Assembly (NCBI GenBank): GCA_903883965.1
Contig: CAISCU010000001.1
Location: forward strand, 1-53,569
DNA from: an uncultured Bacteroidota bacterium
GTDB lineage: Bacteria; Bacteroidota; Bacteroidia; UKL13-3
DNA: 53,569 nucleotides
Reading direction: 5' to 3'
Positions within the stretch are counted from its first letter, which is position 1; every line of letters begins with the position of its first letter. Of this stretch, positions 1-53,569 are shown piece by piece. The notes beneath the pieces are model-generated. The model saw nothing but the letters and a program-made list of their open reading frames with translations, was not told the DNA's origin and did not search any database. Both the position numbers and the translations under genes were made by a program.

Positions 1-105
1 CACGCAAAAAATACGGAAATCATAATTCGGTATTCTTTACTTGTATTGGTTAGTTTCCTAGCGCTTTTGCTTGCACACATCCTGACCCACAACAATTACT
101 TGTGA
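1..105 (+). CDS. Possible 3' end of a membrane protein gene cut by the window edge
   Basis: Frame 1 is open from the first base to a TGA at 103-105, giving 34 residues. The first dozen are polar, followed by a strongly hydrophobic stretch rich in Leu, Val, Ala and Ser that could be a last transmembrane helix, and a short tail ending in His-Asn-Asn-Tyr-Leu. This composition is what one expects from the C-terminus of a membrane protein rather than a chance frame, but the stretch is too short to assign a family. It could equally be non-coding. Confidence 0.35.
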   Translation, partial: HAKNTEIIIRYSLLVLVSFLALLLAHILTHNNYL

Positions 106-265
106 TTTTGTGCGCCGCTTGACAATGGTCGGGGCTTCCGAACTAAAATTGGTTAAGGAATGAGATTCTATTTAGTCTTGCGAGTATGGTTGCTTGAGAG
201 TTAATGTTCTGTCGGGCGGCTGAGCGGCAGCCGAAGCCTTATTGTATTTTAAATAATTCTTTTCT
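106..265. other. Intergenic stretch with a local GC-rich patch, no gene seen
   Basis: Positions 106-384 carry no convincing gene. Within 106-240 the composition is visibly richer in G+C than the flanks, and it includes a short imperfect inverted repeat near 215-238 (GGCTGAGCGGCAGCC). It may be the remnant of a transferred or decayed element. I recognise no specific family. Confidence 0.35.
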
Positions 266-345
266 GAATCAACTCCGTAGGAGTTAAATATGATTAAAAA
301 ACAACCAAAGGCCATCACGCTCCGTTAGGAGCCTAATATAATAGT
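266..345. repeat. REP-like pair of small palindromes
   Basis: Two similar small hairpins lie in tandem: AACTCC-gta-GGAGTT at 271-285 and GCTCC-gtta-GGAGC at 319-332. They are separated by an A-rich spacer and each is followed by an A/T-rich tail with TAAATAT or TAATATA. Paired CTCCGT..GGAG motifs of this kind recur as short interspersed repeats in some Bacteroidota genomes; that comparison is from memory. A further inverted repeat, ACGAT...ATCGT, lies at 355-371 near the 3' end of the MFS gene. Confidence 0.4.
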
Positions 346-384
346 ATAGACGAAACGATTTTTTGTATCGTAACTTCAGCTCTC

Positions 385-1608
385 CTACTCATCTAACTCC
401 ACATAATTCAAATCTTTGCTGAAGCTTTCTTTGATATAGCTGATGGCAATCCAGGCAACTAGTAAACAAATGGCACCAACAATCATTGCAGCATGGTTAA
501 TTGCCATATTTTTAGCCATGTAAGTATAACTTAGGGTTATGGGTACCACCGCCCCTCTTACAAAATTTGGAACAGTATTGGTAACCGTTGAACGGATATT
601 GGTTCCAAACTGTTCTGCTGCAATGGTTACAAACAAGGCCCAATAACCTGTTGCAAAACCCAGTAAATAAGCCATGAATTTGAAATAAAACAAGCTCACA
701 TGGGTATTGTATAAATACACTACAAACAATACCAAAGACAATATTAAATACAGCTTAACAACTTTCTTTCTGCTTTTTAAAAATTGACTCAACAAACCAC
801 TCAGCAAATCGCCAGATGAAAGCCCTAAGTATGCAAACATAACTGCATCGGCAACCAGTAAACCTGGGGTTTGGTAAAAATCAGCAAATCGGTTCGACAA
901 ATTCACCAATACTCCAATGGTAAACCAAATGGGCAAGCCAATTCCAATGCAAGCCAAATATTTGAGGGCATTGTCTTTTTTAAACAACAAACGAATATTG
1001 CCTTTTTTAACACTGGTGTGCTCTTTTAAACTTTGGTACATGCCACTTTCAAAAGCACCTGCTCTTAAAAACAACAAAGCCAATCCCAATATACCTCCAA
1101 CAATGTAGGTTACTTGCCAAGTAAACATTTTACCTACTATACCTGCTAAAACAGCACCTAAAGCACCAAAGGTTACAATAATGAGTGTGCCATATCCCCT
1201 TTTTTCTTTGTCCATGTTTTCTGCGACAAGGGTTATGCCTGCTCCCAATTCTCCTGCCAATCCTATACCCGCTATAAATCTGGCTAAGCCATATTGGAAT
1301 ATATTTACCACAAAAGCATTTGCAATATTGGCAATGGAATACAAAAATATAGAGCCAAATAAAACTGCCACCCTGCCCTTTTTATCACCTAAAATACCCC
1401 ATATCAAGCCACCAACTAACATGCCTGTCATTTGTAAATTAAACAACAAAATTTCATGGCTCTTGATGGTTTCACCAGTTGCACCTAAATCAACTAAACT
1501 GGCATTCTTTACAACATTGAAAACAATTAAATCATAAATATCAACAAAATAGCCCAAGGCCGCTATGGTGACCAACCAAAAATTTTTATGCTGTAAAATT
1601 TGTTTCAT
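385..1608 (-). CDS. MFS transporter (metabolite:H+ symporter-like)
   Basis: Integral inner-membrane transporter of 407 residues with about twelve hydrophobic segments, the usual size for the major facilitator superfamily. The clearest signature is the loop 2-3 motif GGLIWGILGDKKGRVAVL, matching G-x-x-x-D-(R/K)-x-G-R(K/R). The N-terminal YFVDIYDLIVF stretch resembles the sugar/metabolite:H+ symporter branch. The substrate cannot be read from sequence. It is the last gene of a minus-strand set; only 4 bases separate it from the methionine sulfoxide reductase gene upstream, so the two are probably co-transcribed. The start is the ATG whose complement is at 1606-1608. Confidence 0.85.
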   Translation of the reverse strand: MKQILQHKNFWLVTIAALGYFVDIYDLIVFNVVKNASLVDLGATGETIKSHEILLFNLQMTGMLVGGLIWGILGDKKGRVAVLFGSIFLYSIANIANAFVVNIFQYGLARFIAGIGLAGELGAGITLVAENMDKEKRGYGTLIIVTFGALGAVLAGIVGKMFTWQVTYIVGGILGLALLFLRAGAFESGMYQSLKEHTSVKKGNIRLLFKKDNALKYLACIGIGLPIWFTIGVLVNLSNRFADFYQTPGLLVADAVMFAYLGLSSGDLLSGLLSQFLKSRKKVVKLYLILSLVLFVVYLYNTHVSLFYFKFMAYLLGFATGYWALFVTIAAEQFGTNIRSTVTNTVPNFVRGAVVPITLSYTYMAKNMAINHAAMIVGAICLLVAWIAISYIKESFSKDLNYVELDE

Positions 1609-1612
1609 ACCC

Positions 1613-2116
1613 TTATAATTTTGAAAATTGAACCAAGCTATTCATTTGTGGTTGAAGCAAGCTCACTAATTGTAGTAAACCTTCCAAATCTTCTTGGTTA
1701 AAATTGTTGTATTGGTTGCTATCTATATCTAGTACAGCAACTACTTGGTCTTCATAAAATAGTGGCAATACTATTTCGGACAATGATGCTTCACTACAAG
1801 CAATATGCCCAAGAAATTCGTGAACGTTTGGCACAATAACTGCTTGTTTGTTTTGCCATGCATGTCCGCAAACACCTTTGCCATAAGCAATTCGGGTACA
1901 TGCTACCGGACCTTGAAATGGCCCTAAAACCAATTGGTTGTTTTTTACAATATAAAAGCCAACCCACCACCAATTGAATTCCTGTTTTAAGGCACTGCAA
2001 AAGTTGGCCAGATTGGCTATGATATCTGTTTCTTCGGCAAGCAATGCGTGCAAGCCTTGATACAGATGCTTGTATTTTTCTTTTTTACTTGCTTGGATTG
2101 ACCCCAGCTGGTGCAT
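1613..2116 (-). CDS. msrC: Free methionine-(R)-sulfoxide reductase, GAF domain
   Basis: A GAF-fold enzyme that reduces free methionine-(R)-sulfoxide in the cytoplasm. From the chosen start the protein has 167 residues, and its three cysteines Cys73, Cys83 and Cys107 have spacings of 10 and 24, the same as Cys84/94/118 of the E. coli enzyme. The context VACTRI, GVCGHAW, HIAC and SEIVLPL is typical. The frame stays open further upstream to 2173, but that extension overlaps the lipoprotein gene and reads as its out-of-frame shadow. The ATG at 2116 lies 1 base after the lipoprotein stop and gives the normal family length. It sits between the lipoprotein and MFS genes in one operon. Confidence 0.85.
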   Translation of the reverse strand: MHQLGSIQASKKEKYKHLYQGLHALLAEETDIIANLANFCSALKQEFNWWWVGFYIVKNNQLVLGPFQGPVACTRIAYGKGVCGHAWQNKQAVIVPNVHEFLGHIACSEASLSEIVLPLFYEDQVVAVLDIDSNQYNNFNQEDLEGLLQLVSLLQPQMNSLVQFSKL

Positions 2117-2117
2117 A

Positions 2118-2327
2118 TTACTTAACAGCAGTAGAATCGGTAGCAACAACAGTTGTATCTGCAGAGGTTTCATCAGCTGCAGCTACATTGGCTCTGTTAA
2201 TTGAATAACCGGCCTCATCTGTTTTGTACTTTTCGTTGTCTTTTAAAGTATTTTGAGCTTCTTGGGTTCCATAATGACAAGCAGAAAGTGTACCTGCTAC
2301 GGCTAAAATTGCAACTATTTTTTTCAT
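2118..2327 (-). CDS. Small lipoprotein, function unknown
   Basis: A 69-residue protein with a lipoprotein signal peptide: MKK, a hydrophobic run, then the lipobox LSAC with the acylated Cys at about residue 17. The mature part is short, polar and rich in Ala, Asp and Thr, so it is probably unstructured. It is the first gene of the lipoprotein-msrC-MFS set; its stop codon lies 1 base before the msrC start. I recognise no family. Export and lipidation are well supported by the motif, the function is not known. Confidence 0.7.
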   Translation of the reverse strand: MKKIVAILAVAGTLSACHYGTQEAQNTLKDNEKYKTDEAGYSINRANVAAADETSADTTVVATDSTAVK

Positions 2328-2372
2328 GTTTCTGAATTTTCGTTTACGAATATATTAAATTTTATGAGAGTG

Positions 2373-3305
2373 TTATTTCAATTCAAAATCTGTCTGACCA
2401 ATTTTAAACCCTTCACTGTAAATCTCTGCCTTGTATTTGCCTTTAAACAAAGGTGTACCAGCATTCCAATACACAGCAACTTGCTGAGCCAATTGGTTAA
2501 ATTCAATAGACTTTTTAGTGCTGTATAAAGATTCTTCGTTTTGATACACAAATGTACCTGAACCTGCAGCTTGGTTGTAAACCGTTGCCCCATCAGGGCC
2601 TACAATTTTTAAATAAATATCTTTAGAGCCTTTGTCAGATACAAAGTTTTCTGCTATGGTAAATGTCACTTTGATTTGTTCTGTTTGAGAAGCCTTTTGG
2701 GTTTCTTTCTCTTTGCCATTGCTTCTGAGTTTAACACCGGTAACTAACATGTTTTGAGTAATGAGTTTGGCCCCAATTGCCACTTTGTTGCTCAAACGTG
2801 CATTGTCCATGCTCAGGTCTTCGTACTTGCGTTTTTGCTTGCCAATATCGGTTTTTAATGTTTCGTTTTCTTTGTTTAATCCAACAATGACTGTACTCAA
2901 AGAGTCAATCTGACCCAAGTATTTTCTTTTGTAATAACGCAACAAGTCCAATTCATCTTTGGCTTTTTCTAATTCTTCTTTGGTGATTTTACCTGCTCTC
3001 AATAGCGTTTGGATGCGTTTGGCATATTGTTGCAAAGAATCATTTTTTTCTCCTAAAAATTGGTCTAATTGGGCATTTCTACCTTTGAATTGGTCTAGTT
3101 CAATTGCTGTTTGTTTGAGCAAAGTATCTAATTCCATTCGGGTCGAATCTGATGAAACCAAGCGCTCCTCAGTAACCAACAATTTTTTGTCTGTTTGAAA
3201 ATAGTTCATCACAAAAAAGCCCAACAACAAAAGTGTCAGAATATTGGTTACTATCAAGAAGATAATAATGGTTCTACATTTTTTACGGTTATCTTTCTGT
3301 TCCAT
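2373..3305 (-). CDS. Membrane-anchored coiled-coil protein, unknown function
   Basis: The start chosen is the ATG at 3305, giving MEQKDNRKKCRTIIIF, a basic cytoplasmic tip and one transmembrane helix at about residues 13-36; the longer frame upstream is not conserved-looking. Residues of roughly 40-190 form a long heptad-rich coiled coil (many Leu, Lys, Glu, Gln), followed by a C-terminal beta-rich domain of about 110 residues that begins near KVTFTIAENFV and ends in FELK. The likely topology is inner membrane anchored with the bulk in the periplasm. It is separated from the lipoprotein gene downstream by 45 bases and may share its transcript. Confidence 0.65.
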   Translation of the reverse strand: MEQKDNRKKCRTIIIFLIVTNILTLLLLGFFVMNYFQTDKKLLVTEERLVSSDSTRMELDTLLKQTAIELDQFKGRNAQLDQFLGEKNDSLQQYAKRIQTLLRAGKITKEELEKAKDELDLLRYYKRKYLGQIDSLSTVIVGLNKENETLKTDIGKQKRKYEDLSMDNARLSNKVAIGAKLITQNMLVTGVKLRSNGKEKETQKASQTEQIKVTFTIAENFVSDKGSKDIYLKIVGPDGATVYNQAAGSGTFVYQNEESLYSTKKSIEFNQLAQQVAVYWNAGTPLFKGKYKAEIYSEGFKIGQTDFELK

Positions 3306-3443
3306 GTTGCAAAAATAAGTTTTAGGCTTGTAAAATAAATTCCTGTTTTCCACCAATGTGGAGAGTTCAAAAAAATATTGACTCAAAAGTTCTTTACAAT
3401 GCGGCTGAATTCTTTATAATTGTTCAATTGATATTTCAATTAC

Positions 3444-3986
3444 ATGCAGGTAAATACTATATTCATTGAGGGGCCTTTGGTCATACAACCTACTATTTTC
3501 AATGACCCACGTGGTTATTTTTATGAAAGTTACAATGAACCCAATTATCAAAAAATGGGTATCCAACACCATTTTGTACAAGACAACCAAAGTTGTTCTC
3601 AAAAAGGGACAATCAGGGGATTACATTTTCAGGCTGCACCATTTGACCAAGGTAAACTTGTTAGGGTTGTAAGAGGTGCTGTTATAGATGTAGTGGTTGA
3701 TATTCGTAAAAACTCTCCAACCTACGGCAAACATTACAGCATTGAACTCAACGAACAAAACCATACCCAATTTTGGATTCCACCAGGGTTTGCTCATGGT
3801 TTTGAAACACTCGAAGACAATACCTTATTTTTGTATAAGTGTACCAATTTATATGATAAAGCTAGTGAAGGCGGCTTGTTGTGGAACGACCCTGAACTGG
3901 GTATTCAATGGCAAACTCAACAAGCACTAGTTTCTGAAAAAGATACCCAATTGCCTTTACTTAAAAACTTAATCAGTCCTTTTTAA
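3444..3986 (+). CDS. rfbC: dTDP-4-dehydrorhamnose 3,5-epimerase
   Basis: Cupin-fold epimerase of the dTDP-L-rhamnose pathway: it converts dTDP-4-keto-6-deoxyglucose to dTDP-4-keto-rhamnose for surface polysaccharide. The 180-residue length is standard. The family signatures are NDPRGYFYESYN near the N-terminus, the GTIRGLHFQ motif with the catalytic His, VRVVRGAVIDVVVDIR, and FWIPPGFAHGFETL. No other rhamnose genes lie next to it. The tryptophan dioxygenase gene starts 8 bases after its stop, so the two are probably co-transcribed. Confidence 0.92.
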   Translation: MQVNTIFIEGPLVIQPTIFNDPRGYFYESYNEPNYQKMGIQHHFVQDNQSCSQKGTIRGLHFQAAPFDQGKLVRVVRGAVIDVVVDIRKNSPTYGKHYSIELNEQNHTQFWIPPGFAHGFETLEDNTLFLYKCTNLYDKASEGGLLWNDPELGIQWQTQQALVSEKDTQLPLLKNLISPF

Positions 3987-3994
3987 ATTCTACT

Positions 3995-4939
3995 ATGCAA
4001 ACCAATCCAATAGATGAAACCGTTCTTGATTTGATTACAAAAATCAAGGCAAAATATGAGAAAAACGGTCAGGATTTTAAAGCTTACCTTGAGGGTTTAC
4101 TCTACCAAGAATACACCAATTACTGGGATTACATTCAGGTAGATACCTTGTTGAGCTTACAAAAACCCAAAACAGATATACCTGATGAACTTATTTTTAT
4201 CATGTACCATCAGATTACTGAATTGTATTTCAAGCTTACCATACATGAAATTAACCAGTTGCAAGCACTAAAAGGCAATCTTTCAGCTCAGTTTTTTATA
4301 GAAAGATTGAACCGCATGAATGCCTATTTCAAAAACCTGACACAATCATTCGAGATCATGATTCAGGGGATGGAGCCTGCTCAATTTTTAAAATTCAGGA
4401 TGAGTTTACTTCCTGCCAGTGGTTTCCAATCTGCACAATACAGGCTTATTGAAATTTGCGCCACTCCTATTGCCAATTTGGTTCACAAAGACAAAAGAGA
4501 GGCTTTTCTTCACAAATCAGTTGCAGAACAATTGGAAGCCATTTATTGGAAATCGGGAGCAACAGAAGTTGAAACTGGTAAAAAAACATTGACTCTAACT
4601 CAATTCGAAGCCAAATACGCAGATGAGTTTCTGAACCATGCACAATCAAATGAATCAAAAAATTTGTGGATGTTATACTTGTCAATGCCTGAAGCCGACC
4701 AAGAAAATGCAGATTTAAAAGCAGCACTCCGAGCTTTTGATAAAGCTGTAAATATTGACTGGCCATTGGTACATTACAAATCGGCAGTGAGGTATTTACA
4801 AAAAAGTCAAACTGATGTAGCAGCTACAGGAGGAACCAATTGGCAGAAATATTTGCCTCCTCGTTTCCAGTTCAGAATTTTTTATCCTGAATTGTATAGC
4901 CAAGAAGAAATTGATACCTGGGGAACTAACAACCAATAA
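3995..4939 (+). CDS. kynA: Tryptophan 2,3-dioxygenase
   Basis: Heme dioxygenase that opens the indole ring of L-tryptophan to N-formylkynurenine, the first step of the kynurenine route. Family features are YTNYWDYIQVDTLLSLQ, the MYHQITELYFKL block with a conserved His, and FRMSLLPASGFQSAQYR, which carries the substrate-carboxylate-binding Arg. A C-terminal HYKSAVRYL holds the candidate proximal heme His, and the following ATGG loop is also family-typical. The 314 residues fit the bacterial family. No other kynurenine gene is in the window. The next gene begins directly after the stop codon. Confidence 0.88.
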   Translation: MQTNPIDETVLDLITKIKAKYEKNGQDFKAYLEGLLYQEYTNYWDYIQVDTLLSLQKPKTDIPDELIFIMYHQITELYFKLTIHEINQLQALKGNLSAQFFIERLNRMNAYFKNLTQSFEIMIQGMEPAQFLKFRMSLLPASGFQSAQYRLIEICATPIANLVHKDKREAFLHKSVAEQLEAIYWKSGATEVETGKKTLTLTQFEAKYADEFLNHAQSNESKNLWMLYLSMPEADQENADLKAALRAFDKAVNIDWPLVHYKSAVRYLQKSQTDVAATGGTNWQKYLPPRFQFRIFYPELYSQEEIDTWGTNNQ

Positions 4940-5314
4940 ATGAACAAATCATTATCAATGAGTGTACTGCTATTTTTTAGTCTGTTTTGCTGCAACAATT
5001 TGTCGGCTCAAGTCATCAGCGAAAACGGATTGGGTAAAACCTTTTATGACTCTGAAAAAAAACAGGTGAAAGAAATTTACCATTACATTCTGGAATACAC
5101 TTTTGTAGGTAGTTCGGTTACCGATCAAGACAAAAAGTATGAGAAATCAGAAGCCATTAAAAATGGCCCTTATACTTGTTACCACCTGAATGGGAAACTC
5201 AAGCAAAGTGGCTATTACAAGCGCAATAACAAAGACAGCGTTTGGAAATATTACAATACCAAGGGGCAGTTGATTCAAACAGAAACCTACAGAAACAGCC
5301 AGTTGGTTCATTGA
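4940..5314 (+). CDS. Secreted MORN/YwqK-like repeat protein
   Basis: A 124-residue exported protein with an N-terminal signal peptide (about residues 1-23, ending LSAQ). The C-terminal half holds two or three degenerate repeats of the MORN/YwqK kind: GPYTCYHLNGKLKQSGYY and VWKYYNTKGQLIQTETYRN. The ATG follows the tryptophan dioxygenase stop with no gap, so translation is likely coupled. Such repeats are common in small Bacteroidota envelope proteins and give no specific function. Confidence 0.65.
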   Translation: MNKSLSMSVLLFFSLFCCNNLSAQVISENGLGKTFYDSEKKQVKEIYHYILEYTFVGSSVTDQDKKYEKSEAIKNGPYTCYHLNGKLKQSGYYKRNNKDSVWKYYNTKGQLIQTETYRNSQLVH

Positions 5315-5327
5315 TTCAAAGTAACAA

Positions 5328-5750
5328 ATGAATGCCCCTTTAAAACATATCGTTTTACTTTTATTGTTGCTGTGTTCTCAGCTTTTACATGCTCAAAAGA
5401 AAGTAAATTTAGAGGTTGGTAAAAGCATTCGTATTGCTACTTGTAAAAACAAAAGCAGTTTCAAAGGGATTGATGTGTACGCCAGAACTACGCCCTACAA
5501 CAAACAAGGCATTGACCTTAAAACTGGTGATGGATTAGTAGCCGCTTTTTTTAGTAAAAATGCCAGTATTGATGCCAAACGTTTGCCCTGTTCAATGGGT
5601 GGAAAACACTATAAAATTGCGGCATTGCAAGAATATGAAACCGATGCAGGAACCAAAAAAATCGTAATTTGTTATACCAATTACGACTTAACGTTGATTT
5701 GGATAGATTTAGATGAAGCAATGAAAGCCAATGAAATTACTTGGCATTAA
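5328..5750 (+). CDS. Secreted hypothetical protein
   Basis: A 140-residue protein with a clear signal peptide (hydrophobic run LLLLLCSQLLHAQ, cleavage about residue 22). The mature part has a mixed alpha/beta composition with no motif I recognise; two cysteines are present (CKNKS and LPCSMGG). It is the last gene of the rfbC-kynA-MORN set and starts 13 bases after the previous stop. Its end overlaps the end of the convergent corA gene by 4 bases. Confidence 0.55.
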   Translation: MNAPLKHIVLLLLLLCSQLLHAQKKVNLEVGKSIRIATCKNKSSFKGIDVYARTTPYNKQGIDLKTGDGLVAAFFSKNASIDAKRLPCSMGGKHYKIAALQEYETDAGTKKIVICYTNYDLTLIWIDLDEAMKANEITWH

Positions 5751-6682
5751 AACAGGTTTTTCTTCCTAAAGAAGAACACCCCACTTACCGATATAAATAT
5801 CGCCATTACAATCACAATCCAAAAGGCATATGGATTTTGTTGAAATGGCAATTCCACATTCATTCCATATATACTCGCAACCAAAATTGGCAATGATAAA
5901 ATAATGGTTACAGAAGTTAAAAAACGAATGGTAATATTTAAATTATTAGAAATGATTGAAGAGTGTGCCCCCATCATATTTCCTAAAATATTGCTGTAAA
6001 TATTTGCCATTTCTATGGCTTGACGGGTTTCAATATTCACATCTTCTATGAGTTCTTTTTCGCGTTCTTTGGCCCAATCTGGTAGGTTGAGTCTTTGTAA
6101 ACGCAACATCATTAACTCATTTGCTTTTAAAGAAGTGCTAAAATATACCAAACTTTTTTCGAGGTATAAAAGTTCTAACAGCTCTCTGTTTCTAGTAGAA
6201 CGGTGTAAACTGTGTTCAATGTCGTTGGCCTTGTTGTTAATGTCTTTTAGGTTTTTTAAATACATCACCGACGATTTAAAAAATATTTGCATCACAAAAC
6301 GCTCTCTGAATTGCGTGTAAAAATTTTTGACTTTGTTCTCCTTAAAACCCTGAATTAACTCTGTAGGTCTGCCGCAAACAGTGATGATTAAATCGCGTTT
6401 TAAAACAATGCCCAATGGAATGGTGGTATAGGGTAAATCTTCACCTTGGTCGTTAATGACCGGAATTCTACACACAATGAGCATGCAATTTTTATGGCTT
6501 TCAACCCTGGCATTTTCATCTGGATCTAGCGGGTCATTGAAAACCTCTGGTGGCAACAACAATTGGGCAGACAATGAATTGACCTCTTTTCCAGTTGGAC
6601 TCACCACATGAATCCAACAATCCTTTTCAGGTTTGTCTAATTCCAGTAAACGGTTGTAAGAGCTTATGAAAATTTGAATCAT
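5747..6682 (-). CDS. corA: CorA-family Mg2+/Co2+ transporter
   Basis: Pentameric divalent-cation channel of the inner membrane. The 311 residues are divided as in CorA: a large cytoplasmic N-terminal domain, a long helix, and two C-terminal transmembrane helices. The signature Gly-Met-Asn is present at the end of the first helix (IYGMNVELPF), and the protein ends in a basic tail (FFRKKNLF). It is transcribed towards the secreted hypothetical gene and diverges from rnhA; the 94-base gap to rnhA must hold both promoters. Confidence 0.9.
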   Translation of the reverse strand: MIQIFISSYNRLLELDKPEKDCWIHVVSPTGKEVNSLSAQLLLPPEVFNDPLDPDENARVESHKNCMLIVCRIPVINDQGEDLPYTTIPLGIVLKRDLIITVCGRPTELIQGFKENKVKNFYTQFRERFVMQIFFKSSVMYLKNLKDINNKANDIEHSLHRSTRNRELLELLYLEKSLVYFSTSLKANELMMLRLQRLNLPDWAKEREKELIEDVNIETRQAIEMANIYSNILGNMMGAHSSIISNNLNITIRFLTSVTIILSLPILVASIYGMNVELPFQQNPYAFWIVIVMAIFISVSGVFFFRKKNLF

Positions 6683-6776
6683 TGTGCCAGTTTGAGCTTT
6701 GTTGCGATTTCAAATATACAACCCAAAATTGATTACTGTTGACGGCCCATTTAAATTTAAGGTTAATTGTTTTTAG

Positions 6777-7301
6777 ATGATTTGGCCTAACTTGCAAGCC
6801 GTGAATGTCATTATTTTTACAGATGGATCGGCCAGAGGAAACCCCGGTAGAGGTGGCTATGGCGTAGTTTTAAAAAGTGGGGTCCACTACAAAGAAATGA
6901 GTGAAGGTTTTAGATTAACAACCAATAACCGCATGGAATTACTGGCGGTTATTATTGGACTCGAAGCTTTAAAATTTGAACAATTGAGTGTTCAGGTTTA
7001 TACCGACAGCAAATATGTATGTGAAGCCATCGAAAAAAAATGGTTAAATAATTGGCTCAGAACAGACTTTAAAGGCAAGAAAAACAAAGACCTTTGGTTG
7101 CGTTACCATCAAATTGCAAAAAAACACATTGTTAAATTTCACTGGATCAAAGGACATGCAGGCCACCCGATGAATGAACGCTGCGATGTATTGGCAACCC
7201 AAGCTGCTGATGGTAAAAATTTAAAAATAGATCAGGTTTACGAACAACTTCAACAAGCAGAGCTGAGAGCAAATTCAAACACCAATACCCCTTTTTTTTA
7301 A
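6777..7301 (+). CDS. rnhA: Ribonuclease HI
   Basis: Degrades the RNA strand of RNA-DNA hybrids. All four acidic catalytic residues are visible: Asp16 (FTDGSARGNPG), Glu54 (NNRMELLA), Asp77 (YTDSKYV) and Asp137 (NERCDVLA). The basic loop His (KGHAGHP, about residue 127) and the basic handle region WLNNWLRTDFKGKKNKDLW are also present. The 174 residues are slightly longer than the E. coli enzyme because of a C-terminal tail. Confidence 0.94.
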   Translation: MIWPNLQAVNVIIFTDGSARGNPGRGGYGVVLKSGVHYKEMSEGFRLTTNNRMELLAVIIGLEALKFEQLSVQVYTDSKYVCEAIEKKWLNNWLRTDFKGKKNKDLWLRYHQIAKKHIVKFHWIKGHAGHPMNERCDVLATQAADGKNLKIDQVYEQLQQAELRANSNTNTPFF

Positions 7302-7336
7302 AATTATTTGTATATTGAATCGCAAATGAACACAGT

Positions 7337-8170
7337 ATGCTCAACATTCTTGTTCCCAACGACTACTCCACAGAAGCAAAAAATGCACTGAAATACGCTG
7401 TTGAGTTTGCTAAGCAAACAAATAGTCAACTGATATTGTACCATGCAATACCTGATGTAATTCCTATCAATGAAATTCCGGTAGATCATTTTTATGCAGA
7501 CGAACAAGAAGAGCGTTTATTGCTTTTAGAATCATTTCAAAACTTTTGTGTTTCAGAGCAAATTACTTTTAACCAAACCCCTACTGCATATGTAAATAGT
7601 TGTGAACATGTTGCAGATGGAATTATGGAAGCTGTTGCACAAACCAATGCAGACATTGTCATCATGGGAACGCATGGAGCAAGTGGCTGGAGAAGGTATT
7701 TTTGGGGAAGCAATACATCGCAATTGGTTAGTAAATGTCATTTTCCAGTATTAGTAATTCCTTATCCGTTTGTGTACCAACCCATCTACCACATTGTGTA
7801 TGCATCAGACCTTCAACAACTCGAAGAAGAACTTGATATGATGGTACCTTTTTCAAAAATATTCCATGCCGTTTTAGATGTTTTTTATTTTGATTATGCT
7901 TCAGCTGAAAGTGAAATGAAAATGATGGAAGCAGAGCATTACATTAGAAAACACAGTTACCAAAACATTCGAATGAGCGTCAAAAAAGGCAAATTAGAAC
8001 TACCTATAGACGAACAATTGCAACAAAATATTGATATAGGAAACACCCAAATTGTTGCCTTGTTCAAAGGGGAACATTCGTGGCTTGATTATATCATGGC
8101 TGGTTCTAATGTTCAGAAATTAGTTATGTCAAGTACCATTCCTGTGCTTGTGATGAATAAAATATCATAA
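7337..8170 (+). CDS. Universal stress protein with two UspA domains
   Basis: Two tandem UspA domains in 277 residues. The first (about 1-140) begins NILVPNDYSTEAKNAL and contains the complete nucleotide-binding pattern G-x2-G-x9-G-S (GTHGASGWRRYFWGS), so it probably binds ATP. The second domain (about 145-277) has no such loop and ends ASGSNVQKL-like then STIPVLVMN, so it is probably a non-binding partner domain. The two-domain layout is common in Bacteroidota. The protein is cytoplasmic. Confidence 0.88.
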   Translation: MLNILVPNDYSTEAKNALKYAVEFAKQTNSQLILYHAIPDVIPINEIPVDHFYADEQEERLLLLESFQNFCVSEQITFNQTPTAYVNSCEHVADGIMEAVAQTNADIVIMGTHGASGWRRYFWGSNTSQLVSKCHFPVLVIPYPFVYQPIYHIVYASDLQQLEEELDMMVPFSKIFHAVLDVFYFDYASAESEMKMMEAEHYIRKHSYQNIRMSVKKGKLELPIDEQLQQNIDIGNTQIVALFKGEHSWLDYIMAGSNVQKLVMSSTIPVLVMNKIS

Positions 8171-8177
8171 GCCTGTT

Positions 8178-8185
8178 TATCTTTG
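8178..8185 (+). promoter_or_regulatory. Probable -7 element for the glycosyltransferase gene
   Basis: TATCTTTG matches the Bacteroidota -7 consensus TAnnTTTG exactly and lies 21 bases before the chosen ATG at 8207. It overlaps the first codon of the alternative upstream TTG start at 8183, which argues that translation begins at the ATG instead. No convincing -33 TTTG was found. Confidence 0.45.
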
Positions 8186-8206
8186 AACCAGGTTAAAGTT
8201 CAATCA

Positions 8207-9202
8207 ATGCAAAAAAAAATCTTGGTCATTCGTTTCAGTTCTATTGGAGACATTGTATTGTGCACGCCTGTTCCTAGATTGTTAAAAAAAACTTTTCCAA
8301 GTGCTGAAATCCATTTTTTAACCAAACCCGGCTACCAAGATTTACTTCTAGAAAATCCATACATCCATCAAGTTCATGTGTTAGACAAACACCCCCTATT
8401 GAAGGCCTATGAACTCAAACAGTTGGGATTTGATTGTATCATTGATTTGCATGTGAACACCAGAACCCTTTTTTTTAAAAGTATCTTAAACATACCAGCC
8501 TACTCATTTCCAAAAATAAATCTAGAGAAATGGATAGCAGTTCAATTGAAACAGCCAGCCTTAGCTCCTATTCATATTGTTGACAGATATATACAAACAC
8601 TTGAAGTTTTTGGCATTCAAAACGACCATCAAGGATTGGATTTTTTTATCAATCAAAACGAAATAGCATTCAGCAAAAACTTATTACCTCCAAGCCATCA
8701 AACATTTGTGGCATGGGCCATAGGTGCACAACATGTAACCAAACAATTTCCAGCAGATAAAATCATTGCCGTTTTACTACAAACCAAACTCCCCATAGTA
8801 TTGCTTGGAGGCAAAGAAGACCTAGCTGTTGCAGAAAATATTTGCAATCAATTTCCTCAGCAAGTCATTCATTTTTGTGGGAAGCTAAGTATCAGACAGA
8901 GTGCAGCCATTGTAAAACTGAGTAAGTTTATCATTAGCAACGACACCGGCTTAATGCACATTGCAGCTGCATTCAAAAAACCAATTATCAGCATTTGGGG
9001 AAATACCATTCCCGCATTTGGCATGTCTGCGTATTATGGCCATCACCAAATTTCACATGTAGCCATAGAAAACAATGAACTAAACTGCAGGCCATGTTCT
9101 AAAATTGGATTTCATACATGTCCAAAAGTACATTTCAACTGCATGCGTGGGCTCAATGAGCAAATTATACTGACTACAATAGGTGAGTTTTGGAAGGCCT
9201 AA
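8207..9202 (+). CDS. Glycosyltransferase family 9 (heptosyltransferase-like)
   Basis: A 331-residue GT-B enzyme of the ADP-heptose:LPS heptosyltransferase family. The N-terminal signature KILVIRFSSIGDIVLCTP carries the nucleotide-sugar fold start, and the C-terminal block ISNDTGLMHIAAAFKKPIIS has the conserved D-T-G-x-x-H. The acceptor and donor cannot be read from sequence; LPS core assembly is the family role. The start is placed at the ATG at 8207 rather than the in-frame TTG at 8183, because the ATG gives the normal N-terminus and a consensus -7 element overlaps the TTG. Confidence 0.85.
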   Translation: MQKKILVIRFSSIGDIVLCTPVPRLLKKTFPSAEIHFLTKPGYQDLLLENPYIHQVHVLDKHPLLKAYELKQLGFDCIIDLHVNTRTLFFKSILNIPAYSFPKINLEKWIAVQLKQPALAPIHIVDRYIQTLEVFGIQNDHQGLDFFINQNEIAFSKNLLPPSHQTFVAWAIGAQHVTKQFPADKIIAVLLQTKLPIVLLGGKEDLAVAENICNQFPQQVIHFCGKLSIRQSAAIVKLSKFIISNDTGLMHIAAAFKKPIISIWGNTIPAFGMSAYYGHHQISHVAIENNELNCRPCSKIGFHTCPKVHFNCMRGLNEQIILTTIGEFWKA

Positions 9203-9252
9203 TGGACTTGTCTTTTTTTTTCAACAAGCTTTAACCTTCAAGGCCAATCTTG

Positions 9253-9260
9253 TAAATTCG
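9253..9260 (+). promoter_or_regulatory. Probable -7 element for dnaE
   Basis: TAAATTCG, a one-base variant of TAnnTTTG, lies 32 bases before the dnaE ATG. The same octamer stands before the motor operon at 25776, so TAnnTTCG may be a regular variant in this genome. No clear -33 element was found. Confidence 0.35.
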
Positions 9261-9292
9261 CATGGATACCAATTGCAGCTCCATTATAAGCC

Positions 9293-12200
9293 ATGACGAA
9301 ATTCTCTCATTTACATGTTCATACTCAATTCTCTTTGCTTGACGGTGCCGCAGACATTGAAAAACTCTACAAAAAAGCCATACAAGACAACATGCCCGCC
9401 ATGGCCATTACAGACCACGGCAATATGTTTGGTGCTTTTGAATTTGTAGCTGAAGCATACAAACACAAACATGATGATGGCAGTTTAAAGGTAAAACCCA
9501 TTGTAGGTTGCGAATTTTATATTGTAAATGACCGCACCAAAAGACAATTTACCAAAGACGATAAAGACATTCGTTACCACCAATTGTTATTGGCAAAAAA
9601 TGCAGAAGGCTATCAGAACTTGATCAAGCTTTGTTCATTGGGTTATATGGAAGGCTTGTATGGAAAATACCCTAGAATAGACAAATCGCTTATATTAAAA
9701 TACCACAAAGGTCTTATTGCTACCACCTGTTGCATTGGAGCTTCTGTTCCCAAAGCTATTTTAAAAAAAGGAGAAGCAGCAGGTGAAGAAGAGTTCAAAT
9801 GGTGGTTAGATATTTTTGGAGAAGACTACTACATAGAATTGCAAAGACATGACATTGCTGATCAAAACAAAGTCAATGAGGTATTGTTAAAATTTGCCGA
9901 CAAATACAATGTAAAAATCATTGCATCTAATGACTCACATTATGTTGATCAACAAGATGCCAATGCCCATGATATTTTATTGTGCATCAATACCAACGAA
10001 AAACAAAGTACTCCTGCGCTCAAAGATTTTTCAGATGACGATGTGCAAATGAAAGGCAAGCGTTTTGCTTTTGCCAATGACCAATTTTATTTCAAAACCA
10101 CTGATGAAATGAGTAAACTCTTCAGTGATATCCCTCAGGCAATTGACAATACCAATGAGATTGTAGGTAAAATAGAAACATTAAATCTCAAACGAGATAT
10201 TCTGCTACCCAACTACGAAATACCTGCTAATTTTTTAACACAAGACGATTACCTCTATCACCTGTGTTATGAAGGGGCTAGAAACAGATACAAAGACATT
10301 ACTCCAGAGGTTGAAGAAAGACTCAATTTTGAATTACATACCATTAAAACCATGGGGTTTGCTGGTTATTTCTTAATAGTAGCCGATTTTATTCAAGCTG
10401 GACGTGATTTGGGTGTTTTCATAGGACCTGGAAGGGGTTCTGCAGCTGGCTCTGCTGTTGCTTATTGTATTGGCATTACCAATATTGACCCCATTAAATA
10501 CGATTTACTGTTTGAACGTTTCTTGAACCCCGATCGTAAATCAATGCCCGATATTGATACCGATTTTGACGATTTGGGTCGCCAAAAAGTAATTGACTAT
10601 GTCATCAAAAAATATGGCAGAAATCAGGTAGCTCAAATTATTACATACGGCACCATGGCTGCCAAATCAAGTATCAAAGATGTAGCCAGGGTGATGGATT
10701 TGCCTTTACCAGAATCCATTCAATTGGCAAACTATGTTCCCAGTAAACCAGGCATTACATTAAATAGAGTGCTGCATGCCAATATTGATGGAGAAAAAGG
10801 GCTCAAAGACAAAGAAGGTCTTGACAGTACAGAAATAGAATCGGTACATAAAATAAGGGAGGTGTATGCAGGCAATGATTTGCGAGCAACCGTTTTAAAA
10901 GAAGCTGAAAAATTAGAAGGCTCGGTAAGAGGAACCGGCGTGCATGCTGCAGGATTGATCATTGCACCCAAAGACCTCACTGAAATTGTTCCAGTTGCCA
11001 TTGCAAAAGATTCAAACGATTTAGTGGTTACTCAGTTTGAAGGGAAAGTCATTGAAGATGCAGGGGTCATTAAAATGGACTTCTTGGGTTTAAAAAACTT
11101 AAGTATTCTTAAAAATGCCTTGCTTTTTATCAAGAAAAATAAAAACATAGACATTGTTTTAGATGAGATTCCATTGGACGATGCCAAAACCTATGAAATT
11201 TTTCAAAAAGGGGAAACCAATGGCATATTCCAATTTGAAAGTGCAGGTATGCAAAAATACCTCAAAGACCTAAAGCCCGATCAGTTCAATGATTTAATTG
11301 CCATGAATGCACTCTTTAGGCCGGGTCCATTGCAATACATTCCTACTTTTATTAACCGAAAACATGGCAAAGAACCCATTACTTATGACTTACCTGAATT
11401 AGAGGAATATTTAAAAGACACCTATGGGGTAACAGTTTACCAAGAGCAGGTGATGTTGCTTTCTCAAAAACTTGCTGGTTTTACCAAAGGTGATGCCGAC
11501 GTTTTGAGGAAAGCCATGGGTAAAAAAGACAAGAAAACGCTCGACAAAATGAAGGGCAAATTCATTGACGGTGCCACCGACAAAGGTTTGCCTATAGACA
11601 AATTAGAGAAAATATGGACAGACTGGGAGGCATTTGCCCAATATGCATTTAACAAATCGCACTCAACTTGTTATGCTTATGTTGCCTTTCATACTGCTTA
11701 TTTAAAAACACATTTTCCAGCAGAATACATGGCTGCGGTTTTGGGTAATTCTAGTACCAATATTGAAGATGTTTCTTTCTTTATGGAAGAATGCAAACGT
11801 ATGGGATTACCCGTTTTAGGACCAGATATCAACGAATCAGAATTGAACTTTTCTGTGAATGCACAAGGCATTATCCGATTTGGCATGAGTGCCATTAAAG
11901 GAGTTGGAGAAGCAGCAGTAGAATCAATCATTGAAGAAAGAACTAAAAATGGTCCGTTTACCTCTATTTTTAATTTAACCAAAAGGGTTAACCTTAGAGC
12001 TGTTAACAAAAGAACTTTGGAATCTTTGGCAATTGCTGGTGGTTTTGATTGTTTCAAAGGCATACACCGTGCCCAATATTTTGCCACGGGGCAAGATGGG
12101 CTGAACACCATAGAAAAATCAATTAGATATGGCAACTCCGTTCAAAACAATGAATCGAGTAACTCTATGAGTTTGTTTGGAGCTGTCAACGAAATCAATA

Positions 12201-12880
12201 TTCCTGAACCGCCTATTTTAGCTTGCGATCCTTGGCCATTGATGCATGAACTCAAAGAAGAAAAAGAACTCATTGGCATTTACCTTTCAGGGCATCCATT
12301 AGATCCCTATCAATTAGAAATTGACAAGTTGGTAACGCATTCGTTAAAAGGTTTGAGTGATTTGGCTCCACTGAAAAACAAAGAAATTAGAATTGCAGGT
12401 ATTGTTGCCACTGCCGATCATAAAGTTTCTAAACAAGGTAAAAACTATGGAAGCATAACAGTAGAAGACTTTAGTGGCACATACAATTTTGCACTGTTCA
12501 ACAAAGATTACATTGACAATAGCAAATACATGGTAAATGGCTATTTCTTGTTTATTAAAGGTCGGGTTCAAAACAAATGGAACAAAGAAGACGAGTTTGA
12601 ACTCAAAATCAATTCCATTGACATGTTGAGTGACGTGAGAGACAAATATTTTACCAAAATCAGCTGCAATATTGATATCAAACAACTCAAACCAGAAACG
12701 GTTAAAACTTTGAGTGAATTGGGTAAAAAACACCCAGGCAATTGCAATTTATTCATTCAGTTGATTGACCACGCAGACGAACAAAGTATTCAACTGCTTT
12801 CTACAAAATCTAAGATAGAACCAAACAATGAGGTCTTAGCTTTGTTAGATAGTCATGAAATCAATTATAAATTAAATTAA
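9293..12880 (+). CDS. dnaE: DNA polymerase III subunit alpha
   Basis: Replicative polymerase catalytic subunit of 1195 residues, full length. The N-terminal PHP domain begins FSHLHVHTQFSLLDGAA, with its metal-ligand His residues, and continues to about 280. The polymerase core has the catalytic pair in SMPDIDTDFDD and a third Asp in IKMDFLGLKNLS; GPGRGSAAGS and LFRPGPL are also family-typical. A helix-hairpin-helix region (GVGEAAVESI) and an OB-fold (IRIAGIVATADHKVS) follow near the C-terminus. It is preceded by its own promoter-like element. No intein or frameshift was seen. Confidence 0.95.
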   Translation: MTKFSHLHVHTQFSLLDGAADIEKLYKKAIQDNMPAMAITDHGNMFGAFEFVAEAYKHKHDDGSLKVKPIVGCEFYIVNDRTKRQFTKDDKDIRYHQLLLAKNAEGYQNLIKLCSLGYMEGLYGKYPRIDKSLILKYHKGLIATTCCIGASVPKAILKKGEAAGEEEFKWWLDIFGEDYYIELQRHDIADQNKVNEVLLKFADKYNVKIIASNDSHYVDQQDANAHDILLCINTNEKQSTPALKDFSDDDVQMKGKRFAFANDQFYFKTTDEMSKLFSDIPQAIDNTNEIVGKIETLNLKRDILLPNYEIPANFLTQDDYLYHLCYEGARNRYKDITPEVEERLNFELHTIKTMGFAGYFLIVADFIQAGRDLGVFIGPGRGSAAGSAVAYCIGITNIDPIKYDLLFERFLNPDRKSMPDIDTDFDDLGRQKVIDYVIKKYGRNQVAQIITYGTMAAKSSIKDVARVMDLPLPESIQLANYVPSKPGITLNRVLHANIDGEKGLKDKEGLDSTEIESVHKIREVYAGNDLRATVLKEAEKLEGSVRGTGVHAAGLIIAPKDLTEIVPVAIAKDSNDLVVTQFEGKVIEDAGVIKMDFLGLKNLSILKNALLFIKKNKNIDIVLDEIPLDDAKTYEIFQKGETNGIFQFESAGMQKYLKDLKPDQFNDLIAMNALFRPGPLQYIPTFINRKHGKEPITYDLPELEEYLKDTYGVTVYQEQVMLLSQKLAGFTKGDADVLRKAMGKKDKKTLDKMKGKFIDGATDKGLPIDKLEKIWTDWEAFAQYAFNKSHSTCYAYVAFHTAYLKTHFPAEYMAAVLGNSSTNIEDVSFFMEECKRMGLPVLGPDINESELNFSVNAQGIIRFGMSAIKGVGEAAVESIIEERTKNGPFTSIFNLTKRVNLRAVNKRTLESLAIAGGFDCFKGIHRAQYFATGQDGLNTIEKSIRYGNSVQNNESSNSMSLFGAVNEINIPEPPILACDPWPLMHELKEEKELIGIYLSGHPLDPYQLEIDKLVTHSLKGLSDLAPLKNKEIRIAGIVATADHKVSKQGKNYGSITVEDFSGTYNFALFNKDYIDNSKYMVNGYFLFIKGRVQNKWNKEDEFELKINSIDMLSDVRDKYFTKISCNIDIKQLKPETVKTLSELGKKHPGNCNLFIQLIDHADEQSIQLLSTKSKIEPNNEVLALLDSHEINYKLN

Positions 12881-12951
12881 GACTGACAAAATTGGTAATT
12901 TTTTTAATTGGCATTTATCTTGCAAACAAATAAAAACGAAAATTATAAGCT

Positions 12952-13272
12952 ATGGCATTAGAAATAACAGACAGTAACTTCCAGGAAGTAGTACTGAATT
13001 CAAGTAAACCCGTATTGGTAGATTTTTGGGCTGAATGGTGTGGTCCTTGCAGAATGGTTGGACCAGTTGTAGAAGAGTTGGCCAAAGAATACGAAGGCAA
13101 AGCCGTAATTGGTAAAGTAAATGTAGATTTTAACCCTAAAGTGGCTACAGATTTTGGAATCATGAGCATCCCTGCTTTGTTATTTTTCAAAGACGGCAAA
13201 TTGGTAGACAAACAAGTTGGTGCAGTTCCAAAACACATATTGGCTGGTAAATTAGATGCCCAATTGGCTTAA
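12952..13272 (+). CDS. trxA: Thioredoxin
   Basis: Dithiol-disulfide oxidoreductase of 106 residues with the active site W29-C-G-P-C33 (AEWCGPCRMVGP) and the cis-Pro loop MSIPALLFF. It starts 71 bases after dnaE and ends in front of a strong terminator, so it is probably its own transcription unit. TATCTTGC at about 12917, close to TAnnTTTG, may be its -7 element. Confidence 0.95.
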   Translation: MALEITDSNFQEVVLNSSKPVLVDFWAEWCGPCRMVGPVVEELAKEYEGKAVIGKVNVDFNPKVATDFGIMSIPALLFFKDGKLVDKQVGAVPKHILAGKLDAQLA

Positions 13273-13292
13273 TTTAAAAAAGCATTCATTCA

Positions 13293-13330
13293 AAAAGGTG
13301 GTTAGGAATTCCTATACCACCTTTTGTTTT
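13293..13330 (+). terminator. Intrinsic terminator after trxA
   Basis: The arms AAAAGGTGG at 13293-13301 and CCACCTTTT at 13317-13325 pair perfectly, and an inner TAGGAATTCCTA extends the hairpin; a G and a T-run follow. It closes trxA and lies before the chosen DUF58 start. Confidence 0.85.
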
Positions 13331-13368
13331 TAAACGCTATCTTTACAAAACTAGAAAGCTGCGCATCA

Positions 13369-14274
13369 ATGTCAGTAAAAGAACCCATTAATTTACTTCA
13401 AATTCCCAACATTGAATTCTTAGCCAACCAAGTGGTTGAAGGGTTTATTACAGGTTTACACAAAAGTCCGTATCATGGATTTTCAGTTGAATTTGCAGAA
13501 CACAGGCAATACAATACCGGAGAAAACAGCAGGCATATAGATTGGAAACTTTATGGACGCACGGATAAATTGTTTGTCAAGAAATTTGAAGAAGAAACCA
13601 ATTTAAGGTGCCAGCTTGTCATTGACACATCTGGTTCAATGTATTATCCCGAAAACAGTTTCAGTAAATTAAATTTTTCGGTTGTTGCAGCTGCAGTATT
13701 GATTCAATTGTTGAAAAGGCAAAGAGATGCCAGTGGACTCAGTTTGTTTGATGAACAGTTGTATTTAAACACCCCGGCCAAAAGCAATGCGGTTCACCTC
13801 AAACATTTAATGACCAGTTTGCAGCAAATACTCGATAAGCGTAAACCTTCTCAACAGCCCAGTCAAATAGCCAAAAACTTGCATGTATTGGCCGAACAAT
13901 TACACAAACGTTCTTTGGTTGTCATTTTTAGCGATTTTTTTGAAACTGATTTTGATGCGTTAAAATTGGCATTGCAACATTTAAAATTCAACAAACATGA
14001 GGTCATATTATTTCATGTTGGAGATGCTGGTACAGAAGCTGAATTTAATTTCTCAAACCAGCCCCATTTGTTTGTAGATAGTGAAACTGGAGAACAAATT
14101 AAACTGCATCCAACAGCTATCAAACAGGCATATATGAAACAAATGGATCAATATAAATCGGCACTTAAAACAGCATGTATGCAATTTAAAATAGACTATA
14201 TAGAGGCATTTGTAAATGATGACTTTAACCAAATACTGTATCCATTTTTAAAGAAAAGAGCCAAACTGAGCTAA
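13369..14274 (+). CDS. DUF58 family protein (vWA-like)
   Basis: A 301-residue protein of the DUF58 family, often found with MoxR AAA ATPases. It has the family block PYHGFSVEFAEHRQYNTG...HIDWKLYGRTDKLFVKKFEEE, and a von Willebrand A-like domain with a MIDAS-type DTSGSMYYP. No transmembrane helix is visible and no MoxR gene lies next to it in the window. I placed the start at ATG 13369: the frame stays open to a TTG at 13324, but that codon lies inside the trxA terminator. TATCTTTA at 13338 is a possible -7 element. ispE follows after one base. Confidence 0.83.
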   Translation: MSVKEPINLLQIPNIEFLANQVVEGFITGLHKSPYHGFSVEFAEHRQYNTGENSRHIDWKLYGRTDKLFVKKFEEETNLRCQLVIDTSGSMYYPENSFSKLNFSVVAAAVLIQLLKRQRDASGLSLFDEQLYLNTPAKSNAVHLKHLMTSLQQILDKRKPSQQPSQIAKNLHVLAEQLHKRSLVVIFSDFFETDFDALKLALQHLKFNKHEVILFHVGDAGTEAEFNFSNQPHLFVDSETGEQIKLHPTAIKQAYMKQMDQYKSALKTACMQFKIDYIEAFVNDDFNQILYPFLKKRAKLS

Positions 14275-14275
14275 A

Positions 14276-15103
14276 ATGATCGATTTTCCAAATTGCAAAA
14301 TAAATCTAGGATTGCATGTATTTGAACAAAGAGCAGATACCTACCATCCACTTGAAACTGTTTTTTTTCCAGTACCTGTACGTGATGCACTCGAGTTTGT
14401 AAAAGCTCCAGAAAACAATTTGCATACAAATATTCAGTTTTACGGACTCCCAATTGCAGGAGATGAACAAAACAATTTGGTTTACAAAGCCTGGAAATTA
14501 CTGCATGACAACTATGGCATAGGGCCAGTAAATGGCGCATTGCTCAAAAAAATACCAATGGGAGCAGGACTTGGCGGTGGTTCTTCTGATGGTGCTTTTG
14601 CACTAAAAATACTGAATACACTTTTTGAACTCAACCTGAGTCAGGAAACCCTGTTAGCACTGGCATTGAAATTAGGTAGCGATTGCCCATTTTTCATTTT
14701 AAACAAACCCGTTTTTGCAAGTTCAAGAGGTGAAATCATGCAACCCATTGCAATTAACTTAAAAGGGTATCATTTGGTATTGGTTCATCCCAATATACAT
14801 ATCAGTACCGCAAATGCATTTGCCATGGTACCTAAAAGAAAAATCAGTGAAATGGGGCAATTAATGCCAATTGTGAATGGGCCCATAGAGCAGTGGAAAA
14901 ACCAATTGAGCAACGATTTTGAACTGGCTTTGTTTCCACAATTTCCAGAATTGGAAACCATCAAAAACCAATTATACGAAATGGGAGCTGTTTACGCCGC
15001 AATGACTGGAAGTGGCTCTACCCTATTTGGATTGTTCAAACAAACAATCCAAGCAAAGCGTGTTTTTACAAATTATGAATTTGTTGCAGAAATGAACTTG
15101 TAA
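14276..15103 (+). CDS. ispE: 4-diphosphocytidyl-2-C-methyl-D-erythritol kinase
   Basis: GHMP-family kinase of the MEP isoprenoid pathway; it phosphorylates CDP-methylerythritol. The 275 residues include the N-terminal CKINLGLHVFEQRADTYHP, the ATP loop PMGAGLGGGSSDGAFAL at about residues 94-110, and the C-terminal MTGSGSTLFGLF. It starts 1 base after the DUF58 stop, so the two are co-transcribed. It ends 1 base from the convergent ABC ATPase gene. Confidence 0.93.
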   Translation: MIDFPNCKINLGLHVFEQRADTYHPLETVFFPVPVRDALEFVKAPENNLHTNIQFYGLPIAGDEQNNLVYKAWKLLHDNYGIGPVNGALLKKIPMGAGLGGGSSDGAFALKILNTLFELNLSQETLLALALKLGSDCPFFILNKPVFASSRGEIMQPIAINLKGYHLVLVHPNIHISTANAFAMVPKRKISEMGQLMPIVNGPIEQWKNQLSNDFELALFPQFPELETIKNQLYEMGAVYAAMTGSGSTLFGLFKQTIQAKRVFTNYEFVAEMNL

Positions 15104-15104
15104 T

Positions 15105-15791
15105 TTAATTCAAGGAATCGCTTTCAATTGAACCATCTCTAAGCCTTACAATTCTTTTGGCCCTTTTGGCAATATCTTCTTCGTGAGTTACAATGATAAC
15201 CGTATTGCCTTGCTTGTGAATTTCTTCTAATAAATCCATGATTTCATGAGATGTTTTAGTATCTAAATTACCAGTTGGTTCATCGGCTAATATAATGGCT
15301 GGTTTATTTACCAATGCCCTGGCAATGGCCACCCTTTGTCTTTGGCCACCAGACAATTCATTGGGCTTGTGGTCTACCCTATCTGCTAAACCCACACTGT
15401 TTAAAGATTCTCTAGCTATACTGAGTCTTTCTTTTTTTCCAATACCAGCATACACCAAAGGCAAGGCCACATTTTCTAAAGAAGTATTTCTGGCCAGTAA
15501 ATTAAAGGTCTGAAAAATAAACCCAATTTCTTTGTTTCTGATTTGAGCCAGTTCGTTGTCTGACATGTGGCTCACATCGGTACCATTTAAAAAATAAGTA
15601 CCACGTGATGGCGTATCTAAACAGCCTAAAATATTCATTAGAGTTGACTTACCAGAACCTGAAGGGCCCATTAATGCAACATATTCTCCTTTATTGATTT
15701 GTAAATCTACACTGCGTAATGCTTCTACAACTACATCACCTATGACGTAGGTTTTACCAATACCTTTTATTTCTAAAACAGCCTGAGACAT
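15105..15791 (-). CDS. ABC transporter ATP-binding protein (LolD/MacB type)
   Basis: A 228-residue ABC ATPase with Walker [10 protein letters not shown], signature [15 protein letters not shown] and Walker [13 protein letters not shown], followed by the His switch [12 protein letters not shown]. The sequence type matches the LolD/MacB/FtsE-like group that pairs with FtsX-type permeases in lipoprotein release or efflux. No permease gene lies beside it, so the partner must be elsewhere. It is the last gene of the pyrE-plsC-gatC operon, starting 1 base after gatC. Confidence 0.88.
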
Positions 15792-15792
15792 G

Positions 15793-16083
15793 CTATTTGT
15801 CTAAAACTTTAGGAACCCTGAAATAATCTGAATCTTTTGCAGGGGCATTTTTTAAGGCATCTGCTCGCTGAATACTTGTATGTGGTTTGTCTTCACGTAA
15901 TACATTTTCAGAATCGGTCATAAAAATCAAAGGCTCTACTCCATTGGTATCAATGGCATTCAACTTCTCAAAATAAGATAGAATCCTGGTCAAGTCTTGT
16001 TTAATGGCTGTACGCTCTTCTCCTTTAAATTCGAGCTTTGCCAAATCACAAAGCCTGTCTATAGTTTCATCATTGATATCCAT
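15793..16083 (-). CDS. gatC: Aspartyl/glutamyl-tRNA amidotransferase subunit C
   Basis: Small subunit of the GatCAB complex that makes Gln-tRNA and/or Asn-tRNA by transamidation. The 96 residues run [19 protein letters not shown] to a C-terminal LREDKPHTS...DYFRVPKVL, the family pattern. The start is the ATG at 16083; the frame is open upstream to 16113, but this would extend far into plsC and past the normal N-terminus. The gene overlaps the end of plsC by 14 bases. gatA and gatB are not in the window. Confidence 0.9.
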
Positions 16084-16819
16084 ACTCGTGCAATTTAATA
16101 TTAATTGAATCAAACACCTGCATTTTTAATGCTTCAACATCTTCAAGTGTTAAGCCTTTAGTTGAAATGGGCTTATGAACATATTGAGTTACAAAACCTG
16201 GCCTACCTGTAATTTTTTTACTGTCATCAAAAATCAAATGATTTCCCAAAATACTCACTGGTAATATTGGAATTTGTTTTTCTATAGCCAGTTTAAATGG
16301 ACCATCTTTGAATTTAATCATTTTAGGTACTTGGGCCGAAATGGTGCCTTCAGGGAAAATCACCAAACTTCTACCACTGTCAAAAAACTTGGTGGCTTTG
16401 ATATAGGCTTCCGCGGCCTTTCTGGCATTTTTACGGTCTACAGCAATGTCTATTGTTTTGAACCAAATACTGAACAAAGGAATTTTTAACAATTCTGCTT
16501 TTGCCATGAAACTAAAATCAAGTTTCTTCAAGCCAACTGTTAACGTGGCAATGTCTACATAAGATGTATGGTTTGGAGTGATGATATAGGGTTGATTGCC
16601 ATCTATAGGGGCTTCAAAAATGGTTTTGATTTTAACCATGCCTAATAACATCAACCAATTTCCCCAAAATCTTCTGATTCTATGCCCCAAAGGATACCTG
16701 GCAGCATTTGCCAAGGCATAACGCAAAAAAGGGTAAATCAGAAAAAACAGCATCATGGCTATTGTTCCTAAGTAAACAATATAAGCTAAGCGTAAAGGGT
16801 TTCTGGTAAATTTTGCCAT
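16070..16819 (-). CDS. plsC: 1-acyl-sn-glycerol-3-phosphate acyltransferase
   Basis: Membrane acyltransferase that makes phosphatidic acid. The 249 residues have N-terminal hydrophobic helices (about 10-35), the catalytic H-x4-D motif in NHTSYVDIATL, the second motif IAVDRKNA, and the third FPEGTISAQ. It lies 9 bases after the pyrE stop and overlaps gatC, so it belongs to the pyrE-plsC-gatC-ABC operon. Confidence 0.9.
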   Translation of the reverse strand: MAKFTRNPLRLAYIVYLGTIAMMLFFLIYPFLRYALANAARYPLGHRIRRFWGNWLMLLGMVKIKTIFEAPIDGNQPYIITPNHTSYVDIATLTVGLKKLDFSFMAKAELLKIPLFSIWFKTIDIAVDRKNARKAAEAYIKATKFFDSGRSLVIFPEGTISAQVPKMIKFKDGPFKLAIEKQIPILPVSILGNHLIFDDSKKITGRPGFVTQYVHKPISTKGLTLEDVEALKMQVFDSINIKLHEYGYQ

Positions 16820-16828
16820 TGATTGAAT

Positions 16829-17470
16829 TTATTGCCCCCAAGTAGAAGGATTTGCTCTCCAATCGCTCAGCACTTTTGATTGCGTTTGTTGAATCAAACC
16901 ATTTTGGGCAGCTAATTGAATGAGAACATCATAATTAGACAATGAAACATAAGGACATTGAGCCGCATCAAATGCTTGTTGAGCCGCATCAAATCCGTAA
17001 GTAAAAATACAAGCCAAACCAATCACTTCAACTCCATTTTCTCTTAAGCTATTTACAGCTTGTAAGCTACTTTTACCAGTAGACACCAAATCTTCAATGA
17101 CAACCACTTTTGCGTTGGCAGCAATGTCACCTTCTAATTGCTTACCCATGCCATGTTTTTTGGGTTCAGACCTCACATAGCCAAAAGGCAATTGCATTTC
17201 ATCTGCAATGAGCGCACCAGGTGCAATTCCTGCTGTTGCAACGCCAACAATTGCGGTCACTTCTGGATAGTTTGCTAAAACCATTTTGGCCATCTCTTTT
17301 TTAATGAAATTTCTGACCACTGGGTGCGACAATGAAAGTCTGTTGTCTGAATAAATTGGACTCTTCCAACCACTGGCCCAGGTAAAAGGGTTTTCAGGTT
17401 GTAATTGAATGGCATGTATTTCCAATAAATATTCTGCTATCTTTGAAGCTACCTCTGATTGATTATTCAT
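16829..17470 (-). CDS. pyrE: Orotate phosphoribosyltransferase
   Basis: Joins orotate and PRPP to OMP in pyrimidine synthesis. The protein has 213 residues from the ATG at 17470 (MNNQSEVASKIAEYL). It shows FTWASGWKSPIYSDNR near the N-terminus, the flexible loop RSEPKKHGMG, and the PRPP-binding motif VVVIEDLVSTGKSS. The open frame continues upstream to 17608, but that part lies antisense inside the Nudix gene and is not family-like. Its start codon is 7 bases from that of the divergent Nudix gene. Confidence 0.94.
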   Translation of the reverse strand: MNNQSEVASKIAEYLLEIHAIQLQPENPFTWASGWKSPIYSDNRLSLSHPVVRNFIKKEMAKMVLANYPEVTAIVGVATAGIAPGALIADEMQLPFGYVRSEPKKHGMGKQLEGDIAANAKVVVIEDLVSTGKSSLQAVNSLRENGVEVIGLACIFTYGFDAAQQAFDAAQCPYVSLSNYDVLIQLAAQNGLIQQTQSKVLSDWRANPSTWGQ

Positions 17471-17477
17471 AAGGCAA

Positions 17478-18092
17478 ATGTATAAAATTTTCATCAACGA
17501 TAAGCCATTCATCCTTTGTAAACCTGAAGAAGCTGCAACTTTTTCTGCCGATTTGGAAGTTTTAATGCATCCAAATCCAGCAATGCACATGGATTGGATT
17601 AGAGCCATTGAATCAGCTCAACACAAAGGAACATGTGTGATATGTGATGAACCTGCAGTTTTATTTGAAAGTGTAAAAGCCAATTTCAAAACCATTCAAG
17701 CAGCAGGTGGGCTTGTGTTCAATGACCATAACCAAGTTTTGCTCATTAAAAGACTAGGATTATGGGATTTGCCTAAAGGAAAAATAGACCAAGGTGAAAA
17801 TAAATATGAAAGTGCCATTAGAGAAGTTGAAGAAGAATGTGGCATGAAAGAACTCAGCATTTTACATGAATACCCTTGTAGTTTCCATACCTACAAATTA
17901 CAAGGCCATCGGTTTTTGAAACAAACATTTTGGTTTAAAATGCACAGTTCATTTAACGGAAAACTCGTACCCCAAACAGAAGAAAACATTACCGAAGTTA
18001 AATGGGTAAACTGGGATACGCTCAATCCAAACAGTTTAGATACCTATCAATCTATTAGAGAAGTTTTAATAGCTGCTAAAAACGCCAATTAA
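17478..18092 (+). CDS. Nudix hydrolase with an N-terminal extension
   Basis: The 204 residues contain a complete Nudix box, G-x5-E-x7-R-E-x2-E-E-x-G, as GKIDQGENKYESAIREVEEE at about residues 101-120, so metal-dependent pyrophosphohydrolase activity is expected. About 75 residues precede the Nudix domain and hold short hydrophobic and polar segments that I do not recognise. It diverges from pyrE with a 7-base gap, and its tail overlaps coaD by 4 bases. The substrate is unknown. Confidence 0.87.
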   Translation: MYKIFINDKPFILCKPEEAATFSADLEVLMHPNPAMHMDWIRAIESAQHKGTCVICDEPAVLFESVKANFKTIQAAGGLVFNDHNQVLLIKRLGLWDLPKGKIDQGENKYESAIREVEEECGMKELSILHEYPCSFHTYKLQGHRFLKQTFWFKMHSSFNGKLVPQTEENITEVKWVNWDTLNPNSLDTYQSIREVLIAAKNAN

Positions 18093-18550
18093 TCTAATTG
18101 AACTGCTGCCGGAATAAAACCAGCTACATCTCCGCCATTTCTAATTAAGTCTCTCACAACTGAAGAACTTATTGGAGTAAAGGCTGGATCACACATTAAA
18201 AACACGGTTTCGGCTTCTGGGTAAATCAATTTATTCATCTGAGCTATGTTTTTCTCGTAATCAAAATCGGCCATGTTACGAATACCCCTTAAAATATAAT
18301 TTGCTGAAATTGCTTTGCAATATGTAACTGTTAAACCCTCGTAAAAAGAGGCTTTTACTTTGGGTTCATTCTTAAAAATTTCTTCTATCCAGTGTAACCT
18401 CTGTTCTACAGGATATAAGGTTGTTTTACTGATATTGTGTCCAATACCTACAATAATTTCATCAAACAATGGCAAAGCTCTTTCTATGATGTTTACATGA
18501 CCAACTGTAATGGGGTCAAAAGTTCCCGGAAAAAGTGCAATGCGTTTCAT
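18089..18550 (-). CDS. coaD: Phosphopantetheine adenylyltransferase
   Basis: Penultimate enzyme of coenzyme A synthesis. The 153 residues have the nucleotidyltransferase start RIALFPGTFDPITVGHVNI with its T/HxGH motif, IIVGIGHN, and RGIRNMADFDYE; the C-terminal PISSSVVRDL motif is present. It overlaps the rsmD stop by 4 bases (ATGA), so translation is coupled. Confidence 0.94.
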   Translation of the reverse strand: MKRIALFPGTFDPITVGHVNIIERALPLFDEIIVGIGHNISKTTLYPVEQRLHWIEEIFKNEPKVKASFYEGLTVTYCKAISANYILRGIRNMADFDYEKNIAQMNKLIYPEAETVFLMCDPAFTPISSSVVRDLIRNGGDVAGFIPAAVQLD

Positions 18551-19101
18551 ATGTGATTGTTTTCGGTAATCGGTTTAAAAAATGAAAAGGTAGATTGACC
18601 ATACTTTCTGTCTTCAAAAAAACCTATTTGCTGACTCAAATCCAAACTTGAACCATGTTCAACCACTAATAATCCATTGGATTTTAATAACTTTTTATCG
18701 AAAACAATTTCAGGTATTTTAATAATGTCAGCTAATGCATAAGGAGGGTCTGCAAAAATGAGATCAAAACTTTGGGTCATGTTCTTTAATGCAGTAAAGA
18801 CATCTTGTTTGCGGACTTGAATTTGAGGAAGTCCTAATTTTTGTGCATTTTCCTTTACAAACTTTACACAGCCAAAATCTTTGTCTATACTTAATACCAG
18901 AGCCGCACCCCTACTTGCCAATTCATAACTGATATTGCCTGTTCCGGTAAATAAATCTAGTGCTTCGATGCCTTCAATTGCAATAGAATGTTGTAAAATA
19001 TTGAATAGGCTTTCTTTAGAACGGTCGGTTGTAGGGCGAACCGGTAAATTGTTCGGAGCCTGAATTAACAATCCTTTTTTGGTACCTCCAATTATTCGCA
19101 C
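18547..19101 (-). CDS. rsmD: 16S rRNA m2G966 methyltransferase RsmD
   Basis: SAM-dependent methyltransferase of 184 residues. It has the N-terminal RIIGGTKKG...VRPTTDRSKESLFNIL, the SAM motif DLFTGTGNISYELASRG, and the catalytic FADPPYA. The start codon is GTG (complement at 19099-19101), chosen because it gives the canonical RIIGG N-terminus. It overlaps the DUF3822 gene by 10 bases and coaD by 4. Confidence 0.93.
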   Translation of the reverse strand: MRIIGGTKKGLLIQAPNNLPVRPTTDRSKESLFNILQHSIAIEGIEALDLFTGTGNISYELASRGAALVLSIDKDFGCVKFVKENAQKLGLPQIQVRKQDVFTALKNMTQSFDLIFADPPYALADIIKIPEIVFDKKLLKSNGLLVVEHGSSLDLSQQIGFFEDRKYGQSTFSFFKPITENNHI

Positions 19102-19958
19102 AACAAACAGCTAGTTTCTATAAAATAATGATGGGCAGGTAATTGATGAAACGAAACCGGATAGGCCACTCCTTTGGGTTTATTTCCAAAAGAAACGGCT
19201 TTCACATAATTGGCCAACAAATTGGTAATATCAGTTAATATTGGTACTTGCCCATACAATACAACCTCAGCTTCTTGGTTCAATTCTAATTGTTTGGCAA
19301 CGGCCAATACAAAATAGGCAATGTCATTTTCATTGGTAAATGGAAATGTATTGTAAAATTTAATTTGGTGATTGACACATGCAATTGAGATGTAATTGGG
19401 TTGAACCGATACATGTAATTTATTTCCAGCATTTGGAAATGATTGCATGTCAAGCGACTTCAAAAAAATGAGTGAATCGTGTAAAACAACAACTCCTGGA
19501 AGCTGTTCATTTAAATACCTCAACAAATCATTTTTTACGTTGAACAATGCAGCAGTTCTGAGTGCAGCTTCTTTGTGTTCTAATATTCCAGAGGCAGGAA
19601 ATTGCTTTTGGTTTAATTTAAAATAAGCTGAAGCATCTGCAGCATGCAACAATGATTCGGGTACAAGCGTACAAGCATCATTGCAAACAACTGCTTTTAC
19701 AAATGCAAACTCACCACTGAGTAATTTTGTCAATTGTTCTGAATGCTTGAGTTCATGGTATTGACAATCGAAAACAGAAAAATTAATTGGAAACAACAAT
19801 TGCAATTGAAGCACTTGTTTTTGTGCCTGATTGACTATAACCAAGGCAATGTGCTCATTGCTTAGCACCACATACAAACCATATTGAGCACGCTCTGCCT
19901 CGTGGTATAAATTATCGGTGTAAACCTGAACATTGAATTGAATGCCTGTTGTTTCCAT
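19092..19958 (-). CDS. DUF3822 family protein
   Basis: A 288-residue cytoplasmic protein with no signal peptide or membrane segment. It fits DUF3822, a Bacteroidota family that regularly precedes rsmD and coaD, as it does here. Features include an N-terminal acidic/aromatic region (YTDNLYHEAERAQYGLYVVL) and a C-terminal LPAHHYFIETSCLLCE. The molecular function is unknown. It is the first gene of this three-gene overlapping operon. Confidence 0.75.
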   Translation of the reverse strand: METTGIQFNVQVYTDNLYHEAERAQYGLYVVLSNEHIALVIVNQAQKQVLQLQLLFPINFSVFDCQYHELKHSEQLTKLLSGEFAFVKAVVCNDACTLVPESLLHAADASAYFKLNQKQFPASGILEHKEAALRTAALFNVKNDLLRYLNEQLPGVVVLHDSLIFLKSLDMQSFPNAGNKLHVSVQPNYISIACVNHQIKFYNTFPFTNENDIAYFVLAVAKQLELNQEAEVVLYGQVPILTDITNLLANYVKAVSFGNKPKGVAYPVSFHQLPAHHYFIETSCLLCE

Positions 19959-20054
19959 AGCAAATGTGTTGCAAAGTAGATTTTTTTTTTGAATTGTGAT
20001 AGCAATTGGTCAATTCCAGATGGGATACAAAGGCTGACATTAGAAAGAAAGCCT

Positions 20055-20062
20055 TATTTTTG
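20055..20062 (+). promoter_or_regulatory. Probable -7 element for the thioesterase gene
   Basis: TATTTTTG fits TAnnTTTG and lies 16 bases before the ATG at 20079, which implies a very short leader. No -33 TTTG is seen at the expected distance. Confidence 0.35.
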
Positions 20063-20078
20063 ATAAAAATTTCACCAG

Positions 20079-20516
20079 ATGTTCCAAGCCAAAGACCCAG
20101 CATTTCAATCGAGAATACTTTCTAAAATGAAAGAAAACCATTTTATGCAGTTCATCAATTTCCAATTGGATCAATTAGAAGCGGGTTGTGTTTGGGGCCA
20201 TTTAAACGCACAAGAACACCACCTTCAACAAAACAATTTTTTACATGGTGGGGTGATAGCTACCTTGGCAGATTTGGCTGCTGGTTTTGCAGCATTTAGC
20301 TTGGTTGACAGCAAACAGACAGTCGTCACCAGTGATTTAAAAATTGCCTACTTGAATCCAGGTATTGGCAAACTGTTTCAGGTGAAAGGATGGGTTATTA
20401 AATCGGGTCAAAAACTCATTTTTGCAGAAGCAGAGATTAGCTATACCAAAGCAGACGGTAGTATTTGTTTGGTAGCAAAAGGTTATTGCACATTTGCTGT
20501 AGTAGAATTGCCTTAA
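20079..20516 (+). CDS. PaaI-family thioesterase (hot-dog fold)
   Basis: The 145 residues match the PaaI hot-dog family: the HGGVIATLADLAAGFAAFS block carries the central helix, followed by VTSDLKIAYLNPG and a final strand ending in KGYCTFAV. Such enzymes hydrolyse acyl-CoA thioesters. The gene is alone between the DUF3822 operon and upp, and its tail overlaps that of upp by 4 bases. Confidence 0.82.
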   Translation: MFQAKDPAFQSRILSKMKENHFMQFINFQLDQLEAGCVWGHLNAQEHHLQQNNFLHGGVIATLADLAAGFAAFSLVDSKQTVVTSDLKIAYLNPGIGKLFQVKGWVIKSGQKLIFAEAEISYTKADGSICLVAKGYCTFAVVELP

Positions 20517-21166
20517 TTAGAACTGATTTTATCTCCAAAACACAAATCACCTGCATCACCCAATCCAGGTACTATGTATTGGTGCTCATTGAGCCCTTGG
20601 TCTATGGCGGCACAATAAATATGTACATTTGGAAAAGATTTTTGAATGGTTTGAATGCCCATTTCTGTTGCCAATACAGCCGCAATATAAATTGAATTGG
20701 GTTCTCCCAGTTTGAGCAGTTGATTCAGACAGCTGACAATGCTTTGACCGGTTGCCAACATTGGATCTATTAAAATCAAGTCCTTGCCTTTTATAACAGG
20801 CGAAGCCAGGTATTCTACTCGAATTTCAAAACCTACTTCAAGGTGGTGTCTGTAAGCGGTTATAAAGCCACAATCTGCTGCATCAAAATAATTTAAAAAA
20901 CCGATGTGCAATGGCAATCCTGCCCTTAAAATGGTTGCCAATACAGGTTGATTGAGCAATTCTCTTACCTGCATTTTTGCCAAAGGTGTTTGTATTTCTA
21001 TCTGCTGAACCGGAAGTTGTTTGCTGATTTCGTATGCCATTATTTCACCAATTCTTTCAAGATTTCTTCTAAAACGCATGCGGTCTTGGTGAATAGAAAT
21101 GTTTCGAATTTGACTTAAAAAAGTTTCAAGAATTGAGTATTCTAGACTTAAATTGTATACTGGCAT
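20513..21166 (-). CDS. upp: Uracil phosphoribosyltransferase
   Basis: Pyrimidine salvage enzyme joining uracil and PRPP. From the ATG at 21166 it has 217 residues. It shows FRRNLERIGEIMAYE, TILRAGLPLHIGFL, the PRPP motif LILIDPMLATGQS, and a C-terminal GLGDAGDLCFG that contacts uracil. The open frame extends to 21268, but that part overlaps the divergent beta-CASP gene and its start. The gap between the two start codons is 74 bases. Confidence 0.92.
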   Translation of the reverse strand: MPVYNLSLEYSILETFLSQIRNISIHQDRMRFRRNLERIGEIMAYEISKQLPVQQIEIQTPLAKMQVRELLNQPVLATILRAGLPLHIGFLNYFDAADCGFITAYRHHLEVGFEIRVEYLASPVIKGKDLILIDPMLATGQSIVSCLNQLLKLGEPNSIYIAAVLATEMGIQTIQKSFPNVHIYCAAIDQGLNEHQYIVPGLGDAGDLCFGDKISSN

Positions 21167-21240
21167 TTTGCTTTTTTTAGATAATCTCCAAAAATAGCCG
21201 AAATATCGGTAAATTGCAGCTTTAGAGAGCAAAACAAGGA

Positions 21241-22650
21241 ATGAAATTATATTTTTGGGGAGCAGCAAGACAAGTAACGGGCAGTATGTATTTACTGGAA
21301 ATGAATGACGGTTTCAGGATGCTGGTAGATTGTGGAATGGATTATGAAGTAAAAAAGAACCCAGTAGTGAATCCTAAAATATTTCCTTTTGAAGCCAGTT
21401 CCATACATGCCGTATTATTGACACATGCACATATTGACCATTCGGGAAATTTGCCAATTTTGGTAAAAGAAGGATTTAAAGGTCCAATTTATTGCACTTC
21501 GGCTACTGCAGAACTGAGCGCCTATTTGTTGTTCGACTCCTGCCACATTCAACAAGGCGACTATATTAGAGCGTTAGCTCGTAGTAAAAAAAATAGAAGA
21601 CATTTGGTACAAAAGCCACTTTACTCTGAAAAAAATGTGAGTGATACTGTTCGCTTTTTTGAGCGCATTCAATTAGACCAAAGTTTTGTACCTCACAGAG
21701 GCATAGAAGTTCAATACCAAGAGGCCGGACATTTATTGGGAGCTGCTGGTATTCTGATTCAAATTTCTGAAAATGGCAAAACCCATCGTTTTGGATTTAC
21801 TGGTGATTTGGGAAGAAAAAACAGCAAATTACTCAGAGATGGGATCCCTTTTAAAAACATTGACTACCTCATTTCTGAAGGAACATACGGTGGCCGAAAA
21901 CATTTGAGCAAACAAGCTCCTGAAGAAGAATTGGCTGCTTTTATTACATCTACTTGTATTGCACAAAGAGGCAAACTGATTATTCCGGCATTCAGCGTTG
22001 GTAGAACACAGTCAATTGTTTTTACCATCCACCAATTAAAAGCAAAGGGTATTATTCCAAGTACTTTGAAAGTTTTTGTAGACAGTCCATTGGCTATTAA
22101 ATCAACACCAGTATACGACAAACATCCAGAATTGCTCAACGAAGAAGCGATCCAATTTAAACTCAATTATGGTTCTTTGTTTGAACACGAACACACCCAT
22201 TATTTAGATACCAAAAATGCACATGAAGCTCTTTCTGTGTATTACGACCCATGTATCATTATATCTGCAGCAGGCATGGTTGAAGGGGGGCGTATTCAAG
22301 AACACGTGATGAACCATATTGAACACCCAACAGCCACCATTTTAATAGCTGGATTTTGTGCTGAAGGAACCTTGGGATACAGACTTTTATTGGGTCAACC
22401 TACCATTAAAATCAAAGACAAAGATAAAAGAGTACATGCCCGGATTGCCAAAATTGATGTCTTTAGCTCACATCCTGACCACGACGAAATATTGGAATTC
22501 ATTTATGCCTGTAAACCTCCGCAATTAGAATCTGTATTTTTAATTCATGGAGAATTGCCTCAGTTAGAAGCGCTCAAAAGTGCAGTGCTTCAAATTGGAG
22601 CTAAAAAGGTTGAAATACCCAAACAAGGTCAAGTATACGAATTCAATTAA
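21241..22650 (+). CDS. Metallo-beta-lactamase/beta-CASP ribonuclease
   Basis: The 469 residues belong to the CPSF-73-like beta-CASP group. The metal motif HxHxDH is LTHAHIDHSG; later elements include the FTGDLGRKN Asp, a beta-CASP domain with SEGTYGGRKHL, IPAFSVGRTQSI, and a C-terminal DVFSSHPDHDEIL. Archaeal and bacterial relatives cleave or trim RNA. The gene leads a plus-strand run that includes a DMT transporter, a DUF1801 protein and PolX. Confidence 0.88.
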   Translation: MKLYFWGAARQVTGSMYLLEMNDGFRMLVDCGMDYEVKKNPVVNPKIFPFEASSIHAVLLTHAHIDHSGNLPILVKEGFKGPIYCTSATAELSAYLLFDSCHIQQGDYIRALARSKKNRRHLVQKPLYSEKNVSDTVRFFERIQLDQSFVPHRGIEVQYQEAGHLLGAAGILIQISENGKTHRFGFTGDLGRKNSKLLRDGIPFKNIDYLISEGTYGGRKHLSKQAPEEELAAFITSTCIAQRGKLIIPAFSVGRTQSIVFTIHQLKAKGIIPSTLKVFVDSPLAIKSTPVYDKHPELLNEEAIQFKLNYGSLFEHEHTHYLDTKNAHEALSVYYDPCIIISAAGMVEGGRIQEHVMNHIEHPTATILIAGFCAEGTLGYRLLLGQPTIKIKDKDKRVHARIAKIDVFSSHPDHDEILEFIYACKPPQLESVFLIHGELPQLEALKSAVLQIGAKKVEIPKQGQVYEFN

Positions 22651-22652
22651 AT

Positions 22653-23609
22653 ATGTTAGAAAGCCAGGCAATCGGTTTATTGGCAGCCTTAGGAACTGTT
22701 CTCTGTTGGACGGTAGGTACTTTTGCATTTACAGATGCCAGTAAAAAAATGTTACCCTCTGCTGTCAATAGGGTAAGACTGGTATTGGCAAGTATTTTAT
22801 TGAGTTTTTCCTGTGTGTTAACTGACCATACTTCGCTGTATGATCTGTTTACCCAAACTAGCCCAAATGCTTATTTATGGTTTGGATTATCTGGTATCAT
22901 AGGATTGAGCCTTGGCGACTATTTTGCATTTACCGCTTATCAATTAATTGGAGGTGCAAAAACTGCTTTGATGAGTTGCATAGCACCAGCCGCAGCCTTG
23001 CTTTTTGCTTATTTTATGTTAGACGAAACGCTCTCAGGTTTAGGTATTTTAGGTATCTGTATTTCTATGTCAGGCATACTGCTGCTCATTTACTCAAACC
23101 AAGGTAATCAATTAGCTACTAGTCAAACACTAGGTTCTGTATCTAAAGGATTTTTATTTGCCTTTTTAGGAGCCATTTGCCAAGGGATTGGATTGGTACT
23201 TGCTAAAAACGGATTTCAAACTGAAACACATGCTATGAGTGCCATTCATGCCACATGGATCCGGATGTTTGTGGCAGCAGTTGTCTTGTATTTATTTACA
23301 GGTTTCAACAAACAATCTATCACAGAATTTAAACAAGTCTTTGGTAATAAAAAAATATTAAAACCTATTTTAATGGGGTCTGTATTTGGCCCCGTGATTG
23401 GTGTTAGCTTATCGTTACTTGCCACACAAAATTTAACAGCTGGCATTACACAAACTTTATTGAGTTTATTACCTGCTTCTGTTACCTTGGCAAGTGTATT
23501 TGTATTCAAAGAAAAACTCAATAAGCGCATTTTTATTTCACTTTTTATTTCACTTTTGGGAGTGATTGTATTAATTTGGAGAACACAGATTGCCGATTTT
23601 ATTTTCTGA
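22653..23609 (+). CDS. EamA/DMT-family transporter
   Basis: The 318 residues form about ten transmembrane helices in two homologous EamA halves (about 1-150 and 165-318). It has family-like turns such as SGIIGLSLGDYFAFTA and LLSLLPASVTLAS, and each half ends in a helix followed by a short basic loop. It starts 2 bases after the beta-CASP stop, so they are likely co-transcribed. The substrate is unknown. Confidence 0.85.
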   Translation: MLESQAIGLLAALGTVLCWTVGTFAFTDASKKMLPSAVNRVRLVLASILLSFSCVLTDHTSLYDLFTQTSPNAYLWFGLSGIIGLSLGDYFAFTAYQLIGGAKTALMSCIAPAAALLFAYFMLDETLSGLGILGICISMSGILLLIYSNQGNQLATSQTLGSVSKGFLFAFLGAICQGIGLVLAKNGFQTETHAMSAIHATWIRMFVAAVVLYLFTGFNKQSITEFKQVFGNKKILKPILMGSVFGPVIGVSLSLLATQNLTAGITQTLLSLLPASVTLASVFVFKEKLNKRIFISLFISLLGVIVLIWRTQIADFIF

Positions 23610-23613
23610 TTTT

Positions 23614-24075
23614 ATGAATAAAACCAATGACCCAGGCATAGCTGCCTACTTAGATAAACTGGCTCCTGATCGCCTAGAGGCCATTCAAAAGCTCAGACAG
23701 GTATTTCAAGAAAATCTACCCAACGGATTTGTGGAAGAAATCAGTTATGGTATGATTGGCTATGTAGTTCCACATACTTTGTACCCGGCCGGTTACCATT
23801 GCAATCCCAAATTGCCATTGCCTTTTATTACCATGGCTTCTCAAAAACAATTCATTGCCATTTACCACATGGGCCTGTACATGGATCAGCAACTATTTAA
23901 TTGGTTTGTAGATGCACATGCCAAAGCCAGCTCGCAAAAATTAGACATGGGCAAGAGTTGTATTCGGTACAAAAAACCTGAACACATTCCTTTTGACCTC
24001 ATTGCCGAATTGGCTACTCAAATGAGCCCAGAACAATGGATTTTAAATTATACCAGTCAACTAAAAAAGAAATGA
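23614..24075 (+). CDS. DUF1801 domain protein
   Basis: The 153 residues begin MNKTNDPGIAAYLDKLAPDR and contain VEEISYGMIGYVVP, typical of DUF1801 (YdhG-like, frataxin-type fold). It is cytoplasmic, with unknown function. I placed the start at the ATG at 23614; an in-frame TTG at 23590 would overlap the transporter gene. Its stop overlaps the start of PolX (ATGA), so translation is probably coupled. Confidence 0.75.
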   Translation: MNKTNDPGIAAYLDKLAPDRLEAIQKLRQVFQENLPNGFVEEISYGMIGYVVPHTLYPAGYHCNPKLPLPFITMASQKQFIAIYHMGLYMDQQLFNWFVDAHAKASSQKLDMGKSCIRYKKPEHIPFDLIAELATQMSPEQWILNYTSQLKKK

Positions 24076-25724
24076 ACAATTCAGAAATAGCTGAAATATT
24101 GGAGTTATATGCCAAATTGAGTGAATTACACGAAGGAAACCCTTTTAAAATTAAGGCATTGGCTGCTGCTGCTTTTCAACTCGATAAGTACCCTACCCCA
24201 TTGGCAAATTTAGGCTTACCCGAAATTGAAAAAGTGCAAGGTATTGGCAAAAGTATCGCTCAAACAATCTTTACTATCGTTCAACAAAATAGCTTACCAG
24301 AGCTTGAACAATTAATAGAACAAACACCTCAAGGCATAAGAGAAATTATGCAGATAAAAGGCATTGGCCCCAAAAAAGTGCGTTTGATTTGGAAAGAATT
24401 GGGCATTGAAAATATGGGAGAATTGCTTTATGCCTGCAAAGAAAACAGGTTAATGCATTTGAAAGGATTTGGAGAAAAAACACAAGCAAGTGTGATGCAA
24501 CAAATTTATTTCAAAATGGCAAATGCCGATAAGTTCCATTATGCAAGGGCTGAAGCACCTGCAAATCAGTTAATACATGAATTGAAAACCAAGTTTCAAT
24601 TGGTTTCACTCACCGGAGCAATGAGAAGGGCTTGTGAGGTTTTGGAACAGATTGACATTTTGGTTTCAGCTTTTTCAACTGAAGATGTAAAAAAACATTT
24701 AACTGAAATCGAAGGTTTTCAAATTAATCAGACAACAGAACAGCAGATTCAAGGAAATTATCTTGGATTTCCTGTTTGTTTGTTTGTAACTGCAGCCTCT
24801 GAATTTTATCTGCAATTGTTTCAAACCACAGGAACTGCTATACACCAATCGGCTTACCCTGAAATAAAACATGAAAGCCCTATTTTTGAAAGTGAAGTTG
24901 CCATTTTTGAACAATTTGAAATGGATTTTATTCCACCTGAATTGAGAGAAAATGAAGCATACATTGCATTAGCCAAGGAAAAAAAGATACCACAATTAAT
25001 TACTGATGCTAACCTTAAAGGCCCCTTACACAACCACAGTATTTGGAGTGATGGGCAAAACACCATTGAAGAAATGGCCTTGTGGTGCATGCAAAGAGGC
25101 TATCAATATTTAGGAATGGCCGACCATAGTAAATCTGCTTTTTATGCAAATGGCTTGTCTATTGAAAGGGTTTTGGCTCAACATGAAGAAATAGACAAAT
25201 TGAATAGCAAATACCCTCAATTCAAAATTTTAAAGGGCATTGAATCAGATATTCTAAATGATGGTAGCCTTGATTATCCAAACGAAGTATTGGCTCAATT
25301 CGATTACATAGTGGCATCTGTACATAGCAATCTCAAAATGACTGAAGAAAAAGCCATGACCCGCCTCATTAAAGCCATCGAAAACCCTAATACACATATA
25401 CTTGGGCATCCAACCGGCCGATTGTTACTCATGCGTGAGGGCTATCCAATTGACCATAAAAAAATAATAGATGCTTGTGCTGCAAATGGCGTTCATATTG
25501 AAATCAATGCAAATCCATACCGTTTGGATTTAGACTGGAGACAAATTGGATATGCCATTGAAAAAGGTGTTTTATTAAGTATCAACCCAGATGCGCACAA
25601 TACTGAAGGTTTTTTAGACATGCATTATGGCATACTCACAGCAAGAAAAGGTGGATTGAGCAAATCTGGCTGCTTAAATTCTTTTAATATTGACGAATTA
25701 ATGCTAAAACTGCATAAAAATTAA
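24072..25724 (+). CDS. polX: PolX-family protein with degenerate polymerase site and intact PHP domain
   Basis: Family X polymerase/PHP protein of 550 residues, start at ATG 24072. An N-terminal HhH region (VQGIGKSIAQTI, IKGIGPKKVRLIW) leads into the nucleotidyltransferase domain, whose GAMRRACEVLEQIDILV motif has Gln193 where the first catalytic Asp of the D-x-D pair should be; Asp195 is kept. The third Asp position, normally V-D-(L/F)-R, reads VCLF with Cys236. The PHP domain (about 315-550) appears complete: HNHSIWSDG, MADHSKS, GIESDI, ASVHSN, LGHPTGR and NPDAHNTEG. I infer a 3'-5' exonuclease or phosphoesterase without polymerase activity. Confidence 0.85.
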   Translation: MNNSEIAEILELYAKLSELHEGNPFKIKALAAAAFQLDKYPTPLANLGLPEIEKVQGIGKSIAQTIFTIVQQNSLPELEQLIEQTPQGIREIMQIKGIGPKKVRLIWKELGIENMGELLYACKENRLMHLKGFGEKTQASVMQQIYFKMANADKFHYARAEAPANQLIHELKTKFQLVSLTGAMRRACEVLEQIDILVSAFSTEDVKKHLTEIEGFQINQTTEQQIQGNYLGFPVCLFVTAASEFYLQLFQTTGTAIHQSAYPEIKHESPIFESEVAIFEQFEMDFIPPELRENEAYIALAKEKKIPQLITDANLKGPLHNHSIWSDGQNTIEEMALWCMQRGYQYLGMADHSKSAFYANGLSIERVLAQHEEIDKLNSKYPQFKILKGIESDILNDGSLDYPNEVLAQFDYIVASVHSNLKMTEEKAMTRLIKAIENPNTHILGHPTGRLLLMREGYPIDHKKIIDACAANGVHIEINANPYRLDLDWRQIGYAIEKGVLLSINPDAHNTEGFLDMHYGILTARKGGLSKSGCLNSFNIDELMLKLHKN

Positions 25725-25775
25725 AATATTTATGCTAAATATGTGAATAAAATATAGAAATCATAAAATTAATAA

Positions 25776-25783
25776 TAAATTCG
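25776..25783 (+). promoter_or_regulatory. Probable -7 element for the GldLM-like operon
   Basis: TAAATTCG (a one-base variant of TAnnTTTG) lies 20 bases before the first ATG of the operon, in an AT-rich 79-base gap after PolX. A similar AATTCGTAG stretch precedes the secreted type B protein at about 31786-31794. No clear -33 was found. Confidence 0.35.
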
Positions 25784-25803
25784 TAGCATTATTATAGTAC
25801 CCT

Positions 25804-26304
25804 ATGTTCAAAAAAATTACACTTTTAAGTTTGGTCCTGTTCCTTTTATCCATCAGTATAAAGGCGCAAGAAGCGAACTCAGCAAATACTGAGAATCAGC
25901 TCAATCAACTAAAAAACAAGATACAAGCTCAACAAAAACTTATCCACAAAAACGAAGAATTACTTAAAGTCCAAGAAAGCAAAATTGCGGATATGGGTGC
26001 TAAAATGAGCACTGAAATTGCAAACTTAAAAAATGACCAAGCAGCACAATTACAAACAATTGAGTCAAAAATGACCGGAGTTTTAGATGGATACAATGCT
26101 AAAATAGAAACTCAAAACAAAACTATAGAGGATTTAAAAGCATCACTCAACAAAAAAGATTTCAATTTGTACTTATACATCGCCATTGCATTAGGTATTG
26201 CAATGGTGCTATTTGTTTATTTCATGAAAATGGCCATTCAAAAAGCCATTACCCAACAAGGTAAAAATTGGTCTGATTTTTTAACTCACATCGCAAAAAG
26301 ATAA
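25804..26304 (+). CDS. Exported coiled-coil protein with C-terminal membrane helix (motor operon gene 1)
   Basis: A 166-residue protein with a signal peptide (1-21, ending IKAQ). A long, almost uninterrupted heptad pattern (about 28-115, rich in Lys, Gln, Asn, Glu, Leu) predicts a coiled coil. A single transmembrane helix at about 121-141 (LYIAIALGIAMVLFVYFM) follows, and then a basic cytoplasmic tail. The likely topology is coiled coil in the periplasm, C-terminus in the cytoplasm. It is the first gene of the operon and lies 9 bases before the GldL-like gene. I recognise no family; by position it may be an accessory or assembly factor of the motor. Confidence 0.7.
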   Translation: MFKKITLLSLVLFLLSISIKAQEANSANTENQLNQLKNKIQAQQKLIHKNEELLKVQESKIADMGAKMSTEIANLKNDQAAQLQTIESKMTGVLDGYNAKIETQNKTIEDLKASLNKKDFNLYLYIAIALGIAMVLFVYFMKMAIQKAITQQGKNWSDFLTHIAKR

Positions 26305-26313
26305 CTCAATTAT

Positions 26314-26814
26314 ATGGCAATCAAAGCAAAAGGAAAATTAGATCCGATCACCTTTATTTATGGTTTCGGAGCGGCAGTCATTCTGGTAGGATCCATGTTT
26401 AAATTCATAGGATGGGATTATGCCAATGAATTGTTTATTGCCGGTTTGGCAATTGAAGCAGTTGTATTTATTATTTCTGCTTTTGAAAGAAAAGTAGATG
26501 ACAAAGAATACCATTGGGAAAATGTATTTCCTCAATTGGAACAAGAAAATACAGGAAACAGCCCTGACAGCAGCTCATACGCAAAAGCCATGGAACAATT
26601 GTCTGAAAGTATCAAAAGTTTTTCAGGTCAAATTACCCATTTGAATCAATCTTTAGAGCATATCAACAAAGAAATGCTGGCTAACAATGAATCAACCAAA
26701 GCCATGAATGGCAGGGTTCAAGAATTAAACAAACAAATGGAAGAATATGCGGGTTACATGCAACAAATGAACTCCAAATACAAAGATTTTCTTTCAGGCG
26801 GAAAAGCTAACTAA
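26314..26814 (+). CDS. GldL-like inner-membrane motor protein
   Basis: A 166-residue homologue of GldL/PorL, the membrane part of the proton-driven GldLM motor. Two transmembrane helices (about 14-31 and 38-56) are followed by a cytoplasmic coiled coil (about 85-160). The GldL hallmarks are the YGFGAAVILVGSMFKF first helix with Lys30, and IEAVVFIISAFE. In the latter, Glu48 matches the membrane glutamate of GldL (Glu49 in Flavobacterium) and Glu58 closes the helix. It is shorter than canonical GldL (about 215). The usual FKITH histidine position is replaced. Its stop overlaps the next start (TAATG), so it is translationally coupled to the first GldM-like gene. Confidence 0.85.
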   Translation: MAIKAKGKLDPITFIYGFGAAVILVGSMFKFIGWDYANELFIAGLAIEAVVFIISAFERKVDDKEYHWENVFPQLEQENTGNSPDSSSYAKAMEQLSESIKSFSGQITHLNQSLEHINKEMLANNESTKAMNGRVQELNKQMEEYAGYMQQMNSKYKDFLSGGKAN

Positions 26815-28205
26815 TGGCAGGTTCAACAGTTAAAATACATCGCTCAAGGGCACTGAGTTTTAAGAAATTATCTTTCTTATACTTGGTGTTTATTGTGTTT
26901 TATTTTTTCTCAACTTCTGGTGACTATATCAAACAATATGAGTCAATGAACAAGACCCAAGTCATGTTGAATGGTATCTTACAATCTCAACTAGAAGCAA
27001 TTGAGTGTAAAAACTTAGAAGACATTGCCTTGAAAAATAAAACCCTAGATTTTATTGACCAAATAGAACAAGTAAAAAAAGAATTGCAAAACGAAATTGG
27101 CAATTCAATAAAATTAGATGAGAAACTAAAAGAGACCAAGTTCAGTAAAAAATTTGTTGAAAATGGCAATTATGAAAATCTAAAAGCAGCAATGGTTGCT
27201 TATGCTGAATCCTTTCCAGACCAAAAAAAACAAGGTTTGATGACCATTTTTGGAATTGAAGAAAAAGTTAAAAATAAATTCTTTACCAATATTCCAAATG
27301 GATTCATGGGCAATGTTTTAAATAACTACCAAACGATTGCACTAAAAAACAGCATCGAATACTTAAATAGTAAATCAATTGCTAGCAAAGAGCCTGTTAA
27401 AGAATCAACAGAAAAAATCAAGAACAATCCTTTTCTTCAATCATTGAAATCAACTTATTATATTGGCGAAGAGGTTCTTTTTTCTTTGTACAGCAACAAT
27501 GGTTCATCTCCTAAACTTCAAGTTAACGAACTAAACATTGACTTAAAAGAAAGCAAATTAAATACTTACACTGCCAAGTGGCTTCCTTCAAAGCCTGGTA
27601 TTTATTCAGTGATAGCTTCTAATGTAGGACACGATCAAATTCAGCAAATTGAGGTAAAATCGCTTGATTTAAAATTCCTTGAAAGTTTACAAGAAGTGGT
27701 TTGTAACATGAATGAACCATTTACACTCACACCCTATTTAGGTAAAGAATTAAAAATCAAAGACCTCAGTTATATTTCTAAAGAAGCAATCATTGAAATA
27801 GAAGGCAATCATTTAAAAATAACCCCAATAGTAGAGGGTCGTTTCAATTTACAGGTAAAACTTGGAAAACAAATCATAGAAAACATCTCACTATTTGCCA
27901 AGATCAATACAGCACCTATTGTTCAGTTAAAAGACAAATACAATCAATTAACTGAACTTACAAATGCATTTGCCCTAGCTTCTAGTAATTCACTTTGGCA
28001 AGTTGCTTCATTTAATATGGTTTTGATATACCCCGATGGGAACAAACAAACTTTTCGTTCTAACAATAGGTTCTTAAATGGTGACATGTTAACCGCACAA
28101 AAGAACATGCCAATTGGTTCAGGTATTGTTTTTGAACAAATAAAATTGTTGTTCAATGACGGTGTAAAAACAACCAATGGCAGACCAATCTATATTCAAA
28201 AATAA
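26814..28205 (+). CDS. GldM-like periplasmic motor protein A
   Basis: The 463 residues have the architecture of GldM/PorM: a short basic N-terminus, one transmembrane helix (about 19-36, LSFLYLVFIVFYFF, against the canonical NLMYLVFIAML), a helical periplasmic domain to about 200, then beta-rich domains. The end (SFNMVLIYPDGNKQTFRSNN...IGSGIVFEQIKLLFNDG) resembles the last GldM domain. At the position of the conserved membrane-proximal Arg of GldM (Arg9 in Flavobacterium, by alignment on YLVF) this protein has Ser15; its companion has Arg14. It is coupled on both sides by TAATG overlaps. Divergent, but clearly not a fragment. Confidence 0.8.
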   Translation: MAGSTVKIHRSRALSFKKLSFLYLVFIVFYFFSTSGDYIKQYESMNKTQVMLNGILQSQLEAIECKNLEDIALKNKTLDFIDQIEQVKKELQNEIGNSIKLDEKLKETKFSKKFVENGNYENLKAAMVAYAESFPDQKKQGLMTIFGIEEKVKNKFFTNIPNGFMGNVLNNYQTIALKNSIEYLNSKSIASKEPVKESTEKIKNNPFLQSLKSTYYIGEEVLFSLYSNNGSSPKLQVNELNIDLKESKLNTYTAKWLPSKPGIYSVIASNVGHDQIQQIEVKSLDLKFLESLQEVVCNMNEPFTLTPYLGKELKIKDLSYISKEAIIEIEGNHLKITPIVEGRFNLQVKLGKQIIENISLFAKINTAPIVQLKDKYNQLTELTNAFALASSNSLWQVASFNMVLIYPDGNKQTFRSNNRFLNGDMLTAQKNMPIGSGIVFEQIKLLFNDGVKTTNGRPIYIQK

Positions 28206-29608
28206 TGTCAGCATACGTTAAAATAAAAAGAAGTAAAAACTTAAGGTTCAAGCTCATTAGCTTAATGTACCTTGTATTTTTAATGCTATCGTTGATTCAA
28301 ATTCCCACAGATTGGCTTGCAAATAATGCTTTTATACATCCTTATTTGAACCATCCTAAAGCCATCTACAAAGATGAAATGATTCAAATAACCGCTGCAA
28401 AACTCAGAGCAATTGAACCTCAAATGCAGTTAGCCATGGGCTATGATTCTATTACCAAAACTATCAAGGAACCCAATGCCTATGCTCCAACTGATTTGTA
28501 TTTTATAAAGAACGGAGCTGCTTCAACCATTTTCAATGCCTTAACAGAGTTAAATAATTGGATTTATACAATTAATACCGACTCAATTGTGCTTCACAAT
28601 TATGAATATTTGTTCGCAGAAGATTTAAAAAATGGCTTACAAAAAGACAATTTAAAAAGTTGGCAAAATTGGAAATGGAAACACATTCCGGCAACTATGG
28701 CCATGAATTTGTTTGAAGAGCTAAAATTGAGAATTGACTTATTATCAATTGCAGTTAAGCCAATTGATAAAAAAGATGAAGATGAGCAAACACCAATTAG
28801 TTACAACAGTCAAGACGATCCAAAGCTGGTATTGTTGAGTGAAAATGGTAAGTTAAGAATTGGTGAGACACTTAGATTTCATTTGTATGCAGACAGTTTG
28901 GTTAAATTAAATATTAGTAAAAACAACCAGGGAATTCAAAACCAACATGTATTTCATTCAGATACTGTTTTATTCACACCCAAAGAAACTGGTAAATATA
29001 CCATTGAGATAGCTGGTACAAAATTAAATGAAGTGTTTGAAGTGGATGTCATACCTGCTAACATCGTATCCGACAAAAAAAGTACATTTAGAATTGCGTA
29101 CAAAGGCATTCAATACTCACAAGCTTTACCTAACAATTTACAAGCCTCTACCTTGTTTGTTAATGGTGTCAATAAGGGTAAAATCACAACTTCACATAAA
29201 ATCAATTATACACCAAGTCAATTAGGTTGGAATGTGTTAGAGATAAAGTCGGCAAGTAGTGTTTTACTATCAGACTCAATTTACGTTAAACCCCTTCCGG
29301 AGCCTTATATTTTCATCAAAGATTTACCCAATTTTAGTATCAGCAAAAAAAGGCTAGAACAATTGAATTCGATTGATTTGTATGCCATTCACCCTTCATT
29401 TGAAGACGGAATTTTCAAAATTGAGTCATTTGAAGTTACCATACCAGGATCAGCTATTGGTACATTTAAAGTGTCTGGTAATTCATTTCCAGTATCAGAA
29501 ACTTTAAAAAATAGCAATGTACCCTATATCATCATTTCAAAAATTGTTACCAAACAAGGAAATGAAAATAAAACTTTAACAGAACCTATAGTAGTTAAAA
29601 TACTTTAA
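28205..29608 (+). CDS. GldM-like periplasmic motor protein B
   Basis: A second full-length GldM-like protein of 467 residues. The N-terminus VKIKRSKNLRFKLISLMYLV parallels protein A (VKIHRSRALSFKKLSFLYLV) and is closer to canonical GldM. It keeps Arg14 at the position of the conserved GldM Arg. A transmembrane helix (about 17-33) leads to a helical domain (to about 190) and beta-rich domains. The last (SFEVTIPGSAIGTFKVSGNS...PIVVKIL) has the GldM C-terminal pattern. It starts inside the stop codon of A (TAATG) and is followed after 2 bases by the outer-membrane gene. Two different GldM chains in equal supply suggest a heterodimer; that is inference. Confidence 0.8.
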   Translation: MSAYVKIKRSKNLRFKLISLMYLVFLMLSLIQIPTDWLANNAFIHPYLNHPKAIYKDEMIQITAAKLRAIEPQMQLAMGYDSITKTIKEPNAYAPTDLYFIKNGAASTIFNALTELNNWIYTINTDSIVLHNYEYLFAEDLKNGLQKDNLKSWQNWKWKHIPATMAMNLFEELKLRIDLLSIAVKPIDKKDEDEQTPISYNSQDDPKLVLLSENGKLRIGETLRFHLYADSLVKLNISKNNQGIQNQHVFHSDTVLFTPKETGKYTIEIAGTKLNEVFEVDVIPANIVSDKKSTFRIAYKGIQYSQALPNNLQASTLFVNGVNKGKITTSHKINYTPSQLGWNVLEIKSASSVLLSDSIYVKPLPEPYIFIKDLPNFSISKKRLEQLNSIDLYAIHPSFEDGIFKIESFEVTIPGSAIGTFKVSGNSFPVSETLKNSNVPYIIISKIVTKQGNENKTLTEPIVVKIL

Positions 29609-29610
29609 CC

Positions 29611-31662
29611 ATGAAACACATCATTCGTATCCTCATTATATTGTGCTTTTGTTCTCAGGCATTTCACCTGATGGCTCAAGATACTATTGTGATTGAACAA
29701 TCCAGAGTAATCTCAAAAGGCCAAAGTTTTGATGTTCCTGCTGGTTCAACAATTGTATTGATGCCAGGAGCTAAAATTTGGGTAGAAGGTAGCTTAAATT
29801 TAAATGGAACAGCTGCCAAACCAATTTATGTTATTTCTAAAGACGCAAAAGAACCTGGTTCAGGTATTGTAATCAATGGACAATCTTACCAACAAAGTAT
29901 ACAAATTGCATACACTTATTTTATTGCTCTAGAACAAGCCTTGCGTTTTGACCCATTTTGGGCAAGAAAAATGGTCCATTTAGACCATATACAAGTAAGC
30001 CAATCAGTTTACAACGAATCAAGTATATCAATTTCTGCACCTTTTATAGACCATAACTACCCTCCTATTCAATTTTCAATAACAGGCTTAGATTATTTTA
30101 ATAACAATGCAGCTTTTTTCATTGAAGAATACGGAAACAACTCAATTCAATACAATTTAAATGGCTTGAATTTCTTTGAAAACAAACTTCCTGCTACAAC
30201 TGAAAATACTGGCATTTTTCATTTGCAATTGACAGATGAAAATCAAAAACAAAAGAACCAAATTGATCAAATTTCATTTAGCCGAAATTTTCAAGGACAA
30301 AAAGAAATTGGTCTTTCTGTATCTGGAAACCAAGACACCATCATTATTCAATCAGCTATGGGTGCGGTTCATTCAATACCTGTTATCGATTCCAAATCAG
30401 ACCCAAGATTACCTACAGTTACTGTTCAAAAAATAGAAGACATCAAGACAGTTCAAGCAGAAAAATGTCAAATTCACTCTATTTTTCACAAGAAAAACAA
30501 CATTGTAATTCATACCAATTCAGCTTGTGCTGTATCTTATTTAAGAGACAGCAACAACTCAAACATTCCTTATACAGTTAGCAGAAGCAATGACAGTATT
30601 GTATTGAATTATACAAGCAATTTAGTTCCAGCAAAACTTTGGATGAATGAGCAATTTTGGATTGCTGTTCCACCTATTTTAGATTTAGATTCTTCCCAAT
30701 CGGTACAAAAAGCACCAATTCAAGCCGAAGAAAAAAGAGCACATGGCTTCTGGGCAGATTCTTCAATGCTCAAAGATTTAAACTTATTTAAGCCAAGTGT
30801 CGAAATTGGAATGTTTACTGGAATTGCCGCTTACGTTGGAGATATCAAACCAAAATTTGGTTTACCTGCTTGTTATGAATTTTCAAATGGGTTCAATGTT
30901 CAATACCACCACAACAAGCATGTATCTTATCAGTTTACTTTCAACAGGGCCGATATTGGTTCTGATGATCCAACTGCTTTGTACTTGGCCTATTCATCAT
31001 TACCAATTTATATAGACAAAGGTTCAGTTGCATGGAAAGTACCAAGCTACAGAATGAATTTCAAAACCAAAATTTACTCCTTTGAATTGGGAACAACCTA
31101 TTATTTCAGCAGATACATCATGGAGGATAAATCAGTTGCCAATTTAAAAGGCAAATGGGTATCGGGAATTGGAGCTGGAATTGGAATATTCAGCTATGAT
31201 CCTTATAGGTATTCTGTATATAGCAAATACGCAGGTGAAGTTCAATGGGTTAGTTTGCGCGAAATGGGTACTGAGGGTCAAAATTTCATACCTGGAAAGT
31301 CAAGATATAGCCAATATGCCATGAATTTGAATGTGCATTATGAATTGAATTTTTGCTACGAACGTTGGAAATTCAAAACTGAATTGAGAGGGGTAATTAC
31401 TTCTACCAATTACCTCGATGACATGGGTGATGGTTATTACTATGGCAATGACTATGCTAAATGGGCTGCAACTGCACCAGCTTGGGCCAATTATGTAGAC
31501 AAAAACGGAAATTCAGTTCCTATGGTTCAAGTTTTCCCTGATTTTGGCAAAGTAGCATCAAAAAGAACTTACAGCTTATTGCCTGATGGATATATTCAAT
31601 TTCACATGGGATTGAGTTACGACATTGGCTATCCGCTGAAGGCTAAAAAAACCAAAAAATAA
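29611..31662 (+). CDS. Outer-membrane protein: beta-helix-like N-domain plus PorG-like barrel
   Basis: A 683-residue exported protein (signal peptide 1-22, ending HLMAQ). Residues of about 23-250 look like a parallel beta-helix: short repeating beta strands with Gly/Asn turns (IVLMPGAKIWVEGSLNLNGT). About 395-683 has the alternating aromatic pattern of a beta-barrel and the start PSVEIGMFTGIAAYVGDIKP. This resembles the EVG...GG.NY.GDI opening of the PorG/DUF6089 barrels of T9SS; GADIGSDD-like turns and a final aromatic strand (MGLSYDIGYPL) follow. It is the last gene of the motor operon and plausibly its outer-membrane terminus. The PorG resemblance is pattern-based and needs a profile search. 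Confidence 0.65.
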   Translation: MKHIIRILIILCFCSQAFHLMAQDTIVIEQSRVISKGQSFDVPAGSTIVLMPGAKIWVEGSLNLNGTAAKPIYVISKDAKEPGSGIVINGQSYQQSIQIAYTYFIALEQALRFDPFWARKMVHLDHIQVSQSVYNESSISISAPFIDHNYPPIQFSITGLDYFNNNAAFFIEEYGNNSIQYNLNGLNFFENKLPATTENTGIFHLQLTDENQKQKNQIDQISFSRNFQGQKEIGLSVSGNQDTIIIQSAMGAVHSIPVIDSKSDPRLPTVTVQKIEDIKTVQAEKCQIHSIFHKKNNIVIHTNSACAVSYLRDSNNSNIPYTVSRSNDSIVLNYTSNLVPAKLWMNEQFWIAVPPILDLDSSQSVQKAPIQAEEKRAHGFWADSSMLKDLNLFKPSVEIGMFTGIAAYVGDIKPKFGLPACYEFSNGFNVQYHHNKHVSYQFTFNRADIGSDDPTALYLAYSSLPIYIDKGSVAWKVPSYRMNFKTKIYSFELGTTYYFSRYIMEDKSVANLKGKWVSGIGAGIGIFSYDPYRYSVYSKYAGEVQWVSLREMGTEGQNFIPGKSRYSQYAMNLNVHYELNFCYERWKFKTELRGVITSTNYLDDMGDGYYYGNDYAKWAATAPAWANYVDKNGNSVPMVQVFPDFGKVASKRTYSLLPDGYIQFHMGLSYDIGYPLKAKKTKK

Positions 31663-31810
31663 GCAGAAAAGTCTGCAACTTTATCAGTTTCTCTATTCAA
31701 CAATCTCAAAGGAATTTCTACAAGGAATTAATTTCATTCTATTTATTTTATTGTTAACTCCGTTTTTTTCTGATAAAAAAATCATTAATTCGTAGGTATA
31801 CATTCAGTTC

Positions 31811-34255
31811 ATGAATAAAACCTTGGTTTGTATTTTGGGTATTTTACTCTTCAACTTTACAGTTGTAGTATTACATGCACAACCATGTGTCAATACAATT
31901 GTAAACGAACCTATTCCGAACAAATGCTTTGAAATTGTGAGTGTATTGGTTGATGCCTGCGACGGTAGCAATGAAGGTAAGAATGAAATGATTCGGCTGA
32001 AAATAGGCCCTAGTGATTTATTGGTATCAACTTTGGCACCAGGCCCTTGCAACCCAGGAGTTACTGTAAATTGGGGAACTGGATCGGGCACTAATCCGTT
32101 TCTTGGATGGGCAAATTATAAAGCAGCAGATATTGTAAAGATTGATACCATCAACAATAGAATCAAAGCAGCAGGTAATTGTGGCATTTTAATTCCTAAA
32201 AATAAAACAGATTATATACCTGCAGGTTCCAATTTATTAATCATTACAAGTACAGCATATAACCCTACTGCGCATGATTTTATTGGATTACAAGACACAT
32301 TGTTTGTAATTCTTCAGGTTGCAGATGCAACTGGAAACCAGGGTGGGCATTTTGCCAATTTTAATACACCCTCCTCTACAAGAAAACTAGTACTCCTTTC
32401 TGGCTCATGTGGTGACACAGTTAGCTATGATATTAGTAAATTATTGACCCAAAGTTTAGTAAAAGGACAAGAAGACGGAGCTACGGTCAATTATACATTT
32501 AACGGCATTGTCACTTATTCAAATCCTGGTTGTAAAATTCCTATCCCTGTTCAGACCATTGATGCAGGAAGTGTTCCGGCTAGTATTTGTGCAGGGGGTA
32601 CAATCAATTTAAATGGTACTTATTCTGGAAACCATTGTTATGCATGGAGAGCTGCCAATTCAACTAGCGGCACTTTTGCAGACAGCTTAAATTTAATTAC
32701 GACATATACATTCAAGAATGGTTTTAAAGGCAAATGTAAATTGTATTTAGTTGCCAAACTAAATTGTAAAGATTACAAAGATTCTGTTGAGTTAAACGTA
32801 CTTGCTCCTTCAGATAGCATCCGCATTCAAAAAATGGATACTGTATGGTGTGACCAAAAACAAATACCTATTAAAGCCATTAGTACCAATTTAGCCAGTG
32901 TTATATGGACTACAAATGGTTTTGGAAAGATAGATTTCCCCAATCAATTGACTATTGTTTACACACCAGATACTTTAAAAGACAAGGGTAATGTTGTATT
33001 TAAAGTAACACAAAATACTACTTGCGGAATGATTGAAGACAGTGTCCGTTTATTCATAGCCAAAGCTGATGCGCGTTTTTTGCCAGACAAATTGGTATTG
33101 TGCAAAGGTGAAGCAGCCATTTCATTAAACCCAAAGAACAACAACGGCCAATTTTATGGTGCAACGGGTATGATTACCAATTCATTTTTTAATCCAATAG
33201 ATACCGGAAATTACATTGTTACTTATATCATTTCAGAATTGGGCTGTTTGGATACTGCAAAGCAAGAAATCAATGTCAATGGATTTTATATAGACCAAAT
33301 CAGCACTTTGAATCCAAGCTGTTATGGACTACAAGATGGCAGTATTCAAATAGACCTCTCTGCAGGAAAAAGCCCTTTTATTTTTCAATGGAACAATCAG
33401 GTGAACTCCTTGAGCCAACAACAAAATTTAAAGGCAGGTAGCTACCACATTCAAATTACTGACAATAACAATTGCAGAGATACATTTACAATTGAATTAC
33501 AAGAACCTTCAGCAATTGAACTGAATAAAAGTATTCAGCAGCCAACTTGTGGATTGAATAATGGTTCTATACAAATTCAAGTAACTGGAGGTACACAACC
33601 TTATCAATTGCTATTGAACAACAAGCCAACTGTTTTAAATAATTTCCAAAACCTCCTTGCTGGTAAATATTACTTAATGGTAGTAGATAGCCACGCATGT
33701 ACCCTATCAGATACCAGTGAATTGTTCCTATCAACCGCAGTTCAAATAAGTACCAATACCATTGCAGATACCTGTAATGCTTATAAGGGATCAGTTGAAG
33801 TAGCCATTAAAAGTGGAATAGCTCCATTTAGTTACAATTGGACCCCATTTTACGCACCTAATCCATCACAATACAATTTAGCTGGTAAAAGCGCAGGAAT
33901 GGTGGTTGTAATAGATGCCAACCGCTGCAGCGATACTGCATACTATGAAGTTCCTGATATCTGTAAAAATGAAATTTGGATTTCCAATGCTTTTAGACCT
34001 TCAAGTTCAACTATAGAAAACAATCAATTTGGACCTGTTACATCATTTCCAGAAAGCATTGAATGGTATCAGTTTCGTATATTCAACAGATGGGGACAAC
34101 AAGTTTTTGAGAGTATCGATTACAAAAACCGTTGGGATGGACGTATCAATGATACTGAAGCGGCTACCGATATCTACTTTTATGACTTGCAAGTTCGCTT
34201 CCAAAATGATGGTTCAATAGAAACATTAAAAGGAAATGTAACCCTTCTTAGATAA
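31811..34255 (+). CDS. Secreted SprB-repeat protein with type B T9SS sorting domain
   Basis: The 814 residues begin with a signal peptide (1-24). An N-terminal domain (about 25-230) carries VLVDACDGSNEGKNEM, a pattern seen in lamin-tail-like domains of Bacteroidota surface proteins. Ig-like modules follow, then about three SprB-type repeats from about 495 to 715 (NPSCYGLQDGSIQIDLSAG, PTCGLNNGSIQIQVTGG, TCNAYKGSVEVAIKSG). It ends in a type B (CHU_C-like) sorting domain: IWISNAFRPSS, FRIFNRWGQQVFES, NRWDGR and FYDLQVRF. It is probably secreted by T9SS and kept at the cell surface. It lies 148 bases after the motor operon with its own promoter-like motif, so a functional link is possible but not shown. 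Confidence 0.85.
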   Translation: MNKTLVCILGILLFNFTVVVLHAQPCVNTIVNEPIPNKCFEIVSVLVDACDGSNEGKNEMIRLKIGPSDLLVSTLAPGPCNPGVTVNWGTGSGTNPFLGWANYKAADIVKIDTINNRIKAAGNCGILIPKNKTDYIPAGSNLLIITSTAYNPTAHDFIGLQDTLFVILQVADATGNQGGHFANFNTPSSTRKLVLLSGSCGDTVSYDISKLLTQSLVKGQEDGATVNYTFNGIVTYSNPGCKIPIPVQTIDAGSVPASICAGGTINLNGTYSGNHCYAWRAANSTSGTFADSLNLITTYTFKNGFKGKCKLYLVAKLNCKDYKDSVELNVLAPSDSIRIQKMDTVWCDQKQIPIKAISTNLASVIWTTNGFGKIDFPNQLTIVYTPDTLKDKGNVVFKVTQNTTCGMIEDSVRLFIAKADARFLPDKLVLCKGEAAISLNPKNNNGQFYGATGMITNSFFNPIDTGNYIVTYIISELGCLDTAKQEINVNGFYIDQISTLNPSCYGLQDGSIQIDLSAGKSPFIFQWNNQVNSLSQQQNLKAGSYHIQITDNNNCRDTFTIELQEPSAIELNKSIQQPTCGLNNGSIQIQVTGGTQPYQLLLNNKPTVLNNFQNLLAGKYYLMVVDSHACTLSDTSELFLSTAVQISTNTIADTCNAYKGSVEVAIKSGIAPFSYNWTPFYAPNPSQYNLAGKSAGMVVVIDANRCSDTAYYEVPDICKNEIWISNAFRPSSSTIENNQFGPVTSFPESIEWYQFRIFNRWGQQVFESIDYKNRWDGRINDTEAATDIYFYDLQVRFQNDGSIETLKGNVTLLR

Positions 34256-34334
34256 GATTTTTTGTTCTTTTAAAATTTCATAGAACTATAAATCAGGCGA
34301 ATTGCTTTTAATTAAACTTTTTTATCAAAAAAGG

Positions 34335-34365
34335 TTTGCTAAAAACAAGAGTATTTTTATATTTG
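34335..34365 (+). promoter_or_regulatory. Consensus promoter of the tRNA-Gly/tRNA-Leu pair
   Basis: TTTG at 34335-34338 and TATATTTG at 34358-34365 are separated by exactly 19 bases, the full Bacteroidota TTTG-N19-TAnnTTTG promoter. tRNA-Gly begins 12 bases after the -7 element. Confidence 0.8.
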
Positions 34366-34376
34366 CACTCCCATAT

Positions 34377-34449
34377 GCGAGAGTAGCTCAGTTGGTAGAG
34401 CATCACCTTGCCAAGGTGAGGGTCGCGGGTTCGAGTCTCGTCTCTCGCT
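34377..34449 (+). tRNA. tRNA-Gly (GCC)
   Basis: Acceptor stem GCGAGAG (34377-34383) pairs with CTCTCGC (34442-34448), with T as discriminator. The D arm, a five-pair anticodon stem and the T arm with GGTTCGAG are all present. The anticodon loop TTGCCAA places GCC at 34410-34412. The CCA tail is not encoded. Confidence 0.97.
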
Positions 34450-34458
34450 CAATCAGAA

Positions 34459-34485
34459 AAGTTATGGAAATCCATAACTTTTTTT
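34459..34485 (+). terminator. Intrinsic terminator between the two tRNAs
   Basis: AAGTTATGG and CCATAACTT form a nine-pair stem with loop AAAT, followed by a T-run to 34485. It ends or attenuates transcription after tRNA-Gly; tRNA-Leu starts only 8 bases further and has no visible promoter of its own. Confidence 0.7.
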
Positions 34486-34492
34486 GTGAAGC

Positions 34493-34577
34493 GCCCGGGT
34501 GGTGGAATTGGTAGACACGCAGGACTTAAAATCCTGTATCCTCAACAGATGTGCGGGTTCAAGTCCCGCCCCGGGTA
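34493..34577 (+). tRNA. tRNA-Leu (TAA)
   Basis: The 85-base gene has the long variable arm of a class II tRNA. The acceptor GCCCGGG pairs with CCCGGGT (first pair G-U), with A as discriminator. The anticodon stem CAGGA/TCCTG encloses CTTAAAA, with TAA at 34527-34529. The CCA tail is not encoded. Confidence 0.96.
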
Positions 34578-34583
34578 CACCGG

Positions 34584-34615
34584 AAAAGCCGCAAACGAAG
34601 TTTGCGGCTTTTTTT
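34584..34615 (+). terminator. Intrinsic terminator after tRNA-Leu
   Basis: AAGCCGCAAAC and GTTTGCGGCTT form an eleven-pair stem with loop GAA, followed by a T-run. It closes the tRNA unit and lies 78 bases from the end of the convergent methyltransferase gene. Confidence 0.9.
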
Positions 34616-34692
34616 ATGGTTTTAATCGTATCAATGTTAATTGAGCAAATACAGTTATCGTAGATCGAGAACAATAACAAACTGTTTGTAAT

Positions 34693-35502
34693 CTATTTCA
34701 CCGCTGTAATCAGCATGAATAGGCCTTGTTTCGGAAAAAATGTTTTGATAATCCATCTAGGAAATAAGTAACGAGCTATGGTTAAAACAATGCCCTTGTG
34801 TCTTTGGCCAGCGTTAGAACTGAGCAAATCTCCATGGGTTAATACAGTGTCAATTTCTACTTTAGAAAAGTCTTTGAACAATTGCATTGCTTCATTAACG
34901 GTATATGCTTTTGTGCCCGGGCTTTCTAAATAGTTGGCATAAATGGTTTCTAAAGTCGTAAAAGGCTTGAACTTCAGCAATGCATACCTCAACCATAGCA
35001 TGTAGCCTACCATGGCATATTTATGGTAAATCATGATTTTAGCAGTACCGCCTGTTGTCAATACCCGGTGAATTTCTGCAACTGCTTTTGGGGTATTGGG
35101 TGAATGATGGATCACTCCCCATGAATAGACTATATCAAATTGGTTATTTGCATAGGGCAAAGCTTCGGCATCAGCTACTTGCAATTTGGTTTGAAGCCCT
35201 AACAATTTGAACCTTCTGTTGGTATGTTCAATGGCTCTTTCGGTTAAATCACAACCTTCGAGAATAGCGCCATTTTCAGCAATTTTCTGGTGATCGGCAC
35301 CTAAACCCACTCCTATTTCAAGAACCTTTTTGTTTTTAAACGACTCAAATTGAGCAAAACTCAAAATATAAGGTTCTAGTTGGTACCTGATTGAAAGTTG
35401 ATGATTGAATTGGCTAACTTCATCAGAACCCTTTAAATATAGCTCCTCACCGCAAGAAGCAGCATTCCAAAATTCTTTAACCAATTCTTTATTTTTTTCC
35501 AT
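34693..35502 (-). CDS. Class I SAM-dependent methyltransferase
   Basis: The 269 residues carry a Methyltransf_11 core: motif I VLEIGVGLGADH, an acidic residue in EGCDLTERAIEH, post-I VADAEALPYANNQFDIVYSW, and EIHRVLTTGGTAKIMI. A C-terminal extension of about 90 residues has some hydrophobic segments. The ubiE/BioC-like core does not reveal the acceptor. It stands alone, convergent to the tRNA unit. Confidence 0.83.
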   Translation of the reverse strand: MEKNKELVKEFWNAASCGEELYLKGSDEVSQFNHQLSIRYQLEPYILSFAQFESFKNKKVLEIGVGLGADHQKIAENGAILEGCDLTERAIEHTNRRFKLLGLQTKLQVADAEALPYANNQFDIVYSWGVIHHSPNTPKAVAEIHRVLTTGGTAKIMIYHKYAMVGYMLWLRYALLKFKPFTTLETIYANYLESPGTKAYTVNEAMQLFKDFSKVEIDTVLTHGDLLSSNAGQRHKGIVLTIARYLFPRWIIKTFFPKQGLFMLITAVK

Positions 35503-35631
35503 TCTTTCAATTATACAGCTTTAAAATTAAGCAATTATGACTACAAAATAACATGAATTAAAGAATATTTAACAAAGCAAGCAACACTCTAAAAAAGTTT
35601 ATCATTGTAGTAATTCAAAAGTTGATCTTAA

Positions 35632-36138
35632 ATGCAGAATAAATTCCCCAAAATATGCAATCTGATTGTAGTCATTTTCATGTTTTCCAATCAATCTTGG
35701 GGACAAACGAAACATTCCGTTTTGATAGATTTTCAGACAACACGTGGCGACCACATCACAGTTTTGCAATTGAGCAATAAAAATGGTTTGCAATTTATTT
35801 ACAAGCCCAAAAAAGGAAGCACCTTGGTATTTCCTAAACAAATCAACCCAAATAAAAACTGGTCAAAATTCAATTATGGGTATTATTTCAGACCTGGTGG
35901 CGTTGAGAATGATGGTTTAGACTTAAACAGTTTGAGTTTTAAATTGAATGGCAAAATTTATGTCATTTATGAAAATTATGTAGCTGTTGGAGATGAACAA
36001 GAATTGGGATTTAAAATACTCAATGCCAAAGAAGAAACTTTGGCAAACTACAAAGGAAAATTAAATACGCTGAAGGGGTCAATTATTGATCTGAGATATA
36101 TTGAAGAAATTCCTAAAGGAACCGGTTACTATGAATAG
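35632..36138 (+). CDS. Secreted hypothetical protein
   Basis: A 168-residue protein with a signal peptide (about 1-24, ending SWGQ). The mature part is beta-rich, with recurring aromatic residues and Gly turns (NYGYYFRPGGVENDG). I recognise no family. TATCATTG at 35600-35607, close to TAnnTTTG, may be its -7 element. It converges with the frameshifted surface-protein gene, 2 bases from its last codon. Confidence 0.55.
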   Translation: MQNKFPKICNLIVVIFMFSNQSWGQTKHSVLIDFQTTRGDHITVLQLSNKNGLQFIYKPKKGSTLVFPKQINPNKNWSKFNYGYYFRPGGVENDGLDLNSLSFKLNGKIYVIYENYVAVGDEQELGFKILNAKEETLANYKGKLNTLKGSIIDLRYIEEIPKGTGYYE

Positions 36139-36140
36139 GA

Positions 36141-36975
36141 TTATAAACTATAAGCCCTTACAACCATATAAACCCAAGCAGTTCCACCTGCATTGTGTCC
36201 TGATGCTGCTGAATCAAAACTTGAATTGCTATTTAACGGCAATGCCTGCGACGAATACCATTCTCCGTAGTATGGAGAATAACCATCAGAATCTCCATGA
36301 TAAGTTAGTTTGATGCAGTTTTTTTACAAAACCTGCATTGAACTGGGTAGAAGGCTGCAATCCCCTATTCCCATTCCAGTTAATGACATTGGTTACTGCT
36401 TTTCCCATTAACAGGTTAAAATGATCTGATTGGGCATTGGTAATAAACACATCTACTAATAAATACCTTGCATATGAAGGAACCCCAGCTATGGTTATAT
36501 TTACAGGATTGCCATTGCCTACAGAAAATTCTTTAATTAAAGGGGTGGCAAATTCTTGCCATTGAATGCTTGGACTGCCATTGATGGCAATGACACCGTT
36601 TACATCTAAAGGGTATGATGGATTGGTTTTGCCTATACCAACATTGCCTGCGTTGTAATAAATATCTGAACCATTCTGAGTCCATTCTGCATTCAAACGC
36701 AACCAATTGGGAGTAGCAGCAGTTCCAGCATTGTAATACAAACCGGTATTGCCATCTGTCTGAAAGACCATTAAACCAGTTGCAGGATTAGCAATACTAG
36801 CTCTTTGAGCAGCAGTCATTCTTGGAGTTAGCAATCCTCTGTTAGTAGAACTGATTTCTAACAAAGCAGATGGGTCAGGCGAATTGGTGCCAATACCCAC
36901 TTGTGCCTTTAGCTTGAAAGCATTCATGAAACTGAACCCAACAATCAATACCAAAACTATTTTACTCTTTTTCAT
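36141..36975 (-). pseudogene. Surface-type protein gene, frameshifted in a homopolymer run
   Basis: The reading frame starts at ATG 36975 with a signal peptide (ending KLKAQ) and VGIGTNSPDPSALLEISS, the N-terminal block common in Bacteroidota surface and tail-fibre-like proteins. It stops after ...NAGFVKKLHQTNLSWRF at 36286. Just before this, a run of seven As in the message (T7 at 36319-36325) breaks the frame. Removing one A restores a frame (VKNCIKLTYHGDSDGYSPYY...WVYMVVRAYSL) that runs to a stop at 36141 and matches the end of the neighbouring paralogue. It is either phase-variable, a true mutation, or a sequencing error. Confidence 0.8.
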
Positions 36976-36988
36976 TTTAAGTATTTGC

Positions 36989-37873
36989 TTAATAACTATG
37001 CGCTCTAATGACCATATACACCCAACCAGTACCTGTAGCATACATGCCACTGGCCAATGCGTCAAACCCTCCACCTGATTTTAAAGGGATAACTTGTGAA
37101 TTGTACCAATTTCCAAAGTAAGGAGTGTAGCCATCTGTTTCACCTTGGTAAGTCAATTTTACGCAAGAAACCAATGCACTTGAAGTAAAACTTGAAGATG
37201 GTTGTGCCCCTCTGCTGTTGACCCAAGTAATTGGGTTTGAACCTAAATTCTTGCCCAATAACATATTGAAATCATCTGAACTAGGATAAGTAACAAAAAC
37301 ATCGGCCAGTATATACCTCGCTCCTGATGGTATACCAGAAGGTGTAACAGCAAAACTGCTGTAATTACTAAAACTAAATTCGTGAACTAAGGGTTCTGTA
37401 AAATCAATCCAATTGATAGTTGGGTTTGCGTTAATTGCAATTTTACCGTTTACATCCAATGGATATGCCGGATTGGTTTTGGCTATGCCTACTTTGCCAT
37501 TTGTAAAGTTAATTCCAGCGGCTTCTTTGACCCATACCGTTTGAAGCAATTTCCAAGATGAGCTTGCTGCAGTACCTTCATTGTAATAGTAACCTGCCAA
37601 GTCATCTGTTTGATAGACCATTAAACCTTTTGCAGGTTGAACAATGGCAAGCCTTTGGGCTTTGGTCATTCGAGGGCTTAATACCCCTTTTGCTGAGTGT
37701 TTGAGTTCAAGCCTAGCACTGCTGTCAGGGAGTTGTGTACCAATTCCAATTTGACCATGTGCACTATAAATGAGGCTACAAACCAAAGTAAAAACAACTG
37801 TAATTTGATTGACATACAGCTGAATTTGATTTTTACTGATTTGTATTTGTTTTGACTTCAACATTGCATCCAA
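36989..37873 (-). CDS. Surface-type protein, intact paralogue of the frameshifted neighbour
   Basis: A 294-residue exported protein: signal peptide (about 15-40, ending SAHGQ), then IGIGTQLPDSSARLELKHSAKG and GVLSPRMTKAQRLAIVQPAKGLMVYQTD, followed by KVGIAKTNPAYPLDVNGKIAIN. The C-terminal part (about 170-294) ends GTGWVYMVIRAHSY. It is similar along its whole length to the next gene downstream, from which only 13 bases separate it, so the pair arose by tandem duplication and is likely co-transcribed. The function is unknown. I see no sorting domain. Confidence 0.75.
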   Translation of the reverse strand: MDAMLKSKQIQISKNQIQLYVNQITVVFTLVCSLIYSAHGQIGIGTQLPDSSARLELKHSAKGVLSPRMTKAQRLAIVQPAKGLMVYQTDDLAGYYYNEGTAASSSWKLLQTVWVKEAAGINFTNGKVGIAKTNPAYPLDVNGKIAINANPTINWIDFTEPLVHEFSFSNYSSFAVTPSGIPSGARYILADVFVTYPSSDDFNMLLGKNLGSNPITWVNSRGAQPSSSFTSSALVSCVKLTYQGETDGYTPYFGNWYNSQVIPLKSGGGFDALASGMYATGTGWVYMVIRAHSY

Positions 37874-37945
37874 AATTAATCAATAGATCCATACTCAACT
37901 TAGCGCTTTCTTTACATAAATTGTGGGAATTCAAAAAATTGAGAC

Positions 37946-37984
37946 AAAAAAAAGCCCATATTGTTTGAATAAGGGCTTTTTAAA
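37946..37984. terminator. Terminator after the PfkB kinase gene
   Basis: AAAAAAGCCC and GGGCTTTTT form an A/T-flanked hairpin with runs of A on one side and T on the other, so it can work on both strands. On the minus strand it lies 20-60 bases beyond the stop of the PfkB gene. Confidence 0.8.
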
Positions 37985-38002
37985 TTAGTATAAATGTTGA
38001 GC

Positions 38003-38917
38003 TTATAAGCTAAAGTTCACCAAATTCTTGAATGCATGAACTCGGGCATTCAATTCTGTTTCGCTCAAATCAATGATGCGTTCAGTACCAAATTTCTCCA
38101 CACAGAATGAAGCCATGGCCGAACCATAAATGATGGCATTTTTCATGCCCTCAAAACTGATATCGCCAGTTTTAGCAATGTAACCAATGAAACCACCTGC
38201 AAAGGTATCACCTGCTCCAGTTGGGTCAAATACTTCTTCTAATGGCAAAGCTGGGGCAAAAAATACTTCAGTGCCATGAAATAATAAGGCGCCATTTTCA
38301 CCTTTCTTTATAATTAAATACTTAGGCCCCATTGCTTGAATTTTTGCAGCGGCTTTCACCAATGAATATTCTCCAGATAGCAAACGCGCTTCTTCGTCGT
38401 TGATGGTTAGTACATCTACCATCTTTAGGGTTTCTTTTAAATCGTCTAAGGCAATTTCCATCCAAAAATTCATGGTATCCAGTACCACCAACTTGGGACG
38501 CTTGTGTAAACGCTCTAAAACTGTTTGTTGAATTTTAGGGGTTAAGTTACCCAACATTAAATATTCGCAGTTTTGGTAAGCCTCAGGAATAATTGGGTCA
38601 AAATTGGCCAATACATTCAATTCTGTTACCAAGGTATCGCGTGAATTCATGTCGGTATGGTATTTTCCACTCCAAAAGAATGATTTTTCGCCTTGTTTTA
38701 CTTGTAAACCTGTGGTGTCTACTCCATGTTTGTTCAGGTGTTGAACAAATTCTTGAGGAAAATCTTCACCAACAACTGCCACCAAATTTGTAGATTTTGT
38801 AAAGTAAGAAGCGGCCAAAGAAATGTAAGAAGCAGCCCCACCAACTATTTTATCGGTTTTTCCGAAGGGTGTTTCAATTGCATCAAATGCCACAGAACCA
38901 ACAACTAATAAACTCAT
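38003..38917 (-). CDS. PfkB-family sugar kinase
   Basis: A ribokinase-like kinase of 304 residues. It has the N-terminal GGAASYISLAASYF, the lid region, VLTINDEEARLLSG, and the C-terminal DPTGAGDTFAGGFIGY with the catalytic Asp in the GAGD anion hole. The substrate (sugar or nucleoside) cannot be assigned from sequence. It is monocistronic: a terminator follows it, and tRNA-Asn diverges from it. Confidence 0.87.
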   Translation of the reverse strand: MSLLVVGSVAFDAIETPFGKTDKIVGGAASYISLAASYFTKSTNLVAVVGEDFPQEFVQHLNKHGVDTTGLQVKQGEKSFFWSGKYHTDMNSRDTLVTELNVLANFDPIIPEAYQNCEYLMLGNLTPKIQQTVLERLHKRPKLVVLDTMNFWMEIALDDLKETLKMVDVLTINDEEARLLSGEYSLVKAAAKIQAMGPKYLIIKKGENGALLFHGTEVFFAPALPLEEVFDPTGAGDTFAGGFIGYIAKTGDISFEGMKNAIIYGSAMASFCVEKFGTERIIDLSETELNARVHAFKNLVNFSL

Positions 38918-38951
38918 AAGATATTTTTTTTAAAAAATTTAGGCTACAAAT

Positions 38952-38983
38952 ATTGCGTATTTAAAATTCATTTCCTATCATTG
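38952..38983 (+). promoter_or_regulatory. Probable promoter of tRNA-Asn
   Basis: ATTG at 38952-38955 and TATCATTG at 38976-38983 are 20 bases apart and close to TTTG-N19-TAnnTTTG. The tRNA begins 19 bases after the -7 element. Confidence 0.5.
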
Positions 38984-39002
38984 CATCCCCGTTCAGGGAA
39001 AT

Positions 39003-39076
39003 TCCTTCTTAGCTCAGCTGGTTAGAGCACATGACTGTTAATCATGGGGTCCCTGGTTCGAGCCCAGGAGAGGGAG
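39003..39076 (+). tRNA. tRNA-Asn (GTT)
   Basis: Acceptor TCCTTCT pairs with AGAGGGA (one G-U), with the discriminator G that is normal for tRNA-Asn. The D arm GCTC/GAGC, anticodon stem CATGA/TCATG with GTT at 39037-39039, and T arm CCTGG/CCAGG are all intact. It is 74 bases long, and the CCA is not encoded. Confidence 0.97.
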
Positions 39077-39085
39077 CAACACTAG

Positions 39086-39117
39086 ACAAGCCATCAGAAA
39101 TGATGGCTTGTTCTTTG
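39086..39117 (+). terminator. Intrinsic terminator after tRNA-Asn
   Basis: ACAAGCCATCA and TGATGGCTTGT form an eleven-pair stem with a GAAA tetraloop, then TCTTTGTCT. It separates the tRNA from the convergent DUF2306 gene. Confidence 0.85.
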
Positions 39118-39121
39118 TCTA

Positions 39122-39730
39122 TCAGTTAGTTAGGGTAGTTGCATCTTTTCTAATTATGACAAGTGCAACAAGTAAATTAGGTACCCAACAAAGCCATGCA
39201 AGGTATGGGTAGATTACTTCAAAAGGAGTTCCACTAGCGAAACCTATTCCTAATCCAGTTCGCAAAGTAACTGCTGCAAATGTGAGTGCAAAATTGATAA
39301 ACATCCAATATTGGTGTGCTTGGATATTTTTATTTTTGATGGAATGATATGCTTTATATCCTGTGGCTAACCATAGTATGGCCAAAGTGAAAAATCCTGA
39401 ATGAGAAATCATGCCACCAAATGAATATTGAGACATATACAAACCAGAAAGCCCCCCAATTAATACGCTTATTAGATAGATTTTACCTAGCAATCGATGC
39501 ACTTGTATCTTATTTAATCTGAACTTTTCATTGAATTGAAAAGGTCCTATAGCTAAAGCGATGAGAGATGCGAAAATATGCAAGTAGATACCAATAGGGT
39601 GTGCTTGAAAATTACTTTTCATGCCTGGGTGAACTGCAACGCCAAGTTCAAGAAACGAATACACAACTAGGGCGTATAAGGTTACAGATATGGATAAACT
39701 TAAAATTAGAAATTTAAATATTTTGTTCAT
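39122..39730 (-). CDS. DUF2306 family membrane protein
   Basis: The 202 residues form about six transmembrane helices. Conserved-looking His residues occur in HPIGIYLHIFASLIALAIGPFQF, in VHRLLGKIYLIS and in AHQYWMFINFA; this pattern fits DUF2306. The function is unknown; the histidines could bind heme or metal. It lies 33 bases after the esterase-like gene in the same direction, so they probably form one unit. Confidence 0.75.
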   Translation of the reverse strand: MNKIFKFLILSLSISVTLYALVVYSFLELGVAVHPGMKSNFQAHPIGIYLHIFASLIALAIGPFQFNEKFRLNKIQVHRLLGKIYLISVLIGGLSGLYMSQYSFGGMISHSGFFTLAILWLATGYKAYHSIKNKNIQAHQYWMFINFALTFAAVTLRTGLGIGFASGTPFEVIYPYLAWLCWVPNLLVALVIIRKDATTLTN

Positions 39731-39763
39731 TGATAAACAGGGTTGATAAACTAAATCTCGCCG

Positions 39764-41224
39764 CTATTTTATAACTTTTCCTATGTTAAAATTATCTGCT
39801 GGTTTTGTTTTATCCACGTATATGAGGGCATCAAAATATTCATATAAATTGGTTGACCATAGCGCTGATTTTTCACTGATATAAACTGCTCCAGCTTCAT
39901 AATGCTCATATTCCTTATTTATAAAATCTTTTAAGGATTTATAAGGGGCAATATCTTTAAAATCAATATAGAATATTGGTGTTTCAAGTTGTGAAAAAGC
40001 ATTTGTCAAGTAGCTCTTTTTGTGTGGTTTAACATAGTTGTTCGATACAGCCCAGGGTTCATCTTTGAAGATACTTTTGGTGAAACTGTATATTAAGTAA
40101 AACAGATTTGTAGATGGAGGGCTTTGTGCAACAAAACCACCTTCACTAAAACTGAAACCAATGTTATAATATTTTTCTCCATATAATTTATTCAAATGCG
40201 TTCCCATCCAATTACCTGACTTAAAATCGTCAGAGAACGTACCTTTTCCAATATGTCCATTATGAGCCCAAAGCATTATTTTACCATTATTATTGCGCTC
40301 TCTTATCCATTTTATGTTTTGTGTCATCGAGCTATCTCTATAAGAATATGCAGTATTAAAATCTTGCTCTCTAAAATAATTTAATTTCTGACGAAGTACA
40401 GCAATGGTTTGTGTAGCAAATTTGAAGTCAGTCGAATCTTTTTTAAATAATTCTATTTTATTATTCAAAACATAATCTTCTAGCTGTTTTAATTTGTTCA
40501 AATTTCTTTCTTGCATTTCATCTAATGCCTTATCGTCTAACTTTCTTAATGCAATTTTGTTTTCCTCAATTTTCTCCGGTAATAAACTCTTATCAAAGTT
40601 GGTAATGTATTTGCTCAGGTATTTGTCAAGCCAAATAACACAAGAGGTTGCGTCTTGCATATCGTATCCATAAAATTGAATCATTTGATCTGGAGATTTT
40701 CCATTATTGTAGTTTTTCATCCACTCTATTAAATCTAAAACTTCTTGCGACTGCCAAACCCAGTATCCATTCCTTGACAATGCTTCTTTTGCATTTCCTT
40801 CTCCGGTCAGAACATATTTGTTTATATCATAACAAGCTGCAAAATTAGCTTCAATACCAAATAGTTTAACATTTTGTTTTTGAACTAAATATTTAAAAAC
40901 TCTACTTTTTAGTTCAAAAAATTCTTTTGTTCCGTGAGTTGCTTCACCAAGGCCAATTACTTCTGCTTTTTTTAATTTTTCATTTAAAAAAACAAATTCT
41001 GAGCTATCGTTTTTAAGGTCATCCTTAGCAATTGGATAAATATGGTTTTTAAGTATTCTTAAATCGCCTTCTGATAATTGCTTAGGTTTCTCTTTTTCGG
41101 TAAATAAATTTGTAATTGGATCACCAAAAAATGGATGACCTAAAACTGTTGAGGCAAATGTTCTTGTTATTATAATCAATAAAATAATAACTAAAATGGA
41201 GATAATTTGTAATCTTTTTTTCAT
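39764..41224 (-). CDS. Erythromycin-esterase-like protein
   Basis: The 486 residues carry an N-terminal membrane anchor (about 7-26) and the erythromycin esterase fold. GLGEATHGTKEFFELK contains the conserved Glu and His of the active site, FGIEANFAACYDINKYVL follows, and a second His block IMLWAHNGHIGKG. Ere enzymes hydrolyse the macrolide ring, but many family members have other roles. The anchor suggests a periplasmic location, so a resistance function should not be assumed. The Crp/Fnr gene lies 70 bases upstream. Confidence 0.82.
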   Translation of the reverse strand: MKKRLQIISILVIILLIIITRTFASTVLGHPFFGDPITNLFTEKEKPKQLSEGDLRILKNHIYPIAKDDLKNDSSEFVFLNEKLKKAEVIGLGEATHGTKEFFELKSRVFKYLVQKQNVKLFGIEANFAACYDINKYVLTGEGNAKEALSRNGYWVWQSQEVLDLIEWMKNYNNGKSPDQMIQFYGYDMQDATSCVIWLDKYLSKYITNFDKSLLPEKIEENKIALRKLDDKALDEMQERNLNKLKQLEDYVLNNKIELFKKDSTDFKFATQTIAVLRQKLNYFREQDFNTAYSYRDSSMTQNIKWIRERNNNGKIMLWAHNGHIGKGTFSDDFKSGNWMGTHLNKLYGEKYYNIGFSFSEGGFVAQSPPSTNLFYLIYSFTKSIFKDEPWAVSNNYVKPHKKSYLTNAFSQLETPIFYIDFKDIAPYKSLKDFINKEYEHYEAGAVYISEKSALWSTNLYEYFDALIYVDKTKPADNFNIGKVIK

Positions 41225-41294
41225 TCTGCTAATTTTCTAAATTATTTAAAGCACAAAGTTCAGTCGTGGAGAGTCTATTTTTTGTTGACTATTG

Positions 41295-41867
41295 TTAAGA
41301 TTTTCGCCTAGCTCTAATTCTACTTAAACTTTCAGGACTTATACCTAAAAGATTAGCCAAATAACGCTGTGGTACTTCTTGAAATAAATCAGGTCTTTGC
41401 TTAATCAATTTTTCAACCCTTTCCTCGGGCTTTTCAGAAGATAATGACATAGCAATCTCTATTGTCCGCTGAGCCACCTGCTCCGCCATTATTCGCCCAA
41501 ATGATTCGATATTCCTGTTATCTGAATAGAGCCTAAATAAGTCGCTTTTTTTAATCAAAAATAGTTCGGTGTCTTTAAGAATTTGGAAGTAATAATTTGA
41601 CGGTATGTTTTGTGTAAGGCTTTTAAAGTCTGTTATAAAATTGTTGTGCAAAGTAATATCACACGTTATTTCATTTCCATCTTTTATGTGGTAGTGCCTT
41701 ATAACTCCTGAATTTAAAAATGCAATAAAATCACAAACCATCCCTTCTTTGAGTAAAAAGTCCTTTCGTTTCAGCTTAATTGGTTTAAAATTTAGTTCAA
41801 TAGCTTCTTTATCCAACGGGGTAAGCTGAATGAATTTTGAGACATATTGGAGCAGATTTTCATGCAT
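41295..41867 (-). CDS. Crp/Fnr-family transcriptional regulator
   Basis: The 190 residues have an N-terminal cyclic-nucleotide-binding fold (about 10-115: LKRKDFLLKEGMVCDFIAFLNSGVIRHYH) and a C-terminal winged helix whose recognition segment is PQRYLANLLGISPESLSRIRARR. No Fe-S cysteines of the FNR type are visible. It lies upstream of the esterase-like and DUF2306 genes on the same strand and may control them. Confidence 0.83.
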   Translation of the reverse strand: MHENLLQYVSKFIQLTPLDKEAIELNFKPIKLKRKDFLLKEGMVCDFIAFLNSGVIRHYHIKDGNEITCDITLHNNFITDFKSLTQNIPSNYYFQILKDTELFLIKKSDLFRLYSDNRNIESFGRIMAEQVAQRTIEIAMSLSSEKPEERVEKLIKQRPDLFQEVPQRYLANLLGISPESLSRIRARRKS

Positions 41868-41965
41868 TGATGCAAACTTACTTAATTATTTATTGAAGAT
41901 TAAACAGAATTAACCATTCAGTTTATATTTCAAAGGAGTAAAAGTAAAAGATAGCTGAGGCTCTG

Positions 41966-42020
41966 ATAAACCCTCAGTTCATCCCAAAATTGGTTCGAGA
42001 ATAGACCAGCTTGGGGAGCT
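41966..42020 (+). repeat. 55-bp direct repeat, copy 1
   Basis: Positions 41966-42020 match 43700-43754 in 51 of 55 bases. The pair brackets the ATPase gene. Inside each copy are an inverted TTGG...CCAG and an AGCT...AGCT, and each copy is followed directly by a hairpin with a T-run on the plus strand. Confidence 0.85.
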
Positions 42021-42049
42021 AAAGCTGCGCAGAAATGTGGGGCTTTTTT
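42021..42049 (+). terminator. Terminator-like hairpin after repeat copy 1
   Basis: AAAGCTGCGCA and TGTGGGGCTTT pair with two G-T pairs and one mismatch around a GAAA loop, followed by T6. No plus-strand coding gene precedes it, so it may end a small RNA that contains the repeat. Confidence 0.6.
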
Positions 42050-42124
42050 GTGTTTACTTGCTTTGGGCAATTTTATATTCCGCCAAAACAATCTTAATTG
42101 ATAAATTCTGGCGAGTTATATACA

Positions 42125-43540
42125 TCAATTACTGAACAAGACAGCCATTTCCAAATGACTATGAACTAATTCTTTGCTATATTCGTTTTCCTTGATCCCA
42201 TAAGTTGTAATTAAAGTAACAAAAATATTTTTCCTTGTTTTGGTATCTTGTTGAAGTGCAGTTATTTTGTTTTTCAGATTGAGATAGTAAGATTTATCAA
42301 TTGCAAATTCAGAATTATAAAATTTCATTTCACACAAGTGCATCACATTATCGCTACGATCAATCAACATATCAACTTGCGCATTTTCATTGAACCAGCT
42401 GCTGCTCGTTGTATAAATAGCATCTATTCTCAAAGCCTTCTTAATTTGTTGAATATGCTTAAGACAAAGTGTTTCAAAAGCAAATCCAGACCATGAGAGA
42501 TAGGATTGTGTACTATATAGTTTTTGCCAAGTCCCATCTCCTCCATTCTTATTATTCTCAATAAATTTTAAGTAAAATCTAGAATATTCATCGGATAAGC
42601 GATAAAGGGTAAGCTGTTTCTTATTCTGATAGTAGGGATAATCCGTAACAAAGCCTGATTCAATTAATTCTTCAAGTTTAATTGAGAAATCCCCACCAGA
42701 AGGCAGTCTACTTTGATTTATTATTTCATTCCTAGTCAGCCCCTTATTTGTTTTTGACAATGTTTTAATCAACTTCATGTGCCGTTCAGAATCTTCAAAT
42801 AAAGATGCAAACAATTGATTGAACTCATCGTTCAATACACCATCCTTGCTAAAGCAAAGCTTATCGATATTTTGGGATGAGCTTAATCCTTTGTTCAATT
42901 TTTCTAAATAGTGTGGAACCCCGCCCAAAGCCATGTAAATCTGAACAAGGTCATAACGAGTATACTTTATTCCATTATTTATTAAAAACTGTTCTGTTTC
43001 AAATAGGTTAAACGGCAACAACCTTATTTTTCTAGTGATTCTATTATGAAGCCCGCCTTTATTTTTAATTATTTTCTGAACCATATAGGACGCAGCCGAG
43101 CCACAAATAACTACAATCAAATTATCCCTTTTGGTGCAATAGGTATTCCAAAAGTTTTCAAAGGCAATTAAAAACTTCGATTTGGGCGTAGCTATCCATG
43201 GAAATTCATCAATAAATATTACTTTCTTACTTCCTGATTTAAATTTATCCAAATACGACTCAAGCATCGTAAACGCTTGAAACCATGATTTTGCAGTCTC
43301 AAATTCCGTTTTCCTCGTTCTTTTGATTAGCTCCTTACTGAAAGTATCGAGTTGATCTTTTAGTGAGCCGCCAAATAATCCTGTCATTTCAAAAACAATG
43401 CTAGCCTTAAAGTATTCACGTATCAGATATGTTTTGCCAACTCTTCTTCGTCCGTATAGGGCAATTAATTCAGACTTATCATTATCCATGGCTTCTTTCA
43501 GCAGAGCCTGCTCCAAATTTCTTCCAATAATTTTACCCAT
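42125..43540 (-). CDS. Archaeal-type ATPase with C-terminal nuclease-like domain (DUF234)
   Basis: The 471 residues contain an ATPase_2-type STAND-like NTPase: Walker A GRRRVGKT (30-37), Walker B KKVIFIDEFPWI, and a VVICGSAASYM sensor block. A winged helix (about 255-320) follows, and then a DUF234-type domain whose VDMLID...EMKFYN pattern matches the D...E-x-K core of PD-(D/E)xK nucleases. Relatives are sporadically distributed across bacteria and archaea. Roles in DNA mobility or defence have been suggested, but the function is not known. It is bracketed by a 55-bp direct repeat and next to a toxin-antitoxin pair, which fits horizontal acquisition. Confidence 0.83.
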   Translation of the reverse strand: MGKIIGRNLEQALLKEAMDNDKSELIALYGRRRVGKTYLIREYFKASIVFEMTGLFGGSLKDQLDTFSKELIKRTRKTEFETAKSWFQAFTMLESYLDKFKSGSKKVIFIDEFPWIATPKSKFLIAFENFWNTYCTKRDNLIVVICGSAASYMVQKIIKNKGGLHNRITRKIRLLPFNLFETEQFLINNGIKYTRYDLVQIYMALGGVPHYLEKLNKGLSSSQNIDKLCFSKDGVLNDEFNQLFASLFEDSERHMKLIKTLSKTNKGLTRNEIINQSRLPSGGDFSIKLEELIESGFVTDYPYYQNKKQLTLYRLSDEYSRFYLKFIENNKNGGDGTWQKLYSTQSYLSWSGFAFETLCLKHIQQIKKALRIDAIYTTSSSWFNENAQVDMLIDRSDNVMHLCEMKFYNSEFAIDKSYYLNLKNKITALQQDTKTRKNIFVTLITTYGIKENEYSKELVHSHLEMAVLFSN

Positions 43541-43699
43541 AAAAACAACTTATAACTCGCCAAAAATACAAAATATAATAAGTTTTGGCAAATTATAGAA
43601 TGATTTCACTATATTATCTGACCAAAACGAAACAATTTTGTTCTTAGCCCATAACTGAGTTTTACCAATATTATCAAGTTGCATTTATACCAAAGTCGC

Positions 43700-43754
43700 A
43701 TAAACCCTCAATTCATCCCAAAATTGGTTCGAGAATAGTCCAGCTCAGGGAGCT
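43700..43754 (+). repeat. 55-bp direct repeat, copy 2
   Basis: Second copy of the element at 41966-42020; the four differences are two in the last inverted-repeat loop, one near the CCAG arm and one near the 5' end. It lies in the 346-base gap (43541-43886) between the ATPase gene and the toxin-antitoxin operon. The remainder of the gap is AT-rich and without a gene. Confidence 0.85.
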
Positions 43755-43760
43755 AGTCTC

Positions 43761-43787
43761 AAAAGCCACCATTTGGTGGCTTTTTTT
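43761..43787 (+). terminator. Intrinsic terminator after repeat copy 2
   Basis: AAAAGCCACC and GGTGGC form a perfect stem with loop ATTT, followed by a seven-T run. No plus-strand gene precedes it within 240 bases apart from the repeat, which suggests that the repeat is transcribed. Because of the flanking A-run it may also work leftwards. Confidence 0.75.
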
Positions 43788-43836
43788 ATGCAATTATTTT
43801 ATGGACGACAAGCATTTAATATCATTACTTTTTTTA

Positions 43837-43871
43837 TTTGAAATCTTTTAATATGTACATATATTTGTACA
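43837..43871 (+). promoter_or_regulatory. Promoter and operator of the yefM-yoeB operon
   Basis: TTTG at 43837-43840 and TATATTTG at 43860-43867 are exactly 19 bases apart, a full Bacteroidota promoter. Two TGTACA hexamers lie at 43854-43859 and 43866-43871, 12 bases centre to centre, overlapping the -7 element. The E. coli yefM-yoeB operator uses palindromes with the same TGTACA core, so YefM or YefM-YoeB binding here would occlude RNA polymerase. Confidence 0.75.
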
Positions 43872-43886
43872 TATTATAGTACACCA

Positions 43887-44138
43887 ATGCTAACCACAAC
43901 ACTATCAGACTTTAGAAAAGACATCAAAAACTACCTCGATAAAGTTACACAAAGCTTTGAAACACTAATTATTAATCGTGGTAAAGACACCGGAGTAGTT
44001 GTTATTTCTTTAGAAGAGTACAACTCTTTAATAAGTACTCAACACGAATTATCCTCTCAAATCAATCAGCAACGATTGGATGAATCAATCAAAGCACTCA
44101 AATCAGGAAAAAAAATAACCAAAAAATTGGATGACTGA
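43887..44138 (+). CDS. yefM: YefM-like antitoxin (Phd/YefM family)
   Basis: The 83 residues show the Phd/YefM N-terminal DNA-binding fold (TLSDFRKDIKNYLDKVTQ, LIINRGKDTGVVVISLEEYNSL) and a polar C-terminal tail (QINQQRLDESIKALKSGKK) that would wrap the toxin. It neutralises YoeB and, with it, represses the operon. The stop codon overlaps the toxin start (TGATG), so the antitoxin is translated first and coupled. A promoter with two TGTACA sites precedes it. Confidence 0.92.
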   Translation: MLTTTLSDFRKDIKNYLDKVTQSFETLIINRGKDTGVVVISLEEYNSLISTQHELSSQINQQRLDESIKALKSGKKITKKLDD

Positions 44139-44395
44139 TGAAGTTTGTGTTTACTGAACTCTCTTGGGAGGATTACCTTTTCTGGCAAAAGAATGACAAA
44201 CAAAAACTGAAGCGCATCAATGAGCTGCTAAAAGATATATCTCGAAATCATCATGAAGGTATTGGAAAACCCGAACCTTTAAAATTCAAATATGCTGGCT
44301 TTTGGTCAAGAAGAATTGATGATGAGCATCGCTTAATTTATAGAATAGTAGGTGATGAGATTCAAATTGCGAAGTGTCGATTTCATTATGATTAA
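44138..44395 (+). CDS. yoeB: YoeB-like mRNA endonuclease toxin
   Basis: The 85 residues match the Txe/YoeB family of ribosome-dependent mRNA interferases (RelE fold). The catalytic residues of E. coli YoeB are found at the same numbers: Glu46 in GKPEPLKF, Arg65 in DDEHRLIYR and His83 in CRFHYD. The WSRRIDDEHRL block is characteristic. It is expressed with yefM. Confidence 0.94.
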   Translation: MKFVFTELSWEDYLFWQKNDKQKLKRINELLKDISRNHHEGIGKPEPLKFKYAGFWSRRIDDEHRLIYRIVGDEIQIAKCRFHYD

Positions 44396-44624
44396 TTACT
44401 AAGCAAGATACTTTTTTCATTATTTAGGGAAACCAGACTTTAAAGTAATCAATCATTGGCTTTTTTGTTCAAATTCATGGGCCCGATGAATAGCTTTGAG
44501 AAACTGAAGCAGCAAAACACTTGAAACACACTACCCTATTTTCATTTAACTAGCTATCCTGAAACAATTCCAATTGTATTTAATTTGGTTAAAACTATTG
44601 TATAGGTTAATGTGTTATATGTAA
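44396..44624. other. Gap without a recognisable gene
   Basis: This 229-base AT-rich stretch separates yoeB from the SOUL gene. I see no open frame of note and no clear terminator; the AT-rich last 60 bases before the ATG probably hold the SOUL promoter, but no consensus match was found. Confidence 0.4.
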
Positions 44625-45212
44625 ATGAAAACACTCCTAATTTTAATAGTATTTATAGCAGCAATCGTACAATTTTTTATTACAAGAAGTACTCAACAAA
44701 CAGAACAACTCTGTTACACTGTTATTAAGCAGTATGACAAATTTGAAATCAGAAAATATGATCCAGCCTTGTTTTCGAGTGTAAGGCTATACAAGAAAGG
44801 CTATAAAGCAAGCTCAAGTGAAGGTTTTCGTATATTGGCAGGGTATATATTTGGAGACAATGAATCTAATGAAAAAATCGCAATGACCTCACCTGTAATG
44901 ATGGAATTAGGTGATAGTGCTAAAATGCGATTTATGGTTCCCAAAAATTACAACTTAAAGAATCTACCAAACCCTACAAACAACAAGATAGTTTTCGAAA
45001 AACAGGATGAAAAAATCTTTGCTGCCATCAGCTTTGATGGATGGGCAAATGATGAAAAGATTGAAAAATATACGTCTATCTTAAAGGATGAATTGGTTAA
45101 AGAAAAAATAAATTTCATCGATAAATTTACATTTCTAGGTTACAACCCTCCCTATGAAGTAATAAATAGACGCAACGAAATAGTGGTTGAATTAATTGAC
45201 TATAAATATTAA
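44625..45212 (+). CDS. SOUL family heme-binding protein
   Basis: The 195 residues begin with a signal or anchor helix (about 1-20). The SOUL/HBP fold follows: YTVIKQYDKFEIRKYDPALFSSVRL, FRILAGYIFGDNESNEKIAMTSPVMMEL, and later AISFDGWANDEKIEKY and LGYNPPYEVINRRNEIVVEL. Family members bind heme or other tetrapyrroles. It is probably periplasmic or membrane-tethered. It is monocistronic. Confidence 0.87.
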   Translation: MKTLLILIVFIAAIVQFFITRSTQQTEQLCYTVIKQYDKFEIRKYDPALFSSVRLYKKGYKASSSEGFRILAGYIFGDNESNEKIAMTSPVMMELGDSAKMRFMVPKNYNLKNLPNPTNNKIVFEKQDEKIFAAISFDGWANDEKIEKYTSILKDELVKEKINFIDKFTFLGYNPPYEVINRRNEIVVELIDYKY

Positions 45213-45327
45213 ATCAAAAAAACAGTTAACTGCATTTGGTAATTGATTTTAAGAGAATGATATAATCAATCTTTGAATTAAAATTGTAACAGTTACCAAT
45301 AAGGGGAGCTATTCAATAAGTAATATT

Positions 45328-45876
45328 TCATTTAACCCCATTTGAACCCGAAATTGATATTGACAATTCCTTCACAAACCAATAATCGGTTTGTGGTGTT
45401 GAACCTAAGGGAAAATCATTTTCAACACCAGAGTTAACAAAACCATGTTTTTCATAAAAACCTCTGGCTCTAAAATTGTATTCCCAAACAGATAAATACA
45501 TTACTTGGGCACCTTGTTTACGGGAAAAATCAAGGGCAAATTGCATCAATTCATTGGCTACACCTGTTCCATGAAATTCCTTTAACACATACAAGCGAAC
45601 CAGCTCTATGCTTGGCTGATGTTGGTATGCCTCTATAGGACAAGTATGTTTTGCATTGATACGCATATACCCTTTTGTGGTTCCGTTTTCTTCAAAGAAA
45701 AAAAAGTAATCTGTTTCATCAAGCAATTCAACTGCCACTTGATCCGAATTGAAATACAATTCCAAAACTCCTTGCATATCAGCTTTGGTACAGGTATTGC
45801 CAAAAGTATCGTCAAAGGTTTTTCTGCCTATGTTTTGCAACAATGCAACATCATTTGAATTTCCACGTCTAATCAT
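45328..45876 (-). CDS. GNAT family N-acetyltransferase
   Basis: The 182 residues have the GNAT core: LVRLYVLKEFHGTGVANELMQFALDFS contains the acetyl-CoA loop (Q/R-x-x-G-x-G/A type, here HGTGVA), and the C-terminal LSVWEYNFRARGFYEKHGF is the usual motif B. The N-terminus IRRGNSNDVALLQNIG is also typical. The acceptor is unknown. It diverges from the small thioesterase-like gene. Confidence 0.87.
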   Translation of the reverse strand: MIRRGNSNDVALLQNIGRKTFDDTFGNTCTKADMQGVLELYFNSDQVAVELLDETDYFFFFEENGTTKGYMRINAKHTCPIEAYQHQPSIELVRLYVLKEFHGTGVANELMQFALDFSRKQGAQVMYLSVWEYNFRARGFYEKHGFVNSGVENDFPLGSTPQTDYWFVKELSISISGSNGVK

Positions 45877-45969
45877 AGGGCAAAATTAGAGAATTTGAAG
45901 CATCATTTAGATGAATCAGCATGTAATGGACTTCAATTAATTGTATCTCTGATTTATGTATGTTTGTAT

Positions 45970-46383
45970 ATGAACCTCACTTCAATTCCATTTGCACAAA
46001 TGATTCGTCTGCAAAAAGGCGAAGGTGACTACCTGTTTTGTTTACCAGCACATCAAGACTATACCAACCATTTGGGAACTGTAGCTGCTGCTGCCCAATT
46101 TTCACTGGCTGAATTTGCGTCGGGCCAATGGCTACTCAATACATTTCCTGAATGGGCAGAACAAGTTGTTCCAATGTTGCGCAATTCTCAAGTAAAATTC
46201 AACCAAGCCACAACCGGAAGCATCTATGCAAAAGTGAATGTTAGCAAAGAAACTGAACTACAAGTAGCGTTAGAATTGAAACAACTCAAACGAAGTAAAT
46301 GTACCATTCCTGTAAAAGTAATGAACGATCAAGGACATATAGTGATGTCAGGGAATTTTGAGTGGATACTCTTAATGAAATAA
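45970..46383 (+). CDS. Hot-dog thioesterase-like protein (DUF4442/YiiD-C type)
   Basis: From the ATG at 45970 the protein has 137 residues; the earlier in-frame TTG at 45895 would add 25 atypical residues close to the GNAT start. The HLGTVAAAAQFSLAEFASGQWLL block fits the central helix of hot-dog proteins of the DUF4442/YiiD-C type, and the later strands follow. It is cytoplasmic, and its substrate is unknown. Confidence 0.6.
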   Translation: MNLTSIPFAQMIRLQKGEGDYLFCLPAHQDYTNHLGTVAAAAQFSLAEFASGQWLLNTFPEWAEQVVPMLRNSQVKFNQATTGSIYAKVNVSKETELQVALELKQLKRSKCTIPVKVMNDQGHIVMSGNFEWILLMK

Positions 46384-46446
46384 AAAGTTGTATTTTAGTA
46401 CATTGATGGTTGATTCTATTTAAATTCATTTAATAAACATTTCGAA

Positions 46447-46791
46447 ATGAAAAAACTAATTTTAGCACTTACAATCCTTCTCTTTCAAATTGCATGTCAT
46501 ACAAAAAATGAAAGCCCAGATTACACCATTTTGAGAGCTGTTGATTTATATACTGGAAAAGGTAAATGCGGAGAGATACTCATGCCTTCAATTTCAAGAG
46601 AAATGAAATCAAGTGACAGAGAAAAACTATTAAGAGATATTCTCAAAAAAGAGGGATGGGTCATTATTTCAGCCTATGCAAGCATGGAAGCCTTCAATGA
46701 AAAAAGCTGTGCAACATTGCCCATGCGCTCTAAAGCATTCAAGGATGGTTATATTGGAAAAATAGACGAAAATGGCGCTTTTTCAGACTAA
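46447..46791 (+). CDS. Small lipoprotein, unknown function
   Basis: A 114-residue protein with a lipoprotein signal peptide (MKKLILALTILLFQIAC, acylated Cys about residue 17). The mature part is mixed alpha/beta with two further cysteines (GKGKCGEI and EKSCATLP) that could form a disulfide. I recognise no family. Confidence 0.6.
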   Translation: MKKLILALTILLFQIACHTKNESPDYTILRAVDLYTGKGKCGEILMPSISREMKSSDREKLLRDILKKEGWVIISAYASMEAFNEKSCATLPMRSKAFKDGYIGKIDENGAFSD

Positions 46792-46858
46792 TGAATGCAC
46801 AGCTAAAGTTCGTATGATTTAATTCAAAATAGTTTGAGGACAAGCTTCTAATTTCAAT

Positions 46859-47518
46859 TTAGATGATTCTCTCTATGGTAATTAAATTGTTGATGTAACT
46901 ACTGCCAAAAATGACACTAATTCTCCAAGCAATAGCGTTTGCAGGGTCCATAATGGTCCAAGTATCAATGTATCCACCAGTTAAAAAGTTCAAAGTTCCA
47001 TTTAAATATGTGGGCGTAGTAGTAATTGTTAACTTGTTATTATCTGCTATTGTAGTTCCATTAGCCCCACCAGCAACAAAAACATCACTTCCATATACAT
47101 TGTATGTTCCAGAAACAGTTGAAACTTGCAAAGAAGCATTGCCTGTAGCAGCAACCCTTACTTTTAAATTGCCCAATGTTACATCTACTCCCCTATTTAC
47201 AAAAGCAGTTGCTTTTGTACTATTGCTTTCAGCCAGTTTTACCCAAGCAGCACCATTCCAAAAATAATACCCTGGGGCCACATCATATGGTGAGCTTCCT
47301 GCCAATGCAGTATTGTATACCAATAAGCCTGTTGCAGGTGCCAATACTGGAGCAGCTGAATTGCTTGCTGTCAATGCCACACGTGGAGGTAAAAAACCTT
47401 TTGAAGTACTTTTCACTTCTAACATGGCAGAGGCATCAGGAGTAGAAGTACCAACGCCCACTTGGGCAAATGCTGCTTTAGAAAATATAAAAGTTAAAAC
47501 CAACAGAAAGTACTTCAT
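46859..47518 (-). CDS. Surface-type protein, third paralogue
   Basis: From the ATG at 47518 it has 219 residues. The signal peptide ends KAAFAQ, and VGVGTSTPDASAMLEVKSTSKGFLPPR follows, the same N-terminal block as the tandem pair at 36.1-37.9 kb. The rest (ATGLLVYNT, YYFWNGAAWVKLAESN, and a beta-rich C-terminus) differs from them. It has no T9SS sorting domain. Its function is unknown; the frame upstream of 47518 is not family-like. Confidence 0.7.
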   Translation of the reverse strand: MKYFLLVLTFIFSKAAFAQVGVGTSTPDASAMLEVKSTSKGFLPPRVALTASNSAAPVLAPATGLLVYNTALAGSSPYDVAPGYYFWNGAAWVKLAESNSTKATAFVNRGVDVTLGNLKVRVAATGNASLQVSTVSGTYNVYGSDVFVAGGANGTTIADNNKLTITTTPTYLNGTLNFLTGGYIDTWTIMDPANAIAWRISVIFGSSYINNLITIERII

Positions 47519-47652
47519 TTGAATCATTGGTATTAGAATTTGAGTTGCGTTTTTTTTTGTGAGGTTGCTACAGCAAGTTAGCACAAGTTACATACAATTG
47601 AGAAACGAATTTCTCAACAAGATTTAGCGTATTTTAAATAAGTGACCTAAAT

Positions 47653-47979
47653 TTAACTGATAAACTCTTGACCCCATTTATGAAGCGAATGTATACTTGG
47701 CAACAAGCTCTCCCCTTTTTGAGTAAGCGAATATTCAACAGTGGGAGGAACCGTTGCAAATACATTTCGGTGAATGATTTCATTGGCCTCCATATTTTTC
47801 AATTCCTTTACCAACATCCTGGTATTGATTCCTTCTATAGACCTTTCTAGTTCTTTGAATCTCATGGTACCTTTTGACAACGTATAAATAATTGGCATGG
47901 CCCATTTGCCACCAATGATATCCAAAACCTCTTTTAAAGAGCAGTTATTTTCACTTTTGTTTGATTTAATTTTTTTCAT
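47653..47979 (-). CDS. HxlR-family transcriptional regulator
   Basis: Start at the ATG at 47979, giving 108 residues. Winged-helix protein with the HxlR pattern CSLKEVLDIIGGKWAMPIIY, MRFKELERSIEGINTRMLVKELK and VEYSLTQKGESLLP. The N-terminal Cys is the position often involved in redox or electrophile sensing in this family. It diverges from the Old Yellow Enzyme gene (gap 111 bases), the usual arrangement for a local regulator of such an enzyme. Confidence 0.88.
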   Translation of the reverse strand: MKKIKSNKSENNCSLKEVLDIIGGKWAMPIIYTLSKGTMRFKELERSIEGINTRMLVKELKNMEANEIIHRNVFATVPPTVEYSLTQKGESLLPSIHSLHKWGQEFIS

Positions 47980-48090
47980 AGTTATTTGAAATACAGCATT
48001 AAAGTACTTTAGGTTACTACTATACAATCGTGTAACTACTTTCAAAAGTAAAGTATTGGATTTAGATTTGAAAGAACCAATAAACTATAA

Positions 48091-49179
48091 ATGAAATTAT
48101 TCGCATCAACCCAAATAGGTGGTAAGACCTTAAAGAACAGAATGGCCATGGCGCCTATGACGCGCTCTCGTGCTACAATCAATGGCATTGTAGGGGAATC
48201 TACTGTATTGTATTATACCCAAAGAGTGAGTGCTGGTTTGATCATAACAGAAGCTATCAATATTTCTAAACAGGCCACTGGTAGCCCGCTTACTCCAGGT
48301 ATTTATAACCACGAACAAATAGAAGCTTGGAAAAATGTAACTGAGGCTGTGCATGAAAAAGGTGGAGTCATTTATGCACAACTTTGGCATACAGGTAGAG
48401 TTGGACATTCACTTGTAAAAAATGGAGAATTGCCTGTTGCGCCTTCTGCTATAGCCATTCAAGGGCAACAACATTTTACAACTCAAGGGCCAAAAGACTA
48501 TGAAACACCTATTGCATTGACACCTGAAGCAATCAAATATATTATTGAAGACTACAAAACAGCAGCTATAAATGCCATAGAAGCAGGTTTTGATGGAGTT
48601 GAATTGCATGCTGCCTTCGGGTATTTGCCGAATCAATTTTTGGCAGAAAGTTCAAATCAAAGAACTGATGAATATGGTGGAACTGATGAAAATAGAAACC
48701 GCTTTGTATTGGAGACGATGCAAGAAATGGTGAATGCAATAGGTGCAGATAAAGTTGCCATTCGTTTATCGCCAACCAGTACCTATAACAATATTCAACA
48801 TAGCAATCCGGTACAACAATTTACATTACTATTTGAAGCGTTGAATCAATTGCCATTGGCTTATATTCACATCATGAATGTTCCATTTTCTGTTGAACAA
48901 TTTCCTCAATACCCAACAAACTCAGTAGAAACTTTTGGTAAACTCACACATCACCCCATTGTTGCTAACTGTGGCTATTCAAAAGAAACGGGAGAAGCTG
49001 AATTGGAAAAAGGCATTGCGCAACTTATTTCTTATGGTACTCTGTTCTTGGCCAATCCTGATTTACCAAAACGATTTGAACTTGATTCAGAACTCAATCA
49101 ACCTGACAGGGCTACCATGTATGGAGGAAATGACAAAGGCTATATTGATTATCCATTTTTAAGTGAAACCAATAATTAA
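48091..49179 (+). CDS. Alkene reductase of the Old Yellow Enzyme family
   Basis: FMN-dependent ene-reductase of 362 residues. It has the N-terminal KNRMAMAPMTRSRA, LIITEAINIS, IYAQLWHTGRVGH, and the active-site helix GVELHAAFGYLPNQFL with His173 and Tyr178, followed by NQRTDEYGG. Canonical OYEs have His-x-x-Asn or His-x-x-His here; this protein has Phe176 at the second position. The C-terminal FMN-phosphate block (VANCGYSKETGEAELEKG, FLANPDLPKRF) is present. It is probably controlled by the divergent HxlR gene and co-transcribed with the small gene that follows. Confidence 0.88.
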   Translation: MKLFASTQIGGKTLKNRMAMAPMTRSRATINGIVGESTVLYYTQRVSAGLIITEAINISKQATGSPLTPGIYNHEQIEAWKNVTEAVHEKGGVIYAQLWHTGRVGHSLVKNGELPVAPSAIAIQGQQHFTTQGPKDYETPIALTPEAIKYIIEDYKTAAINAIEAGFDGVELHAAFGYLPNQFLAESSNQRTDEYGGTDENRNRFVLETMQEMVNAIGADKVAIRLSPTSTYNNIQHSNPVQQFTLLFEALNQLPLAYIHIMNVPFSVEQFPQYPTNSVETFGKLTHHPIVANCGYSKETGEAELEKGIAQLISYGTLFLANPDLPKRFELDSELNQPDRATMYGGNDKGYIDYPFLSETNN

Positions 49180-49188
49180 GACTAAAAT

Positions 49189-49458
49189 ATGAATTATAAA
49201 GTACAAGCAATTCTGAGCATAGACACCGATAATTTGCCCGAGAATTTTGATGTGATTTTGAAAGAAGAACAAGCTGTTGTAGCACAATGGAAACAAGAAG
49301 GCATATTAGAACATTTGTTTTTGCGTGACACTAAAAATGGTGCCATTCTGCTGTTCAATGGTTTGTCTGAAGACGAAGTAAAAGAAAAAATGAAGACCCT
49401 GCCCTTTTATCAAATTAAAAAGCATATTGAATATTACAATTTGATTCAACAGTTTTAA
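49189..49458 (+). CDS. Muconolactone-isomerase-like small protein
   Basis: The 89 residues resemble the muconolactone delta-isomerase/YciI-like dimeric ferredoxin fold: EEQAVVAQWKQEGILEHLFLRD, GAILLFNGLSEDEVKEKMKTLPFYQ. It starts 9 bases after the Old Yellow Enzyme stop and is likely part of its transcription unit. The reaction is unknown. Confidence 0.65.
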   Translation: MNYKVQAILSIDTDNLPENFDVILKEEQAVVAQWKQEGILEHLFLRDTKNGAILLFNGLSEDEVKEKMKTLPFYQIKKHIEYYNLIQQF

Positions 49459-49520
49459 CACCTTTAGTACTGAAAGCCATTTCAGCCACACAATAGTTGA
49501 AAATTTCCTAAATTGTAAGC

Positions 49521-49700
49521 ATGAAAGATACGCCTAAAAAAAACAAAGGAAATGGCATTGCAATTGGAGCTAGTATAGGGGTTTCATTGGGGTTTGCTTT
49601 GGGATTAAAAAACAACAATACCTCCCAAATGTTAGCCATGTGTTTGTGCATGGGAACTGCATTGGGAGCTATGATTGACTTTTGGAACAGAAAAAACTGA
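49521..49700 (+). CDS. Small glycine-zipper membrane protein
   Basis: A 59-residue frame: MKDTPKKNKGNG, then a Gly/Ala/Leu-rich hydrophobic segment with small residues at regular spacing (IAIGASIGVSLGFALGL), and a second (MLAMCLCMGTALGAMIDFW) before a basic end. The two helices with G-x3-G repeats match small Bacteroidota/Firmicutes glycine-zipper proteins. It lies 62 bases after the previous gene. It is short, but the frame and the amino-acid pattern are convincing. Confidence 0.55.
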   Translation: MKDTPKKNKGNGIAIGASIGVSLGFALGLKNNNTSQMLAMCLCMGTALGAMIDFWNRKN

Positions 49701-49825
49701 TTTGATTCATTTCATATTTAAATCACAACTAAACATTTGTTTGACCATGAATGAATCTTATTCTACAAAATCAATATTCTACTTTAATTCATAGAGATAC
49801 CCTATTCACCTATTAAATTTGATGC

Positions 49826-50179
49826 ATGTATATTTCTATCACCGGACTTAAACCAAGAGGCCTAATTGGCTTTTTACGGTTTTGGACCTTGGCAATTCCT
49901 TCTTTTAAACAAGCTCAAAAAGCCGATGGAATTATATCCTGCCAAGTGAAACATATTCAAGGCTATCAATGTACTTTAACTGCATGGGAAAGTAGAGATC
50001 AGATGTTAGCCTTCATGCGAAGTGGCGTTCATATCAAAGCCATGAAAGTATTCCATCAAATTGCTATAGGTAGCACATTTGGATACCATTCTGATACCAT
50101 TCCATCTTGGGATATTGCTTTTGGTTTGTTACAAGAAAAAGGTAAAGTTCATGATGCTTCATCAAAAGATGTGAATTAA
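49826..50179 (+). CDS. Small alpha/beta-barrel protein (DUF3291 or CrtA-like)
   Basis: A 117-residue soluble protein whose FLRFWTLAIPSFKQAQKADGI and LTAWESRDQMLAFMRSGVHIKAMK resemble the dimeric alpha/beta-barrel family (DUF3291 or spheroidene-monooxygenase-like). The C-terminal third is polar. Function unknown; assignment is tentative. Confidence 0.55.
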   Translation: MYISITGLKPRGLIGFLRFWTLAIPSFKQAQKADGIISCQVKHIQGYQCTLTAWESRDQMLAFMRSGVHIKAMKVFHQIAIGSTFGYHSDTIPSWDIAFGLLQEKGKVHDASSKDVN

Positions 50180-50249
50180 ACCTTTCCAATATTTTATTTT
50201 TTCTTTGAAAAAAATTAATACATTATATTGTATTTCAATTTATTAAGTC

Positions 50250-51143
50250 ATGAATAAAACAATATTCACATTATTCATTTGTATTTTCATACACTTTCAA
50301 TGTAAAAAAACACAAGATGTGCTTAGCAGTATAAAAAATAAAATCATTGATGGTTACTGGGCAGATATAAACGGACTAAAATTAGACATTAAAAATAATG
50401 AATCTAAGGTATTGGATTATGGCAGTTCTCAACTTAAAAATTACTCTAACTACTTTAATAAAAATTCTACACCCTATATTAAAAATATCACAAGAACCTC
50501 TGAAGATTCATGGTCTGCAGATATAGTAGTTAGAAAATACGATGGAAACGAATGTATAGGTATCAGTTATGAGAAAATAAATATTACACTTTCTGATAGC
50601 AACAATAGTCAAAGCTTAAAACTATCAAAGTCCGATTTTGGAGCTACGCTTTTTACCAAACTGCCCGCAAGCTATACCCCCCCTGTTGTGAATTCTGCAT
50701 GCGACACCAGTTCAAAGGTTTATCAAAACAGCAACAACACATTAGAAATTTACGATTTAGGCATTAGCAAATTTAACAATATAGAGGTGAGAAGTTTTTA
50801 CCGTAAACCAACCTATGGAGCTGGATGTAATTATATCTTTCAAACATACAATACTGAGTATCCTAAGGGTACTGTAGGTGCAGCTGAAACAGAAATCATA
50901 TTCGGCGACAGACCATCTGTTAACAAAGTCTACAAAGTAATAGATATGAAAAATAAAATATTTAGGTTAGAAAGTGATGAAGTTGGAATAAAATATTTGA
51001 ATAACTTTTACAGTACAGGAGTAGAAGGAGAGAAACTTTATGTTTCTTCCGAAGGTGGTAAGGTAAAAATGAAAGCAGACACTATCCTAACTAAAAATTC
51101 AAGTTACAATTCAAAAATTACCATAGATTTAGAAGGTTACTAA
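50250..51143 (+). CDS. Lipoprotein, unknown function
   Basis: A 297-residue protein with an N-terminal hydrophobic segment that ends in a lipobox-like IHFQC (Cys about 18). The mature part is rich in Asn, Ser, Lys and Tyr with repeated beta patterns, and holds a central cysteine pair (NSACDTSSK, GAGCNYIF). It has no sorting domain. I recognise no family. It ends 1 base from the convergent monooxygenase-like gene. Confidence 0.6.
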   Translation: MNKTIFTLFICIFIHFQCKKTQDVLSSIKNKIIDGYWADINGLKLDIKNNESKVLDYGSSQLKNYSNYFNKNSTPYIKNITRTSEDSWSADIVVRKYDGNECIGISYEKINITLSDSNNSQSLKLSKSDFGATLFTKLPASYTPPVVNSACDTSSKVYQNSNNTLEIYDLGISKFNNIEVRSFYRKPTYGAGCNYIFQTYNTEYPKGTVGAAETEIIFGDRPSVNKVYKVIDMKNKIFRLESDEVGIKYLNNFYSTGVEGEKLYVSSEGGKVKMKADTILTKNSSYNSKITIDLEGY

Positions 51144-51144
51144 A

Positions 51145-51477
51145 TTACAACTCATGTTGGTTAAAAAGTTGCACCTCGGCAATGCTACTATGGTAATACT
51201 TGTACCATTTTTTGATGCCTAAATTTTTGGCTTTTATGTGTTCCGGATTGCGCGCCCAGTTCGTCACTGCATCCATGTCTTTCCAATAACTGATAAAAGA
51301 ACCTCTGCCATTGTGTTTGAAGCTTTCGTAGCCTAAAAAACCGGGTGATTGCTTGGCCAATTCCAAGGTTAATTCATCGTATTCTGCATATCCTTCTAAT
51401 TGATCTGACAAATAATAATTAAAAATAGATGCAATGTAGGGTGCTGTTGGAACTTGTTCGTTTTGCCAATTAATCAT
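51145..51477 (-). CDS. Antibiotic-biosynthesis-monooxygenase-like (ABM) protein
   Basis: The 110 residues fit the small ABM fold: YIASIFNYYLSDQLEGYAEYDELTLELAKQSPGFLGYES, FISYWKDMDAVTNWARNPEHIKAKNLGIKKWYKYY. Members include heme- or quinol-acting monooxygenases and many of unknown role. It converges with the lipoprotein gene and diverges from the VOC gene. Confidence 0.8.
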   Translation of the reverse strand: MINWQNEQVPTAPYIASIFNYYLSDQLEGYAEYDELTLELAKQSPGFLGYESFKHNGRGSFISYWKDMDAVTNWARNPEHIKAKNLGIKKWYKYYHSSIAEVQLFNQHEL

Positions 51478-51521
51478 GGTATAAATTTTATTAATTTAAA
51501 TTTTTAGGAATAAATTGAAGT

Positions 51522-51529
51522 TAAATTTG
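51522..51529 (+). promoter_or_regulatory. Probable -7 element for the VOC gene
   Basis: TAAATTTG matches TAnnTTTG exactly and lies 26 bases before the ATG at 51556. A -33 TTTG was not found at 19-20 bases. Confidence 0.4.
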
Positions 51530-51555
51530 TTTCTTTTGAATTCAAAACAACACAT

Positions 51556-51963
51556 ATGGGAGCTAAAATTTTCATCAACTTACCCGTTAAAGACCTTTTG
51601 CAATCTATGCATTTTTATACCCAAATGGGCTTTCAGAACAACCCTCAATTTTCAGATGAAAGTGCAAAATGTATGGTTTTCAGTGATGAAATTTATGTGA
51701 TGTTGTTAACCCATGAAAGGTTCAGTTCATTTGTGGTAAAACCCATTACTGATGTTTCAAAAACGACTACTTTGTTGCTTTCATTGGGAGTAAACAGTGT
51801 AGAACAGATGAACCAAATTGTTGACAATGCTAAAATAGCAGGTGGCACAGAACCCATTGAAGCCAAAGACCACGGATTTATGCAGCAACGTACATTAGAA
51901 GATTTAGATGGCCATATTTGGGAGGTATTTTATATGGACATGAGTCAATTTCCCGTTCAGTAA
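51556..51963 (+). CDS. VOC-family (glyoxalase-like) protein
   Basis: The 135 residues have the VOC/glyoxalase pattern: FINLPVKDLLQSMHFYTQMGF at the first beta-alpha unit and RTLEDLDGHIWEVFYMDMSQF at the end, with a Glu in the WEVF metal position. Such proteins are often dioxygenase- or resistance-like, but the substrate is unknown. The next gene starts 26 bases after its stop, so they may be co-transcribed. Confidence 0.85.
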   Translation: MGAKIFINLPVKDLLQSMHFYTQMGFQNNPQFSDESAKCMVFSDEIYVMLLTHERFSSFVVKPITDVSKTTTLLLSLGVNSVEQMNQIVDNAKIAGGTEPIEAKDHGFMQQRTLEDLDGHIWEVFYMDMSQFPVQ

Positions 51964-51989
51964 TCAGAGGCGTGATCAACCAAAGTGGT

Positions 51990-53306
51990 ATGAATAAATT
52001 TTGCCTTCTAATTGTTGTGATGTTGCTATTTCATTTGAAATCAGCCAAAGCACAATCTATTTACTTTCCTCCTATCAATAACACTGCAACTTGGGATACC
52101 CTTTCGCCCAATTCATTGAATTGGTGTACCAACCAAATACCCAATTTGTATAGCTATTTGCAAAGTCAAGACAGCAAAGCCTTTTTGGTACTCAAAGATG
52201 GCAAAATAGTACTTGAAAAATACTTTGGCACTTTTACCAAAGACAGTTTATGGTACTGGGCTTCGGCTGGTAAGTCATTGACCTCCGTCTTGGTTGGCAA
52301 AGCAATTGAAGAAAATGGGCTCAAATTAACCGATACAAGTGCTCAATATTTAGGCAATGCTTGGACCAAATGCCCTCCTGAAAAAGAAGCTCAAATTAGC
52401 ATCTGGAACCAATTGAGCATGACCACAGGTTTAGATGACAATGTACCCGATAACCATTGCACAGCCGATACTTGTTTGTTGTATTTGGCCGACCCAGGAA
52501 GCAGGTGGGCTTATCACAATGCACCTTATACATTGTTAGAAAAAGTTCTAAGCAACGCAACAGGAACAGACATCAATTCTTATACCCAACTCAAACTCAA
52601 AAATAAAACAGGCATGACTGGTTTTTGGGCAACAATTGGTTCAGACAATGTATTTTTTAGCAAGGCCCGAAGCATGGCCAGATTTGGTTTATTGGTTCAA
52701 AACAATTGCATTTGGAACACCGACACATTGTTAAAGAATAGCATTTATGTAAACCAAATGACCCAATCTTCTCAAAGCATGAACCCTGCTTATGGTTATT
52801 TGTGGTGGTTGAACGGTAAACAAAGCTTTATGGTTCCAGGTTCTCAAATTCAATTCCCTGGTTCATTTGCACCTGCAGCTCCTCCAGATATGTTTGCCGC
52901 GATTGGTAAAAATGGACAGCTCATTTGTATTTCAAAAAGTACAGGTTTGGTGGTGGTAAGAATAGGAAACCAAGTCAATGAAGGTGAGGTTCCATTTCTA
53001 TTGTGTAACCAAATTTGGACAGAATTAAATAAGGTGATGTGTACTGCCAATAGTGTAAACGAAACATCATTACAGCCCACTCTAATCCATGTTTATCCTA
53101 ATCCATCCGATAACCTATTGCAAATAGATTGTGGAGGAATAATGCCAACAAACTTAATTATTACTGATTGTATGGGGAAACAACTCATAGATGCGTCTAA
53201 CCATTCAGAAATAGACATTTCAGCACTTGCCGATGGCATCTATACCATACAATTGCAAATTGATGGATTTGAATACACTAAAAAATGGGTCAAACAATCG
53301 CATTAA
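51990..53306 (+). CDS. Secreted serine hydrolase (beta-lactamase fold) with type A T9SS sorting domain
   Basis: From the ATG at 51990 it has 438 residues; the frame upstream overlaps the VOC gene. The signal peptide ends SAKAQ (about 22). A class C beta-lactamase/PBP-like domain (about 40-350) has the S-x-x-K motif in SAGKS, the Y-x-N motif in AYHNAPY and a GYLWWLNG block. The end (about 365-438: IHVYPNPSDNLLQIDC, IITDCMGKQL, DISALADGIYTIQLQ, KKWVKQ) is a type A T9SS sorting domain. So it is exported across the outer membrane, where it probably acts as an esterase or amidase. Confidence 0.87.
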   Translation: MNKFCLLIVVMLLFHLKSAKAQSIYFPPINNTATWDTLSPNSLNWCTNQIPNLYSYLQSQDSKAFLVLKDGKIVLEKYFGTFTKDSLWYWASAGKSLTSVLVGKAIEENGLKLTDTSAQYLGNAWTKCPPEKEAQISIWNQLSMTTGLDDNVPDNHCTADTCLLYLADPGSRWAYHNAPYTLLEKVLSNATGTDINSYTQLKLKNKTGMTGFWATIGSDNVFFSKARSMARFGLLVQNNCIWNTDTLLKNSIYVNQMTQSSQSMNPAYGYLWWLNGKQSFMVPGSQIQFPGSFAPAAPPDMFAAIGKNGQLICISKSTGLVVVRIGNQVNEGEVPFLLCNQIWTELNKVMCTANSVNETSLQPTLIHVYPNPSDNLLQIDCGGIMPTNLIITDCMGKQLIDASNHSEIDISALADGIYTIQLQIDGFEYTKKWVKQSH

Positions 53307-53353
53307 AAAAATTAAACAAAAATCTTTAATCCAAATTATTAATATCTAATTTT

Positions 53354-53548
53354 ATGAATGAATCAACGCAACCAAAAAAATGGAAACTATTGCTAGTGAG
53401 CTGGCTATTTGTTTATCCAGTAATCAATGTCCTATTTGCCTTGTTGTTTCCGATCTTACAAGATTTGCCACAATTGCTAAAAACATTGGTATTTACAGTC
53501 ATTTTAGTTCCTTTAATGGGCATTTGTATTCCTTTGTTGCATAAATAA
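53354..53548 (+). CDS. Small membrane protein
   Basis: A complete 64-residue frame with two hydrophobic helices (about 14-32 and 40-62: LLVSWLFVYPVINVLFALLF and LVFTVILVPLMGICIPLL). It lies 47 bases after the hydrolase gene, 21 bases before the window end. No family recognised. Confidence 0.5.
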   Translation: MNESTQPKKWKLLLVSWLFVYPVINVLFALLFPILQDLPQLLKTLVFTVILVPLMGICIPLLHK

Positions 53549-53569
53549 TTCTGGAACTGGATTTGCAAG

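Follow-up and report, generated by a model that had tools for sequence, protein, structure and literature searches.

The window, i.e. the whole analyzed stretch of 53,569 nucleotides, harbors a five-gene cassette. Its products probably form a dedicated proton motor of the GldLM type that spans the cell envelope, has a 5:(1+1) composition, is separate from the canonical motor of the type IX secretion system (T9SS) and acts directly on an outer-membrane protein, here termed E. The identity of the components and the conserved linkage of the five genes are established at the level of sequence. A wider interpretation comes close to an even chance without quite reaching it: the cassette might represent a family of rotary motors that has not been described before and does not depend on type IX secretion. 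In such a motor a ring of GldL would turn an obligate GldM-A/GldM-B heterodimer carrying a single Arg9 and work directly on an outer-membrane beta-helix/barrel protein, making it a Bacteroidota counterpart of Ton/Tol assembled from GldLM parts. An earlier note on this DNA had proposed a second GldLM-type motor operon without gldK and gldN. This proposal was upheld, with a separate canonical locus and a conserved outer-membrane partner; the independence from the T9SS and the direct drive of the outer-membrane protein that the note also envisaged may hold as well. The open reading frame coordinates and sizes of the five adjacent plus-strand genes at 25804-31662 were likewise confirmed:

25804..26304, + strand: gene A, 166 aa, with signal peptide, periplasmic coiled coil, C-terminal transmembrane (TM) helix and short cytoplasmic tail (topology predicted from sequence)
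26314..26814, + strand: GldL', 166 aa, putative motor ring subunit with Glu48 in TM2 and a short cytoplasmic coiled coil
26814..28205, + strand: GldM-A, 463 aa, single TM helix and GldM-like periplasmic shaft, Ser15 at the position of canonical Arg9
28205..29608, + strand: GldM-B, 467 aa, single TM helix and periplasmic shaft, Arg14 equivalent to Arg9 of canonical GldM
29611..31662, + strand: outer-membrane protein E, 683 aa, with signal peptide, predicted parallel beta-helix (residues ~24-255), beta-sandwich (269-352) and 8-stranded PorG-like outer-membrane barrel (396-673)
31811..34255, + strand: neighbor, possibly outside the cassette; SprB-repeat protein with a CHU_C T9SS sorting domain (PF13573, PF13585)

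The gaps are as previously described, with 9 bases between gene A and GldL', 2 bases between GldM-B and the E gene, and TAATG overlaps of 1 base at 26814 (GldL'/GldM-A) and 28205 (GldM-A/GldM-B). Neither gldK nor gldN is present beside the cassette in the window. Promoter-like sites occurred at background level and terminator-like sites slightly above background. Comparison of the window with locus L087 yielded dN/dS values of 0.05-0.15 for each of the five genes, which indicates purifying selection on the entire cassette; in four of the genes the synonymous sites are nearly saturated.

A GldL' profile scan of 84,980 species genomes recovered 51 loci, all from metagenome-assembled genomes of uncultured Bacteroidota. 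The five-gene order A, GldL, GldM-A, GldM-B, E, whose survey across the phylum had been suggested, recurs in 44 of them, counting contigs that end early as well as L124 and L125, where the profile misses a strongly diverged gene A that can be recognized by eye. Three loci contain four genes (GldL-GldM-GldM-E) and four contain three (GldL-GldM-E), with more three-gene loci found in further genome searches; the GldL-GldM-E unit with a single GldM occurs in four other families. In the five-gene loci a homologue of gene A precedes GldL, and the gene A profile had no match in the three- and four-gene loci. E follows the GldM gene or genes in every locus of sufficient length. Of 58 related genomes, 8 contain GldM-A, and its neighbors are the same where the contig permitted. 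Among 395 sampled genomes of the class, an E protein with a beta-helix was found in 15, from five families, the other matches listed being barrel-only and PorG-like. Gene order and key residues are kept at about 30% protein identity, and the flanking genes vary among lineages; no conserved partner gene outside the cassette exceeded 7 of the 51 loci. The recurrence of the order in 44 loci, together with purifying selection, shows that the arrangement is not due to chance. Raw counts had suggested that roughly one genome in four carries an additional GldL. A paralogue-specific profile and inspection of the loci gave no support for this, and most of the second hits fail to match that profile.

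GldL' exceeds the curated cut-offs for GldL, with 79.1 bits against PF22827 (cut-off 24) and 83.6 bits against TIGR03513 (cut-off 68.3), and its Glu48 lies in TM2, in agreement with the GldL-like protein with a membrane glutamate noted earlier. Glu48 corresponds to E49 of Flavobacterium johnsoniae GldL and is invariant in all 88 GldL sequences compared, canonical copies included. With rare exceptions, Tyr16 of GldL and the TM tyrosine of GldM are also kept among the homologues. These residues are taken to be the equivalents of the Y13 and Y17 positions, which have been reported as important in GldLM (PMC7463736). In a phylogenetic tree the GldL proteins of the five-gene loci form one group that is separate from canonical GldL. 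With 166 aa, GldL' is shorter than the canonical GldL of the same genome (208 aa).

The genome containing the window (2.48 Mb in 55 contigs, completeness estimate 100%) possesses two GldL genes in total, the canonical one and that of the cassette. The separate canonical locus that the earlier note had recommended looking for was found as porP-gldK-gldL-gldM-gldN on contig C23, and sprA is located on contig C33. Two tandem porG genes are present on contig C51 (L137), with a PorG score of 148.5 (NF052316, cut-off 130). The presence of porP-gldKLMN, sprA and porG elsewhere in the genome rules out that the cassette is the main T9SS motor. A canonical gldL is also present in the cassette carriers examined.

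The large outer-membrane protein anticipated as the product of the fifth gene was borne out by an AlphaFold2 model (mean pLDDT 81.6, pTM 0.51, with a low-confidence linker between beta-sandwich and barrel), in which E is predicted to combine a periplasmic beta-helix with a PorG-like 8-stranded outer-membrane barrel. The beta-helix is closest in fold to PL6 alginate lyases and tailspike depolymerases (VIA-align Z 18) and to the epimerase AlgG, and the barrel matches that of OprF (VIA-align Z 17.6). The comparison with the PorG profile gave a match to the equivalog NF052316, yet at 21.8 bits it stayed below the cut-off of 130. Distant E homologues match DUF6089 at about 67 bits, and E has GTEGQ and YLDD motifs in common with the PorG proteins of its own genome. 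As an 8-stranded barrel has its two ends on the periplasmic side, the beta-helix of E should be periplasmic and within reach of the GldM tips.

Two loci differ in their outer-membrane component. In genome G063 (L035:9003-12331) the E homologue lacks the barrel, and its end is overlapped by a TPR/PD40/OmpA gene resembling PorE. This suggests that the barrel anchor of E can be replaced by a peptidoglycan-binding anchor. In G227, a member of the Bacteroidia, a second GldL-GldM pair (L084:6953-9967) is followed by a barrel protein with an OmpA domain, and a canonical porP-gldKLMN locus is present at L083. As seen in these two genomes, there is more than one form of GldLM pair that lacks gldK/gldN and lies beside an outer-membrane-linked protein.

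The relationship of E to PorG bears on the main competing explanation, in which the cassette serves as an accessory T9SS motor: an alternative motor with a modified PorG would plug into the canonical GldK/GldN ring or the SprA translocon and serve particular substrates, for example large SprB-like adhesins. This is possible but rather unlikely. It ranks first among the rivals because PorG of Porphyromonas gingivalis is listed as a binder of the PorK/N ring (PMC7463736) and because the carriers have a canonical gldL. The PorG-like barrel of E could dock on the canonical GldK/GldN ring, and the window's genome has the full T9SS core. The same explanation gains from the PorE-like gene of the barrel-less G063 locus and from the SprB-repeat/CHU_C protein that adjoins the cassette, with related large proteins within ~3.5 kb of the cassette in 7 of the 51 loci. 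In most loci, however, the adhesin neighbor is not maintained. Moreover, no copy of gldK or gldN is found within or accompanies the cassette in any of the 51 loci. GldM-A and GldM-B also show no recognizable sequence match to GldM_4th, the domain corresponding to the PorN-binding D4, and the large additional periplasmic domain of E could bridge the gap. These points speak against an accessory T9SS motor.

The sequences of the two shaft proteins are distant from canonical GldM. Neither GldM-A nor GldM-B matched the GldM models of Pfam and NCBIfam, and they were consequently filed as distant homologues rather than as GldM. Of the predicted significant GldL and GldM profile matches, only the one for GldL was thus obtained (TIGR03513, PF22827). 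The claim of two full-length GldM-like proteins was sustained by profile-profile comparison, and for GldM-A also by structure, but not by any single-sequence profile match. The GldM proteins of the three- and four-gene loci mostly match the Pfam domains GldM_1st, GldM_3rd and GldM_4th; to an alignment of these proteins, GldM-A (E 3.7e-20) and GldM-B (E 6.2e-23) aligned over nearly their full length. The two proteins match each other with an E value of 1.8e-24, and hhalign of GldM-B with canonical GldM gave 8e-12. The AlphaFold2 model of GldM-A (mean pLDDT 79.1, pTM 0.37, relative domain placement unsure) consists of a TM helix, a helical domain (D1) and subsequent beta domains, which corresponds to a PorM/GldM-like fold. 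Its top match in the PDB is PorM (7cmg; Foldseek E 2.8e-14, VIA Z 15.4). GldM (6ey4; VIA Z 13.9) and the entry 6ey5 are also among the best matches, against a background of Z ~10 for unrelated Ig-tandem proteins. On the basis of the profile-profile comparisons, and of the predicted structure in the case of GldM-A, both proteins are distant homologues of GldM.

A systematic difference between them concerns Arg9 of canonical GldM, which reportedly contacts Glu49 of GldL. In an alignment through the TM motif this residue corresponds to Arg14 of GldM-B and to Ser15 of GldM-A. All 35 GldM-B sequences contain an arginine at this position, as do 13 of 14 GldM proteins that are single or from four-gene loci and all three canonical and G227 copies. 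In contrast, none of 39 GldM-A sequences does; serine, asparagine, isoleucine, threonine or leucine is found instead. In a tree, the GldM-A sequences group together, as do the GldM-B sequences (support 96 and 92; obtained by a quick method, with long branches present). GldM-A precedes GldM-B in all 37 loci with sufficient contig, usually with a 1-base overlap or 1 base apart. Because linked genes are expected to show such values, their distance correlation of 0.98 was not taken as support. The Arg9 asymmetry and the constant pairing strongly argue, from sequence, that GldM-A and GldM-B form an obligate heterodimeric axle. An AlphaFold-based model in which a single D4 of the PorM dimer engages PorN provides a precedent for asymmetry of the shaft (PMC12421860). 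Among the four-gene loci, a Bacteroidales locus (L128:10540-13597) has Arg9 only in the second GldM, with glutamine in the first copy, and L130 and L132 have it in both copies. The asymmetry is therefore not necessary in a duplicated GldM pair.

Alternatively, GldM-A and GldM-B could form two separate homodimeric motors that use one common GldL. Each comes with a TM helix and a full shaft of its own, and in Myxococcus xanthus AglR together with AglQ or AglS could in theory form two MotAB-like channels (PMC9389320). Such an arrangement is nonetheless improbable, as a GldM-A homodimer would be devoid of any Arg9 equivalent in all homologues and the two genes occur together, usually translationally coupled, in 37 of 37 loci.

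A heterodimeric axle would fit the following mechanism. By homology to known motors, a five-subunit GldL' ring would surround two axle helices, which in the cassette would be different, one from GldM-A and one from GldM-B (5:1:1). Proton flow past Glu48 of GldL' would turn or tilt the shaft, and the C-terminal GldM domains, spanning the periplasm, would push the periplasmic beta-helix of E. Fixed in the outer membrane by its PorG-like barrel, E would take the place of the GldK/GldN ring. The gene A protein accompanies the cassettes with two GldM proteins and is probably an anchor or a regulator of the GldL ring. Direct drive of E by the GldM shaft can be proposed with moderate confidence; the part played by the gene A protein and the eventual effect of the motor at the cell surface are presumptive.

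The resemblance of the E beta-helix to polysaccharide-active enzymes raises the question of whether an envelope polysaccharide is moved or modified by the cassette products, the motor driving action or export by E. However, parallel beta-helices are common and have many functions, E has no Pfam lyase match, and an 8-stranded barrel is too narrow for the export of a polymer, which makes such a function very unlikely. A decaying or chance duplicate of gldLM without function would agree with the distance of the GldM sequences from canonical GldM, but it has virtually no probability given the low dN/dS in all five genes and the order and key residues kept despite strong divergence. Zorya and other defense motors were rejected, as PADLOC returned only weak coiled-coil matches.

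To our knowledge, no role has been described for GldLM other than powering gliding and type IX secretion. The earlier note had known of no system with this layout, and neither a described GldLM set without gldK/gldN nor a paper on the five-gene operon was found in the open-access literature. A survey of 5:2 motors distinguishes two GldL length classes and several sets of outer proteins in some species and does not describe the five-gene operon (PMC9389320). What is new is a variant of the GldLM motor; the kind of motor protein was already known. If the proposed function is correct, an additional GldLM module of simpler build and with a dedicated outer-membrane partner would show GldLM to be a general power unit that, like ExbBD and TolQR, has been fitted to different outer-membrane tasks. 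A natural heterodimer with Arg9 on one shaft would make it testable how two axle helices share the work in a five-fold ring, and the three-gene set GldL-GldM-E would offer a minimal target for reconstitution that dispenses with the large GldK/GldN ring.

The cassette shares with GldLM/PorLM a GldL with the essential glutamate (E49 in F. johnsoniae) and the tyrosine. Also in common is a gldM directly after gldL that encodes a shaft with a single TM helix, helical D1 and beta domains. It differs from them in its two distinct GldM types, one without Arg9, its short GldL, the absence of gldK/gldN, the additional coiled-coil protein A and the dedicated outer-membrane partner E. PorG (DUF6089) and E have the C-terminal 8-stranded barrel with GTEGQ and YLDD in common, but in E the barrel is preceded by a beta-helix and a beta-sandwich, and its score is far below the PorG equivalog cut-off. 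The G227 pair likewise lies beside an outer-membrane barrel gene with canonical gldKLMN elsewhere, whereas its single GldM has good matches to the Pfam GldM domains and its partner is a barrel with OmpA instead of a beta-helix with a PorG-like barrel. AglRQS of Myxococcus gliding resembles the cassette in that a single ring protein is paired with two distinct axle proteins, but its components belong to MotA/MotB-type families rather than to GldL/GldM and serve other outer-membrane machinery. Finally, Ton/Tol (ExbBD, TolQR) and MotAB are 5:2 proton motors working across the periplasm, as presumed for the cassette; the cassette is built from other protein families, and no TonB, TolA or peptidoglycan-binding MotB domain was found in it.
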